A stretch of 64,000 nt of DNA from Diphasiastrum complanatum (Eukaryota > Streptophyta > Lycopodiopsida > Lycopodiales > Lycopodiaceae): positions 41,535,719 to 41,599,718 of the forward strand of contig CM055095.1 in assembly GCA_029204225.1 (NCBI GenBank), written 5' to 3'. Positions 1 through 64,000 of the stretch are shown here, one piece after another (the stretch's first letter is position 1; the number at the start of each line of letters is the position of its first letter). The notes under the pieces were generated by a model. That model was not told the origin of the DNA. It saw nothing but the letters and a program-made list of their open reading frames with translations, and searched no databases. Made by a program: the position numbers and the translations under genes.

Positions 1-84
1 GCATCTGATTGTTATCTAATGGATTTTCATCTCTACTAAACACATCCTACAGTGAATCATGATCTGGCCAGTCAGTCAGTTCTA

Positions 85-510
<426 letters not shown>

Positions 511-629
511 TTAAAATCTTCACAAGGCTGTAGGTACAGGAAAAGGATAAGAGTCGGTTTTCTAGGATGACGGAGGTATTCTTCGCAAGCAAAAGACCAT
601 TCTTCGCTTTTTCACGCAAAGAAAATGAA

Positions 630-633
<4 letters not shown>

Positions 634-661
<28 letters not shown>
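634..661. repeat. (GA)n microsatellite
   Basis: Uninterrupted GA dinucleotides upstream of the carboxypeptidase-like first exon. GA/CT tracts are common in plant core promoters and 5' UTRs, so a role is possible but unproven. Confidence 0.95.
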
Positions 662-664
<3 letters not shown>

Positions 665-901
665 CTCACGTCAGGTGTGCCGTGTACCGACTCAAAGTTA
701 AAACCACCAAAATCAACTTCGTTAGGCACTTGGAATCCATGGCAATGGCATTGGTTTACGTCATCAAGGGTGCTCCATGGAAAGGACCAACCCCTCTGCC
801 CTTTTCATATTATCATGTCTTTTGTTTTCTAGAAAAAAACACACACACACACACACAATCAATCTCTCCTCTATGCTCACCCTCTTTTCTCTTTTCTCTT
901 T

Positions 902-902
<1 letters not shown>

Positions 903-948
<46 letters not shown>
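903..948. repeat. Compound (TC)n(CA)n microsatellite
   Basis: A short TC run passes directly into about 18 CA units. Another CA run lies just upstream at about 839-857. Confidence 0.95.
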
Positions 949-949
<1 letters not shown>

Positions 950-1549
950 TTATTTTGGTCTCTAAAATGTAACCATCGCTATTCAAACAATCAAGTTCAT
1001 CTTGAGCTAAATCTGTGCCTGTTTGAACAAACCAATTTTTTCCTATTGGTGAAGGCGCTCAATATTGTTGTTCATCGACCATGTGCATCTAACATCAATA
1101 GCACATAATCACATGAATCGATTTGTTTCAACATTAACATGTTTTCTTTTTCCAAAGAAACACAAATCAATAGTGGAACTAATTTGGCTATTGCATCTAA
1201 CTCTACCCACATATTTCATTTTTTGACATTTTATATGACTGCCTACAATGACTCTACATATAGCCCACAAGCTATCATGGATAGCACGTTCTTGCAAATT
1301 TGATCATCTAGAAATCAAGAATCACAAACAGTGAAAACTGATTGTAGTGAATTTCTTGTTATTGATTCAACTAAGACATTAGGCATGGACTTTGTAGACA
1401 CATTGGTGTTGTCTTATCATTGTGTAGACACATTGGTGTTGTCTATATTGGAATTAAACATCACTCCAACTCACCATAATTTGAATCTCCAGAATTCGAG
1501 TCATCAGAACACGAATCATTCGATTTTGTCATGAGCACCAGTACACTAT

Positions 1550-1551
<2 letters not shown>

Positions 1552-1589
<38 letters not shown>
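1552..1589. repeat. (AC)n microsatellite
   Basis: About 19 uninterrupted AC units in non-coding DNA just left of the gypsy-1 relic. Confidence 0.95.
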
Positions 1590-1592
<3 letters not shown>

Positions 1593-1721
1593 ACGACAAC
1601 TTTGCAGTCTTACTCTCTGAAGTTGAACGTCTACGCAATAATCAATTGGAACAAAAGCGGGATCGACGACGAACTCTTCGATGTGGTGTTCTCACCAAAA
1701 CCGCTGAGTCCAGCTGTAAAG

Positions 1722-1886
1722 ACCCTCAAGGATTGCCACTAAGATGAGGATAGAAGAACACAATTAGAGAGACTATGGAGCCAAACCGCCGAACCAATCC
1801 TAGATCAAACCTGGATCTAGCCCCCAAGCCATGCCATGTGAAGCAAGAGGAGAAGAAAGAAACTGGTAACCTAAACCCAATATGTC
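1722..1886 (+). repeat. 165-bp direct repeat, copy 1 (gypsy-1 leader and gag start)
   Basis: This stretch recurs at 7037-7201 with the same length and only about two mismatches. It contains a possible gag start at 1775 (MEPNRRTNPRSNLDLAPKPC). In the second copy the repeat lies four bases after the end of the LTR, so it is the leader and gag start of the element. The LTR that should precede this first copy is missing. Confidence 0.85.
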
Positions 1887-2060
1887 CACCGTTAAAAAGC
1901 AAATTAAAGCCCACTTTTTGCCAAAAGAATATAAGAAAGATACTTTAGCTACATGGGACATCTTTGGGCAAAAACAAAATGAGAAGGTAGTTGAGTATGT
2001 AAACAGATTTTGGGAGTTGCTTTTGAAAGTTTAGACTTTACATTCCATTTCCAAGAAAGA
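1775..2060 (+). pseudogene. gypsy-1 gag remnant
   Basis: Reading starts at the ATG at 1775. After a frame change it shows gag-like sequence around 1915-2030 (ATWDIFGQKQNEKVVEYVNR), typical of the capsid region of Ty3/gypsy elements. Stops and frameshifts break it, and most of gag, including any zinc knuckle, is gone before the protease begins near 2100. It forms the left part of the gypsy-1 relic and has no other recognisable role. Confidence 0.6.
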
Positions 2061-2099
2061 ACAGCGATCTCCTCAAGACATGGGGAGAAGTCCATAACA

Positions 2100-2500
2100 A
2101 ACTCTGTTTAATTATCTTTGATGCAGGCTCCTCTCATAATTTCATCTCTTTTAAGCTTGCACAAGAGATAGGAGCTGGTTCTTTATTTGAATCTATGCTT
2201 AAGGCTAAAGGTGCTTTTGTTGATGGTGATGCAAACATTTACCCTGTGATTGAAAAACTTAAGCTTCAAATCTCCGATTACTATGAACCTATAGAATTCA
2301 TGGTAGGTCTTCTACAGGGAGTAGATGTAATCTTAGGCATGCCTTGGCACAAAATGCACAACCCTCTGGTGGAATATAATAAGCATTTGATTTCATGGAA
2401 GCACAAGGGTAAAGATGTTAGTGTGCATGCAGGACAGAGTGGCGAAACAATCCTTTTGGTAAGCCATATTCAGATATCAAAGGTACTAAAGAAAGCAATA
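2100..2500 (+). pseudogene. gypsy-1 aspartic protease region
   Basis: The frame contains LIIFDAGSSHNFIS, the active-site block of retroviral-type aspartic proteases, here with D-A-G instead of the usual D-S/T-G. It then has the second hallmark, VDVILGMPWHKMHNP. In an active element this domain cuts the Gag-Pol polyprotein inside the virus-like particle. The order gag, PR, RT, RNase H, IN is that of Ty3/gypsy. The frame is damaged at both ends, so this is a relic. Confidence 0.75.
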
Positions 2501-2523
2501 TTTTCTTATTTGTTTGTTGTTTG

Positions 2524-3107
2524 TTCAAAGTATGGATGATGATGTTGATGGAAATACGCATTCTTTGGACAGTAACAGAAAAGACTTTTTACTAAAGTAT
2601 TCTTCTTGTTTTTCTGATGAGCTACCAAAATCCTTACCCCCTGAAAGACCTGAAGACCATACGATAGACATTATCCCTAGAAGTTCCATACCCAATAGAC
2701 CTTCCTATAGGGTAAGCCATTATCAACAAGAAGAAATTTCTAAACAAATTAATGGTTTGTTAGAGAAAGGTCTTATAAAACCCAGTGACTCCCCCTATTG
2801 CTCTCCTGTACTTTTGGTACAAAAGAAAGATGGGAGTTTTAGAATGTGTGTGGGCTATCATGTTTTAAACAAGATTACATTTAAGAACCGTTTTCCTATT
2901 CCAAGAATAGATGACATTATGGATAGGATAAATGGATCTTGTATCTTTAGTAGAATTGATTTGACAAGTGGATACCACCAGATCAGAGTAGGGTATAAGA
3001 AAGAGCAAAATTCCTTTGATAATCTGAAGCATGCAGTTACACTGGACCTATTCTTATCATTCCCGACCTTTGTAGACCTTTCTTTGTGGAAGTGGATGCA
3101 AGTTTAG
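2524..3107 (+). pseudogene. gypsy-1 reverse transcriptase, palm deleted
   Basis: The N-terminal RT motifs are clear: a PYCSPVLLVQKKDGSFRMCV block, FPIPRIDDIMD and IFSRIDLTSGYHQIRV. At about 3020 the frame jumps straight to sequence that normally precedes RNase H. The whole palm segment with the YxDD catalytic pair is therefore missing. The element could not have supplied its own reverse transcription after this deletion. Confidence 0.8.
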
Positions 3108-3430
3108 ACTGTATTGGGGCAGTCTTAAACCAAGAAGGTCATGCTGTAGCCTTTGAAAGCAGACGAATTCAAGGGGCATAAGTATAGTATGACATTTATG
3201 AAAAAGAACTTTTGGCCATTATTCATGCCCTTAAGTTATGGAAGCACTATCTACTAGGAAATGATTTCCTAGTTAAAACAGATCATCAAAGCCTTAGGTA
3301 CTTTCTCACCCAGCAACTAATTCGAGAAAAACATCTAAAATGGGCTAACTACCTTAGCACTTTCCATTTTCAGCTACTTCATCACCCATGAAAGGACAAT
3401 AAGGTCGCCAATGCATTATCAAGAATCTCC
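3020..3430 (+). pseudogene. gypsy-1 RNase H region
   Basis: Interrupted reading shows FFVEVDASLDCIGAVLNQEG, then YDIYEKELLAIIHALKLWKH, LVKTDHQSLRYFLTQQ and KVANALSRIS, the standard order of gypsy RNase H. Stops occur at about 3178 and 3389. It follows the deletion that removed the RT palm. Confidence 0.8.
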
Positions 3431-3469
3431 AAGGTCAACCATATTTCTCTAGCATATCATGAGATTTTC

Positions 3470-4707
3470 CTTCCTATGAAAAGTATGTATGCTAGTGATT
3501 CCGACTTCCAGCATATCTTTGAAATACTTGAAAGAAATCAAAGTCATAAAGACTATGTTTTAAAAGAAGGATATCTATTCAAAGAAGATAAGCTATGTAT
3601 TCCTATATCATTTAGAACCAAGAACCTTCAAGAAACCCATAGTCCTACCTATGCAGGACATAGAGGAATCCCTTCAACTCCGGAAGCTCTGAAAAGATTC
3701 TTTTATTGGCCTACCATGCATTGAGACACAAGGCATTACATAAATGCATGTCTAGTCTGTCAACACAATAAAGATGAGCGAGCATTAAAAACTCCAAGGG
3801 TACTTCATCCCTTGCCTATTCCTGAAGCACCCTGGGAACATATTACCATGGACTTTATCTCTGGGTTCTCTAAAACCAAAAATGGAAATGAGATGATATG
3901 GACTATCATTGATAGATTTAGCAAACAGGCTCATTTTATTCCCTGTAAGAAAAAGCTTAAAGGACCCGAAGCTGCTCATTTGTTTATTCGTCACATCTTT
4001 AGGTTGCATGGACTACTAGCAACTTTTGGAAAGCCCTTTTTGATAATCTGGGGACAACCCTTAAATTCTCTTCTTCCTTTCAGCCCCAGACTGATGGTCA
4101 AATTGAAATTACTAATCAAACCATCATAGATTTGTTGAGAAATTATGTAAGTGATCAGAAGACTCAATGGGAACACTATCTTCCTATTCTAGAATTTGCT
4201 TACAATAACACCGTTCATTCTTCTACTGGTAAAGCGCCTTTTGAAGTAATGTATGGAAAACCAATTGTGCCTCCTGTATTAAGGACTAAAGAAAAGATAT
4301 TTGCCTCAAATGAATTTGTGCAGGATTATCAAGACACCTTTTCAAAGGTTCAACAATCCATTGCAAATGCACAACAGAAACAACAAAAAAGTGCAAATAT
4401 GCATCGGAGGGCAATCAAGTACGAAGAAGGAGAACTAGTTCTCCTAAAATTTGAAAAGAAAAGACTCAGGAAAAAGAAGGGCAACATGAAACTCTACCCA
4501 AAACTAGCCCAAAAGTATAATGGACCTTTTAAAGTCAAGAAAGTAATCAATGAAGTTACATGTGAGCTTGACTTACCTATTACTTGGAAAATCTATAACA
4601 AATTCCATGTAAGCTTGCTAAAGAAATTCAATGGTCCGGAACCAAAAGGATTTACAGATTCTGAACCACCAGAAAGTTTAAGGAACCGAAGAAATCCTTC
4701 AACCTGA
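3470..4707 (+). pseudogene. gypsy-1 integrase
   Basis: The zinc-binding region is at about 3640-3770 (YAGHRGIPSTPEALKRFFYW, then CLVCQHNKDER). The first catalytic Asp is in HITMDFISGF at about 3840. The part that should hold the second Asp is deleted near 4015, where the frame also shifts. The third region follows (PQTDGQIEITNQTIIDLLRN), then the GAPFEVMYG-like block at about 4230 and the C-terminal KYNGPFKVKKV at about 4515. The protein would not be catalytic. It leads directly into a chromodomain. Confidence 0.8.
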
Positions 4708-4890
4708 GTAGATATTGATGCACAAGACAAGAACTGGAAGAAAAGGGATAACTTCTACATTATATCTCCTCAAATTTAAGAACTATCCTACTATGGATGC
4801 AAGATGGATGGAAGAATAATTCTTCCAAGAGTATCCAGGAATTTTAAGTGTTTATTTGAGAAATGTCCGTTGAGGACAACACTTAATTCG
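4681..4890 (+). pseudogene. gypsy-1 chromodomain remnant
   Basis: After the integrase C-terminus one frame reads EEILQPE, a stop, then YLLKFKNYPTMDARWMEE followed by another stop. The pattern YLLKFK...W.E is the chromodomain core found at the end of chromovirus integrases, where it steers insertion towards marked chromatin. Two stop codons break it. Confidence 0.65.
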
Positions 4891-5228
4891 TCGGAGGGAA
4901 TGTGAAATTGTATAGACCAGATTGACCAAGAAATAAAGGCTATCCAGTCTTCCATTCTTTTTTGTATGAAACGTATTTTGAATATTAGAGCTTATTACTC
5001 TAACTGATGAATTATGAGTGCAGGTATCATTACCTGAAGACAAGAAATGCAACTGTAGAGCAATGCTAACAGTTTAATATGCAGGTTCTAGAAATAGAAT
5101 CTAATGATGAACCATTTGACGGTATGGCTTCTAACCTTTTCCTAAGGGTATGTGCAGGTACTAAGAAGAGTACCTGAAGAAAGAATCCAAAGAAGCTTCT
5201 TAAAGCTTAAAGACGGTACCTGAAGAAG

Positions 5229-5607
5229 CATTAGGGGAGTTTTGAGCTCCAAAAAGACCCTTTAAGAATTCGTGCAAGATGTCTTTTATATTATTAAAAT
5301 ATTATGACACTAATATTTTTGACTTGCCATAAGTTTTTAATCATATCTCAGAAGTATGTCATGTAAGAAATCATTGGAAAGTCCTTGTTGAGCACTTTCC
5401 AATGTGCCAAACTTCGCTAAATTTGGACTTACCACTAAAAAGTTATGCCATTTTTAGTGTGGAATCAAAATGTGGACTCAAAAAGTTACGTTACGTAAAA
5501 TTCAAATTTGACTGTTTCGATTGGTCCATGTGTAAGAAAAATTTAAGAAAAAAATATAAAAAGAATATTTACAAAGGGTTTTTTTTGGATTTAGAACTCC
5601 TCTAATG
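5229..5607 (+). mobile_element. MITE, copy 1
   Basis: The ends are CATTAGGGGAGTT and AACTCCTCTAATG, near-perfect inverted repeats. The interior matches the segment at 24019-24395 in reverse orientation over its whole length. There is no coding capacity. The sequence is AT-rich and sits inside the gypsy-1 LTR. A short non-autonomous DNA transposon explains the terminal repeats and the second copy in unrelated sequence. I could not fix a target-site duplication. Confidence 0.8.
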
Positions 5608-6372
5608 GCTCAATCGAGTCTATAAAGAAGGCTCACTCGAGTCTATAAAGACTGGGAGAAGAAACCAAAGGATTGATCACCCTTTGTGTCACACTCCACT
5701 ATGATTGGGGATGGGCAACCCCTAGAAAGAAGAGCCTAGGAATTGATGAAAATTATGCAAGGTAAGATGGACATATACAAAGTCTTTCCCATGACATGAA
5801 AAACACTTGGGTGGATCCCAATGTTGTACACAAAGAAATATTCAACTTAAAAGTGACTAACATTGAATGTTAGGCTACCTACCTTCTATCCTTATCAATA
5901 TGTAACTTACCTACTTTTCCACATGGCTTGAAAGCAATAGGACTCCTAGGAAAATGCGGCCTCCTACTCCTCCCCTTTTGCTCTAACTAAGTGATAAACA
6001 CTCTCTCATACCTATACACCTCACACTCTCACTTTACTTATCCTAGAGTCTCCCTTACACCTCTCACACTTATTTTGGACACCTCAGCCACTTCCTAAAG
6101 ACTACACTTTCCCTATAAAAGGACTAACTCGCCCCTCTCCCTCATTATTCATCTCCCATTCATTTTTTCTTTGCCTCTTGCTCTTGCTTGTGTGTGTATA
6201 GGTGCTTGGAAGAAAGCTTGGAGCTATGGCTTGAGGAGGAACTATCAAGCTTGGACTGGAATTACTTTTTGGAACCACTTTCACACACACTCACTTTCTC
6301 CTACCTCTTTCATCTCTCTCTCTCTCTCTCTCTCTCTAAAACTTTCACACCCTCCATAAGACTGATAACCAT

Positions 6373-6532
6373 GCATGTCACAACATCCATGACTTGATGG
6401 CCATGCATGTCACACCATCCATGACTTAATGGATTTGCATGTCACACCATCCATGACTTGATGACTTTGCATGTCACATCATCCATAACTTTTTGGTCAT
6501 GCTTGTCTGATTTAGGAGTTGCATGTCTGATT
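6373..6532 (+). repeat. 32-bp tandem repeat, five units
   Basis: The word GCATGTCACA recurs with an exact 32-base period at 6373, 6405, 6437 and 6469, with a weaker fifth unit at 6501. It continues into looser GCATGT-containing repeats to about 6600. It lies inside the presumed gypsy-1 LTR. A CT microsatellite lies just upstream at about 6318-6338. Confidence 0.9.
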
Positions 6533-7036
6533 TGGGAACTTGCATGTATGAAATTGAAGTTTGCATGTTGAAATTGAAGCTTGCATGTCAAATTGGATTC
6601 ATGCATGCCATACATACTGATGTCAAATGCCTATGCATGTTCTTTTCTTGATCAGTAAGTCCTTGCATGTCATAAGGAACCACTTTTCTTGGTATAAGAT
6701 TCTTTAAGATCCAGAATTTGTAAACTTCTGGTTGATGTAAAGATCTAAGAATCCATCTTCCCAAACCACTGTATATGTAACTGGCCTTGGGCCAATTGGT
6801 CTTGCATAATTTGAAAAGAAAAATCCTTCGGGGTGGGGGGGGTCCCCATCTTGACTCCTCAGCAAGTCTCTTGAATGAATGATTTTGTGATTGAATGTTA
6901 AAGCTCTTCCCTAAGTTTTTGAGTTCTTTTTCAAGTTCTATTTAACAGTGTTATGATGACTTGTTCTTTTTTTTAATTGTCAACTTCTAAAGTCAAGACT
7001 TTAGAAATAGTAGACCTTCACTTCAAGTTCACAAAT

Positions 7037-7201
7037 ACCCTCAAGGATTGCCCCTAAGATGAGGATAGAAGAACACAATTAGAGAGACTATGGAGCCAAA
7101 CCGCCGAACCAATCCTAGATCAAACCTGGATCTAGCCCCCAAGCCATGCCATGTGAAGCAAGAGGAGAAGAGAGAAACTGGTAACCTAAACCCAATATGT
7201 C
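7037..7201 (+). repeat. 165-bp direct repeat, copy 2 (gypsy-1 leader and gag start)
   Basis: About 99 percent identical to 1722-1886. It directly follows the LTR end, so the order LTR-leader-gag is preserved here, and it breaks off at 7201. Its presence after the 3' LTR suggests a tandem arrangement left by recombination between related elements. Confidence 0.85.
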
Positions 7202-7239
7202 GACGAGAGAATCCCCACCTCATTATATAGAGAGTAGAG

Positions 7240-7500
7240 TCTTGTGCATGTAACCATGCAATCTCCATGCAGGTCAACTATAAATAGATCGCATCTCTTC
7301 ATGCAGTCCTCCTGCCTATTTCTGTCACACAGACATGCAATGCTCCAAATGTCTCAATTAGAGTGTCTGGGTCCTTTCAAGGTAATTAGTCACAAACAGG
7401 CCTCAACATGGAATTATATCTTGGCGTGACCAATAATCTCGAATATTGGAGGACCGGTCTACCATATTAGGACTATTCCAGGTCCTTAACCGAATATGGC
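7240..7500 (+). mobile_element. LTR-like fragment shared with 12620-12905
   Basis: Two blocks are shared. One is a TATA-bearing block (about 7245-7350, with AACTATAAATAG). The other is a block at about 7367-7495 beginning GGGTCCTTTCAAGGTAATTAG. Both recur at 12620-12905 in the opposite order. The TATA box and the position beside gypsy pol fragments suggest pieces of the LTR of a gypsy element. Confidence 0.55.
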
Positions 7501-7518
7501 CATAACACCAGCCAATCC

Positions 7519-7689
7519 GATTGGGGACTAAAACTTCATGCTGCTCCATGGGCCTACCGCACTACCCCGAAGCGAGCTATAGGCTTAACTCCTTTCCAAC
7601 TAGTATATGGCCAAGAAATCATTATGCCTGTAGAATTCCATATTCCATCTCTTCGAGTAGCCTATAATCTTGAGCTAGATAATCGATAG
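7519..7689 (+). pseudogene. gypsy integrase C-terminal fragment
   Basis: A single open stretch of 56 codons reads LHAAPWAYRTTPKRAIGLTP followed by FQLVYGQEIIMPVE. This is the region after the catalytic Glu in integrases of Athila/Tat-type gypsy elements. It starts abruptly after LTR-like sequence and ends at a stop, so it is an isolated fragment. Confidence 0.75.
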
Positions 7690-8767
7690 ATCCTACCAAA
7701 CGGATTATTTCACACTGTGGTGAATGGGAGTAGACTTAGAAAGTACAATAAGCCATGTTTTTATCTTGATATGTATTAGTTGCTTTATTTTCTAAATTTT
7801 GTTCTTTAATTCTGTTTACTGCCTGCTTGCCATTTCAACATTTTTTCTGGATATGTTTTCTTGGTTTAGAACATCAAGATATGATCAGATTAGGCATACA
7901 ATCAATCTTTTTCTATGCAACCACAAGAATCATTCTTTTCTCAAAATTTTGTTTCACAACCACACTAGATAGAATTCGCCCACCCCTTTTTTTAGTATGC
8001 ATGATTCATTTATGACCTCCAAAAATTCTGTCTCAGAGACAAACTTTTCATAAATAGAAAAAAATTAGTTTTTGCATCAGATCCTCATTGACAGAATTTG
8101 TAGACAATTCGCCGAGCCTTAAAATCACCTCTACAATTTCTCTGTCATATCCACGAATCTTGATCAGACCCATTTTTGTACTATTAGCCATTCTCACTCA
8201 TTTTTGTACAAAAAATCACTTACAGGAACTCGCCGAGTCTCAGAACAGTGCCTCAAAATTCGCAAACCACACTGAGAAACCGTGGGCATTGAGGATGATT
8301 ACTGGGTAAAGTTACGAATTCTTGTCCAAAAAAGTCTATATATAGGCCTCACTCATTCCCTCCACAAGTTCATTCTAGATTTCTACAAGAGAGTTCATGC
8401 TAATTTTTTTTAGGATTTTCAACATCCCCAGAACTATCTAGAATTACTGCCCTCATGACTTCAAAGACTCATCGCTCTCACTACACCACCAGAAGGTCCC
8501 CAAATCCTTTTCGGACGATTTATCGTTGCTTTATATCAAGAATTATCCTGATGTGCTGATACTGGCCAAAGATATGTTAACAAAACATTGGTTTTGATCT
8601 CAACCATTTCATTGATCAGCATAGTGAGAGCCTGGTTCGAGAGGCCTATTCCACATACTCAGATGAGTTCCAATCCTTCAAACTCACCTCCAAGGATGGT
8701 AGTTACAGCATCATCGACATCTCCCCAAAATGCTTAAAAAGGAATCGGATTTCCAAATCTAGGTGAG
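7690..8767. other. Non-coding, element leader-like
   Basis: AT-rich sequence without convincing genes. From about 8090 to 8300 it contains words such as ATTCGCCGAG and ACTCGCCGAG, also seen in the leader regions at 10320-10980 and 26040-26350. A TATA-like CTATATATAGG at about 8336 lies about 430 bp before the reading frame at 8768. This fits the leader of a retroelement, not a host promoter. Confidence 0.4.
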
Positions 8768-9193
8768 ATGATTCACAGTAGTGAAACTAGCTATGATTCC
8801 AAATATTTCACGAAGTTTCTGCAAGAAGACAACAAAACCATTGCGCAGACAAATGACGGCATCTTCATCAAGCTGATCAAAGATCCTAAACTCCGAGCAG
8901 TCGTAGAAATCTTCATGCACATGGTAGAGGTCCACATCGCCAAGATGGATCACATCTCACCTAGCGATCTGTTTTCATTGACTATGACCATGGACGAGCC
9001 CACCAACAATCACAAATTGGCAGAAAAAGTCGCTGACAAACTATGTGTGGCGCTGAAACCCAGGAAATCCCCTACCAAGTGTGGCTATCTATTGCACATG
9101 TTGGTCACACAACATCTGGGACAACGAACGGCCGCCATACTAAAAGAGCTAGAGGAAGTCTATCCTAGCACAAAGAAGCAGGCCATCCCATAG
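8768..9193 (+). CDS. Hypothetical protein, 141 codons, probable retroelement-derived frame
   Basis: I do not recognise this protein. It is hydrophilic and helix-prone, with a stretch rich in Lys and Glu near the end (LKELEEVYPSTKKQAIP), no signal peptide and no membrane segment. Weakly matching reading exists upstream (about 8590-8760) in other frames, so the intact stretch may be part of a longer broken frame. It lies between element-like leader sequence and the gypsy-2 LTR, which suggests an accessory or gag-like frame of a Tat-type element. That is inference from position only. Confidence 0.3.
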   Translation: MIHSSETSYDSKYFTKFLQEDNKTIAQTNDGIFIKLIKDPKLRAVVEIFMHMVEVHIAKMDHISPSDLFSLTMTMDEPTNNHKLAEKVADKLCVALKPRKSPTKCGYLLHMLVTQHLGQRTAAILKELEEVYPSTKKQAIP

Positions 9194-9329
9194 GTATCAA
9201 TGGAACATGTCTCACCGGCACCTCTCACGAAGAAGCAGAAGGGAAAGGCAGTGAGCACCGATGTTGGAGGGTTTGCAGATCCCAAGGCAATCCTAACCCT
9301 ATTTAATAAGTGAGAGGAATTTGGCACCC

Positions 9330-9998
9330 TGTGTGTGTAAGTCCAATCCGATGATCACATAGATATTTGATTAGTTGAAAGTCAATAAAAGGACTTTAGG
9401 CTTTTTTGCGAGACTTTTAATGTCGTAGGGCCTAAATGTCAAGTTAGTGAATAAAGCTGGGTTTCCCTCCAATTGTGGATGGTTCTTACTCTTTTTTAAA
9501 TTTGAATAATTAGGGAGGCAGAAATGGACAATAGGATTCAGAGGCCAGGGTCCTCCTCTCTACTATAAGAAGGGACCAACTCGAGTTTCCTATACATGTA
9601 CATATCTTCATTTCAATAAAGCAGATTGGTTCTCTTGTGAAATGGATTCATTAATGTCCTTGCTCTCTCTCATTTTTCCTCCATCTCTCATGTTTTTATT
9701 GTGTTTGCTAATTGTTGGATCTGATTGTTATTGGGATTGCATGTTTTTATACTTTTTATAAAGAGAGAAAGGGAGAGAGATAAGGAGTAAGCTATCTTCA
9801 TTGTGGATCTTAGTGTTAATGCTTAGGGTTAATGGATGTTAGATTTAGATGTGGATCTTTCATTCATGCTGAAATCAATCTGAATTATGTTATCACTCTC
9901 ATGGGAACGAATCTACGCGTGACAACTAACTTCATCTCCTTGATGCTAGATTGATTAGATCTTGGGTTGAGGATAGGCAAGGAAAGACACCCACTACA
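9330..9998 (+). mobile_element. gypsy-2 5' LTR (left end uncertain)
   Basis: The right end is well placed: ...CCACTACA at 9998 followed by a gypsy-type primer site. Within it are a TATA-like CTACTATAAGAAGG at about 9552 and AATAAA at 9615. The left end is a guess, because no second LTR of this element is present. The LTR would drive the gypsy-2 gag at 11224. Confidence 0.5.
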
Positions 9999-9999
9999 A

Positions 10000-10019
10000 T
10001 TTTGGTGCTGTTGCAGGGG
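10000..10019 (+). promoter_or_regulatory. gypsy-2 primer binding site
   Basis: TTTTGGTGCTGTTGCAGGGG resembles the TTTGGCGCCGTTGCCGGGG primer region that follows the 5' LTR in Athila/Tat-type plant gypsy elements. It differs by C-to-T/A changes expected from methylated-cytosine decay. It immediately follows the LTR end. Confidence 0.65.
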
Positions 10020-10020
10020 A

Positions 10021-11223
10021 GCTACACCAATTTTTCAGTTTGCAGCATGTTTGTTGGATGGTTAGCTTGCATTAGGCATCTTGTTGTGGCATGAATAGTG
10101 TTAAATCTGCATTTAGGGTTAGTTTTGGGAGTGATTTTGTCTGATTTGAGTGGAATTGCTTGTTTGAAATCTAATACAATTGTGAAACAGGGAAAGCTAT
10201 TCAGATCACCAATCTTAAGATCCATTTGGATATGAGATATCAGAAAAAACAACAAAAATCGGTCAAATATGCCAGATTTTGATCAAAAGGAGACAAAAAT
10301 CATCATCAGAGCTGATAACTTTTTGCCCTAGGAAACGTTCGCCGAGTTGCAAGCACCTTCGGTTTTGATCACAGAACCTTCAATCTGAAGGGTGAACAAT
10401 CCTTCCCAACAGATTTTCAAAAACATCAGAATAACCACCAAAAAATATCAAAAAATTACCAAAACCCTAAAAATACAAAAAAAGAACCTTTGTCCAATTC
10501 ACTATGCATAGGTGTGATTCAGATTTATCTACTGCCAGGTCGGCGAAGAATAATATAAAAAATAGAAGGTTTTTTAGAGAATCAGTTATCATATTGTTAT
10601 ATTTTTGTCAAAAAAGTCTCTTTTTTATAAAAATACCAATATTACTCTTGATTTTTCGTCAGAACCTTCACCGAGTTTTCAGATTATTCTATTTATAGTA
10701 GTTTACTATTTTTGAGTTTGGCGAACATTCATTCTATCCGGATCATAGAAAATCTCTATTTTTACCCTCGTCAAACTATAGAAACTATGTTTTTATATGC
10801 CAGGAACCTTCGCCATTTCTATCTTAGCTTAATTTGTTTTAGATTTTCAATCTAAGAGTTCAGCGAAGGTTATTTCTATAGAATTTGTCTAAAAAGTCTG
10901 ATTAGAGAGTTTTTACCAGAAATAACACTGTTAAACCTTCGTCGAATCAACCTTCGCCTAATGAACCTTCACTGGTTCTATTTTTAGGTTCTGATTTTCT
11001 AGATCAAGCTGTCAATTTTAGGGTCAAATTTGATACAATCTAATTTTGATTTAGAGAATTTTTTCATTTTGAGAAGTATCGATCGGTTGATCTTAGAAAT
11101 CTTTTATACGGTATAGGAATCTGATTCTTGTCAAGTGGAGTAGATCTAGCAGATTTGATCTGAGATAGTTTTGATTGAAAAGCTAGATCCAAACTCATTG
11201 TTTGCTTGATTTAATCTGTAAAG
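10021..11223 (+). other. gypsy-2 leader, with repeated TTCGCCGA-type words
   Basis: The 1.2-kb untranslated leader between the primer site and gag has no open frame. Variants of CCTTCGCCGAG recur on both strands, for example near 10339, 10672, 10809 and 10940-10970. The same word type appears at 8090-8300 and 26040-26350, which links the three leaders. Confidence 0.5.
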
Positions 11224-12600
11224 ATGGCTGCCCCTGGAGGTGCTTCTGGAGGTGCCCCTCAGGAAGTCAATCCAATCATTGTTAGCAGAACACCCCGTTT
11301 GGAACTACCTAAATACAATGGATTAACAGATCCAGTTAGATTTCTTCAGATCTATTATGAATCTTGTGAAGTCTATGGTGAAGTTTTTTTCCAGGATAAA
11401 CTCAAGCTTTTTCTATGGCATTAACTAACGTAGCACAAGATTGGTACTATAATCAAGATGAAATTGAACGTATTGATTGGGAGACTGTCAAACGAGCCCT
11501 TATCACACGGTTCAAACCTCGGAAGTTTATGGATGACCATTTCCTACTTTTAAGTAAAATTAATATGGGAAAGCCGAAAATGGTTCGAGATTATATTGAA
11601 TGCATAAAACGCCTCAGATCTAAGTGCGAATCTGAGTTGATTGACGAAAATGCCATGATTATGTGGTTTTTGTTAGGTTTACCTAAAAGGATCAGACGTG
11701 AGTAGAAACGCCATAATGAGTACGCAATTTTGCAAAATACTATGGATGATGCAATTTGGGAGGAGGATGAAGATTCAGACGATGAGCCAAATATCAGTAT
11801 GTTGTCTTATACAACAGGGCAGACCACTACGACATCCACCACTATTGCATCAACGAATGTCAACGCTACTGAAGAAATGATGCTCAATGAGTTTGAGAAA
11901 CTCGGGAAGAACCAACAGAAACAGATGAAAAAGTTGCAATCGCAATCTGATGAGAAGATCAAAGCATTGGAAGATTTCCATGGACAAGCGAACAAGAAAC
12001 CTGAGAAGTTTGCAAAGACTTTTCCTACCAGGGAAAATGTCTGGTGTTCTATTTGTATGGAAAATCACACAGTGAATGAACGGTCCTCCATTGAAAAAAT
12101 GAATGGAAATCAGTATATGCCATTTGTGTAGTTCACGTGATCATGAGACTGCTTTTTTCAACTTCAATCCTCAGATAATTCAGCAACGGTATCCCCAGAT
12201 GGGATATCGAGAACTACATTATAGAGGAAATTTGACAGTTAGACCTCGTCAATCTACTCTTGGATACTCGAAATGATTAGCCTTACTTGCCCCACCAAAG
12301 CACCCCACTCATCCTGCCAATTTGATGGAACCAAAACCTTACAGAAGTGCCGAGCAATGGAATTATGGTAATGATCATGAAGCTGGATCTTCAGAATAGT
12401 ATGCTATTTACGCTGCTGCGCAACAACAAGCATCTAGAAATTGGATCGGAGCACCACTTGGATCCTTTGCATGTGGAGAAAATCATAGGCTACAAAATGT
12501 CGAAATAAAGACAAATTTGTACCATTTTGTTGTGACTATGGTTATGGCCATTGCTATAAAAAATGTCCAGCAAGACCGAACCCACCACCGGCTACAGCTC
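11224..12600 (+). pseudogene. gypsy-2 gag
   Basis: The start at 11224 reads MAAPGGASGGAPQEVNPIIV, then LPKYNGLTDPVRFLQIYYES, the capsid start of Ty3/gypsy gags. After a frameshift near 11420 it continues with WYYNQDEIERIDWETVKRAL and MVRDYIECIKRLRSKCESEL. A stop at 11703 and more frameshifts follow. Two zinc-knuckle remnants can be read, near 12040 (CSICMENHTVNE) and near 12520 (CDYGYGHCYKKCP). Gag packages element RNA in the particle. It is related to the gypsy-3 gag at 16662. Confidence 0.8.
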
Positions 12601-12619
12601 TTGTGAATATATGTAATGA

Positions 12620-12905
12620 GAGTATTTGGATCCTCTCAAGGTAATTAGTCGCATACAGGCCTTGACATGGAATCAAATCACGGTGTGACCAATAATCTCG
12701 AGTACTGGTGGAGGGCCGGTCTACCATATTAGGACTATTCCAGGTCCTTAACCGAATATTTCTTCTCTCAGCTTCTATCCTTAGAAGCTCCTCAAAATAG
12801 GAAAGAATGTAACCATGCAACCCCCATGGAGGTCAACTATAAATATGTCTCATCTCTTCATGCAGTCCTCTTGCCTATATCTGTCACACAGGCATGCAAT
12901 AATCC
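12620..12905 (+). mobile_element. LTR-like fragment inside gypsy-2
   Basis: The sequence shares two blocks with 7240-7500, but in the reverse order: first GGTAATTAGTCGCATACAGG, then the block with CTATAAATATG. It replaces the protease region expected between gag and RT of gypsy-2. It may be an inserted LTR remnant. Confidence 0.55.
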
Positions 12906-14395
12906 TATTGTTGCAGATCTAATAAAGAAAGAGCTTTAGAGATTGCTTGATGCCGATTTCATTTATGAGATTGAACATACCGAATGGGTTTCACCAATTG
13001 TCATTGTTCCTAAGAAGAATGAGAAATGAGAATTTGTGCGAATCTCAAGGCCTTGAACAAAGTGACGCGGAATGCTCAATTTCCGTTACCTTTTTCCAGA
13101 AAGCATTTTTACAGAAACTTCTTGAAATTTACTTGGATGACCTTGGAGTCCATAGCACAGATATAGACCACCTGGATCGATTGGAGAAAGTATTTGAATG
13201 ATGTCACAACTTGTATCAAATTTTTCTAAATCCAGAAAAATGTCAGATGTGGGTTTCCCACGGAGTTGTTCTTGGACACGTGATATCAAGACATGGCATT
13301 GCCACAGATTATTCTAAAATCAAAGTTATTGTGGAATTGCCACCGCCAACAACAATTCATGGAGTTTATGTGTTTATGGGTCATGGAAACTATTATCGAA
13401 TTTTTATTATCTTCTTTGCGGATTTAGCAAGACCTACATACAAACTAGCTACTGTTCCTATTTGGACAATAGAGGCATTAGAATCCTTTGAAATATTAAA
13501 AAAAGCATTAGCCTCAGTACCGATACTACGTTCTCCAGATTGGATGATTGAGTTTCATGTTCACACTAATGTCTCGAAATATGCAATTGGATCAATTTTG
13601 ACACAGCCATGTGAATATAAGAAGGATAATCAATACGATTTGCAAGCATATAACTTACAGATCCAGAGAAGAACTATTCAACAACAGAACGTGAAGCGTT
13701 AGCCATGATTTTCTCCATACGAAAATTTCGTCATTATCTCATGGACACTTTCATTTTATACGGATCACCAGCCGTTACTTTACTTGGTATACAAGACGTG
13801 CAATACTGGGCGTATTGCAAGATGGTTATTGTTATTGACTGAATTTGACTTTCGAATTGTGGTTCATAAGGGAAAACAACATTATCTTGCAGACCACGTT
13901 TCGCGAATTGAATCCGCACCAGTTAATACTAAAGTGGATGATGAATTACCAGATGCTACATTATTCTATGTAAAGGCAGTACCTGCATGGGCAACATATA
14001 TTGTTGAGTACTTGATGCTAGGACAACCGAATGACTCTTTGACAAAAGTATAGAAGAGGCAATTGATTCATAAGGCTCAACCTTATCAATTAATTGCAGG
14101 ACAATTGTATCGTCGTGGATAAGACAATATTCTACATAGATGTGTTTTACCGCATGAAATATCAGATTTAATCACGTTTTCACATGATGGCATGGGCAGA
14201 GGACACTTCTCTATAGATATTACTATTCGCAAACTTTTGCAATCAGGTTATTGGTGGCCTACACTTCATAAGGACACAGAAAATTATATTCAGACATGTG
14301 ATGTTTGCCAGCGAGCATGACGTTGCAAGCGCCATTTGAAAAATGGGGATTGGATTATGTTGGTCCTATTTCTCCTATCGCAAAGGATCTCAGGC
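12906..14395 (+). pseudogene. gypsy-2 pol (RT, RNase H, integrase start)
   Basis: RT begins LLDADFIYEIEHTEWVSPIV and is cut at about 13100, where a deletion joins it to EIYLDDLGVHSTDIDHLDRL, so much of the fingers and palm is lost. The connection follows (CQMWVSHGVVLGHVISRHGI). RNase H is seen at about 13690-13915 (YTDHQPLLYLVYKTCNTG with a frameshift, then HYLADHVSRIES). The integrase zinc region is at about 14185-14320 (GHFSIDITIRKLLQSGYWWP, CDVCQRA). The reading fades after a KWGLDYVGPISP-like stretch at about 14345 that would hold the first catalytic Asp. Several stops and frameshifts make it non-functional. Confidence 0.8.
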
Positions 14396-15620
14396 CCGAT
14401 TGTTAGCAGATTCCAGAGAATCCCCAGATGCCGAGCCAAGTTGAAGACATAGATTATCTCTCACCCATGACCGAGGAGGTCTCAGAAGGAGGAGAGCAGA
14501 GGAAGTTGAGAGTCGAGCATGAGAGCCAAGGATTACTAGCTAGGGTGACAGTGATTATTCATGTGAGCCTACATGGTGAATCCCAGAGAAAGAACAACCA
14601 TGTAGGAGCTAGTAATATTTCCTAGGCATTGTAAATAAGCGTAGATCCCCTTAAATAATTTAGAGTGAGCCACCTTTTGATGGTGACCTCTAGTGGAAGG
14701 GCAAATTCCACTTGTATTTTTTAAACTAGTGGAATTGCCACTTGGGCTCCACATGGATAGCCTTCTTGCTTATTCCAGGGCCCCCCTCTCATGTGAGGGA
14801 GCTTTGATTGTATTGTCAATTGCTCTTGAGCGAATAAAGAAGACCTTCCACGAGTTCTTGATGATTGTAAAGCTCCTTGTTCATGGCAATATTCTTGAGT
14901 GAAATTTCTATGAGCATGTTTTGATTTCCTTTTGTGTTTGTGGATTGATTAGATTTCTTGCTTACTATCTTGCTTGTGGAATGTAGATGTGGATTAACTT
15001 TCTTGTTTCTTGAATTTTGTAGTTTCCGCATGTAAGTAAACTATAGAGGCTGAGATTGTAAATCAGATTTGCATACTCTTTAACAATGCTATCCTTGATT
15101 GTTCTTGGGGATTCCAAGCATCAAGAAATGGGTGTTTCTTGATCCTTGGGCTGCTAGAATGCTGTTAGGATGCTAGTTTTCTTGTTTCTTATTTCTTGTT
15201 GAGTAGCTTAATTTTGTCATTGCATTGTTCCCTGATTTTGATAGATAAATTGTAGATTTGCTCTCTAATTCAGAACGTTGATCTATATTGAGCTAGGACT
15301 AGTTGCATGGCTTGTAAATGCATGTAGCTGCGTAACGTATCCATCTCTCCCCACTGACAGGCTGGGAATACACATTGTAATCTGAGAAACACTTCTACTT
15401 GGAAACCGTTTTAACAAGAAAACCATACCTTAAAGAACTGTAACCAACAAAAGTAACAAAAAGAAGAAGAACGAAAAAGAACCGTGTTCACAGATTCAGT
15501 GAGAATCTGTGAACATTTGACGCCATTTCCATAGCTACACAGACACTAAACTAAGCCAAACCGTTCCGATCTGTGCTGCAAAACCATCGCTCTGAAGTCT
15601 CCCACACGTATCATTACCGA
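14396..15620 (+). mobile_element. LTR/leader-like region upstream of gypsy-3
   Basis: No coding sequence is visible. An AATAAA at 14833 and the position between the gypsy-2 integrase fragment and the gypsy-3 repeat array suggest the 5' LTR and leader of gypsy-3. I cannot find a partner LTR or a clear primer site, so the limits are unknown. Confidence 0.3.
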
Positions 15621-15629
15621 GCTTGTCAC

Positions 15630-16375
15630 TTTCATCTTGACCGACGCACAACTCCATTCTTGACCGAGGCTTCACACTCCTTTCCTAGCCGAGCTCCACG
15701 ACTCACGTCTGGACCGAACGAAATCTTGTTTCATTCACCTATTGAAACTACGCAATCACTCTCGACCGAACCACTACTCGCAATATTCTGTCAAGACCAA
15801 AGTTAAATCTCAACCGATGCTCATCGATCAGATCTCAACCGAGCCTTTACGTTGAAATCTCAACCGGAGCATCTGTTGAAATCTCAACCAGAGCCTCTTC
15901 TGAATTCTTGATCGGTGCTTTCTCTCAAAACTTGACTGACGCCTCCTATCAGATCTCAACCGACGCCTCCTCTCAGATCTCAACTGACGCCTCCTCTCAG
16001 ATCTCAACCGATGCCTCCTCTCAGATCTCGACCAAAGCTTCCTGTCAAATCTCGACCAGAGCTATCTCTTAGATCTCGACCGAAGCACCCTATCAGATCT
16101 CGACTGGAGCTTCCTGTCAGATCTTGACCGACGCTTCCTATCAAATCTCGACCGGAGCCTTCTCTCAGATCTTGACCGAAGCTTCCTGTCAAATCTCGAC
16201 CAGAGCTGTCTCTCAGATCTCGACCAGGGCACCCTGTCAGGTCCCAACCGGGGCTATCTCTCAGATCTCGACCGACGCCTCCTGTCAGATCTCAACCGGA
16301 GCTGTATCTCAGATCTCAACCGGACCTTTCTATTAATTCTCAACCGAGGATTTCTATCAATTCTCAACCGAGAGC
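15630..16375 (+). repeat. 24-bp tandem repeat array upstream of gypsy-3 gag
   Basis: The unit is of the type CAGATCTCRACCGACGCYTC plus four bases. It is regular with a 24-base period from about 15930 to 16345 and degenerate to the left. Being a multiple of three it leaves frames open: the plus strand encodes an eight-residue unit QISTDASS/QISTGAVS and the minus strand a complementary Arg/Asp/Leu-rich unit. It lies about 290 bp before gag, in the presumed leader, so translation is doubtful. Confidence 0.85.
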
Positions 16376-16661
16376 TTTGACTTCTAACCTGGACCTAGTC
16401 AACTTCCAATTAAATTCAACTATCTTCTTTGACTAAGTCTCAGTATTTACCAACTACCACAATTCTTTTCAACCTTATTGCAAAAACCCTAAAACCAAAA
16501 AAAAAAACAGCTGTGCCATTTGGACACCACCACATTATTAGTCTCTGACTAATATTTAAAAAAAAAAAAACAAAATCACAAAACAACAACACAAACACCA
16601 GTCAAATTACCAAAGAGTCCAAGAGGCCTATTTCCCAATCCTAAGGTACTCTAGAGCTGTT

Positions 16662-18510
16662 ATGGATCATCCTTATGATCCGAACTCCACAGAGGACTAT
16701 CTACTAGAGATGGTCTCCCCATCTACCGAACATGTTCGATTTAATCGATATTCTAGGATGAAATCTCAAGTCCAAGAGCCATCAACAAATCCATTTGACT
16801 GATAGGAACCCATGTGTTTTGAAGCTCCATACGATCGACCACATTTTTATGCTATAGAATCTTCACATGCACAAGCTCACTTAAACGGAGCTTTTGCAAA
16901 TAATGTTCCCCATACTGAAAAACGTACTCCAAAGTTCGATTTACCTAAGTACGATGGTAACACTGATCCTCAAAGATTTCTTCAAGTCTTTGAGAATGCA
17001 TGTGATGTGTATGGTGAGACATCACCAGATGCCATGGTATAGCTCTTCTCGATGACCATGATCGATCGAACACGAGAATGGTTTTTTAACCTTGATCGTG
17101 AAGATAAACGAGATTGGTCACTCTTGAAGGAGGCATTTATCAAACGCTTCAAGCATTTCACTTGATCGAAAGTCCTTTTGTCAAGCTAAGTAACATCAAA
17201 ATGACAAAATATGAGAAAGTACGTGACTACATTGAACGATTTAAAAGATTAAAAAGTCAGGTACAAGAGCAACCCACTGAGTCTATGCTCATAATTTGGT
17301 TCCTCGTTGGACTCCCACGATGGATACGACGTGAACTTCGCTCCAATGATGAATACATATCATTGAAACAAGCCATGTCTGATGCCATTCGGAAAGAAGA
17401 CGAGGGATCAGATGTCGATGAGCCAGGTGAACGGAGAGCAAATCGTGCTGTCCAAGAAGCTCGACCAAACAAGAAAACACGAGAACAGTTGTGGAAAACA
17501 CAGATGGAGTTGATTAACCAACAACACCAACAGATGGAGAAACTCACATAAGAGTTTCAAAACACTCTTAAGTCTATCCACAGTTCGATGCCAGGTCAGT
17601 TACCCACTGGCCAAATCCACCATAGACGAGAGAACACATGGTGCCCTCATTGTCGAGGTGCACACATCGGCAATTAGTGCCCTTCATACCAACCGGTCCC
17701 AGATACTTCATTGATCAAATGTGACATCTGTGACTTTATGGGGCATACCTCACTTTATTGCTATTATAACATGAGGAATCAGCCTCACAACCAGTCAGGG
17801 GGACATTATCAACCTCCCAGACACCAATTTGTTTCACACAATCAAAATCAGCACTATCCATCACGAAACAAACAAGTCCATATACAAGAGTTACCCAGAC
17901 AATCTAGACATGACCTCAACCACAGCTGGTGCTCTTAGGACCACCTCCAAGGGGACAACCTGATCTAGAAGCACATAAACATAGATATCCTCAAAAATCT
18001 GCACAGACACATTTTGTAAAAAACTCTTATAATCACTCATATCATCATGATACAACATCTGTTAGTTCTCAACAATATCCAACCGACAACTCATGCTCGT
18101 GCAAATGGGATGAGTATTCCACACCACCAGAAAATCCAACACAACTAGTCATCCAAGATGGTTATGCTATTGCCACGGGCCCAATGAGAAACCACTATTT
18201 TATTTGTGGTGAAACTGGCCACTTCATGATTGATTGTAAACTTAAGAACCAATACCATACGGAGTGCCCAGACTGTGTTCGCAAACACAGTTTCAAAGAC
18301 TGCCCTAAACAACCTAACAGGATCCTTCCAGCACGTCATATATCATCCGAACCTGTTAGAGTTCTGACTAGAGCACAATGCCAACAACAAGAACAACAAC
18401 AAAACAATGAAAAATCAGCTGACCCGAATGGAAGCCACTTGATAGCTTCCACATTACCTAAAGATTACCCAGACCCAAACGTGGAACAAAGGCAATACAA
18501 TGAATTTTGA
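16662..18510 (+). pseudogene. gypsy-3 gag with four zinc knuckles
   Basis: Start MDHPYDPNSTEDYLLEMVSP at 16662. After a stop at 16801 the capsid region reads RTPKFDLPKYDGNTDPQRFL, close to gypsy-2. Another frame carries it on from 17114 (YEKVRDYIERFKRLKSQVQE). The C-terminal part has four Cys/His clusters: CPHCRGAHIGN with a stop before the last Cys (about 17640), CDICDFMGHTSLYC (about 17720), ICGETGHFMIDC (about 18200) and CPDCVRKHSFKDC (about 18265). Most plant gypsy gags have one or two. A long Gln/His/Asn-rich linker separates pairs. At least four stops or frameshifts break it. Confidence 0.8.
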
Positions 18511-18739
18511 GAAGAGTTTTTGCGAGAGGAAGGACATACGGAAAGTTTGTTATTCGTTTAGATCCCTAACAAAGAGCAATCTCTACAAGGACTTGAAGTA
18601 TTTTCTGACCTCTTGCAAGTTCAATTCACTATGCCATTCCATAGTGCGCTAAAATTTTTTACCGGGCTTCAACGATATATCCATCGTAGTTTTCAGCTGC
18701 CTACTATTCCTGATTAATAGTGGAAAACAAAAGAGATTC

Positions 18740-19275
18740 CTAAAATTCCCCAGATTTCTATGAATTTGCTGAATATAGCTGTTGCTAAGGGGACTAGCAT
18801 CACCTTGTCTTTGTCCTATAAAGACTATCCCGCAGTATCTGCCATCCTTGATAGTGGATCAGGCGTTAACATAATGATTTTGTCTTTGGCAAAGTCATGG
18901 GGCTTCCATACCCTCGATCAACCATGATACAAACTTCTCATGGCTGATCAACGTGTTACAAACCCTGCTGGTCATTTATCAAATATTAAAGTTCGAATAG
19001 CAGGTGTCAAATTTGTAATCGATTGTGTCATCTTAGACTTACAAGAAGATACTTTATAAACTCCTTCTTGGTACACCCTGGCTCCAGATGGCAGGTGTTG
19101 TCCAAGATTGGAAGCATAGCAAAATTACCTTTGGCAATCACGACAAACGAGTCATTGTTGACTCAACTGGCCATGTCAAGCCTGTTAAAGTTTATGATGA
19201 TTGGTCATCAACAACATATGATGAATCAGATAGTGTCCCGATCCAACCCAAAGGCCACTATACAAGATCCACAGA
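18740..19275 (+). pseudogene. gypsy-3 aspartic protease region
   Basis: The active-site block reads AILDSGSGVNIM, with the catalytic D-S-G. After a stop near 18927 it continues LLMADQRVTNPAGHLSNIKV, and after another frame change a GTPWLQMAG-like block at about 19073. This is a protease of the Athila/Tat type that precedes RT. Stops and frameshifts are present. Confidence 0.7.
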
Positions 19276-19589
19276 CATAATCAATTGGGGACAGACACTA
19301 GCCACTGTAGACTGTGTTGATTCCAATCAATGTCATATCTAAACCGCTGCAGAAGCTGTGGATATTCTCCCATCTTCAACAAACATTGATACACCCATCA
19401 TCCCACTTATGACGATTGACCCGATTCCTATAGTGTGGTGCCTAGGAGAACCTAGTGTCTCTACCGCCCATGTTTCCAAAGAAGGTATTATTTCCATCGA
19501 TGATGTTGAAATGACGGTGAACATGTACTCCTTTATCTAGATGCCCAATGTTATCCGCCAAAAGCAATTCCTCAGGAGATCAAGCCACT

Positions 19590-20420
19590 AGGGTCGTTGG
19601 CTCATATCCAATTGACATCCAAAATATCCAACACACAAGCATATGGGCCCAAACCCAAAGTATACACATGGGACGTGTATTCGGATGAAGTCTGGGATAC
19701 AATCGATGCCGATATGATAAGTGAGGCAACAACACCGCCCACTCAAAAACCACAAAAACCTTGGTTACAACCTGCTGAAGTAAACTATACAACCATTGAG
19801 CGAGAAGCATTAGCGATGGTCTATGCTGTAGTACAACTAAGACATTATTTACTAGGCCAGACCTTTGCATTCTACACGAACCATCAAGCCCTATTATATG
19901 TTGTTAATAAATCCTATAAAACGGGATGTATAGCTCAATGGCTGTTGATACTCGAGTAATTTAATTTCCGCATAGTCGTTCGAAAAGAGACCCAACATTT
20001 CATGGCGGATCACCTTTCCCGACTACTAATGCTGAAAAAGCAACTGCACCAATCAACGATGATCTTCCTGATGCATGTCTTTTTAATTGATGCTACACCC
20101 TTATGGGCTGAGGAGATCACTCAGTTTCTAACAACAGGCAGACTCAAAGAAGGCCTGAGTACGGTGGCAAAAAGGAAATTTTTGCTTAAAGCAGCGCCCT
20201 TTCAGCTCATAGCCGGACAACTTTATAAATGGGACGTTGACGGTATTATCCGACGATACACTTATGAATCTGAGATATGAACTATCATATCTCAGGCTCA
20301 TGAGGGTATTGACGGTGGCCACTTCTCTGCTGAAGCCACAGCTAAGATTATCATTTGAGCAGGATTGTGGTGGCCATCTTTGTTTAAAGACACATTTGCT
20401 GTCATTAATGTTGGAGAGAG
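19590..20420 (+). pseudogene. gypsy-3 RNase H and integrase zinc region, RT missing
   Basis: RNase H reads NYTTIEREALAMVYAVVQLR, FYTNHQALLYVVNKSYKTGC and, after a stop at 19957, HFMADHLSRLL. The N-terminal integrase zinc region follows (AHEGIDGGHFSAEATAKIII, then LWWPSLFKDTFA) and breaks off at about 20410. Between the protease and RNase H there is no RT: a deletion removed it. The order matches gypsy-2, its closest relative in the window. Confidence 0.75.
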
Positions 20421-21168
20421 GGAGATGAATGAGTTGAGAAAAAGTGTCGTATGTTAGAAACGAAAAATAAGCTCAAAGAGGTAAGACGAACACGAACGAG
20501 AAACAAACTCGAACAGAAAATTGTCGTGCACAGCGGAACGAGCTATATGACTCTCTCCGTAAGCATGACTATGCCTATCAGAACAAGCAAAACAGTAGTG
20601 ATGATAATTGCAATTGTTCTTGATTACGTAGCCAAACTTTAATAAATGAATGAAGCTCTAGAAGAATGGTTTGTCGCAAATAGTAAGACAAACTATATGT
20701 CGCGAATGATTCGCGAAGAGCTAGATGGTGCTCGACTGATAATTAGTCGCGAATGATTCGCAAAAGACAAGACTAAATGTTAGTCGTCTATTACCAGAAA
20801 GAACAACTAGAAAGATCAGACAGAATGAATGATAATCATAGCAATATTAACATAGATCTGAATGCAGAACAAAGAACTGTATCAGATTAAATATATCTTG
20901 TATACATGTCAATAATGCGGTAGAGCACAAGACAATAACAGACAAAACCGCGTGTCCTACGAAGCTTATACAATCTATAAAGAAATAAAACCTTATTGCT
21001 GACAATCAAGAATCAATGCGCGAGGCATTTACTTTGTCTATCTCACTGATAAGCTTCTCTTCATCGTCAACTCATCAAACCAATCACTCATTAACCTGAA
21101 TACACAAATGGTATCCAATATATGTACATTATATTATAGGTGTGCAGATGTGAAAAGCACAGAGTGGA
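20421..21168. other. Non-coding interval with two palindromic motifs
   Basis: No gene is visible. The noteworthy content is the pair of palindromes at 20700-20716 and 20747-20762. The interval joins truncated gypsy-3 to the copia-1 LTR. Confidence 0.5.
20700..20762. repeat. Two copies of palindrome TCGCGAATGATTCGCGA
   Basis: The 17-base word at 20700-20716 is a perfect inverted repeat (TCGCGAAT, one base, ATTCGCGA). It recurs 47 bases downstream at 20747-20762 with the last base pair broken. Its function is unknown. Confidence 0.85.
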
Positions 21169-21483
21169 TGTGCTGTCTGTAGGAGATTGTGGGTGGCTGC
21201 AATCATTGTCCAATTTGTTAGCGCAGCTGCATGGGGTGAGCGTGAAAAGGGTGCGACGTCATCAGTGCTGAAGTGATCGTTGGTGGTGACAATGCGAAAA
21301 GTGTGTCACTCTTACGAGTAGCCTTAGGATTAGATTTATAGGGTGCCTTTGCTTTTAGGACACCTTTGGCATTCTATAAGAGAGTGTCCCCTTTTCACCT
21401 GTCACCATAACGTGTGTAAAAACACAGTGTCATGATTCTTTCATCTTTTTTTTGTCTGTGCAAATTTGCGTGTAAATATGCAG
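21169..21483 (-). mobile_element. copia-1 LTR, truncated copy
   Basis: This block matches 24639-24945 closely and in the same orientation, and it starts with the same TGTGCTGTCTGT end. It stops at about 21483, where copia coding sequence follows, so about 90 bases of the LTR are missing. The element reads on the minus strand. Confidence 0.75.
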
Positions 21484-21484
21484 G

Positions 21485-22713
21485 CCTGGATCCATTGGTG
21501 AGTGAGCTAATTTACAATTCATCAAACTGTATCTGTTAGGAACATTATGAAGATACCTTTGTTGAATGATGTAAATCAGTCAATTTTGCTGAAGAGCAAC
21601 GTATCATCCATGTACAAGGTGATGATAATGAAGGATTGCTACACTGACTTCGAATAAACGTTGCAATCAACAGTGCTTGGTTTGAATCCTTGTTCAATGA
21701 GGAATGTGCGATCCTCTGAAACCAAGCTTTGGCAGACTGTTTCAAGCCGTAAAGTGCTTTGTGGAGTTTACAGACATGATTCTTCATGCCTTCTAGAATG
21801 TATCCTTCGGGCTGGATCATGTAGATATTTTCTTGTATAACTCCATTTAGATAGGCTGTATACATCAAGTTGATGTACTTCAAGGTCGGCAGCTGCAGCA
21901 TAAGACAAGAGCATTCGAATTGACGAATGTTTGATGACTGGACTAAAAGCCTCACTGTAGTCGACATTCGGGATCTGGGTGAATCCTCGTGCTACCAGTC
22001 TAGCCTTCCTTTGATCAATTGCTCCGTTGGCATTATATTTGATCTTAAAGATTCATTTGCAATCAATGATATTGTAGCCAATAGGAGCTTCAACTAATGA
22101 CCATGTCCGATTCTTGATCAGAGAGGAATACTCTATGTCCATGGCTTCTCTCTAGAGATTAGAGTCTGGTTGGCTAAGTGCCTCTTCAACTGTCGTCAGT
22201 TCCTGTATTAAGAGACAGACAGACTCAGGAGTATACCTTGTGGGTGTGTGCGCACTCGGCTTGATCTTCTGGGAGGATTCGATTGATGAATTGCTCCTAG
22301 GACTTGTTGCTGAGTAGCAACATCTTCGTCTGATTCACTATCTCGAAGTGGATCGACAATACATACACCTGAGCCAGAAGTTCGGACTGTCGTGTCAACG
22401 ATAGATGATGAAGGTTCTTCTTGAGCAATATCCTTGCCTTTGAGGTCAACGAACTGATCCTTGATAAAGACTGTATCCCGGCTATACAAGATTTGCTAGG
22501 TATCAGGACCGTACAACTTGTAAGTGTTATCAAAACAAGTATATCCGATCAAGATGGTCTTGAGACCTTGAAAGTCCAATTTCTTCCTTGTGTCCTTTGG
22601 GATCTGCGTGTAGGCAATGCACCCAAACACTCTTAGGTTCTTCAAAGAAGGCTTAGAGCTTGTCCACACCTCATGGAGTGTCTTGTCTGACAGGGCCTTG
22701 GTCGAACATCTGT
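21485..22713 (-). pseudogene. copia-1 integrase end and reverse transcriptase
   Basis: Reading right to left: the tail of integrase, a linker (SNPPRRSSRVRTHP at about 22250), then RT with ARLVARGFTQIPNVDYSEAF (about 22000), HKALYGLKQSAKAWFQRI and a YMDD-type catalytic box at about 21600 (TLYMDDTLLFS). Stops and frameshifts break it. RT copies the element RNA into DNA in the cytoplasmic particle. Copia order is PR, IN, RT, RNase H, which is what is seen here. Confidence 0.8.
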
Positions 22714-22714
22714 T

Positions 22715-23818
22715 CTAGACATAAGCTATAGTGGAGACAGCTTCAGCCCAGAATCTCTTGGGCAACGATGCTTGCAATAGCATACATTTAGCAGATTTGA
22801 CCAGAGTACGGTTCTTCTTCTCAGCTAAACCATTAGACTGAGGATTGTAAGGAGTGATGAATTGCTGCTCAATGCCTTGGCTTTGGTAGTACTCCTTAAA
22901 CTCGACAGAGATATAATCTCCACCGTTGTTTGACCTTAGGGCCTTGATCGTCCTTCCAGTCTCCTTTTCTGCATGCTCCTTGGGGATTTTGAAGTAGTTG
23001 AAGACTTCTAATTTCTTCTTTATGAAGTACACCATAGTCCTTCTCGAGAATTCGTCAATAAAGGTTATAAAGTACTTGGCGTCCTTCAGCGAAGGATTTT
23101 TCATCGAGCCACAAATATCTGAATGTACAACATCTAGCAATCCTCTAGCAACATGCTGATGGCTTGACTTAAATGGTTTCCTAGTCTGTTTACCAACTAG
23201 ACAGTCTTGACAAACATGTAACTCGACCTTTTTGTGAGGATAGTCGAGATAAAAAACAATAGATTGTTTAGACATTCGTTGTACAACAGCATGATTTAAA
23301 TGACCAAGTCTATAATGCCAAAGTAAACCTTTATTTGAATGAATTGAAGTATTGAGAGCCTGACTAGAGGCAGAAAAGCAATGACTCAACTTATACAAGT
23401 ATCCATGCCTCTTTTCAAGTGCTAGGGTCTTGCCTGTCCTATCAACTACTTTACATTGATCACATTCGAACTCTACTCTATGTCCTAGATCTGTGATTAT
23501 GCTTACAGAGAGCAGATTTGTAGATAACTTTGGTACATACAGGACTTTAGAGACTAGTTTAGATTGATCATTTGCAAAGCATGATCTTATAGTGCCTTCA
23601 CCTTTAATAGCTTGTGTGCTATTGTCGCCAAGGTGAACGAATTTTTGAGTACTGTAAGGTGTATAGGACTCGAAACAGCCAATGAGGCTAATGTGCTGAG
23701 TGGCTCCGGAATCCAAGAACCAAGAATTGTCGCCAGATGCTCCTTGATGGTTGGTCATGAAGGCATCATGATCCGCTTCTTGAATAGGCCGTGGAGCTTC
23801 AGCAGCTGCATTTGCCAC
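22715..23818 (-). pseudogene. copia-1 protease and integrase, long open segment
   Basis: This 367-codon open segment starts near the protease site (WFLDSGATQHIS) and carries the pre-integrase zinc region (WHYRLGHLNH, CQDCLVGKQ). The integrase core follows, with the first Asp in VVHSDICGSM and the Glu in NGLAEKKNRTL. The second catalytic Asp, expected in the LRSDNGG motif, is Asn (LRSNNGG), so strand transfer activity should be lost. It continues to the left in other frames. The absence of stops over 1.1 kb suggests it is younger than the gypsy relics around it. Confidence 0.85.
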
Positions 23819-24018
23819 TTGATTCGATGCCCTTTACTGTTGTTCTTCGCTTGAAGTATTCGACAGTCTTGTATTTCGTGGTTGTTTCGTTTGCAGTATC
23901 TGCAGAACAGCTTCTTCTTTGTCTGAGGATTCGACTGTTCCTTGTGCTGAGCTGGTTTCTAGCCTGGCTTTGATTGCTTCGGGCCTTTCTTCTTCTTCTG
24001 CTTTGTCGTGCTCTTGTT
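23819..24018 (-). pseudogene. copia-1 gag zinc-knuckle region
   Basis: The minus strand reads LFCRYCKRNNHEIQDC, a Cys/Cys/His/Cys knuckle with four residues between Cys and His, then ILQAKNN. Lys-rich sequence precedes it. This is the C-terminal end of copia gag. The gag is interrupted upstream by the MITE at 24019-24395. Confidence 0.75.
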
Positions 24019-24395
24019 CATTAGAGGAGTTCTAAATCCAATAAAGACCCTTTGTAAAGATTCTTTTTATATTTTTTCTAAATTTTTTCTTCCATATGGA
24101 CCAATCAAAACACTCAAATTTGAAATCTATGTAACGTAACTATTTGAGTCCACATTTTGATTCCACACTAAAAATGGCATAAATTTTTAGTGGTAAGTCC
24201 AAATTTAACGAAGTTTGGTGCATTGGAAAGCGCTCAACAAGGGCTTTCCAATGATATGTTGGATGACATACTTTTGAGCTACATTTAAAAAGTTATGGCA
24301 AGTAAAATGTATTAGTGTTATAATATTTTAATAATATAAACTACATATTGCACGAATTCTTAAAGGTCTTTTTGGAGCTCAAAACTCCTCTAATG
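24019..24395 (-). mobile_element. MITE, copy 2
   Basis: Ends CATTAGAGGAGTT and AACTCCTCTAATG. The whole length matches the reverse complement of 5229-5607. The related copia-2 at about 36040 lacks the insertion, so it acts as an empty-site reference: ...CTTATTGGTG... there against ...CTTGTT, MITE, GGTG... here. This shows movement after copia-1 and copia-2 diverged. Confidence 0.85.
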
Positions 24396-24638
24396 GGTGC
24401 ACAATTTTAGATGAGTCGTGATGATCATCACCCAGCTATCGTAAGAACTTGGCAAGCTTGTAAGCAGTTGCATCATTGCATCTTAATCGTCTATGACAGA
24501 TCCGAAAACGGCCATTTGTCTTAGCAGGTCCTTGAATTGATCAACATGATTCTGCAGAGAATCACCATTTGTCATCTTGAGGGAGTAGAATTTCTTCCTG
24601 AGATGTAGCTTGGAAGCTATATCTTGCACTTCATATAG
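24396..24638 (-). pseudogene. copia-1 gag middle fragment
   Basis: The minus strand reads LYEVQDIASKLHLRKKFYSL and NHVDQFKDLLRQMAVFGSVI, the UBN2-type core of copia gag, and matches copia-2 at about 36250-36370. The N-terminal half of gag is missing: LTR sequence abuts it at 24639, which points to a deletion between the LTR and mid-gag. Confidence 0.75.
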
Positions 24639-25040
24639 TGTGCTGTCTGTAAGAGATTGTGGGTGGCTGCAGTCGTTGTCCAATCTGTTAGAGCAACTGC
24701 ATGGGGTGAGCATGAAAAGGGTGCGACGTCATCAGTGCTGAAGTGATCGTTGGTGATAACAATGCAAAAAGTGCGTCACTCTTACGAGTAGCCTTAGGAT
24801 TAGATTTACAGGGTGCCTTTGCTTTTAGGACACCTTTGGCATTCTGTAAGATAGTGTCCCCTTTTCGCCTGTCACGATAACGTGTGTAAAGACATAGTGT
24901 CGCGATTCTTTCGCCTTTTCTTCGTCTGTGCAAATTTGTGTGTAAATATGTAAACTAAGCGACAATATTAGTAAATATGCAGCATGAATGGAGGCAGATT
25001 AAAATGGTATTTAAGGAGAGTAGAGGGAATAAATCCAACA
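24639..25040 (-). mobile_element. copia-1 LTR, complete copy
   Basis: On the minus strand it starts TGTTGGATTTATTCC directly after a purine tract (AAGGGGAGG at 25041-25049) and ends ACAGCACA at 24639, giving 402 bp with TG...CA ends. The position after a purine tract makes it the 3' LTR of the RT fragment to its right, while gag sequence to its left belongs to another copy. A TATA-like TTAAATACC lies near its start. Confidence 0.7.
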
Positions 25041-25049
25041 CCTCCCCTT

Positions 25050-25400
25050 AATCTAGATCCGTGAATGCCTTGATCTTCAGACTAAGCAATGCTTGGTGAG
25101 TGAGCTAATTTAAAATTCATCAAATTGTATCTGTTAAAAACATTATGAAGATACCTTTGTTGAGTGATGTAAATCAGTCAATTTGCTCTATCTCTGTGGA
25201 TTTGAGTTCCCAGACAGAAGGGAGCTTCGCCAAGATCAATCATGTCGAATTCTGAGAATAGCATCTATTTGAAATTCTTAACCATATTGATATCGTTGCT
25301 AAAGAGCAACGTATCATCCACGTACAAGGTGATGATAATGAAGGATTGCTGCACTGACTTCAAATAAACATTGCAATCAACAGTGCTTGGTTTTTTCAAT
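25050..25400 (-). pseudogene. copia RT fragment
   Basis: The minus strand reads STVDCNVYLKSVQQSFIIIT, LYVDDTLLFSNDINMV and, after a stop, a YITQQRYLHNVF stretch that matches copia-2 at about 34500. YVDD is intact. The remaining pol is missing and unrelated sequence follows to the right of about 25400. Confidence 0.75.
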
Positions 25401-26480
25401 ACCATCTTTATACATAGCAGCAACAGAGTGGTTAAATGATGATAAGTCTTTATAACTACATCACGAAGCATTGCACAAATTGTGTGAAACAAGATTGATG
25501 GTAGTTCATGCGTTAGTAGCAGAGAAAGCCCACCGTAAGGCAGGCACAATCGTCGTTTACACAAAAAAAGATATAAAAGAAGGAGATTGTTCCGTCGAGA
25601 TCCGACGTCGTTTGGATACGTTTTGGGTATGAATGCTAAGAGGCTTGAAATTTTTATATAGCACTGATGTACAGAACCAAGCTAATCAAGGAGAAATTGA
25701 AGTTTACCGTATAGAGTGAAGGAAATTCCGAACTATGGAGCAACGATTCTTAAACACTTGGACGGAAAAAGTTTTGATACTCCCATGAATGACAGCCGAT
25801 TATGCAAGTTTTGGTAGCCTGCTCCGCCAGTTCAGCAAGCATGATCCAAATGATTTTTTATTTTTATTTGTTTTTCAATTTATAGTTTTCACTAATTAAT
25901 TGTTAACTTCTTTTGGAAAAGACAATGTAAAAAAAAATGAAAAAAAACCAAGAAAAATGAGGAAAGACTGATGAGCAAAAGTCAGAAATGCATCAGATCA
26001 TAAAGTAGTCACATCTTTATAGGAAAGTAGTCATTTTTTGCACAAATTGTGTTAGAATTGTTCGCCAAGTTTGCAGCAGCAAGATCCACCTCAGATATAC
26101 CCTTACTGAGTTGGGTGAACGTTTTTTTCACCAGTTACTACATGTTTTTGAGTTAGGCAAATGGTCAGCAATATGCCATTTTGGAACCTTCGCCGACCAC
26201 CTTACTCTCCTCAGGAACCTTTTCCAATATGCCAGATAGACTTTAAATGCCAAAATTAGGTCGTCTATAGGTTCAGATCCTGAAAAGTTGCATTTATGAC
26301 AGTACTTGGACGAAGGTTCGCCAGACCTGAAAAACGTTCATCGGATAGGTCCAGAGCCTAAAGGCCTTCACTGAGATTTTTATAGCCTATTTTCATAGCA
26401 CTGAACAAGCCTACAAATTTTTGTTCAGAACTGATCAGCCAAACTAGTATTCAGTGTACTGGACCCTCCAAATTCACCTA
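25401..26480. other. Non-coding, element leader-like
   Basis: No gene is seen. From about 26060 to 26350 TTCGCC-type words recur (GTTCGCCAAG, CTTCGCCGACC, GGTTCGCCAGACC), as in the gypsy-2 leader. This suggests the leader of the element whose decayed frame starts at about 26629. Confidence 0.4.
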
Positions 26481-26628
26481 TAAGTTGGCTGAATTCGAAT
26501 CATTCCTCACTTGTGCTAGCGAAGCTCTTGTTAATTTTTCTAGCGACCAAAGCCTTCAAAACTTTCTATACTACTTTCTGCTATACACTTGCGCTCGTTA
26601 CTTCCAATTTCTATTTTTTTCCATCATG

Positions 26629-29360
26629 TCTTCCATAGATACGTCTCAGTCGTCTCGTTACACTATCCATCATGATGTCCCATCTGCAACGGATATTATG
26701 ATCCTAGCACAAGCATGGTCACTCAGTGGATGACACTTGCAGAGCCTCTGCTTACTGCAATGGGTATTCATGAGAGAGTTTTCTCGGGGAGAATCAACAT
26801 GGATTTTATCACTCTTGCCTTTAGTACTTGGAAGGAAGAGAAATTCAAATTTTACATTACCTTCCAGGGAGCCACACACAAGGCGCATGTGACTGAGGCC
26901 ACCCTTGCTGCCATAGGGATAGCGTCTGGTTCCCAAGCCTCACCGAATCATAAGCAATCCAAACAGGCTATTAAGCCTTATATTGACATTACCGATGATT
27001 TGCACTAGACTAATGATGACTATCTTCTAGAGGCCATTACTGATCTTGCCATTCAGGCTGCTACTTAGCTCCTTCACAATATCCTGATGGTTGGCAACCT
27101 CAGGAAAGACCGTATTAATTCCCAGATTTTGCATAGGATAGTTGAGCCTCAGGCCAAGATAGCCAAGGCTCCTCTGGAACCATATAGCTGGTTCAAGACT
27201 GTCTTTGGAGAGCTCAAACGAGCTATCAAGAGCAATACCAAGCAACAATTTGTTGTTGGCCAGATGTTGTCACTCCTAGCAGCCTCTCCCTTGGTTTTAA
27301 TATGGACGCCATGCTCTCTATTTATGAAGAGGCACCAGTTGAATCCTCCCAATAGAAATCCAGCTCACATAGTCGTCATCATCGTCCACGCAGCAAGATC
27401 GTCATTTTTGGCTCGCCTTCCGCATCACGATGTCGTACTAGGTAGACATCTTCCGCTCCGCTTCCACCCCCTGCTGCAATCTGCACTGAACTACCTATTC
27501 CCCCCACCTTTGATGCTTCCCTTGCCTCCGCTTCCTCACAAGGTTAGTCTGTGACAATTGGATTTACCATTCTAGTCACAACTGCCCCGGCCGCCTCTAT
27601 TCCACATATCTGAGTCATTTTTCCAAACACACAATCATTCATGGACATGTTTGATGATTCCAACCCACTGGGCCCAGATGAGACTTTGTAATGCCCACAA
27701 GCCCCGGCCCCTTTGAGCTCCAATTCCTTGAAAGAGGATTTGAACAATTTCATGATACCGCTACTGGATTTGATGATTCCTTCCAGATCAACCAACACGA
27801 TCAAGTTAGTGTCAATCATGCTGTTATATCTCCAAAGCAGTTCGACGCCACAATACTAGAGGGTTTTGAAACTGAAGATATATTTGAAGAAGTAGAATCG
27901 GCCACACAACAGAGGCCGGTTAGCATGATTCCTACCGGACCTGCTCTTGTTGCTCCTGCTATCACTGTCCCTACTACCGTGGATTTTGGTGATGCAATGG
28001 GTCTTGTTTCTAACCTTGTGCATGTGATCTAGAACATGATTGATGAGAAAAAGACATGTCCAAGCGCATCACCGATCTTGGGACAGAGAATACCCTGATT
28101 AGCCAGAAGGTTATTCAGATCAACTGCAGGCTGATGATTGCCAGGCAACATGGGGCAAAGTTTGAAGCTAATTTGAAGAAGGCCAATGAGTCCGCTCAAC
28201 GACTAGAAGACTATGTGGCGACCCTTCAGAATCCAAGGACAAGGTTGACAAGGCAGTCCAAGATTCCAAACAACAAGTCTTGTTGCTAGCTGGACAATTG
28301 GACTTAGCAGCATTGGAATGCAAACGACTTCAAGGTGAATTGGATGCGACCACCCTTGAACGCGATTCCTACTTATAGACCCAAGTTCTTGATTGTCCAG
28401 TCACACCGGATGAGATCAGATACTTGTTTCGCAAAGTGAAAACCTACCATACTGCACTAGCGGGGTTTTAGGAAAAATTCGATAAACTCAAAAGGATGGC
28501 AACCACCGAGTTAGGCAAGGCCAAGGCCATTATCAAAGTTTATGAAAAAGTCGTCGCTCAGGTGTTGGAAGTTGGACATCAAATTCGAGTTCCATTGATG
28601 CCACAGTGCTCACCTTAGCACCAGGATCAGGCCAGAATGAATACAGAGTTGGATTCAAGCATGGAACAGGGTGGAGCCCCCGAAGTCCAAGAAGAAAAGC
28701 CAGTTCCATAGGCAATGCAACAGGTCCATCTTCATCAAGGACCACACCATTCTTCAGACGACCAATTAGCGTCGAGGACCAGATCCAGAGCTTTTTAGTG
28801 CAACTCCTTATGAGTCCTCGCGTGGTAGTTGGGTCATCAAGTTTAAGACCTTGGAAATTGAGACTGGCAAAGAATTGGATAAGATACCCGCATGGGGGAG
28901 CAGCCGGCTTGGAGAATAACAGTTTTTGAGAAAACTTCGGAATCCATCAGGATTTATGTGGCTAACGCTCGCCATTGTGCGTGGATCCATATTACGTACC
29001 AATGCTGCACATGAATAAGTGGAAGGATTTGGGATTGGCCACTATCCATACGTCGAACTGGCCAATCATCCACCAACCATATAACTGGGAGATATCAGTG
29101 GACTTCCATCGAGTCCTACAAGCTTACCAGTGGGAGTATATCCACTCTCCTGATCCCACAGTTAGGCAATCGGCGTTGTTCGCAAAAGATCTCACTCTCT
29201 TGGTGTGATCAGCTATCAATGGCCAGATTGTATTTCCGTGCAGCAATGATGGGAGGCTCCTGGGAATATCGATCACAACTTGGACAACCTCAAAGTGGAT
29301 CGCTGTTGCACTGGCATCTCAAAGGGCACTAGGACTTGAGCGGTTTTCTCAACACGCGCT
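26629..29360 (+). pseudogene. Decayed long reading frame of unknown retroelement type
   Basis: Pieces of one protein can be followed through several frameshifts and stops. It starts MSSIDTSQSSRYTIHHDVPS at 26629. A segment INMDFITLAFSTWKEEKFKF / GATHKAHVTEATLAAIGIAS follows, then a Lys/Arg-rich helical stretch to 27300, a low-complexity acidic part, a likely coiled coil at about 28050-28290 (NLKKANESAQRLEDYVATLQ) and a Trp-rich C-terminal part at about 28975-29205 (HTSNWPIIHQPYNWEISVDF). I do not recognise the family. The TTCGCC leader suggests an extra frame of a Tat/Ogre-type gypsy element, which often carries a frame besides gag-pol. Confidence 0.4.
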
Positions 29361-29410
29361 TAAGTCTAACATTCATCCATCATGCACTTACGTAAAAGCC
29401 AACTTAGAAA

Positions 29411-30209
29411 TGTAACAAGCTTAATCATTTAGACTTAAGAAAAATGGAATTCCAACCAATCCGAAATCCAACTCAGAATCCGTCCCCAAAAGGTAACCAA
29501 AGGCAAAGACAAGCCACACATGAAACCCAAGGCATAGTGGTTGCCATACTGACCAATTGGCATAGCGACGAGCCACACATTGGTGACGTGGACCCTTGGA
29601 CACCGGCGACACAAAAAGGTTGTATTTAGATCCTTCCACTTGGACCAGTCCTGGAGGCGAAACCGAAATGGTAATCATCCCCAAGGATCAACTTTATTAA
29701 ATTTGGAAGAGGATACATTCATACATAGACTGACTGGTCTCGGGGCCACCAACACGTGCTGGGCATTGTGCCTGGCTCGTGCTGGTAGAGGGAGCTGAGA
29801 CCTGGCGACTGGATTCCTGGCGCTGGTTGAGCTGCCCAAGTTTCTGTCTGCCGGACTCCCCCTATAGTTCTGGTGTGATTCGGCACACCCCCTCTGTCCT
29901 GAAATATAGTGCTTTATGGTAAAGCACGTCTTTTAGGACTTAGTTTTTATTTTGCTAATTAAGCCTGGCAGAATCAGTCTGGCTCCTGGACATGGGTCCC
30001 GGAAGCCGTCTCGGTGGCAGAATCAACTTCTTCCTGAGTAGGCCATGACTCGAGCTCCAGAGCTAGCTCATGACTTGTGACTACTTGACTGGCTCACCAC
30101 AGGTCGGAGGCTCAGTCCTTGACATTCTAACTTGCTCTGGGACCTTAGGGAGTGTCACCCCTTAGAGTCTTACAGGGCACACTGGGTGCACCGAGTTAGC
30201 TTTACAACA
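29411..30209 (-). mobile_element. gypsy-4 3' LTR (left end tentative)
   Basis: On the minus strand a purine tract (CGAGGGGAGGA) ends at 30210 and is followed by TGTTGTAAAGC, the expected LTR start. A matching ...CTTGTTACA end at 29411 gives an 800-bp LTR. No second copy is present to prove the left end. Confidence 0.5.
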
Positions 30210-30529
30210 TCCTCCCCTCGTTTAAAAAGCTGATGTCCTCATCAGGGCAAAAATAGACCTAGGACGCATGGCACGAGCTTAATCCACTGGCCTTAACAAC
30301 TTTGAATTAAAAATACATTGGGAGTAGCAGATGAAAAGTGTGGATCAAGTTCACTTATGTAAAACTTGTGTAAAGCTGCAAGTAATTTATTGACAGACTT
30401 AAGAAAGATACCTAGAAGTTCCTTGAACTTCAGAGTGGCCATGAGTGTTTATACAGGAGGCATGCCGCCAAGTAGTACTTTGTGTGCCAATCTGGGAAAA
30501 CGGCTATTGCGTTGATTTTTCTACAAATA

Positions 30530-31284
30530 ATCTGTCAGTACTTCAGGGGCTCTCTCTTTAAGTTTGTCTTTGTACTCCCAAGAAGCCTCAATGAGTGGAG
30601 CCCGTAGCCACTTCACTAGATATTCGTGTTGAACGCCAATTTGCTTTCTATGTGCCAATATTTGTTCTGGTACAAGCTATCTCTTCGTATCATCAAGTGT
30701 CGATGGTGGGTGACGGAGTTCGTGTTGCCGATCAAATCGCTCATCCAGTTTGTACCGTTTGAGTAATGAGATATGAAACACATTGTGTATATCCAAGTTG
30801 GATGGCAGCGCCAATCGGTAAGCCACTGGGTTGATCTTCTTGGTGATATAATATGGCCCCGCATAAGGTCGAACGAACTTATGAGAGAAGCCTTTTGGTA
30901 ACACAATATTTTTGTGTTCAGCCACACTTTATCACCTTCCTCAAATTCCAGTTCTCGTCAATGTGGGTTTACGTCAGCTACCATACTTCTTTGTGATTGC
31001 TCTAAAAATGGCTTTACCTCTGTCAGCTTTGTGTGCCACTCATTGATGGATTCCTCCACAGTGGGTACTGGAGTTTCTTGCACGCCTGTAAGAAAAGAGC
31101 TTGGAATAATCGGTAGCCAACCATTACTTATCTCGAAGGGTGACTTTCTAGTAGATCTGTTCACTTGGTTGTTATGTGCAAACTCGAGGATATCCAAGTA
31201 GCTGACCCAATTGGATTGGTCCCAAGCGACATAATTTCGTAAATATTGTTCAATCTGTGGATTGGACTCATGCCGTTTGCCCAC
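30530..31284 (-). pseudogene. gypsy-4 integrase C-terminus and chromodomain
   Basis: The minus strand continues from the integrase core with YLDILEFAHNNQVNRSTRKS and GFSHKFVRPYAGPYYITKKI, NVFHISLLKRYKL. After one stop at about 30675 the chromodomain reads HEYLVKWLRAPLIEASWEYK, with the aromatic cage-type positions Tyr and Trp kept. A frameshift lies near 30950. Chromodomain integrases are typical of plant chromoviruses, which insert into marked heterochromatin. Confidence 0.8.
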
Positions 31285-31915
31285 CTGTCTGAGGGTGATA
31301 TGCAGTGCTGAAATTCAATCTAGTTCCCACGAGGTGAAATAGACAAGTCCAAAACTTTCCTACGAACTTCGTGTCTCGGTCAGAAATAATTGTTCTAGGT
31401 AGGCCATGGTATTTGAAGACAAATTTGAAAAATAACCTTGCCACTTCTTCGGCCGTCATTGAACTTTTAGTTGGTACAAGATGAGCTTGCTTTGAAAAGC
31501 GGTCAACCACCACATAAATTGAGTCGAAGCCTTGGCACCGTGGTAGTTGAACAATAAAATCCATGCTCACAAAATCCCACGGGTATGCTAGTACCGGTAA
31601 TGGTTGGAGTAGTCCTGCTGGGGTTAGCTGTTCCACCTTCACTTGTTGACATGTAGGGCATGTTTGCACATAGGATTCAACGTCTGCCCACATACCTGGC
31701 CAATAGAAGCCTCTCTTGAGAAGTTCATACATGCGATTCACCCTTGGATGTCCGGCAGCTAGTATGTCATGATGTTCCCACAAGACTTTCTTCCTCAGGT
31801 TGATGTTGTCTGGGACATATACTCTGCGTTGTTTATAAACAACCATTTGATCCTTCCATGTAAAATGTTTATGAGGCTTTCCTAGCTGGAATTCGATCAT
31901 TAAGTCCTTCGCCAA
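31268..31915 (-). pseudogene. gypsy-4 integrase core
   Basis: An open segment of 215 codons. The zinc region is HHDILAAGHPRVNRMYELLK then CPTCQQVK. The catalytic Asp residues are in SMDFIVQLPR and IISDRDTKFVG. The Glu region (HPQTGGQTA) runs into a short frame break at about 31270. All visible catalytic residues up to this break are present. It inserts the cDNA into the chromosome. Confidence 0.85.
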
Positions 31916-32690
31916 TGCATCTGACCATAATTCTCTCTGATTTCTTGGAGTAGGCCAGTCACCTGAGTCGTTACCGTGGCCATCAAGTGTTCCTGTCTAT
32001 TTAGTGCGTCCGCTATCACATTGTTCTTTCCCGCCGTGTGTACAATGTCTCTATTGAATTTTGAGAGAAATTTTTGCCATCGCATTTGCTTTGGCATGAG
32101 CATACCTTGGGATGAGAAGTACTTGAGTGATACATTATCAGTGAACGCCTTAAAGGGTTTTCCTGCCACATAATGTCTCCAATGCTCCACTGCTTGAACT
32201 ACTGCAACCATTTCTTTCTCATGAGTTGGCCATCGTCGCTCCATGTCACTCAATTTTTTTGAAAAATATGCAACAGATTTTCCTTCTTGCATCAACATGG
32301 CCCCAATAGCAAAGTTCGACGCATCTGTATGTATTTTGAAAGGTTTGCTAAAGTCCGGTAAGGCAAGGATGGATTCTTGAGTGATCCGTCATTTTAGTTC
32401 TTGGAACGCTGCTTCACATCTGGTGTCCATGTCATCTTCAGATGAGTCTTGGTCTGCTCCAACAGTGGTGCCACAATTTTGCTAAAAGCCTCAATGAATC
32501 TCCTGTAAAAGTTACATAACCCCACAAAGGATTTGATGCCGTGAACAGTTTTAGGAGCCAGCCAATCCAAGATAGTCTTGATTTTCTTAGGATCCATCCG
32601 AATTTGTCCATAGCCTATAACATGTCCAAGGAAATCAACTTCCTCTACGACAAACTCACATTTCTCTCTTTTCGCGAACAAGCTGTTCTT
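31900..32690 (-). pseudogene. gypsy-4 RNase H and connection
   Basis: The minus strand reads VDFLGHVIGYGQIRMDPKKI and GIKSFVGLCNFYRRFIEAFS (connection), then RNase H with GKSVAYFSKKLSDMERRWPT, FKAFTDNVSLKYFSSQGMLM and KNNVIADALNRQEHL. A frame break lies at about 32300-32390. The order is contiguous with RT to the right and integrase to the left. Confidence 0.85.
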
Positions 32691-32696
32691 CCTCAG

Positions 32697-33180
32697 TCAT
32701 TGGAGGACCGTCCTTAGATGTTTAATGTGATCTTTGAGGCTACGACTAAACGCCAAGTTTTCATCGATGTACACAATGACAAATTCATCTAAGCAGTCTT
32801 GAAAAATGTTGTTCATCAACGTGCAAAAAGTGGCTGGTGTGTTTGTTAGACCGAAGGGCATCGCCCTGAATTTGTGGCTCCCATACCGTGTTCGAAAAGC
32901 CATTTTGTGCTCATCGCCTTTAGCTATTCAAATTTGGTGATATCTGGATATGAGATCTATTCGGCTAAAATATCTGGCATATTTGAGTTGGTCGAACAGG
33001 TAATCAATTCTAGGCATGGGATACTTGTTCTTGATGGTACCTTTGTTGAGCATGTGGTAATCCACACACATCCGCAGGGTCTTGTCCGCCTTTTCCACGA
33101 ATAACACTGGGGCTCCAAAAGGTGAAGCACTAGGTCTAATGAATCCTTTGTCTATCAATTCACCAAGTTGTTATTTCAGT
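32697..33180 (-). pseudogene. gypsy-4 reverse transcriptase
   Basis: The minus strand reads [40 protein letters not shown], then FRAMPFGLTNTPATFCTLMN and the catalytic box VYIDENLAFS. The second Asp of the usual YIDD is Glu here (GAT GAA), which should cripple polymerisation. A frame change separates the two halves near 32915. Confidence 0.85.
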
Positions 33181-33356
33181 TTCACCAACTCTTCTTGTGA
33201 CATCCTATAGGGTGCTCGTGAAGTTGGTTCTGTTCCTGGTACCAACTCAATCTTATGGTCCACTGGTCTTCGAGAAGGTAATCTAGTTGGGAGTTCTTCC
33301 GAAAACACATCGCTAAATTCCTCTACCAAATCTGCCACCTCCTTTGGCAAGTCTTT

Positions 33357-33950
33357 CTACTGTGTGTTTTTCCCTTCTGGAACCTCTCTATAGATACAAA
33401 GAAAGCACTTTGACCTTTTCCCTTTTGCTATGCTTTTTATCACAGATCCAGCAACCAGATTTTGTTCAATATTAGTACCCTTAGCATTCCCTCCAGGCAG
33501 AGCTTTTGTCATACAGATTTGTCCCTTGTAATCCAAGAGGACCAAGTTTGAGCTCCTACCCAAAACTGCGATATAGTATTCATTTAGCCAGGGGAGGCCC
33601 AAAATCACATCGAAGACATCCATCTCTAAAATCAGAAAGCTAAGTTTAGCCTTCCATCTCCTAATCTGCACCGGGATGTTCAATGTTGCTTTGTCTGCAT
33701 CAAGTGCTCCCTTTGCTGTTTCTACCTTGAGCGTTGATGTCACATTCCTGGTCGACAAGTTGAACTGTTCCACTACGCTCCTTGAAATATAGTTATGTGA
33801 AGCTCCGGAGTCGATCATGAAATATGACTTCCTCCCCGCTATTTTTCTGGATAGGAATAATAATCTCGAACCAATCTTGGGGGTTGCCCCATGGAAGCTC
33901 CTTTCCACACTTGTGTGTCGTCCACCCACAAATGTAGACTCCTCTTTCAA
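33357..33950 (-). pseudogene. gypsy-4 aspartic protease
   Basis: An open segment of 197 codons with the active-site block YFMIDSGASHNYIS and the second hallmark FDVILGLPWLNEY. It precedes RT as in chromoviruses. The gag that should lie to the right is missing: copia-2 sequence begins at about 34080, and the 5' LTR is also gone. Confidence 0.8.
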
Positions 33951-34085
33951 CTCCCAACTAGATCAGGTCATCTGGAAGAAATTAAGCAACCAGGGGTTAT
34001 TCAGGTCCAAACAAGCACACCACAAATGAACATACCAACCAAAGCAAACACAGAGGATCCCTCTCAAGCCACATTCCCCTTGAGA

Positions 34086-34910
34086 TTAGACATAGGACCT
34101 TTGCCTAGCCACGCCCACACAAATCTCATTGCCTCCCCAGCTTGCATCAAAATATTCACTGAGCTGATGAAGATTGTCGTTGTTGACTTCTCCATAGCAG
34201 ATGCACTGGTCCATGGTAGCTTGAATATACCTCATGACTCTAATGAGAGCCTTCGAATGGGTAATGTCAGGATTAGCTATATATTGGCTGAGTAAGCTTA
34301 CTACAAAAGAGATGTTAGCAGGTCTTGTACAGACCATTGCATGCATGAGCGATCCAAATATCGATAGATAAGGATACTCTCTCATCTGCTCCTCTTCCTT
34401 CTTGGTCTAGGGACATTGGTCCTTTGACAAATGCAGCCCTGGATCCATCGGTGAGTGAGCTAACTTACAATTCATTAGATTGTATCTGTCAAGAACATTG
34501 TGAAGATACCTTTGTTGAGTGATATAGATCAGCTGTCTTACTCTGTCTCTATGGATCTGACTGCCCAGACAGAAGTGAGCTTCGTCCAGATCAGTCATGT
34601 CGAACTCAAAAAATAACCTTTGTTTAAAATCCTTGAACAAATTGGTATTGTTGCTGAAAAGCAACATATCATCCACATATAAGGTGATGATAATGAAGGA
34701 TTGCTGCATCGACTTGGAATAGATGTTGCAATCAGCAGTGCTTGGTTGGAACCTTTGTTCGATGAGGAATGTGGTGATCCTCTGAAACCAAGCTCTGGCG
34801 AATTGTTTCAAGCCGTAGAGTGCCTTATGGAGTTTACAGACATGATTCTTCATGCCTTCCAGAACATATCCTTTGTATTGAAATCGGACTATTGCAAACT
34901 CTGGGTGCAT
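34086..34910 (-). pseudogene. copia-2 reverse transcriptase and RNase H start
   Basis: The minus strand reads HKALYGLKQFARAWFQRITT and IIITLYVDDMLLFSNNTNLF with an intact YVDD, then YITQQRYLHNVLDRYNLMNC. A frame change at about 34400 leads into YLSIFGSLMHAMVCTRPANI and VMRYIQATMDQCICYG, the start of RNase H. It is a close relative of copia-1 without the MITE. Confidence 0.85.
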
Positions 34911-35319
34911 GTGTCTGATTCAAAGAGAGCTACTTGAAGCCAAGCTAGATGTACACTTCTTGTTTGACTATGAGATGGAATTGTGAAAGTCAAGTTTTGT
35001 GAGACGAACATGGTACTTCAAACAAACGAAAAGAGATAGTTCGTATGCGGATCAAACTGGTGCGACTCCTTGGCTCTACATGAGGTCAATGGTTACATTT
35101 CTTTTTGATAAACTACACCATAGTCCTTCTGGAGAATTTATCAATAAAAATTATAAAGTATTTTGCATCCTTCAGAGAAGGATTCTTCATTGGGCCACAA
35201 ATGCCTAAATGTACAATATCAAACAATCTTGTAGCAGTATGCTAATGGCTTGATCTAAATGGTTTCCTAGCCTGTTTACCAACTAGACAGTCTTGATAGA
35301 CAAGTAACTTGATTTATCA
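34911..35319 (-). pseudogene. copia-2 integrase remnants
   Basis: Only short matches to the copia-1 integrase remain, in mixed frames: around 35095-35220 the segment for the integrase core entry, and at about 35260-35300 the CQDCLVGKQ-type zinc end. Much of the core between them and RT is deleted. Confidence 0.55.
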
Positions 35320-35835
35320 CTAGGATAGTCTAGAAAGTAAAATTTTACTTGCTTGTATAGAAATACTGAGCGCCTGACTAGAGGCAGAAAAGAAATGACT
35401 TAATCTATACAAGTACCCATGTCTCTTTCCGAGTGCTAGGATCTTGTCTGTCCTATCAACTACTTTGCACTGATCAGATTCAAATTCTACTTTATGTCCT
35501 AAATCTGTGATTCTGCTTATAGAGAGTAGATTCATAGATAAGTTGGGTACATATAGGACTTTAGAAAGTAGCCTAGACTGTTCATTTGCAAAGCTCAATC
35601 TCACAGTACCTTTACCTTTAATAGCTTGGGTGCTATTATTGCCAAGGTGAACATATTTGTTGGTACTGTAGGGTGTATAGGACTCAAAAAAACCAATGAG
35701 GCTAGTCATATGATGAGTGGCACCAGAATCCAAGAACCAAGAACTGTCGTTGGATTCCCCTTGATGGCTGGTCATGAAGGCATCATGATCCGCTTCTTGA
35801 ATGGGCTGTGAATCTTCTGTAATTGCATTGGCCAC
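35320..35835 (-). pseudogene. copia-2 protease region
   Basis: An open segment of 171 codons with WFLDSGATHHMTSLIGFFES and the pre-integrase sequence NLSMNLLSISRITDLGHKVE. It matches copia-1 at 23350-23818 with many substitutions. Confidence 0.85.
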
Positions 35836-36648
35836 TTGATGCGACTGTCCCTTGCTGTTGTTCTTAGCTTGTAATATCAGATAGTCTTGAATCTCGTGGT
35901 TGTTTCATTTGCAGTATCTATAGAACAACTTCTTCTTTGTTTGCAGATTCAACTGTTCTTTGTGATGTGCTGGTTTCTGGTCTTGCTTTGATTGCTCCGG
36001 ACCTTTCTTTTTCTTCTGCTTAGTTGTGCTCTTATTGGTGTACAAACTGTGAGAATCAGTTGAGGAACTAGAGACTTTGTTCCTCTGCGTGTCTTCTTGC
36101 AACAACATTGTAATGACTCTCGAAAGAGTCAGCTCTGGATGTGTCGTGATGATCATTACCCAGCTGTCTTATGAGCTTGACAAGTTTGTAAGCAATTGCA
36201 TCACTGCGTCTTGATCGTCTATGACAGATCCGACAACGACCATTTGCTTCAGCAAGTTCTTGAATTGGTTGATGTGATTCTACAGGGAATCACCATTCGC
36301 CATCTTGAGGGAGTAAAATTTCTTTCTGGGATGTAGCTTGGAAGCTATATCTTGCACTTTGTATAATATGCTCAAGATGTCCCAGACTTCTTTGGATGTT
36401 TGAGCTTCGGATGCATGGCCGATCTGAGTATCCGAAATGTTGAGGATGATCAACGCGAATGCCTTTCCATCCTTCAACTTCCATCTGGAGATTGCTGTGT
36501 CATCAGCTTCGAGTTTCCCTTCTGCACCTGTAACAACGCCATACAACTCCTTAGCCATTAGCACTGTTTTTATCTTAAATTTCCACAGATGGTAATTGGC
36601 TCCATCAAGCTTGTCCATGATAGGATTGGCTTTCCCTTGAGAATCCAT
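35836..36648 (-). pseudogene. copia-2 gag
   Basis: Start MDSQGKANPIMDKLDGANYH at 36648, with LWKFKIKTVLMAKELYGVVT, the N-terminal copia gag domain, followed by the UBN2 core (SKEVWDILSILYKVQDIASK). After frame changes near 36280 a knuckle region at about 35905-35930 has lost its first Cys (FYRYCK) and carries a stop. No primer site or LTR is recognisable upstream. Confidence 0.8.
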
Positions 36649-36929
36649 GTGGAAGATTAGTCTAGGTGATAGGAATAACTATCAGTGACTTAAGTATGAA
36701 AATCTAACACTAAATTATAGAACAAGAAGACAATTACTCTATCAGCTAGTAGAGTCTTGTTACTGTGGAAGCTTATCAGGCTACAAAAATTGAAAAATGA
36801 AATTGTAGAAACTATTTTAATTAAAGTTCAATCATACTTGGATGCAAATGTGATATAAGGTGCATGTGATGTATCTGGAATTAGTAAAAATGCTTATTTT
36901 ACTTTTTTTAGAATAGTTTTTTTTTCCAA
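36649..36929. other. AT-rich spacer between copia-2 and gene A
   Basis: No gene, LTR end or primer site is visible. The junction between copia-2 and the A-B-C-D gene cluster must lie here. Confidence 0.4.
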
Positions 36930-38148
36930 GTGATGGTGAAGAAAATTTATCTTCCACGTCCATATCGGGTAAGATTAGCAAAAAATTATTATAATGACGG
37001 AGTGTTCAAAGTAGTTGGCCAACCACTTCATATAACCGAATTATACAAATCAGAATATGGTGAGTTCAATTACAACGCTTGCAATAATATTTTCTTTGAT
37101 ATTGAAAATGTTCTAAAATATATTATTCGATTGACGAACATCAAGTAAATGGAAAGATCATTATTGTAATAAAATTGGATGAATTTGAAATCATCAAGGA
37201 TCAAAAGTTGGAACGAGTGAGTGTCACTTTGATGAACAAAATTTCAGATACAGATGATCGAACGTTTAGTGTTCAATCGGAAAATCACATATGGTGGTTG
37301 GTGGCATTCCAGGTATACCTTTCAATTTTCATTTAGAATATCGTTATTAACAATTCATACCTTGCTAGTTTTTATTGACATGTCATGCATTACTTGCTTT
37401 TCTACAGGTCTTGAAAGAGGACCATAAAATACTTTCATGGATATTTTCAAGAAATTATGGCAAGATTATAAAGAGACATTTGGAGGGTGAGAAATTTACA
37501 GTCAAAAATCATTGAAGTTTTCAAATTCAATGGCACCTTGCAGGGGATTTGAAAACATTAAAATGTATGTATAATGTCTCTCAATAAGCCATCAATTGGA
37601 GGTGCTAAAGCAAGAAGATTCTTATCCAATCACACATGCAAAGAATCAAGTGTCAGATATGAAATTTGGAGAGAAATTGTTCAAGCCACACAAACACTGG
37701 AAGGAAGTAATCGAGTGGAAAAGGGACAAGTGTGGAACAACTTAGACAAACTCATAGGTGTTATCAGGAAAGAAAACCTATCATCAGAAGATATGAGGAC
37801 TTTGCAAAATCATTGCACCACATTTGTAAAATCTGTACATGATTGTTGGGAAAAAAACAATGGTACTCATTACATGGTGCTAATCTATATCTTTATCTGG
37901 TACTTTTCTCATTCAGACTTATATTTTTTTCTATTGATGTAACTAATCAAAACTATTGTTTGCAGCACATCCTTCTTCATCATGCAACTTATTTTGCAAA
38001 GGAATATGGAAGCTTAAGTATCTGGTCATCACAAGGCATGGAAAAATCTCATTGGCAAGTCAGTGGTTTTATAGAAGAGCACAATTTAGATATCAAGCTA
38101 AAAATTCGCCAAGTGTTACGATTTTTTGAAAGGCATTCAAATTCATAA
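36930..38148 (+). pseudogene. Gene A, unknown protein of the putative large element
   Basis: A multi-exon frame starting MVKKIYLPRPYRVRLAKNYY (36933). Possible introns run from GTATAC at about 37311 to TTTCTACAG at about 37408, and from GTGCTAA at about 37880 to TTTGCAG at about 37965. The last join gives THYMHILLHHATYFAKEYGS, then LSIWSSQGMEKSHWQ. I cannot name this family. The pattern GSL-x-x-W/F-S-x-Q-G-x-E-K-x-H/N is one I associate with uncharacterised proteins of eukaryotic repeats. Frame changes near 37135 and 37570 suggest decay. It converges on gene B, whose end is only 50 bp away. Confidence 0.45.
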
Positions 38149-38197
38149 CAAAAGAGAGATCCTTGTAATATATCAAAAAAATATTACAAAAAATTGT

Positions 38198-39746
38198 TTA
38201 ATTATCATCATCATCCTCTTCAAGATTCAGACGGATGGTATTGTCATGAAGGAATAATTTCCTTTCATATGGATCCAAAAATTCTAAATTTTTTCTTTTG
38301 TTCATATCAATGTAATCCGAATAAAGGGCCATTGCAGATGATCTTTTTGTAGTCTCATTGAGAGTATAACCCAATATTTTAATAGCCAAATCTCTTTTCA
38401 CAAAAATTATTTTTTATGTTCCTCTTGTGTACTTATGGCCTCCTAAACAAACTGATAATGATTTGATGGCCATAATGACAGTGGTTGCATATGGATTAAA
38501 AGATGAATGATATATAAAAATCTCATTATTTTGAAAGTTTTTCAAATAATGAGATAGGGACACATCCTTTCTCCCGGCTGATACACCTCGGACGCCTCAA
38601 TGTCTCATACCAAAGGCATCTATTTCAATAGCATCCTGTAAATGAGTAAAGAAAATAAATTTAGAATGATACATAACACTGCAAACTCATACTTTAACAC
38701 AGTGTTTGAAATAAGAAAACTGAACAATATCAATACCAATATAATATCTACGTACCAGATCATAATCATCGTATTCAACGACATTTGCTCTGCTAATGTC
38801 ATGTCCTCCAATGGCCTCTACATTTTCGAAGGGGATATATCTAGGCCTTGGGGGATATTTTTTTTGGAATTTCAAGAATTCCTCCTCTGTAGGCAAAGTT
38901 TTTTCGTAGGCTTTAGATTTTTCAATCATGGCCTCCAAGGCCTCATTGCCAGATTTTCAATTGCCATCTTTATCATAATCTATCTCACTTTCAAAGTCAT
39001 CATATGTGTAATCAACAATGTCAAAAAATTCTGATAAATTTTGTGCAAAAATCGAGAGGATTTCATCCTCTCTCAAATTCAAAACATCTTCTATATCATT
39101 AAATGAAATGTAACTTTCATTATTTATAAAATATAAGGGAACATCGAGAAGAATTAATTGATGAAAAGGAGATGTAGATGGAAGAGAATCAGAGAGGATT
39201 ATAGGAACGAGGGAGAGTTTTTTGATAATTTGAAGCCATAGATGCTTCAGCTTCAACCCCTATATCAGTATCTGCATCAACTACATCAACTAGAGCAGAT
39301 GCAGATGTTTCAATCAAAGGAACAGTTGAAGATTCAACAGACTCATCATCTGGAATTTCAGCAGATATGTAAAAGACAAAAGCCATTCCTTTGATTAGAA
39401 GGAGACATATTCTTTTGTGGATACCACAATATATATTTCTTTTGAAATGGTCATACAAGTTAGAGTACTTTCTATTGTGTTTATGCTTAGAGGATGGTTG
39501 GGAATGCACAAGGTCTAAAAAATGAACGAAACAAAAACTATCTATATTCTGAACAGGAGTACTAATAATCTAAGAAAAAATATCAAGATAAGAAATTAAA
39601 TTATAATGATTCTCATAAACTAGCTTATCGATATCGAAGGGAGCACAAAAAATACTCAAAAAATACTCTAATTTTTCAGATGGAATGTCACTAGCATTCA
39701 AAAAATTCAGAAGTTTGTTATCTGAGGACATGGAGGAATTAGCCAT
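38198..39746 (-). pseudogene. Gene B, unknown protein of the putative large element (older copy)
   Basis: Start MANSSMSSDNKLLNFLNASD at 39746. An in-frame stop occurs near 39570, then LVHSQPSSKHKHNRKYSNLY and GMAFVFYISAEIPDDE. An acidic segment follows (DYTYDDFESEIDYDKDGN, about 39000), then RYIPFENVEAIGGHDISRAN. A likely intron starts GTACGTAG near 38756, and the last part is AIKILGYTLNETTKRSSAMA with an acidic end EEDDDDN. The homologue at 60700-61288 matches over the first third, including the block QPSxKxxH and GMAFVF-x-SA-x-IPD. The function is unknown. A minus-strand TATAAATA about 280 bp upstream (near 40028) is a plausible promoter. Confidence 0.55.
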
Positions 39747-40421
39747 ATTGAACTTGTTATTGGTTCAACGCGACTGAATGATTTTGGTCGAGGACTGAAC
39801 AATAGTGCCCGTGTTGATCCGATATTGTTAGGACGAGACTAAAATTTTCCGTGAGCACATGTTAGAAGAGGCTTATATTGCTTCAGCACGTCTGAATGAA
39901 TCCGACCATGCACTATATGTGAAGGCGCATGTCGATTCGATATCGCGAGAAAGAAAGAAAATAAAATGACGAGGGAGTTCCGAATAAAAGATCACGGAAT
40001 CGAAATAAAAGTGGTACCCATATTTATAGCCTATTCCTGTTGATCACAGCCATACATTTGTCAAATAATGAATTGAGGAGCACGAATCATCATTAGCCTT
40101 GACCCTAAAATTTGTACATGTGCTGGAATACATTATATAGTCTATCACTAGCCTCATCGAATCATCGTTAAACAAATAATAAACAAATGTTAAATGGACA
40201 TTATTGAAAAACGTGTACGAGGGCAATTATTACAGTCTCTTGCCCTATTTAAGCACCGTAAAGACAGAATTTTTCCTTTTGAGATAATGTTCATTCAGAA
40301 TATTTTCATAAGGTGGAGCATTTTGACATGGCTGATATCGATTCCACGCAAAAAGACAAGTGCTTCAGAGGAACAAATCAAATGGGCGCGCATTGATTCA
40401 ATACTCCCATATGGCGAATCA

Positions 40422-40907
40422 GATATCGGATCAGCGCGCCCGTCCCAAAAAAAAAAAATTTCAACTTGAACTACGCGCGTTGATTCGCTATTGGAATCCA
40501 TTATGAATCATCAAAACTTGCTTCGGGAGACTCTTCATACATCCAAAGCTTAAAAAAATCTGTCGAAGCAAGCTTTGATGGTTCATAATGCGTTCCAATA
40601 TATTTTCAGTGCATCTCATATATCAGGTCAGCGCGCTTGGTAGAAGAAAGTTATTTTTCACTTGGACTGCGCGCATCGAATCGCTATTGCAGGGAAAAAA
40701 AGATTTTTGGAATTGTCAAAATTATTGGACCCCATTATGCATGATCAAGGCTTGATTCGGTAGACTCTTCATACTATCCAAAGATATGCAAAATCTATCG
40801 AGTCAAGCTCTGGTCATTCATATTCCGTGCAATATTGGTTCAGCGTGGGAGAATAGCCCCTCTAGTTTACACATGCAGTATATGCGCGTCGATTTGTTAT
40901 TGGGTGA
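40422..40907. repeat. About 200-bp tandem repeat with an internal hairpin
   Basis: Units begin GATATCGGATCAGCGCGC at 40422, ATATCAGGTCAGCGCGC at 40619 and ATATTGGTTCAGCG at 40832 (partial). Each full unit contains a stem: 40504-40525 pairs with 40564-40585, and 40738-40759 pairs with 40799-40820, with loops sharing AGACTCTTCATAC. The units have diverged, but the stem pairing has mostly been kept. Confidence 0.8.
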
Positions 40908-41007
40908 AATAATGGTCGTTCAATCATTATAATCTCCAAAATTATAATGATTGGATATAAAAAAAGGTTAGATATTTATAGCTTAACCTTGTCAATTTCA
41001 ACAATAA

Positions 41008-41071
41008 ATTGTAGATGTGACCATACTTTTCTAGAATTAATTGTAGATGTGACCATACTTTTGTAGAAATT
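41008..41071. repeat. 32-bp tandem duplication
   Basis: ATTGTAGATGTGACCATACT recurs with a period of 32 bases at 41008 and 41040 in the upstream region of gene C. Confidence 0.85.
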
Positions 41072-41467
41072 ATTTGTGGTCGTTATTATTGACTAAGCAT
41101 TTTGATGAAAGATGGATATTAAGTTTGATTTGATTGACAAGCCTCTGAATATCTTGAAGTAATCATCAGCGTAATCCGAGACTCGGACATCCAAACCACC
41201 ACGTATGCAATCATTTTGGATTTTATCTATATATATAGATGGACGATGCTGAAATTTTTTTGCTTAAAGTTCGTATCGTTCTCTACTGCCATGCGGTATC
41301 GATTCAACGAGTCCGAAGCAACCTACCTACATTTCGCTTTTACTCGCGTGCACCCATCCGCTACCAGGCATCGGTTTGGTTAAGTTCAGGTATCAGTTCG
41401 ACGCGCTCGACCTGAATTCTGATCTTGAGTTCTCCTTCTTCACGTGCTGATCCGATATTGGATACTA

Positions 41468-42421
41468 ATGATGTGGACTAAGCAAATCGCACGAGTCCAC
41501 CCTGGTGGAATTCCAATCATAGGAGGGGGTCAGGGAAATGCACCACCACCGCCTCGCTCACCACCACCTCCTCCTAGGCCAAGGGGCAGACGAAGAGACC
41601 CACCCTAGGTCAAGGATATTTGGAAGCTACAGAAGACCAATAATCTTCTGATTCTGAAAGCTCACATACAGAGATCCATCAGACAAGTTACAAGAAGAAT
41701 TTTCCTCTCCTAATAAATCTCCTCCTCCTTCAAAATCTCAGTCTCCTCCTACCCCCAAAAATATTAGTTTCCCACCTCCTGTTTTAGGAAATGATGTAGA
41801 TGATTTTGTAAATATAAAGGCAAAATAAATTTTGAATGACAATTCTTTTTGTGGTTTATTTGTATTACTTCCTTCACCCCCTGCACTTGCCTTTGTAAAT
41901 ATTCCTCAATATGTACAGTATGACCATTGTTAAATACATATCTTAAAGCTTTAGGTCCTCGATACAGTTTTAAGATGCCGAAGACCAATGCTGGTTTTCT
42001 CCTTTCTAAATTAGATACTAGTGAATTAGAAAGTAGGGATAAAATGCTAGGGGACAATGTAGGAGGTGGGTCAATTCAGTACTGGATGGAGTTTTTCCAG
42101 ACCCCATTGTTTATAGATGTTGGCATTGTTTTCTCTTCAATTCATGGCTGCATTTGATTTCCCTGATTTCAAAAGTCTGCACGATGATATGCTCCAATAC
42201 GTCAGACTGGGGACTCCAATCCTCGTGCTCCCATACATAACAAAGTAAGGGTTTTTTTCAGATTTTATTAAATTGAATTTTTCATATGAATTTTGATTTC
42301 ACATTGGTTCTCATAAATTTATTGTTTTTTGATTGTAGTGATCATTGGAGCTTATATGTATTGTCCTTATATGTCAATGATGAGGGTTTGTGTTATCCAG
42401 TTTGTTTAAAGATGAACTCTA

Positions 42422-42512
<91 letters not shown>

Positions 42513-43108
42513 TGCCAGGAGCCATATCCAGAAAATACTGGAACTCTTTTCAGTGCCACATGCAATAGCATATAGGAAGCTGAAAATGATTGATGTAGAG
42601 GTGAAAATTTATCAATATCGGTTCGATGCGCCCTTGTAGTTATTGTTTCATTTCTTTTCATATCGTGCGTGCTGATCTGATATTCAAACAATATTTTTTG
42701 GATATCGTGCGCACTTGTTTCCGTTGTAGATTTTATTATAACCTCCTACACGTTGATCCGATATTTCTTAATGTTAAAATTTTGTTACTAACTTTCGTTT
42801 ATAGTGGATACTACAGTCCTCCCAACAGGTTGATTCTGTCAATTGTGGTTGGTATACGATATGCAATGCCAAACACTTTTTCATTTGGCCTGCACTACAA
42901 GATGAACTTCCTAATCTGGGAGAGGTAATCTTCAATTAATAACATTTAGTTGTGTTTTTGTTTTTTTTTCATAATCAAATTCCTAATAATGAATCTTTGA
43001 TTAATAACATTTAACTGTGTTTTTGTTTTTTTTCAGTTTAAATGCCCGAAGGTCTCCCCAATGAAGATAATGCACTTTAGGCAGGAGACCATAAGGCTTG
43101 TAATCTAA
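41468..43108 (+). pseudogene. Gene C, histone H3-Ulp1 protease fusion (older, inactivated copy)
   Basis: By comparison with 62133-63842 four exons can be placed: 41468-42244, 42339-42600, 42817-42924 and 43037-43108. The start MMWTKQIARVHPGG resembles the H3 tail MARTKQTARKSTGG. A Pro- and Arg-rich stretch follows, then a TAG at about 41609 exactly where the intact copy has Trp, then the H3 helix VKDIWKLQKTNNLLILKAHI. The rest of the histone fold is missing, and frameshifts follow to about 42170. The protease part is well kept: NDHWSLYVLSL, CLKMNSI and QQVDSVNCGWYTICNAKHFF. A CA microsatellite interrupts exon 2. It is adjacent and divergent to gene B. Confidence 0.85.
42423..42508. repeat. 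(CA)43 microsatellite inside gene C exon 2
   Basis: Forty-three CA units start three codons after the Asn of CLKMNSI and encode a His-Thr run in the protease domain. The intact homologue has ordinary sequence (KCTHAKMDV) at this point, so the run expanded from a short ACCCATGC-like seed. Flanking protease sequence resumes after it. Confidence 0.95.
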
Positions 43109-44028
43109 AATTCATATCCAGTTGCAGTGGTAGAGTGTTCTCCACCCAAGCTACTTCCAACAGGAGAAATGGATTTAGAGATCATAGATAGTTGATACTA
43201 ATAAAAAGTTGGTCTCACTTGATGTGGATGAGACACATGTACAAATTTTTTTTATAGAAATATATTTACAATTTTCTATGGTTGTTCTCACTTGTTTGTT
43301 TTCTTGTTATTAATTCTGGTTATTATTCATTCATTTTCAATTTCTACGGTTTTCCAACATGTTTGTTTTTCATAGCCTTGGTCTGCCTTGCTTTTACCAT
43401 GGTTTTTTTTGGATAAGTTCAGAAAGATGATTTGATCAAATCTTTGCCACAACCAATCCAAACATGTGACATAAGTTCACTTAGATTTATTGCAACAAAG
43501 CTTTGATCAGATCATATTCTGAACATATCCAAATATGCCAAGACAAGGACAATACAAACCAAGGCAATGAAAACAAAAAATACAACCGATATATCCGAGA
43601 CTTTAACAAGGGAACGCGTCGATTCGATATCTGATTGTAGTGGTCACTGGAGTTCAAGTGACCGAAGATCTCCCCAATGGAGATAATGCATTTCCTGTAG
43701 AAGACAATGAATCTTGTTATCAAAAACTCATATTATCCAGTTGCAATTACATTGTGATTTGCACCATGGAAATGGAGATCATAGAAATGAAAGAGCCTCA
43801 TAGAAAAAGTGGTTCATATATTTTCAAAAATAATGTATACAAAAAATTGTATTACATAATACAAAATTCCATTGTTCATAATCTATGGATCTTCAATTTT
43901 GATGGATGTTCCAATATCTTTGCATTTTATATGCTCTTCATGCCTTACTTTTACTAGCACAAGAGAAATTGTTTTAGTTAAGTTTTTGAAACTGATTCAC
44001 TTAGAAAGACAAAAAAAAAAGAATATTT
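43109..44028. other. Spacer after gene C with a partial exon duplication
   Basis: Non-coding, AT-rich. At about 43636-43654 the start of exon 2 (TGTAGTGGTCACTGGAG) recurs, fused to a copy of the exon 4 region (43655-43692, GAAGATCTCCCCAATGGAG, compare 43048-43066). This is a truncated, spliced-looking duplicate of gene C sequence. A word GCGTCGATTCGATATC lies at 43616. Confidence 0.5.
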
Positions 44029-45222
44029 TCATATGGCATAATGTACCTTCACACCATTCAATCGAAATTGATAGTACTGAGGTAGATCGAATTGCAACAT
44101 ATCTAGCTCTAATCGAATGTGATTGAGACACCAATCTTCCTCGACCTCAACCATTGCAAGAATGTTGTCATTTCTTTTCACTGTTATCTGAAGTTGCTTT
44201 TGAGGGTTTATACCAAAATCTTGATTGGCTCTCAAACATTTTTGTATTTAATCCATCTTCTATAATACAACGGCAAAATGAGCATTTGTTTTTCGATGTG
44301 ATATCTAAATGTCATTGATGAGTAACATACTCTACACTCGACTTGCTGATTTTGTTTTGTATCCCAACCATCATCCAACAACTCGGTGATTATTTCAGCA
44401 CTCAAGTCCTTACAAATAAACATTGTTTTCGTTCTCTGAACATTGCATTTGGAAAAAAAATCAACAAAAATAGTAAAAGGTAGATACCAACTTAATCTAT
44501 TATTCTTTGATCCAATGCTCAATTTTAATATACTCTGAATATCAATATATAGCCTAGATAAAAAACTTTCTGAAATTGCTGCATCAGGAAAAATCCATTC
44601 CTCACTCAAAAAATCTGATAGAGGATATGGCTCTAATCTACCAACTAAACCATTTTTATCAGGAAAATAGGTGTGTTCATAAAAGAAAACTCTTGACTCT
44701 AAAAGTGATTATGGAGAACGACCTTTATATTTTAAAATACCGATACCCGAATGTATGACATCGATTATTCCTACAATCGATTGAACTGTTTGCCATTCAA
44801 CGAAATGTGATGGATACAAATCTACAAAACCAACAAAAACATCACAAGAAAAATATAATTTAAAGAAAATGCTAACTCTAAAGAAATTAAATCTGAAAAC
44901 TTACAATTGCATTTTCTTCTATCATTTGGATTCAAATCATGAATGTTGAGCTCATTGTGAAGATAAGCATGCTGAACTAAAACTTCCGTGATAGATTGAC
45001 CGGCAGGTGATACTTTGAAATCCATTATCTGCCTTTCCAAGAGCTTCTATATATGTTATCCGATCTTTTTCTTTTTCGAAATGAGCCTTTTGCAGAGGGA
45101 TGCATCAAGATCCATTGATATTTTCGATATATTCTTGGTATCCATTGATCTTTTGCATTTTTTTCATTGCAAATATTGATTGCATCAATGGTTCCTCTTG
45201 GTCTTCGATTATGTGTAGCCAT
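44029..45222 (-). pseudogene. Gene D, unknown protein with a possible ubiquitin-like domain
   Basis: Start MATHNRRPRGTIDAINICNE at 45222. After a frame change it runs to a good donor (GTAAGT at about 44905) with FKVSPAGQSITEVLVQHAYL. A second part from about 44820 reads YPSHFVEWQTVQSIVGIIDV, then an open segment 44609-44232 with SEEWIFPDAAISESFLSRLY and a CRVC pair. The C-terminal piece (44235-44029) reads LQITVKRNDNILAMVEVEED and LPQYYQFRLNGVKV, whose strand-helix-strand pattern looks like a beta-grasp (ubiquitin-like) fold. That is inference from pattern only. I do not recognise the protein. It is the outermost gene of the A-D cluster. Confidence 0.4.
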
Positions 45223-47988
45223 TAGTTGAAAATACGTGTACGCAAGCTGAGAACGGAGACAATGTAGAGATTGAGAGATAAACCTAAAAATGAGAATCCA
45301 AAATAAGAGATAGAATGTAGAAAATGAGAAGTATACTTATGAATGACAAGAAGTTCCTAAACTATTAGGATAAGTTAACTACAATTGACGTCAAATCAAC
45401 CTCGAGTGTACAATGACGGGTAGCATAAGAGTATTCGGGCGGTAACTGTGGTCCAATCACAATTGTTTGTTTTGCCCGGTGAGATATTTGAAAATCACAA
45501 AAATTTGGCCGGGAATTTCCGTCCGTCAACCACTGTTACAGTTCGTCACATATGGACACCATTCATTGGGACACATAAGCGTTGAAAGTGTGCAAAGTCA
45601 AAAACAGCATCTTGACAAAGAGCCCATTTTGAGTTCTAATATCTCCTAATGATTTTGAATAATTAGTTTACTATTTTAAGTTTTATTAAGCTTTTGATCA
45701 GCTTCATTCATTTTTGCCGTTCTGTGATATTATTTTATATAGTTTAATCTTTTTGTATGGTCATGGGTTTTCCCATTATTAAAATCATGGATAATAATTA
45801 TTATTAAAAGGCCAATGTACTACAAAGCAATTGGAAGTAAACATTACAACTTGCAAAGGGCCTATTAATAGGCACATGTGATTATTAGTTGAATCACAAT
45901 TTAATGCATTGGAAATGACTAATGCAATGCTTTGCAAAGATGAAAAAAGTCAAAATGGCAACTTGAAAAGGGAGATTGGTCTCAACCCCATAAAAGGAAA
46001 TGGACGTGTTGCATTTAGATGCTGTTTTTTTGTTCTCTCAATATATCGAAGTCTCTTGTCACTCTTTGTAAAAAGCTAACTTGCTGAAGTTCTCTCTTCT
46101 TCTCAAGAGTATGTTGAGGCTCTCTTTTGTTCTCAAGAGGGGCTGTGGATTCATTTGATCTCAAGAGTGTGATGAGTCTGTTTTGTTTTCAAGGCTGCCA
46201 TGCTGAGCTTTTAAAAAATGCTCCTCATATGGTCTCTTGTTAAGTGATAGCAGTTCTTAGTGCTTCTTCCTGATTCACAGATGGTACTCTTTTACAACTG
46301 AACCATTTTTCTGATCAGCTGTTCTTAGTTTGGTGTGAGTAATTGCATCTTTTTTTTGAAAGAATGTGAGAGATACTTTGAACAGAGAGCAGCAGCAAAG
46401 AAACCCCCTGTCCCGATGGAGTAACTCGTGGGAGGCCTTGGTGAATGTGAAGTGGAGCCTCCATGTGCTCCTTGAGAATGATGATGGTTCAAACAATTGG
46501 TGCCCCCCACATGCGCGGATCGGCAACTTAGCTCTCTCTCCCCATTGAGCTCAACCTGAGCGCAAAGGGACATTTTTGGACAAAATATTTTTGTTCTCGT
46601 CACTGGTTTTCTGTTTAGAAGGATCAAAGTATGAATGTAGCCCTCACTTAGGGAAATCACTCGTAGTTAAACAATGGATAGATGTTTTGTGAATGTGACT
46701 GGCATTTTTATCCCATGTGCTTAATTAATGTGTGCTAATCGCTAATAGTAGATGCATTGGTAGTAAGGCTACACAAGTAGTATGTAATCACGTTAAATCT
46801 TGTGTGAATTTGGTAACTAGAGTAAATGTCGTCTAGTTCGTTGACTTATACAAGTTTTGTATCTCTCCTCTTGGAATATAGAGAGAGGGCTAATGAGAAC
46901 CCGATGAGGCGGAATATCCTCCCGGGCCTAGGAAATTGAACACAATATTTCTGTTCTGATGACACACCTAGAGCACAATCCGTAGTGTGTTGTTGGAATA
47001 TACAGACATTGTGGATTCACGGGCCCTTGGAACCTAGGTCCACTCACTAGCATGAGCACGCTAGTTTAAGAGGAAATTGGGAAAAAATCGAAAAATCTTA
47101 ATCTTGAAAACCACAAGACCGATCAAAGATATGGTAATTGGAAGACTCCATTATCACTAGTCCCAACACGACACCATTATGACCTTCATCACCCACCCAT
47201 GTGGACACTTTACGTAATGTCATTAACTTTGATATTAAACGTCTGCCTCGATCCGATTCCATCCAGGGGATAAAAAAATCACATTTTGATGGAATTGACA
47301 TTGGGTCGAAAAATAGGCTTGGGTCGGAATAATTTGATCCTGAATTTTTCGATCCTCCGCTAAAATTTTGAGCCTCCATATTTTTGTGTAGGTTTTTTAG
47401 AATAAGTATGAACAGATTTCAGGATGCTCATTACCTAATGGAATTGGGCTTGAGCATGTATTCCAACATGGTAGATGTAGTATATGCAAGCCAGGGTGAG
47501 GACGAACTATTGGGCATGAACGAGCTATCGGGCCTCAGCTACTCGGGTGTGACTCGTTTTTAAACTATCACGATCCACCGCCGCCATGCAACGTTAACAT
47601 AAATGTACTTAAATGGATGCTTAACTTAAACTCAGCTAATCAATCTTGTAATTTAATCCAGCATAATATATGTATTGGATCATAGTCATTTACATAGACA
47701 TACACAGAGAAAATCCTAAACGCAACACTCAGTGAGGTGTGTATTAAGGAAGCAAGATAGATCTAGTGATAGATAGTTCGTTTCGTGAGAAGAGAACACC
47801 TCTATCATGCCGACGCGCTGATCTAGGAAATAATCAACGCTCAAGAAAGAAACCCTGTTGTAGACTTGATTCTGATAATATAGACGAGTATATCTTTTTC
47901 TGCTCAATGCGCAATCTGTGAATGTTGTGATGCTTGTTCAGTTTTACTAGTAGCTATATTTCCACTGTCATTAGATATTATCTGTTGT
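45223..47988. other. Long stretch without recognised genes
   Basis: Around 45840-46150 the sequence has features of a promoter or LTR: CCCATAAAAGG near 45988 and repeated GTTCTCAAGAG words near 46100-46190. A short minus-strand frame at 47098-47379 (MEAQNFSGGSKNSGSNYSDP) and one at 47716-47907 have no recognisable motif and I do not call them genes. The right end of the A-D element and the truncation point of copia-3 must lie here. Confidence 0.4.
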
Positions 47989-48868
47989 TCATAAATTCAT
48001 TGTCAGATTAGCAGTAGCTATCTGCTGCTCGGAGGATGATTGATCTTGGCTTGAGGCAGTAGCCTTATCCGACAGATCGGCTCCATTTGAGCTTAGTCGA
48101 AATCCTCGTAGGCAAAGGAATCCCAACAGATCTCTCTTCTTCTTGTAGCACTCACTTGCAAAGTGTCCTTTGATGCCACAATAGAAGCACTTGAGCTTTG
48201 ATTTGTCTTTCTTTTTGCTACTTGAAGAAGCATCCACTTGATTTTGCCCTTTAGACCACTTACTTTTGGTTTTACCCTTTGTGAACATAGCATCCTCTTG
48301 AAGTGTTGATGTAGATCCACCTCTTGCTTGAAGCCTATATTCCTCATTGATCAAGGTCTCTTGAAGATCCAACAAACATGGCAAAGTCTTTTGAATAGCA
48401 ATACTTTGAACAATGTTAGCATGAGCATCCAACAAGCCATTAAGAATCACTTGAACAAGCTCTCCTTCCTTAATGCTTTCATCAATGCAAGCCAACTCAT
48501 CATTCACTGCTTTCATCCTCAAAACAAAAGTACTTGGACTTTTCTTCATTCTTTTGCAAACAAAAAAGATTTTCCTTCTTAGAGTCAACACTCTAGAAGT
48601 AGACTTGGATTCATAAAGCTTCTTCAATGAATCCTAAGCTTCCAAAGACGATGTGCACTTACCAACTTCTTTGAGAAGCTCATTGGTAACATTCATCTTT
48701 ATCATGTGTAGAGCCTTCTTGGCTCCCTTATCATACCTCACTTGATCTTGTTGTGTTGTTGGTCTCATTCATCTCAAGAAGTGACTCCATCCTCACTTTC
48801 CACAATGAATAGTTACTTGAGGTAAGCCTATTATTGGATTCCAACATGACTCCAATTGAGGTTTCCAT
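47989..48868 (-). pseudogene. copia-3 gag
   Basis: Start METSIGVMLESNNRLTSSNY at 48868 with the copia gag N-terminal pattern (SLWKVRMESLLEMNE). After a frame change near 48750 comes GAKKALHMIKMNVTNELLKE, a stop at about 48634, then a long open part (STFVLRMKAVNDELACIDES) and a canonical zinc knuckle CFYCGIKGHFASEC. The frame ends at 47989 and no pol follows. The LTR and primer site to the right fit this element exactly. Confidence 0.85.
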
Positions 48869-49453
48869 GTAGCAAAGACCTGATCTTCTCTTTCAACATG
48901 TTCCAATGCACAAAGCACTTCTTTGAACAACAACATATGCTTTCAAAAGAAATCACCAAGATTTGAAATTATCTCACAAATTCTCTTCTAGCACTTATAC
49001 CAAGCAAATCAACACATAACATCATGGAATCTTGATCAACCTATGATCTATCCCCAATCTAATGACTTTTGCAACTTCCTAAGATTGAAACACACTCAAA
49101 TGAAGTCCAGTAACCTCACTATCTAGAGATCCAATCAAATTTAGGGTTTTGACAAAATCACAAAACATTGACTATTCCAAATCTATATGCAAATGCTGAA
49201 ATTTTGATTATGCAATCTAATAGCCACCACTTAGGCTGATCCAATGATCCAAAAATCGGCCAGATCTAGTATGTGAAATCAAAATTCAGAATTGATCAAG
49301 TTTGTGAACCTATTTAGGGTTTTAATTTACAAAAGTTCCAATCTACAAAAGCAAAGAACTCGATTTTGGTGTAGAATCCTCTCTAGCATGCTCTAGTCTT
49401 GATATCTTCACTAAATCATTAATAGATCTAATTTTGTCCTTAATAATTTGAAA

Positions 49454-49470
49454 CACAAGCTCTGATACCA
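49454..49470 (-). promoter_or_regulatory. copia-3 primer binding site
   Basis: The minus strand reads TGGTATCAGAGCTTGTG directly after the LTR end. TGGTATCAGAGC is the usual plant copia primer site, complementary to the 3' end of initiator tRNA-Met. It proves the orientation of copia-3. Confidence 0.93.
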
Positions 49471-50119
49471 TGTGAAGGATTTCAGATCATTATGATCCAA
49501 TCCACTTGAAAGATCTTGGATTACAAAGAGAAATACTCTACCAATCTCACCAATGTAGAAAAATCAGCATCTACACACAAAATGAGATGCAAACCTTAAT
49601 AGAACTTGATCAAACATGAATAAAATGATGAAGTCTATTGCTGTCCGTACAAAACCAACAAGCTATTGTATTTCACATGTGTGGATCCAAAAATAACAAA
49701 TATAGATCATTCTACACATAGAATTGCATGCAATCACAAGGATAGTGCATCAATGGATAGTAGAACCCAAGAGAACAATGTATAAGCATGAAATGAGATA
49801 GAGAAGAGAGAAGCTGTGTCTCTCCATGAGTTTTCTCTTTTTATAATAGGTCCAAAACCTATTTGGCTACTTGGCTTGCCCTCCAAAATGCAAACCCTAC
49901 TATTTTTGGGTCTAGATTCAAAGTACCCAACACATTCAAATTTGAATCTACTCAAACATGCATTCTAACTTTTCCACACTTTTAAAAAGTGTTTATTTAA
50001 ATGAAATTTAGACTAATGAACTTTGAAAAGTCAATTTCTAAGTCTAAAAACAAAGTTGGCCTCAATATGCCAAATATGGAAATATAGCAAATGTGATCAA
50101 ACTAGTTGAATCTTTCACA
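49471..50119 (-). mobile_element. copia-3 5' LTR
   Basis: On the minus strand it starts TGTGAAAGATTC at 50119 and ends CCTTCACA at 49471, abutting the primer site. The length is 649 bp with short inverted ends TGTGAA/TTCACA. A TATA-like CTATTATAAAAAG is at about 49836-49846. Part of it recurs at 50840-51180. Confidence 0.85.
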
Positions 50120-50839
50120 AGAATCTTTAGGAAGTTTTGATACCATTGAAGCAACATCTTGGCCATACAACACATCTATCAGATTCGACATCAAAACAAA
50201 GTCCCAAGTTGATTAAAGATGGCTCGAGCTCCCAGGAAGCCCTCTCGACCATATATAACCAGATACAAAAGTAATCTCATTCCAAGAGTACCGAAGAAGT
50301 TAATCATGCAATGATGCACATAGGCACAGAAGCCAACATCCCAAAGTATGTTGCAGAATAATAATTGGCCTTGTCACTGATAGTAGAGCAAGTTTGTAGG
50401 TTGGATCTATGGTGGACCTCCCGTGACTCCCTTTTAGAATCCCTTTGAGTCTTACTAGCATCCCACAGGTCCCGGATCCTATTAGGACTGAACGGTTTCT
50501 GATTCAAAATCTCCCAAGGTTCAGTTAGATCCTACCCAATCACACAGTATCTAGCATTGTTTTATAGACCACGAATATGAGAAGTCAAGTTGAGCACTGA
50601 ATCAAGTAGCCATATCATCTCCCAACGGTCATACCTTTGAGAGCCTACAAAACTCTCATTGACCTGAGAAGACGAGGTGATTAGGACGGCCCTTGGGATT
50701 GGAAGCGGTGTTACCCTAGTCACTCGTGTAAGGGCAATGTGGGCCCTTCTCCCGCTGGGGATCTTCTGACGGGACCAATCCCTTGACAAAAAATCCGCCC
50801 AACAGTTATATTCTAGTGTGTGGAATGTTGAGTGAGAAA
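50120..50839. other. Spacer between two related LTR copies
   Basis: No gene is recognised. Moderately GC-rich sequence at about 50390-50780 shows no protein similarity I can name. Confidence 0.4.
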
Positions 50840-51180
50840 TGTGAAGATCATTACGATTCAATCAAACTCCAAGATCTTTGATTACTTAAGATAACACATC
50901 TAGCACCATTGACAATGTAGAAATCTAGTTCTAACAACACATAGAAGCCATAAACTCTAATAGATCTTAACAAAATCAGATATAAATGATAAAGTAATAT
51001 TGTTGTCCATACAAAATCAATAAGCTACTGTATTTCACACATGTGAATCCAACAAAAATCAAACAATTGCATTCTACACACAAAAATTCAAGATATCAAC
51101 ACTATAGTACACCAATGAGTATAGAACCTCAAAGAGATCTCATGTACAAGCATGAATGAGAGTAGAGAAAGAGAATGTGC
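50840..51180 (-). mobile_element. LTR fragment related to copia-3
   Basis: The segment begins TGTGAAGATCATTACGATTC and follows 49471-49830 with many substitutions, including a block TATTTCACACATGTGAATCC. It ends at about 51180, where plus-strand copia RNase H sequence begins abruptly, so the junction is a rearrangement. Confidence 0.7.
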
Positions 51181-51922
51181 CACGTCTCATGGAGCTTACT
51201 GTAAAAGTTTCTAAGGAAAGCGATGAAGCATCCTTTGAGGACATCACTACCTATAGAAAGCTTATTGGCTCTTTGATCTATTTGACCATCACTAGACCAG
51301 ATCTTAGCTTTTGTGTAGGCAAATTGAGCCAATATATGCAAAATCCACTAATATGTCATGGGAAAAGTGCCAAAAGAGTATTAAGATACAACTCAACTAT
51401 AAGGAACTTTGGCATTGTTTATCAAGGGACTAATATTTGTTTGAGAGCACACTCGGACTCAAATTTTGCAAGTGATAGAAAATCCACAAGTGCCTTTGCT
51501 ACATTCTTATGTGGAGGAGTTATATCTTGGCTTTCCAAAAAGCAAGATACTATCTCTCTTCATCAATTGAATCTGAGTACAAAGCTATGACAACAACAAC
51601 AAAGGAGATCCTATGACTAAGAAGAGTTTTAGAGGAACTTCATGTGATCAAGGATGAAGACATTCCATGCATTTGTTGTGACAATCAAGCAGCCCAACAA
51701 CTTGCAAACAATCCAATCTTCCATGCTCGAACCAAGCACATCAAAATTGCACATCATTTTGTGAGGGAGAAAGTGCAAGCAAAGTTGATCAAGCTCATTC
51801 ATGTTTCATCTTCAGATTGTATTGTTGATATACTCACCAAGCCATTGCCAGAGGATTCATTTGTAAAGTTAAGGTTAGCACTTGGAGTTGTAGATAGATG
51901 TATGCTAGATTTACCAAGCTAG
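51181..51922 (+). pseudogene. copia-4 RNase H
   Basis: The frame reads FEDITTYRKLIGSLIYLTIT, RPDLSFCVGKLSQYMQNPLI, then HSDSNFASDRKSTSAFATFL and, after a frame change at about 51560, ICCDNQAAQQLANNPIFHAR, KHIKIAHHFVREKV and DILTKPLPEDSFVKL. These are the standard C-terminal motifs of copia polyproteins. RNase H removes the RNA strand during cDNA synthesis. RT and everything upstream are missing. Confidence 0.88.
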
Positions 51923-51936
51923 ATTTTGAGGAGGAA

Positions 51937-52532
51937 TGTGAAAATAATCAAAATCTTGCTTGATCTAGGCAAAATCCATGTATATATTATCATTGCACAT
52001 GTGTGCGGAGCATGTTCCCACATGCCCACATGTGAAATCAATGTTCATGTCAATTAGATTAGTCATATAGTTTGTACCTATCATTCTATTTGAAATCTAG
52101 TGGCTAAAATGACCTCCCATGTGTAGAGGACTACTCACACGTGTGGACACATCCCTAGCATGTGATTTTGCACTTGTAGAAGATAGTTATTTAAGATCCT
52201 ATAAGTTAGGAAAATTACCCAAAATCAAGGAGGTGGCTTAAATCTAGGAAATCATGGACCACATGTGCAAAGTTGGATATGATTAGTGGATCTATTGATG
52301 ACTAGGCACTCTCACACGTGCTAGATCAGTTGAGTCAGCAGTATCTTGAGCTCCCACTCATGTATTTATAGAGCCACATTTGGCCATAATCATCAATGAA
52401 GTGAGATCTTGGTTTTGGAAGCATATCTTGAGTGATTTCAATGCTAGTCTTGATGTTTTGTGATTTCTTAGCATTCTAACTTGTTAGTACATCATTCTCT
52501 ATATGCAGGCCATATAAGTATAGGTCTTCACA
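51937..52532 (+). mobile_element. copia-4 3' LTR
   Basis: A purine tract (TTTTGAGGAGGAA) ends at 51936, 15 bases after the pol stop, and the LTR starts TGTGAAAATAATC. It ends GGTCTTCACA at 52532, giving 596 bp with TGTGAA/TTCACA ends like copia-3. TGTATTTATAGAGCC at about 52360 is a TATA candidate. Confidence 0.75.
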
Positions 52533-52724
52533 CATGTGAAACCAGTAGGCCTTAGTTTTGATCATTGTTGATTGTTCTTGTTAGATTTGTTGATGGAAAA
52601 TTGATCTAAAGTGCACTAACCTTGTGTAGATTGGTAGATCAATTGAATCTAACACCCAATCTCTCTTGTGGATCTGTTTGTGATCCATTCTTGGTCCTCA
52701 TTTTTTGTGGTTTTACAGTGTTGC

Positions 52725-53660
52725 TTAATCATGGAGATATTGATCCTTGGTGGATTGATAGTGGAGTTACATCACATATGACATATCATGAGGAGTATTA
52801 TTTATCATTGATGGCATTTGACAGTGACAACACACAAATGCATTCTTGAATGGTGATCTTGAGGAGGAGGTGTTTATGGAGCAAGCCGAGGGCTACATTT
52901 CACATGGCAAGCCTAATCATGAGTGTTTTCTACAAAAGAGTTTTTATGGACTTAAGCAAGCACCAAGGAGTTGGTATTCTAAGCTTAACATCTTTCTACT
53001 TTCTCAAAATTTCAAGACGAATGAGTATGAACATTCACTTTATTATAGATTTTTTGGAAATGATTTTACCATTCTTCTAATCTGTGTGGATGATATCATT
53101 TTGAGTGGAGGCAACAATCAAGATATTGATGATATCAAGATTGCACTAACAAAATAGTTTGATGTGCATGATCTTAGTCTTTTGCATTATATCTTGGGAA
53201 TATAGGTATTTAGAACTTCTCAATCTACTTTCATTTGTCAAGAGAAGTATGCCAATTCTATTCTAAAAAGATTTCATATGGTAGATGCTAAATCTTGTGA
53301 TACACCAATGGAGTCAAATGTAAAGCTTACTATAAGAGATAATGAAAGATCCTTCGAGGACGTTACTCTCTGTAGGAAGCTAGTTGGTTCACTCATATAT
53401 CTAAACCATCACAAGACCTGATCTTAGCTATTGGGTTGGTAGATTAAGTCAATTTATGCCATGATCCTAGTGTGGAGCATTGGAAGCTAGGCAAGAGAGT
53501 ATTGAGGTACATCTCGGGTTCTAGAGATTTTGGCTTTTTTTTATGGAGGATCATCACCTAACTTGTATGGATTTTCAGATTCGGACTTTGCTGGAGATCA
53601 AATGGATAGGAAATCCATAAGTGCACATGCTATTTTCATAGGCGATGAAGCTACATTTTG
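52725..53660 (+). pseudogene. copia-5 protease, RT and RNase H remnant
   Basis: A protease site (WWIDSGVTSHMTYHEEYYLS) is joined by a deletion to RT: AFLNGDLEEEVFMEQAEGYI at about 52840, FYGLKQAPRSWYSKLNIFLL, then CVDDIILSGGNNQDIDDIKI, where the usual YVDD is CVDD. Stops at 53155 and 53203 precede CDTPMESNVKLTIRDNERSF and an RNase H piece with SDSDFAGDQMDRKSISAHAI. Integrase is missing. Confidence 0.85.
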
Positions 53661-55530
53661 CTCCCACTTACTAATCAAATCTGCCTTAAGTACTCGCTTT
53701 GGCTCATTGTCGTCAACCAATCTCCAATTGTCATGCTCAATCAAGGCTATCGTTCTCACCTTGATCTACCATGTAGAAAATTATGTCCATATATCGAATT
53801 TCTCAATGGTTCAATTTTTCATCATCAAAGACATTCTTTATAGCAATTGGATCCATCAGATTTCTTGAATCTTCACATAGGAGCAGGACTACACCTTCAC
53901 AAAGAATGCTTCTATTAATTTGTCAACACACGATACTTGCAATATGGGCAATGGGCATTGTTGCATTTGCCAATACTCAAATCCTTCCATCTATTGCTAG
54001 TAGGTAGTCTCAAGTAGAACATCAACTATGGACACTACCTTAAAAAACAAATGAAGGCATGGAGGCTAGGGTGATGACATCTCATATAAATGTAGATGTG
54101 TGTGTCATTGAGTAGCGAGAGGCAAGAAGCAACTAGGAAGGAGCCAGGGAGGAGGCGTCACCAACTATCATTATGCATGAAGATAGCCTAGAGGCACAGC
54201 TCATGGAGAAACATGCACTCTAATATCGTGTAGAAAATCTAGTCCATTGGTCACGTGCACGCTGCATGCAAGTCACTCATTGGGATCCCACACCCAACCA
54301 CCTAGCCACCGATCAGGGCCTCTCAAACCCAAAAGGGATAGAACTAGGAGATAAGTCATAGTGCAAGTACTTCTTATTTAGAGTCGTCAAACTTAGGAAC
54401 CTACATTGCTTATGCTTATGGAATATCACAGGACATTGCCCTCATGGATGCTCATGCAATGTGCACTTTTGTGCAATGGTTGCACACACAAACACATGAA
54501 GCATAGTGGTGATAACATGTGCAAAGAAGGCAGTTGGCTGCAAATATATACTGAAATGAAAACTTGTGTTTGTTGATACAAGAAAGTGCTTGTTCATCCA
54601 TTTGAATGCTTCTTTTTATAAAGTGTGAGAAGATGAAAGAAATTTCTCTGGTAATTGAGTGATCATGCACAAGAAAAAAAAAATGGCAAATTTCAACCCT
54701 AGTGTACCTTCAAATGTGATTCAATTTGATTCCACTTGCTTGCTATGACGAGAAGATTCATCTTCAAATCCATGCGTTGTGTGAAACTCGAGTGGGAGAC
54801 AATATATATACTTCAATGGGAGGCATGACATGATGTGATCAATTTAGGATCCTCTGTGATGTCTTGTGTGCACTATGATTGTGTGATGTGGGCTCCAGTG
54901 GGTGTGTGTAAAGAGCTCTCGGAAGATATCTGTGTGAAGTGCATGCATATACATCATTGTGTTTAGTCATGTCTCTCTTTATCTTGTGGATGAATGAATG
55001 TTTAGGGTTTATGATTATTTGATGCACTACAATAACTTGTAATTTACAACAACTTCAATGACAAGCTGATACAATACAATAGACTCTATTAGCAAGCCAA
55101 AACACTCATATATACGAAGACTTCACTATCAAACATCAAGAAAACTTGTATTGCATGCCTTTTATGAAGATTGCTCAGGTTTCATCAATCCATGTCAGTT
55201 CCTACTCAATCACATACAAAAAGCTAGTGAAATCTGTGGCACAGCATCACCTTGCTTCACTTATGCCAGGTCCTCAATCACATGCAAAATGCCAGCAAAA
55301 AGAGGACAGAAATGACTGCAAGAAAGAGAGAGAGATTTTCTTCAAAGCAGGATTATGGAAAATAGAAAAGAAAGCTCAAAATCATTTTCTAGGGCATAAA
55401 AACTTTCAAAAAACAATCTGAAGACACCACATCAAAATTTATAGCATCAACTGCGATACCCTTGCGTCTATGAGGCAGGGCTACAAAGGTCAATAATAGT
55501 CTAGGGTGAAGGATGGGTATTTTGAATGCT
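53661..55530. other. Stretch without recognised genes
   Basis: After the copia-5 RNase H fragment the sequence loses recognisable coding signals. Short open frames exist on both strands but show no family motif and no consistent splice structure. Confidence 0.45.
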
Positions 55531-56346
55531 TTACTCATGTATCGTTGATCTGATCCTTTGAAGAACTTTTGATCCACTGTAGACAAATGCAGCTGCAACT
55601 GGTGAGAAGGCAGATGCCTCGTCCACTGGATGCACCAGCTCTTGTGCAAGGCTATGCCTAGGCAGCATCATCTCCACACGCGCTTCCTTATTGAATGAAA
55701 GATCATCATAATGGCACATTTTTTCTAAATCGGCCCTCATATGTTCTTCAGCGGAAATGGTTTGCTGACCGAATTCTACCCTCACTTTTATTATATCTGA
55801 TTCCATCTGATCCAAGTTATGCTCGGCATACCAGCACTTCCTTAGCATCATTAATAAGCGTTTGATGCAGGAGTTGACGTTGCTTGATCTTTCCGACGAG
55901 TGTTGCGAAGCGGTTCGTTGGATGTGAACAATATCTGCTGCCCTTTGTTCTATATCGTCAGGTATTTCATCCTCTGTAATGATTTCATAGTTGGCTAGAT
56001 TAATCTTGTCAGTCGATGGGTCTGCAGATCTGCGAGTCCGTGGCGCTTTAGCAGGCTTACTAGATGCAGGCTGATGCGCCGCATTGGAATTCAAATGCCT
56101 GTTATAAACTAGTGAATGAGAACGAAAGAATTTTCGTCGAGATAGTGTGCTGAACTGGCGACTTCTCGGAATGTAAGGAGCATTTCCACCAAGCTGTATG
56201 ATAGTTTTTCCTATCTCCCTCTTACGTATGTCAACGCCTGTTTGAGTTTCTGTGTCATCACACGCAGGAGTTTCATCAGATCTAATATTCTCTGCAGACA
56301 ACATTTGAACACATTCCGAGAATCTTGAGGTTTTGAAGCTGGTCAC
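55531..56346 (-). CDS. Hypothetical protein, 271 codons
   Basis: An uninterrupted frame that I do not recognise. It begins MTSFKTSRFSECVQMLSAEN, has a Ser/Arg-rich middle (PAKAPRTRRSADPSTDK), an acidic stretch (YEIITEDEIPDDIEQRAADI) and a helical C-terminal third (IKRLLMMLRKCWYAEHNLDQ ... RADLEKMCHYDDLSFNKEAR). No signal peptide, membrane segment or catalytic motif is visible. No retroelement motif occurs within or next to it. Its length without stops, while neighbours are decayed, suggests a real or recently active gene, or one large exon. The upstream region to about 56990 holds no obvious second exon. Confidence 0.5.
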   Translation of the reverse strand: MTSFKTSRFSECVQMLSAENIRSDETPACDDTETQTGVDIRKREIGKTIIQLGGNAPYIPRSRQFSTLSRRKFFRSHSLVYNRHLNSNAAHQPASSKPAKAPRTRRSADPSTDKINLANYEIITEDEIPDDIEQRAADIVHIQRTASQHSSERSSNVNSCIKRLLMMLRKCWYAEHNLDQMESDIIKVRVEFGQQTISAEEHMRADLEKMCHYDDLSFNKEARVEMMLPRHSLAQELVHPVDEASAFSPVAAAFVYSGSKVLQRIRSTIHE

Positions 56347-58169
56347 TTTCGTTTGAAGTTCACCAATACTTCCAATCCGCTGAGATGCAGCTTCTCAAAA
56401 CCCGGGTGCGGTCGATAGCCGGACATTCTTGCCAAACAAGACAACAACTACTATCCTTTATTACCTGCCTTGACATTTCGTCATGCCTCTGAGGATAAAC
56501 TACCAACTGTCGATAGTAGCTACAGCAACAATCTACACTCAATCGTGTGATTTGCAATTCAGGAGAAGCAGGATGTAATAACCCACTTCAGAATCGGATC
56601 TTGCAGATCCTAACCCATTTCAGAATCGTATAGATGCTACTAGCTACAGGCGCAATCTACACTCAACTGTGTGATTCAGAATTCAGGAAAAACATGCCTT
56701 AAAAACCCAGTTCAGGATCGTATCGAGAGTTACTAGGCAATACAGACTTCATCTTTCAATGTAGCAGAAAGAAACGGTGTATATGAGCTTCATATAATTT
56801 TGGCCGATGGCTGCCTTGCTGACAATCAAAGGCGTCCTTTCCACTCCTTCAGGATTTCCAATATAAATGGTGGATAATTTATAAAGCTTCTATCTACACT
56901 TTCACGTCGTCTGATAAATAAATTCAATACAGTATCGGCTGGCTGGGTTAAGCAGTAAGCACATAAATCCCATCATTGCAAGTGTCTCTCCTAAGCCTTT
57001 TTTGGCGGAGAATTTATAGTTCTATAATTCTGGCCAGCCTTGCAAAGCCTAAAAACTACGTATCCAAGGACTCGAATCTCTTTGAAACTTCATGACATGC
57101 TTTGAAACTTTCGTCTCTTTTTGAACAATTGATGGCATTTTCAGATGGTGTCAAAATATTCACAAAGATAGATACTTGCATCAAGACAATACGATCATAT
57201 GCAATGTATGATATGGTACACACATTAGATGTTACATATTAAGTATCTTGACTAAGCTCATCGGCAAGAGGTTATATTTTTTGTTTATTTTATATTAAAG
57301 ACTAGAAATATATACAAATGGACAACTACAAGTGTCTTTCAACTATTTAACTAGAACTTTCATAAATCTTAATGTCTATCTTCATCCTATGTAAAGAGAA
57401 TTGAAAGAGGGAAAATGATTTCCCTCAACAACTAGAGAGCTTCTAGAGGTCGAATTTTGACATGCACTACAACTAGTCTATTATGTATATAGTACTATGG
57501 TAGACAAATATGTTACATATTAGAACCCTGCCACAAGTATAGGACCATGATACATGCATTATGGATATATGGGCTCCACATATAGCATGGACATGCACCA
57601 CATTGTCGACTGTATACGAATTACTGTGTGTAAAAGATTTACTCAAAAAATTCATTGTTGAAGAGCATTTAATGTTGCAAAGGTTGCAATTCCTCAAACA
57701 ATTGAGTCCATGGTCATCAACCCATGAATTCATCATTGAATCACATATTATGAACTTTGGACATGATCTCATTTATTTTTCTTGGCGTCTTATGAACTTT
57801 GATAGTGACTACACCTTTACTATAGGTCCTCATGTGACAATAATGTCATTTACATATAGGACTACCAAAGAAATGCTATGTCCTCTAGTGAGTACATAAA
57901 GATTGGGATCAAAATTTGTTCTCACAAAATTGTTAGAGAGAATAGCTATCCATGCAACCACATCACACATGCAGTGCTTGTTTTAGATGATATAGTGCCT
58001 TTCATAGCTTGCATATTGTCTTCTTGGCCCTTGATTGCATATGTTACGTCCACATCCTATATATATAGAATTCAGCATAATCCTAGACTTGGATACCCGG
58101 TACTCCAGTACTCAAGATTATTGGTTATACCTCTATTTCATACTAGGCAAAAAATATAATGACTAACCT
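56347..58169. other. Stretch without recognised genes
   Basis: The near upstream part (56350-57050) could be the 5' region of the 271-codon frame: the sentence-like repeats CCCACTTCAGAATCG, CCCATTTCAGAATCG and CCCAGTTCAGGATCG at about 56580-56720 are a degenerate tandem. Beyond 57100 the DNA is AT-rich and featureless. Confidence 0.4.
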
Positions 58170-58534
58170 TGTGAGGACCTAATCACATATCTAATGACAT
58201 GTGGAGCTATTGCATGGGTTAGGATGACTGTCGGCATGGTGTAGAGTGTCAATAGTAATAACTTGCATGTATGGGAATACTGTATGTTTGCATGGGCACA
58301 TCCATAGGTGAAGTAGGGGCTATATCCTCTTGTAAGAACTCTTGCCCTACTCCTATTCTAAATATGTAATTTCATTGCCAAGATCCTCTCTATACACATG
58401 TATCTTATCCTATGGCACGAGGGTGATGCTATTGGAGATTGATTAGTAGCTTATATGTGGTTGGGTGGTTTGGCTCCACTATTATTCCTTTGGGTGTGTC
58501 TTGTAAGAAGGATTTTGAAGTGCTTCTCCTTACA
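58170..58534 (+). mobile_element. Copia-type 5' LTR, tentative
   Basis: The right end is firm: CTTACA at 58534 is followed by a perfect copia primer site. The left end (TGTGAGGACC at 58170) is chosen because it gives TG...CA ends and a normal length of 365 bp. A second copy is not present. Confidence 0.5.
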
Positions 58535-58535
58535 T

Positions 58536-58547
58536 TGGTATCAGAGC
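58536..58547 (+). promoter_or_regulatory. Copia primer binding site
   Basis: TGGTATCAGAGC on the plus strand, complementary to the 3' end of plant initiator tRNA-Met, located one or two bases after the LTR end. It may belong to the element whose pol remains at 59690-60699. Confidence 0.9.
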
Positions 58548-59689
58548 AAGGCTTAAGAAGATTGAAGGATTTGGACCTACAACTCTTTTTGTCAATTTCT
58601 TGGTAGAGATCACAAATTCGTTTTCTCTTCATGGTGGTGAACAAGTTTCCACGTGGGTGTTCTCTTAGTATTTCTACTTGCATGTTTCTAAGATCCATTA
58701 GATATTGGCTTGCTTCATCGCAATATGGATTATTGTCAATTTGAGCCAATTCATGAACCCTTAACCTCATGTGCCTATTAGACAAGCCCTTTGCAAGTTG
58801 CACTTCCACTTGCTTTGTAGTACATTGGCCTCTTAATGGCCTCATTAATTGTTTTTCCACCTCCTTGGTATTAATTTAGATGATTTGGCCTCTCTTTGCA
58901 TGTGCCTACCAAGAGGCTCCATGTCTAATTTTTTTAGCCCTTGTCCATTGTCCATGAGTCCAAGTTATGTCTCCCTTTTTCTCGTTATGTGTCTGCCTTT
59001 CCTATTTTCCCCTTTATGGGCCCTTAACCTTAGCCATTGTCAATTTGACTTCCAATCCAAATGTGTGGTAACCGAGCCCCCTCTCCCCATTGAGCACCAA
59101 CCTGAAAACATAGTACCTTGGTTTTTAAATTAGTACCAAAATTGTGGTACATGGCAACAATTGGCATAGTAGCCGAAATTATCCTATGGGTCGTTTTGTT
59201 AAAGGCTGTCAAAAATTTAAGGGCCAATTCTAAGGCCATAATTTTTTTTTCTAGCGACATTATGGGCGGGCTGAGACCCCTATCTATTAGCAATTTTTTG
59301 TCTTTTTACATCAAAATTTTGCGGCTTTTATGTGCCAATTTCTATATAATATCAAAATTAGCTCAAAAAGTAGCCCGATTTTTATGTCAAAAATTCGGCT
59401 AGCATAGGCTATCTTTACTAGGTCGCATGACGACGGATCCAAAATCTCTGGTTTCATGTTGTATCAACTTCCTGATTATACTTGTGCACGTTGTAGAACC
59501 ACAACACCCTTTTTGGGTTGATGCTAACCAGCTTCCTGTAGATCAGTTTTCAGCATCCATAGCAACAACTATTAGGAGTTCCATCTGCTCTAGTCTTCTT
59601 GAGATGTAGTACCTTCATTCCTACAAAAACATCCCAACCATGTGCTCCTATTGTGGCATATGCACCCATTCCCAACGACGTTAAGAGAC
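58548..59689. other. Leader and decayed sequence between primer site and copia-6 RT
   Basis: Gag, protease and integrase would be expected here but none is recognisable. A minus-strand frame covers 58429-58860 (TKQVEVQLAKGLSNRHMRLR, rich in Lys and Arg). It overlaps the primer site, so I regard it as chance or as a captured fragment of an unknown gene. Confidence 0.4.
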
Positions 59690-60699
59690 AATCAGGCAAA
59701 GGCAAACACCTTCAAGGCTCACTTATGATGAGAAAGGTAAGCAAGTTGTTGGTGGAACAAACTATGCCTTCCTAACCTCTTTTGATGAACCTACATGTGG
59801 ACATGAGGTAAGGCAAAAAGAGGAGTGGATCCAAGCAATGGACCTTGAGTATCAAGCTCTTATGAAGAACAACACATGGAGATTGGCGGAACTTCCAGAG
59901 GATAAGAAAGCTATTGGACGCAAGTGGATCTTAAAGGTGAAGAAAAGCCAAGATGGAAATCAACAGACATAAAGCAAGGTTGGTGGCCAAGGGATATCAA
60001 GAACATGGTATTGACTATGATGAGACCTTTGCACCCATGGCAAAGATGGTAAGCATTTGGGTCATCATCTCTCTTGCTACTCTATTTGGTTGGGATCTAT
60101 GGCAATTGGATATCATGACTAATGCATTCTTGAATGGTGATCTTGAGGACAAAATTTACATGGAGCAATTCAAGGGCTACATCTCACATGAAAAGCCAAA
60201 TCATATTTGTTATTGCAAAAGAGTTTGTATGGTCTTAAGAAAGCTCCAAGGAGTTGATTCGGACTTTGCTGGAGATCAAATGGATAGGAAGTCCATTAGT
60301 GCACATTTTATTTTCATAGGTGATGGAGCTATCTCTTGGATGTCAAAGAAACAAGCTACAATCTCATTGTCAACTAGTGAGGCCAAGTATAAAGCACTTA
60401 CATCTTGTGCAAAGGAGATGCTATGGATCAAGAGGATGGTAAGTGATCTTCACTTGTTGGATTTTTCAGAGAGTCCAATCATCTTTTGTGACAACATTTC
60501 AGCCCAAAGATTGGCAAGCAATCCTATCTTTCATTCAAGGAGCAAGCATATTGAGGTAGCATATCATTTTGTGAGGAAACAAGTCATGGCAAAGGAGGTG
60601 GAGCTTCAACATGTTTCTTCAAAAGAATGTGTGGCTGATATCTTCACCAAAGCACTTGAATTAGACTTGTTTACAAATCATAGAACATCACTTGGTGTC
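59690..60699 (+). pseudogene. copia-6 RT start fused to RNase H by deletion
   Basis: RT begins near 59815 (EEWIQAMDLEYQALMKNNTW, AIGRKWILKVKKSQDG) and, after a frame change, ARLVAKGYQEHGIDYDETFA and QLDIMTNAFLNGDLEDKIYM. At about 60254 it jumps from RT (the LKKLQG position) to RNase H (VDSDFAGDQMDRKSISAHFI), so the YVDD region is lost. RNase H then reads SLSTSEAKYKALTSCAKEML, IFCDNISAQRLASNPIFHSR and CVADIFTKALE. The frame runs without a stop across the element end at about 60699 into antisense gene B sequence, giving a chimeric open frame to 61014. Confidence 0.85.
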
Positions 60700-61288
60700 A
60701 GGGTTCTGCTCTGGTCAATCTCGCTCGCGGTAGATAACAGAGAACGAGCCATGGCAGGATCATATTGTTTAGCTTGCCTGGCCTCCTCTACATCTCCTAA
60801 AATCTCATCAATAATGGAAACCTCTGAAGCCACACGAGTGGTAAGGGCAGACAAACCAATCATGGACGACCCAGAAGATTCTGCCTCATCAGGAATAAGA
60901 GCTGATAAGAAAAACACGAAGGCCATACCCTCCTCAATGAAGCGACATACTCGATTGTGTTCCTCACAGGGTATGACATGTTTAAACAGATCAATAAGTT
61001 TGATAAACTTATGATCATGCCTTTGCTTGGCACTTGGCTGAGCATGAGCCAAATCTGTGAAATGCCAAATCTCAGGCCGTCCATCAGAAGGGTACCCTGT
61101 TGCAAGCACTCATAAAAATCCTTGTACAATTTAGGAAAAATTTATCTGTGCTTACTAACAAATCTCTCTATGTCAGGCTGAAAATCGAAATAGGACAAAA
61201 AATGGGCCTGTCTGTCGCTAACCTCAACATCAACTAGGAAAGAACTAAGAGCTTTATCATAGATCAAACTAGCAGACGAGGAGGCCAT
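60700..61288 (-). pseudogene. Gene B, second copy, truncated by copia-6
   Basis: Start MASSSASLIYDKALSSFLVD at 61288, a stop at about 61145, then after a frame change LAHAQPSAKQRHDHKFIKLI, FKHVIPCEEHNRVCRFIEEG and GMAFVFFLSALIPDEA. It matches the first third of gene B at 39746 (QPSxKxxH, HxRxC, GMAFVF). Similarity ends at about 60700, where copia-6 RNase H abuts, so the C-terminal two thirds are absent. No known domain is recognised. A minus-strand TATATATA at about 61519 lies some 235 bp upstream of the start, as in the other copy. Confidence 0.65.
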
Positions 61289-62132
61289 ATCAATATGATG
61301 CACCAGTTAGCAAGGGGACATAAACGAGGTAAGCGCGGGCGCGTGATGGCGATATGCACTGTACGCGAATCCGAATATCGGGACCACGTGCCAGGGAATC
61401 AGTGCAACTATGGATGTCTTTGCTGGGCGCATGGTAGCGATATTGTACAAACAGATATGGAGCGGGCCAGTGAATTGGACTCAATATGCGAAACTAAATT
61501 ACAGAAATGACACTCATATATATAGTCTAATACAGGGCATCTGAACCGTACACGTGTCTCAGTAATGTGCAGTCAAAATTGCCATGTGTGGAAACGACGG
61601 CGAAATCATTTTGAATGACACATGTACACTTCGGATTCTGACATGCGTCCTCGCACGTGCATGCCAACTGTACTATCGTATGCCCCAATCGTCTTCTGAC
61701 GCGTGTGTGGTCCAGATGTTGCCACGTGTCCTCGCACGTGCATGCCAGCCGTCTGATTGTACGAACCGCTGATATCCTAACACGTGACGGATGCGTGTGA
61801 CCACACATGTGACCACACATGCGGGGAGTGGAGGTGTTACATCGAACGTGCGAATATGATGAGACATTCTACAGGTATAAAAGGACGTTTTCGGGTCTTA
61901 TTTTAGTTTCTTAATTCTTCATTCTCTGGCTCTCCTTAGTTTCCTTCGCTCACTTCCACTCCCCGTTAGATGCATATCTCTACCACGTGCCAAAGGACCC
62001 ACATACCAGTATAGCTGGCCTGCCCGCACGTCGTGGCGATACGCCATTGCTCATATCGCCATCATGCACCTCCCATGTCGAATACCTGCTTTCCCTGCTC
62101 GTTGGTGCGTCATATCGATATCCTACCCTGCA
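61289..62132. promoter_or_regulatory. Divergent promoter between genes B and C, rich in CACGTG
   Basis: Seven CACGTG palindromes occur at 61385, 61551, 61654, 61723, 61735, 61781 and 61984. CACGTG is the plant G-box core, bound by bZIP and bHLH factors. A 20-base word GTCCTCGCACGTGCATGCCA is present twice, at 61647 and 61728. TATAAAAG at 61876 points to gene C about 257 bp downstream, and TATATATA at about 61519 points to gene B on the other strand. Confidence 0.7.
61876..61883 (+). promoter_or_regulatory. TATA box of gene C
   Basis: TATAAAAG in the context ACAGGTATAAAAGGACG, 257 bp upstream of the MARTKQ start. The older copy has CTATATATATAG at about 41228, 240 bp upstream of its start, so the spacing is conserved. 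Confidence 0.6.
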
Positions 62133-63842
62133 ATGGCCCGTACCAAGCAGATAGCCCACCTTACCACATTTACCCCACCTCCTCGCCCTCCTCTACAAAG
62201 GACAGTGAGCACTGGTAGGAAAGTAGGTCAGCCCAGAAGACCATGGTTAAGGGATATCAGGAGACTTCAGAGGACCATGAATCTTCTGATTCCCCGTGCT
62301 CCTTTCTACAGGTCTGTGAGACTGGTAACAAGGTCCCTCTCACATGATGTTTGGTGGAACATAACAGCGCTGGAAGCCCTCCCTACTGCCTATGAGGACT
62401 TCCAAGTCAAATTCTTTGAGGACTCCACGCTTTGTACAGTGCACGCTAAGAGGGTTACCTTCATGCCTCAGGACATGCATCTTGTCATGAGGCTGAGGAG
62501 TGCATACGATCAAGTCTTTAAAAGTGGCTTCACTTCTAGGACACCACCTACAGAGAGAGGTCTTGTTCCTCAACGAAGAAGGAAGCAGACCAAGCCCACC
62601 AGGCCTGCCAAGCAAAGGGTGGTACTCAGCGAGTCACCATCCCCCCCTCACATCTCTCATCCTTTGGTTGGACCATCACACCAATCTGCAGTGCTTTCTT
62701 CTCCTCCCACCACCCCTAACTATTCAAGTAGTTTCTCTTCCATTCCCTCCATTCCATCCCACAATAACGAGGATATGAACTCGACTGTAGATAAAATAAT
62801 ATCGGATCTAGATTTAAGTTTAATAGGTGGATTTTATAAGGATCTTTGTGTAAGATTTCTTGTTGATCCCAAAGATTCATTTTTGGATTTTGAGAGGTAT
62901 ATAATTTTTGATGAGTATGTTGCCAAAGAAATTGACAAGCTAGGAGGTCAGTTTTCTTTTTGTCTAAGTTCAATCAATTATATAAATCACATAAATAAAG
63001 ACTTTTGTGATGCCTTGAAGGAGAAGACCTCAGATATATCAGTTCCAATTGTGGAGGCTGGTTTGATGTATTTTGTAAATAGATGTCAATGCGATGATAC
63101 TAAGGACATTGGAGTTGTGCTGTCCTTTTTTGCACACAACCTTCATAGTCCAACTAAGGCGACGAAGTATCTTCTCCATACAAACTCGGAAACCAAAGTC
63201 TTTATTATTCCATACTGCCAAAAGTAAGTGATTACATAGAATATATTCTAGTAATATTTTTAATAGGTATTGTAATTCTTTTAGTTTAACTAATTATCTC
63301 TTGTCTGCAGTAAGCATTGGAGTATGCATATAATCTCCCTTAGGGAAGATTCAGATGGGATCATTAATCCCATCTGTTTAAAGATGAACTCCTTAAAGTG
63401 TACCCATGCTAAAATGGACGTGATGTACAACATAATGTTGCCATTTTTGCCAAGGCCGGATGGGGCCACTATAAATAGCCAACTGGAGATTGTTGATGCA
63501 GAAGTAAGTATTTCTCATCAAGTATTTGATAGGTAATATGATCTGTTTTTTTCAGAGCACAACTAACCTATTATACATTTTGTGATTGAAGTCAGCTCAG
63601 CAAGAGGATGGACATAGCTGTGGATGGTTCTCCATCCGCAATGTACAGGACTTTTTAGAGTGGTACATCATGCAATCCAGGGCTCCAGATGTACGAATGG
63701 TAAATAGACTAGTGAATGGCCTAACTAAGTTATTTTCGATTTGGTTTTTGATAAGTCAATTGACTCGGTTCTTTTGGATTTGCAGCATAAATGTCAAGCA
63801 TTTTCAATGAATGAGATATATGATATATACAGATGTTGGTGA
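62133..63842 (+). CDS. Gene C, histone H3-Ulp1 (C48) protease fusion, intact
   Basis: Exons by GT/AG sites and comparison with the older copy: 62133-63223, 63311-63503, 63592-63699, 63786-63842, giving 482 codons without a stop. Residues 1-127 are H3-like: MARTKQ start, a Pro/Arg-rich tail without the usual Lys9 and Lys27 contexts, then a gapless match to the H3 core (RDIRRLQRTMNLLIPRAPFY; FFEDSTLCTVHAKRVTFMPQ; loop 1 of canonical length). Residues 128-225 are a basic, Pro/Ser-rich linker. The C-terminal part is a Ulp1-type cysteine protease: His366 in NKHWSMHIISL, Asn390 in ICLKMNSL where Asp is usual, Gln432 and Cys438 in QQEDGHSCGWFSIRNV. Ulp1 proteases remove SUMO or related tags. I infer a chromatin-targeted deSUMOylase or element protein. 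The ATG at 62064 is in frame, but 62133 matches H3 and has a good context. Confidence 0.88.
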
Positions 63843-64000
63843 ACTTATTATCTCATGCAACACCCAATCCAGCTGTGGAAACGGGAGGCCAATCAAGTCC
63901 ACAACTGACACTAGTGCAGGGTGGAGATAATCCATACTACTTTGAGCTGTAAATAATAGATTAAATAGAGATATACATTTTTGATGTAATGCCCTGTGAA
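63843..64000. other. 3' flank of gene C
   Basis: No second gene is visible before the window ends. An AATAGATTAAATAG stretch at about 63955 may be part of the 3' UTR. If this locus mirrors the older one, a minus-strand gene D homologue should lie within a few kilobases beyond the edge. Confidence 0.3.

Follow-up and report, generated by a model that had tools for sequence, protein, structure and literature searches.

Introduction

Plant transposons commonly capture genes, according to the available part of PMC13317346, and the systems that are closest to the locus reported here are elements that carry either an Ulp1-type protease domain or a histone H3. As described in the accessible portions of PMC5735166 and PMC10398659, the VANC proteins, which are encoded by VANDAL and non-TIR MULE transposons of Arabidopsis, bind noncoding motifs that are reiterated within the VANDAL elements and remove silent marks, and the proteins and their motifs have diverged together; the VANC genes that carry an Ulp1 domain are named KIU in the accessible text of PMC13317346. 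In the Ginger1 transposases, where Ulp1 or OTU domains occur, a role of these domains in transposition and repair has been proposed, as stated in the accessible part of PMC2836005. In fungi, the consulted portion of PMC6710886 reports that hAT transposons captured H3 in Dothideomycetes, with 784 H3-like copies in P. fijiensis. As far as these texts extend, both the capture of H3 by transposons (PMC6710886) and the presence of Ulp1 in transposons (PMC2836005) are already known. Concerning the silencing that such elements face, the accessible text of PMC10398659 states that, in plants, regions that carry H3K9 methylation receive non-CG methylation through the CMT enzymes.

Here, we describe a gene of Diphasiastrum complanatum that encodes a histone H3 domain fused to an Ulp1-type (C48) domain, located in a stretch of 64,000 nucleotides that we refer to as the window. 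The fusion, with K4 of the histone tail kept and K9 lost, is what we report as new. An earlier note on this DNA had proposed the fusion; the second copy of the element, the paired motifs, the replacement of K9 and the ends of the element go beyond it.

Results

The H3-Ulp1 gene

The H3-Ulp1 gene is located on the forward strand of the window at 62133-63842 and consists of four exons, separated by GT..AG introns, that amount to 482 codons with zero internal stops. Exon 1 (62133..63223) encodes the H3 domain, the linker and the first half of the Ulp1 domain, exon 2 (63311..63503) contains the HW and MNS motifs, exon 3 (63592..63699) contains QQ and SCGW, and exon 4 (63786..63842) includes the stop codon. 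The H3 domain (residues 1-125, 62133..62507) starts with ARTKQ and has a leucine at the K9 position; the Ulp1/C48 domain (residues 213-482 after splicing, 62769..63842) is recognised by Pfam and profile matches. A TATA-box-like sequence, TATAAAAGG, can be read on the same strand at 61876..61884. The intact four-exon gene of the earlier note is confirmed by this analysis, both Pfam domains lying above their curated cut-offs, as is the presence of all the motifs that it listed (FFED, LC, HAKRVT, MPxD, HW, QQ and SCGW).

The gene belongs to copy B of an element that also occurs in the window as a decayed copy A, and the fusion is present with the same exon layout in three clades, A, B and C; by reading, its three intron positions are found again in copy A and in a clade-C copy. 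In copy B, a single open frame of 448 codons spans the H3 domain, the linker and half of the Ulp domain, and the same span is also open in a clade-C copy. That the two halves come from separate genes, a possibility that the earlier note had itself raised, or that the gene model is wrong, we regard as having next to no probability against this background: because the frame of exon 1 is continuous and the linker is under purifying selection (see below), H3-Ulp1 is a real single-gene fusion on a transposon-like element. In one clade-C fusion copy (L057, C13:31267540-31268439), the second exon carries an in-frame TAG at its end, and the copy is, for this reason, probably not intact.

The H3 half

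The Pfam family Histone (PF00125) matches residues 22-122 above its curated cut-off (E 9.5e-21), and the sequence matches to H3 chains of the PDB cover the protein from residue 1 (MARTKQ) to residue 123, with a best E of 4.2e-21. Residues 39-123 align with positions 48-132 of H3 without a gap, 40 of the 85 residues being identical to H3.3, and the N-terminal tail is shorter than that of H3 by about 10 residues, as seen from the gaps in the PDB matches; the earlier statement that the first 127 residues align without a gap holds for the core and is too strong for the tail, since the shortened tail aligns with gaps. CENH3 has a longer loop 1, and a CENH3 origin of the domain was set aside, the core being gap-free against H3.3 and without the additional residues that loop 1 has in CENH3. 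In the predicted fold, helices occur at the places of H3 αN, α1, α2 and α3, at a low mean pLDDT (50 and 54); the three best Foldseek matches are nucleosome H3 chains (probability 0.98-0.99, TM 0.40-0.42, rmsd 11-12), with E values of 0.0012-0.0029, none of them at or below 0.001. Because of the low pLDDT and of these Foldseek values, the model lends weak support to a histone fold.

The tail was read in 34 rows of the main group, 32 of which are readable at the K9 position, where leucine occurs in 31 copies, isoleucine in one and lysine in none. K4 is a lysine in 31/31 and T3 a threonine in 30/30 readable copies, and the tail of copies such as c2, c5 and c7 is MARTKQTARL. Other tail residues are variable, with R2 kept in 21/29, A7 in 18/31 and R8 in 19/31, a variation that is in part as expected of C-to-T or G-to-A change. 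Copy A, which was read separately, has a valine at the K9 position, and the tails of two clade-C copies are ARTKQTTRPKS and ARTKQIARPKS, where a proline is inserted before the lysine. The A-R-K-S motif around K9 is found neither in the 32 readable main-group copies nor in clade C, where RPKS takes its place; the site has therefore been disrupted in two different ways, by leucine or isoleucine in the main group and by the proline in clade C.

The residues that we take to form the H3-H3' interface are mostly kept: C110 in 28/32, H113 in 31/32, R116 in 30/31, D123 in 28/32 and L126 in 31/32 copies, with alanine at C110 in clade C. Changes that prevail in the main group are K122 to Gln (25/32), R63 to Pro (29/33) and K56 to Arg (31/33). 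Given the kept H3-H3' contacts, the entry of the protein into nucleosomes or H3 chaperone complexes, as the earlier note suggested, is made more plausible, as far as residues can tell.

The Ulp1/C48 half

The family Peptidase_C48 (PF02902) matches residues 348-457 above its curated cut-off, with an E of 2.3e-5 in the whole protein and of 4.1e-6 when the Ulp part is scanned alone; among six scanned rows, it is matched in three only (two of them short pieces). A PDB search with the single sequence of the Ulp part reaches Ulp1 at E 0.3, and a search with an alignment profile finds SENP2 as the best match (6.2e-5), together with other SUMO proteases.

From the listing of readable copies, the catalytic histidine (of HW) is kept in 25/29, the glutamine in 25/28 and the cysteine in 28/29. 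The position of the expected catalytic aspartate, which is assigned by reading of the alignment where HMMER leaves a gap, is occupied by asparagine (MNS) in 27/28 copies, and likewise in copy A and in clade C; a His-Asp-Cys triad plus Gln is accordingly not what these copies carry, with Asn in place of Asp. The domain may be either an active variant of the triad or a binding-only domain.

The replaced K9 and the asparagine bear on a reading in which H3-Ulp1 is a decoy, its ARTKQTARL-type tail occupying H3K9 methyltransferases, readers or chaperones and its C48 half serving only as a SUMO-binding scaffold. Lys-to-Met mutants of H3 can inhibit methyltransferases, and both the leucine or isoleucine at K9 in 32/32 readable main-group copies and the asparagine at the aspartate position are in keeping with such a decoy, which we nevertheless hold to be distinctly improbable: the catalytic histidine (25/29) and cysteine (28/29) have been kept, and clade C retains the lysine after its inserted proline.

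The element family and its copies

In a search of the 1.745 Gb genome, the H3 part has at least 150 matches (every candidate that was scored, out of 6729 in the first look) and the Ulp part at least 328 (from 143 scored among 8394 candidates). When the 70 best-listed of the 150 H3 rows are taken, 36 have an Ulp match on the same strand 0-3 kb downstream, in 15 cases with 216 bp between the two; the pairing used 96 Ulp rows, nearly all best-listed and four picked near H3 rows, and as these were drawn from a list with an upper limit, the remaining 34 H3 rows are no evidence of Ulp loss. When canonical H3 is used for the search, 13 host H3 loci are found at 93% and a partial one at 92%, along with more than 100 other, divergent H3-like loci, most of which show 39-54% identity. 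One of these (L055, C10:2473057-2474456) has H3 alone and stops at the H3 end without Ulp1, so that other H3-bearing repeat families seem to be present in the genome.

Ten copies, picked for open frames or for divergence, were compared together with copy B over about 20 kb each. Copy c8 extends over 9064 bp between the imperfect inverted termini CATTAGAGGAGTTACAAACATC... and ...CTTCTAAGTTTGAGAAC..TAATG, the ends of the element being CATTA...TAATG. When at most 3 mismatches are allowed, the genome contains 324 left termini (164+160) and 226 right termini (117+109), and the reversed-pattern controls for both occur 0 times. H3-Ulp1 is one gene of a DNA-transposon-like family that has several genes and terminal inverted repeats; the transposon context that the earlier note had supposed is that of a repeated family with inverted termini. 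No clear target-site duplication is seen in the five copies with both ends (c4, c5, c8, one copy on C12 and one on C8), the best shared flanking string being 3-4 nt in c4, c5 and c8; in four other copies, the right end is located outside the stretch examined. In a Pfam scan of ten ORFs of c4 and of ten pieces of sequence around copies A and B, no family lies above cut-off, although remote relatives would be missed, and the largest gene 1 ORF of c4 has no credible match in the PDB. In c5 (L021/L022), about 2.9 kb in the middle of the element have the opposite orientation to that in c1 and c4.

Copy B (60698..64000, forward strand) is 5'-truncated, lacks gene 1 and is 92% identical to the full-length c8; it begins at 60698 next to Copia-like sequence, and its right end is located beyond the window at C4:41601550 of the genome. 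Its gene 2 (60698..61288, reverse strand), of no known family, starts with MASSSASL and is cut at the Copia-like junction. Copy A, the decayed sister element at about 36.8-45.65 kb, has the gene order of the full-length copies: a remnant of gene 1 (36799..38067, forward), which is the largest gene of the element and a transposase candidate, gene 2 (38243..39746, reverse; start MANSSMSSDN), a divergent promoter (39755..41460), the decayed H3-Ulp1 (41471..43100 with an approximate end, forward; start MWTKQIA) with stops and frameshifts, and gene 4 (44104..45144, reverse), of no known family, followed by a candidate right end, CTCCTAATG, at 45643..45651, identified by reading. The fusion protein matches copy A in order and on one strand, with one H3 piece (E 8e-4) and two Ulp pieces (2e-5 and 4e-4); the αN-α1 segment of H3 is kept, α2-α3 is deleted, and the Ulp exons follow. 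Gene 2 is common to both copies, with 42% identity over 108 residues.

Further features of the window are a long (CA)n run at 42423-42508, which lies within the Ulp exon that has decayed in copy A, where the protein has MNSxxTH, and two inverted repeats of about 355 bp (5252-5607 and 24019-24373), 88-95% alike and ending in CATTAGAGGAGTTC, which are probably the ends of related elements and resemble the H3-Ulp1 element termini. A 24-bp tandem array at 15805-16377 has a frame that reads as LSDLDRS-like repeats, and an ORF on the reverse strand at 85-510 resembles, judging by eye, a fragment of a serine carboxypeptidase. Rfam and tRNA scans of the window found none.

Paired motifs at the divergent promoter

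A motif of 19 bp recurs as inverted pairs in the noncoding DNA of the element. In copy B, four pairs, all at an offset of 54 bp, are located at 61285..61357 (overlapping the start codon of gene 2), 61373..61445, 61972..62044 and 62051..62123, the last one ending 9 bp before the ATG of H3-Ulp1. Copy A has nine pairs (seven at 54 bp, one at 53 and one at 55), eight of which are located in the divergent promoter, at offsets of 53-55, and the ninth (42613..42685) in intron 2 of the decayed gene. In both copies, pairs abut or overlap the start codons of both divergent genes, and in clade C they abut the start codon of H3-Ulp1.

Copy A has 24 matches to the motif (shuffle mean 1.3; 6 in 51.9 kb elsewhere), and copy B, scanned with its own variant, has 13 (shuffle mean 1.6; 14 elsewhere), counts that are partly circular, as the matrices were trained on the same sites. 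The matrix trained on A recovers 3/4 pairs in B when the threshold is 2 or 3 and one when it is 4, with zero pairs in 51.6 kb of other window sequence; the matrix trained on B recovers 4, 3 and 2 of the 8 pairs in the promoter of A (1, 0 and 0 elsewhere). A matrix whose training was restricted to A and B locates five pairs (53, 53, 53, 54 and 54 bp) within 1160 bp upstream of the gene in clade C, where 500 shuffles average 0.002 and never exceed 1. Over 11 related copies, 36/45 pair calls are at 54 bp; the pairs of c10 are offset by 50 and 55. The motif is GCGCGTCGATCCGATATTG in clade A, GCGCGTGGTGGCGATATGC in clade B and roughly TCGCGTGCCTGCGATATTG in clade C: its sequence differs between the clades, and the spacing of the pairs hardly does.

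The spacers within pairs are unrelated (30% identity), and the two arms of a pair are no more alike than arms of different pairs (p 0.98 in A and 0.45 in B). On folding as RNA, 5/13 pairs, among them three of the four in B, beat their shuffles at z <= -2.2, so that a role as RNA is conceivable; an RNA-hairpin reading of the pairs would not be general.

The location of the pairs is also relevant to a possible role in transposition, where the H3 half would dock on DNA or nucleosomes and the protease would regulate the transposase or repair factors. Such a role has a precedent in the one proposed for Ulp1/OTU of Ginger1 (PMC2836005, accessible part), and in both copy A and copy c8 H3-Ulp1 is accompanied by the remaining genes of the element; yet the pairs are found at the divergent promoter, with one more in an intron, instead of at the inverted ends, and the loss of K9 is left unexplained, so that we consider this role rather unlikely.

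Selection and decay

Against c10, a member of a diverged subfamily, dN/dS is 0.13 for the H3 core, 0.18 for the linker, 0.17 for Ulp exon 1 and 0.39 for Ulp exons 2-4 in copy B, and 0.12, 0.22, 0.15 and 0.31, respectively, in c5; pN reached pS in 0/2000 bootstraps in each of the eight tests. Against L050 and c9, the H3 core again gives 0/2000, counts for the linker and Ulp exon 1 range from 0 to 29 per 2000, and significance is not reached by the last Ulp exons (460/2000 and 203/2000). Between subfamilies, both halves and the linker are under purifying selection (dN/dS 0.12-0.39). Within young pairs, the values are noisy, which is expected if insertions drift: 1.0 for the H3 core and 0.32-0.43 for Ulp between B and c5, and 0.28 and 0.22-0.99 between B and c8. 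Since the copies are many and purifying selection has acted on them, the fusion is more than a chance arrangement.

Stops occur within the aligned codons of 19/26 near-complete copies, and a few of them, such as the only one of c5, may reflect intron read-through. These stops, together with the frequent gene capture by plant transposons (PMC13317346, accessible part), would suit captured H3 and Ulp1 pieces that hitch-hike without function, a passive cargo that has, in our judgement, a small probability, in view of the purifying selection between subfamilies and the conservation of introns and catalytic motifs in three clades.

The substitutions in exon 1 were examined over all ordered pairs of 26 copies, pairs that are not independent. 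C-to-T change amounts to 0.141 at CTG and 0.092 at CAG, both CHG contexts, against 0.025 at CTA, 0.039 at CAA, 0.049 at CTT and 0.033 at CAT, all CHH, and change of CG to TG/CA amounts to 0.246 against 0.162 for GC to GT/AC. This pattern of decay fits past CG and CHG methylation of the copies.

Comparison with described systems

A search of 5.8 billion proteins with the full-length protein gave 3 matches (E<=0.01) that extend over 16-23% of its length and have the Histone domain only or an unrelated domain; with the Ulp part, nothing reached E<=1, and gene 2 had no match. Since these searches scored only candidates preselected by shared words and length, the absence of relatives is weak evidence. 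Neither viral contigs nor plasmids contained relatives. In agreement with the earlier note, which knew of no such protein, an H3-Ulp1 fusion was found neither in the protein databases nor in the literature searched, the latter mostly outside subscription journals.

H3-Ulp1 resembles VANC/KIU, as far as the consulted texts describe them, in being encoded by the element, in the Ulp1 domain that KIU also carries, and in the short reiterated noncoding motifs that differ between related families, which in clades A, B and C are candidate sites that occur paired and inverted. It differs in that its element has inverted termini, H3 replaces the VANC part, and the motifs form inverted pairs at about 54 bp, whereas those of VANC form arrays of the same orientation; in addition, neither a MULE transposase nor a VANC-type domain was found by Pfam in the ten ORFs of c4 and the ten pieces near A and B. 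By the features tested, H3-Ulp1 is not a member of the VANC/KIU family.

With the fungal hAT elements, it shares an H3 that has been amplified by a transposon into many copies, whereas the accessible part of PMC6710886 describes no Ulp1 fusion and states that most copies there were inactivated by RIP; the same Pfam scan detected no hAT transposase domain, and no hAT-type 8-bp target duplication is clear in the five copies with both ends. With Ginger1, it shares an Ulp1 protease domain within a DNA transposon; according to the consulted text of PMC2836005, this domain is there the C-terminus of an integrase-like transposase, whereas the domain reported here is joined to H3 in a gene of its own, and no integrase family was found in those twenty ORFs and pieces. 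Compared with the H3 of the host and its variants, the histone-fold region, the ARTKQ start and the H3-H3' contact residues are shared, while K9 is absent, the tail is shortened, a protease follows at the C-terminus and the copies are many.

Discussion

The interpretation that we favour, and to which we give an even chance, is that H3-Ulp1 acts on the chromatin of its own element against silencing by the host, in a manner similar to VANC/KIU; if so, the two would work alike. A role against silencing becomes more plausible through the loss of K9, the CHG-type decay and the paired promoter motif. In such a mechanism, a complex encoded by the element, containing H3-Ulp1 or the product of gene 2, would read the inverted 19-bp pairs, whose span of 73 bp and dyad would suit a complex of two-fold symmetry. 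The H3 half would pair with host H4, bringing in a tail with a K4 end that is unmethylatable at K9 and that would locally weaken the loop between H3K9me2 and CHG methylation, and the C48 half would remove SUMO or a SUMO-like modifier from the silencing factors or element proteins bound there.

This interpretation is favoured by the intact ORF with both domains, by the presence of the fusion in three clades under purifying selection, by the lack of lysine at K9 in 32 copies, by the excess of C-to-T change at CHG over CHH, by the pairs and by the precedent of VANC/KIU. Against it stand the asparagine at the catalytic aspartate in 27/28 copies, the non-significant last Ulp exons against L050 and c9, the better-than-shuffled RNA folding of 5/13 pairs, which leaves room for a role as RNA, and, for the likeness to VANC/KIU, the single orientation of the VANC motifs as opposed to the inverted pairs of H3-Ulp1.

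A bolder version, which we put forward as a long shot, is that the element specifies part of its own nucleosomes, a K9-unmethylatable H3 joined to a de-SUMOylase being deposited on the dyad-symmetric 73-bp promoter sites. If true, this would perhaps be a particle of (H3-H4)2 size and a self-specified, silencing-proof chromatin, with the sequence of the site and the protein diverging together between clades, and it would be categorically new.

The near-constant geometry of the pairs in three clades, with a changing motif sequence, makes the co-divergence of protein and DNA testable. The defeat of chromatin silencing by transposons is known in few cases; if the role against silencing is true, an element histone that keeps K4 and lacks K9, joined to a domain similar to SUMO proteases, would be a direct attack on the loop between H3K9 methylation and DNA methylation, and H3-Ulp1 would be a possible tool for local de-silencing.
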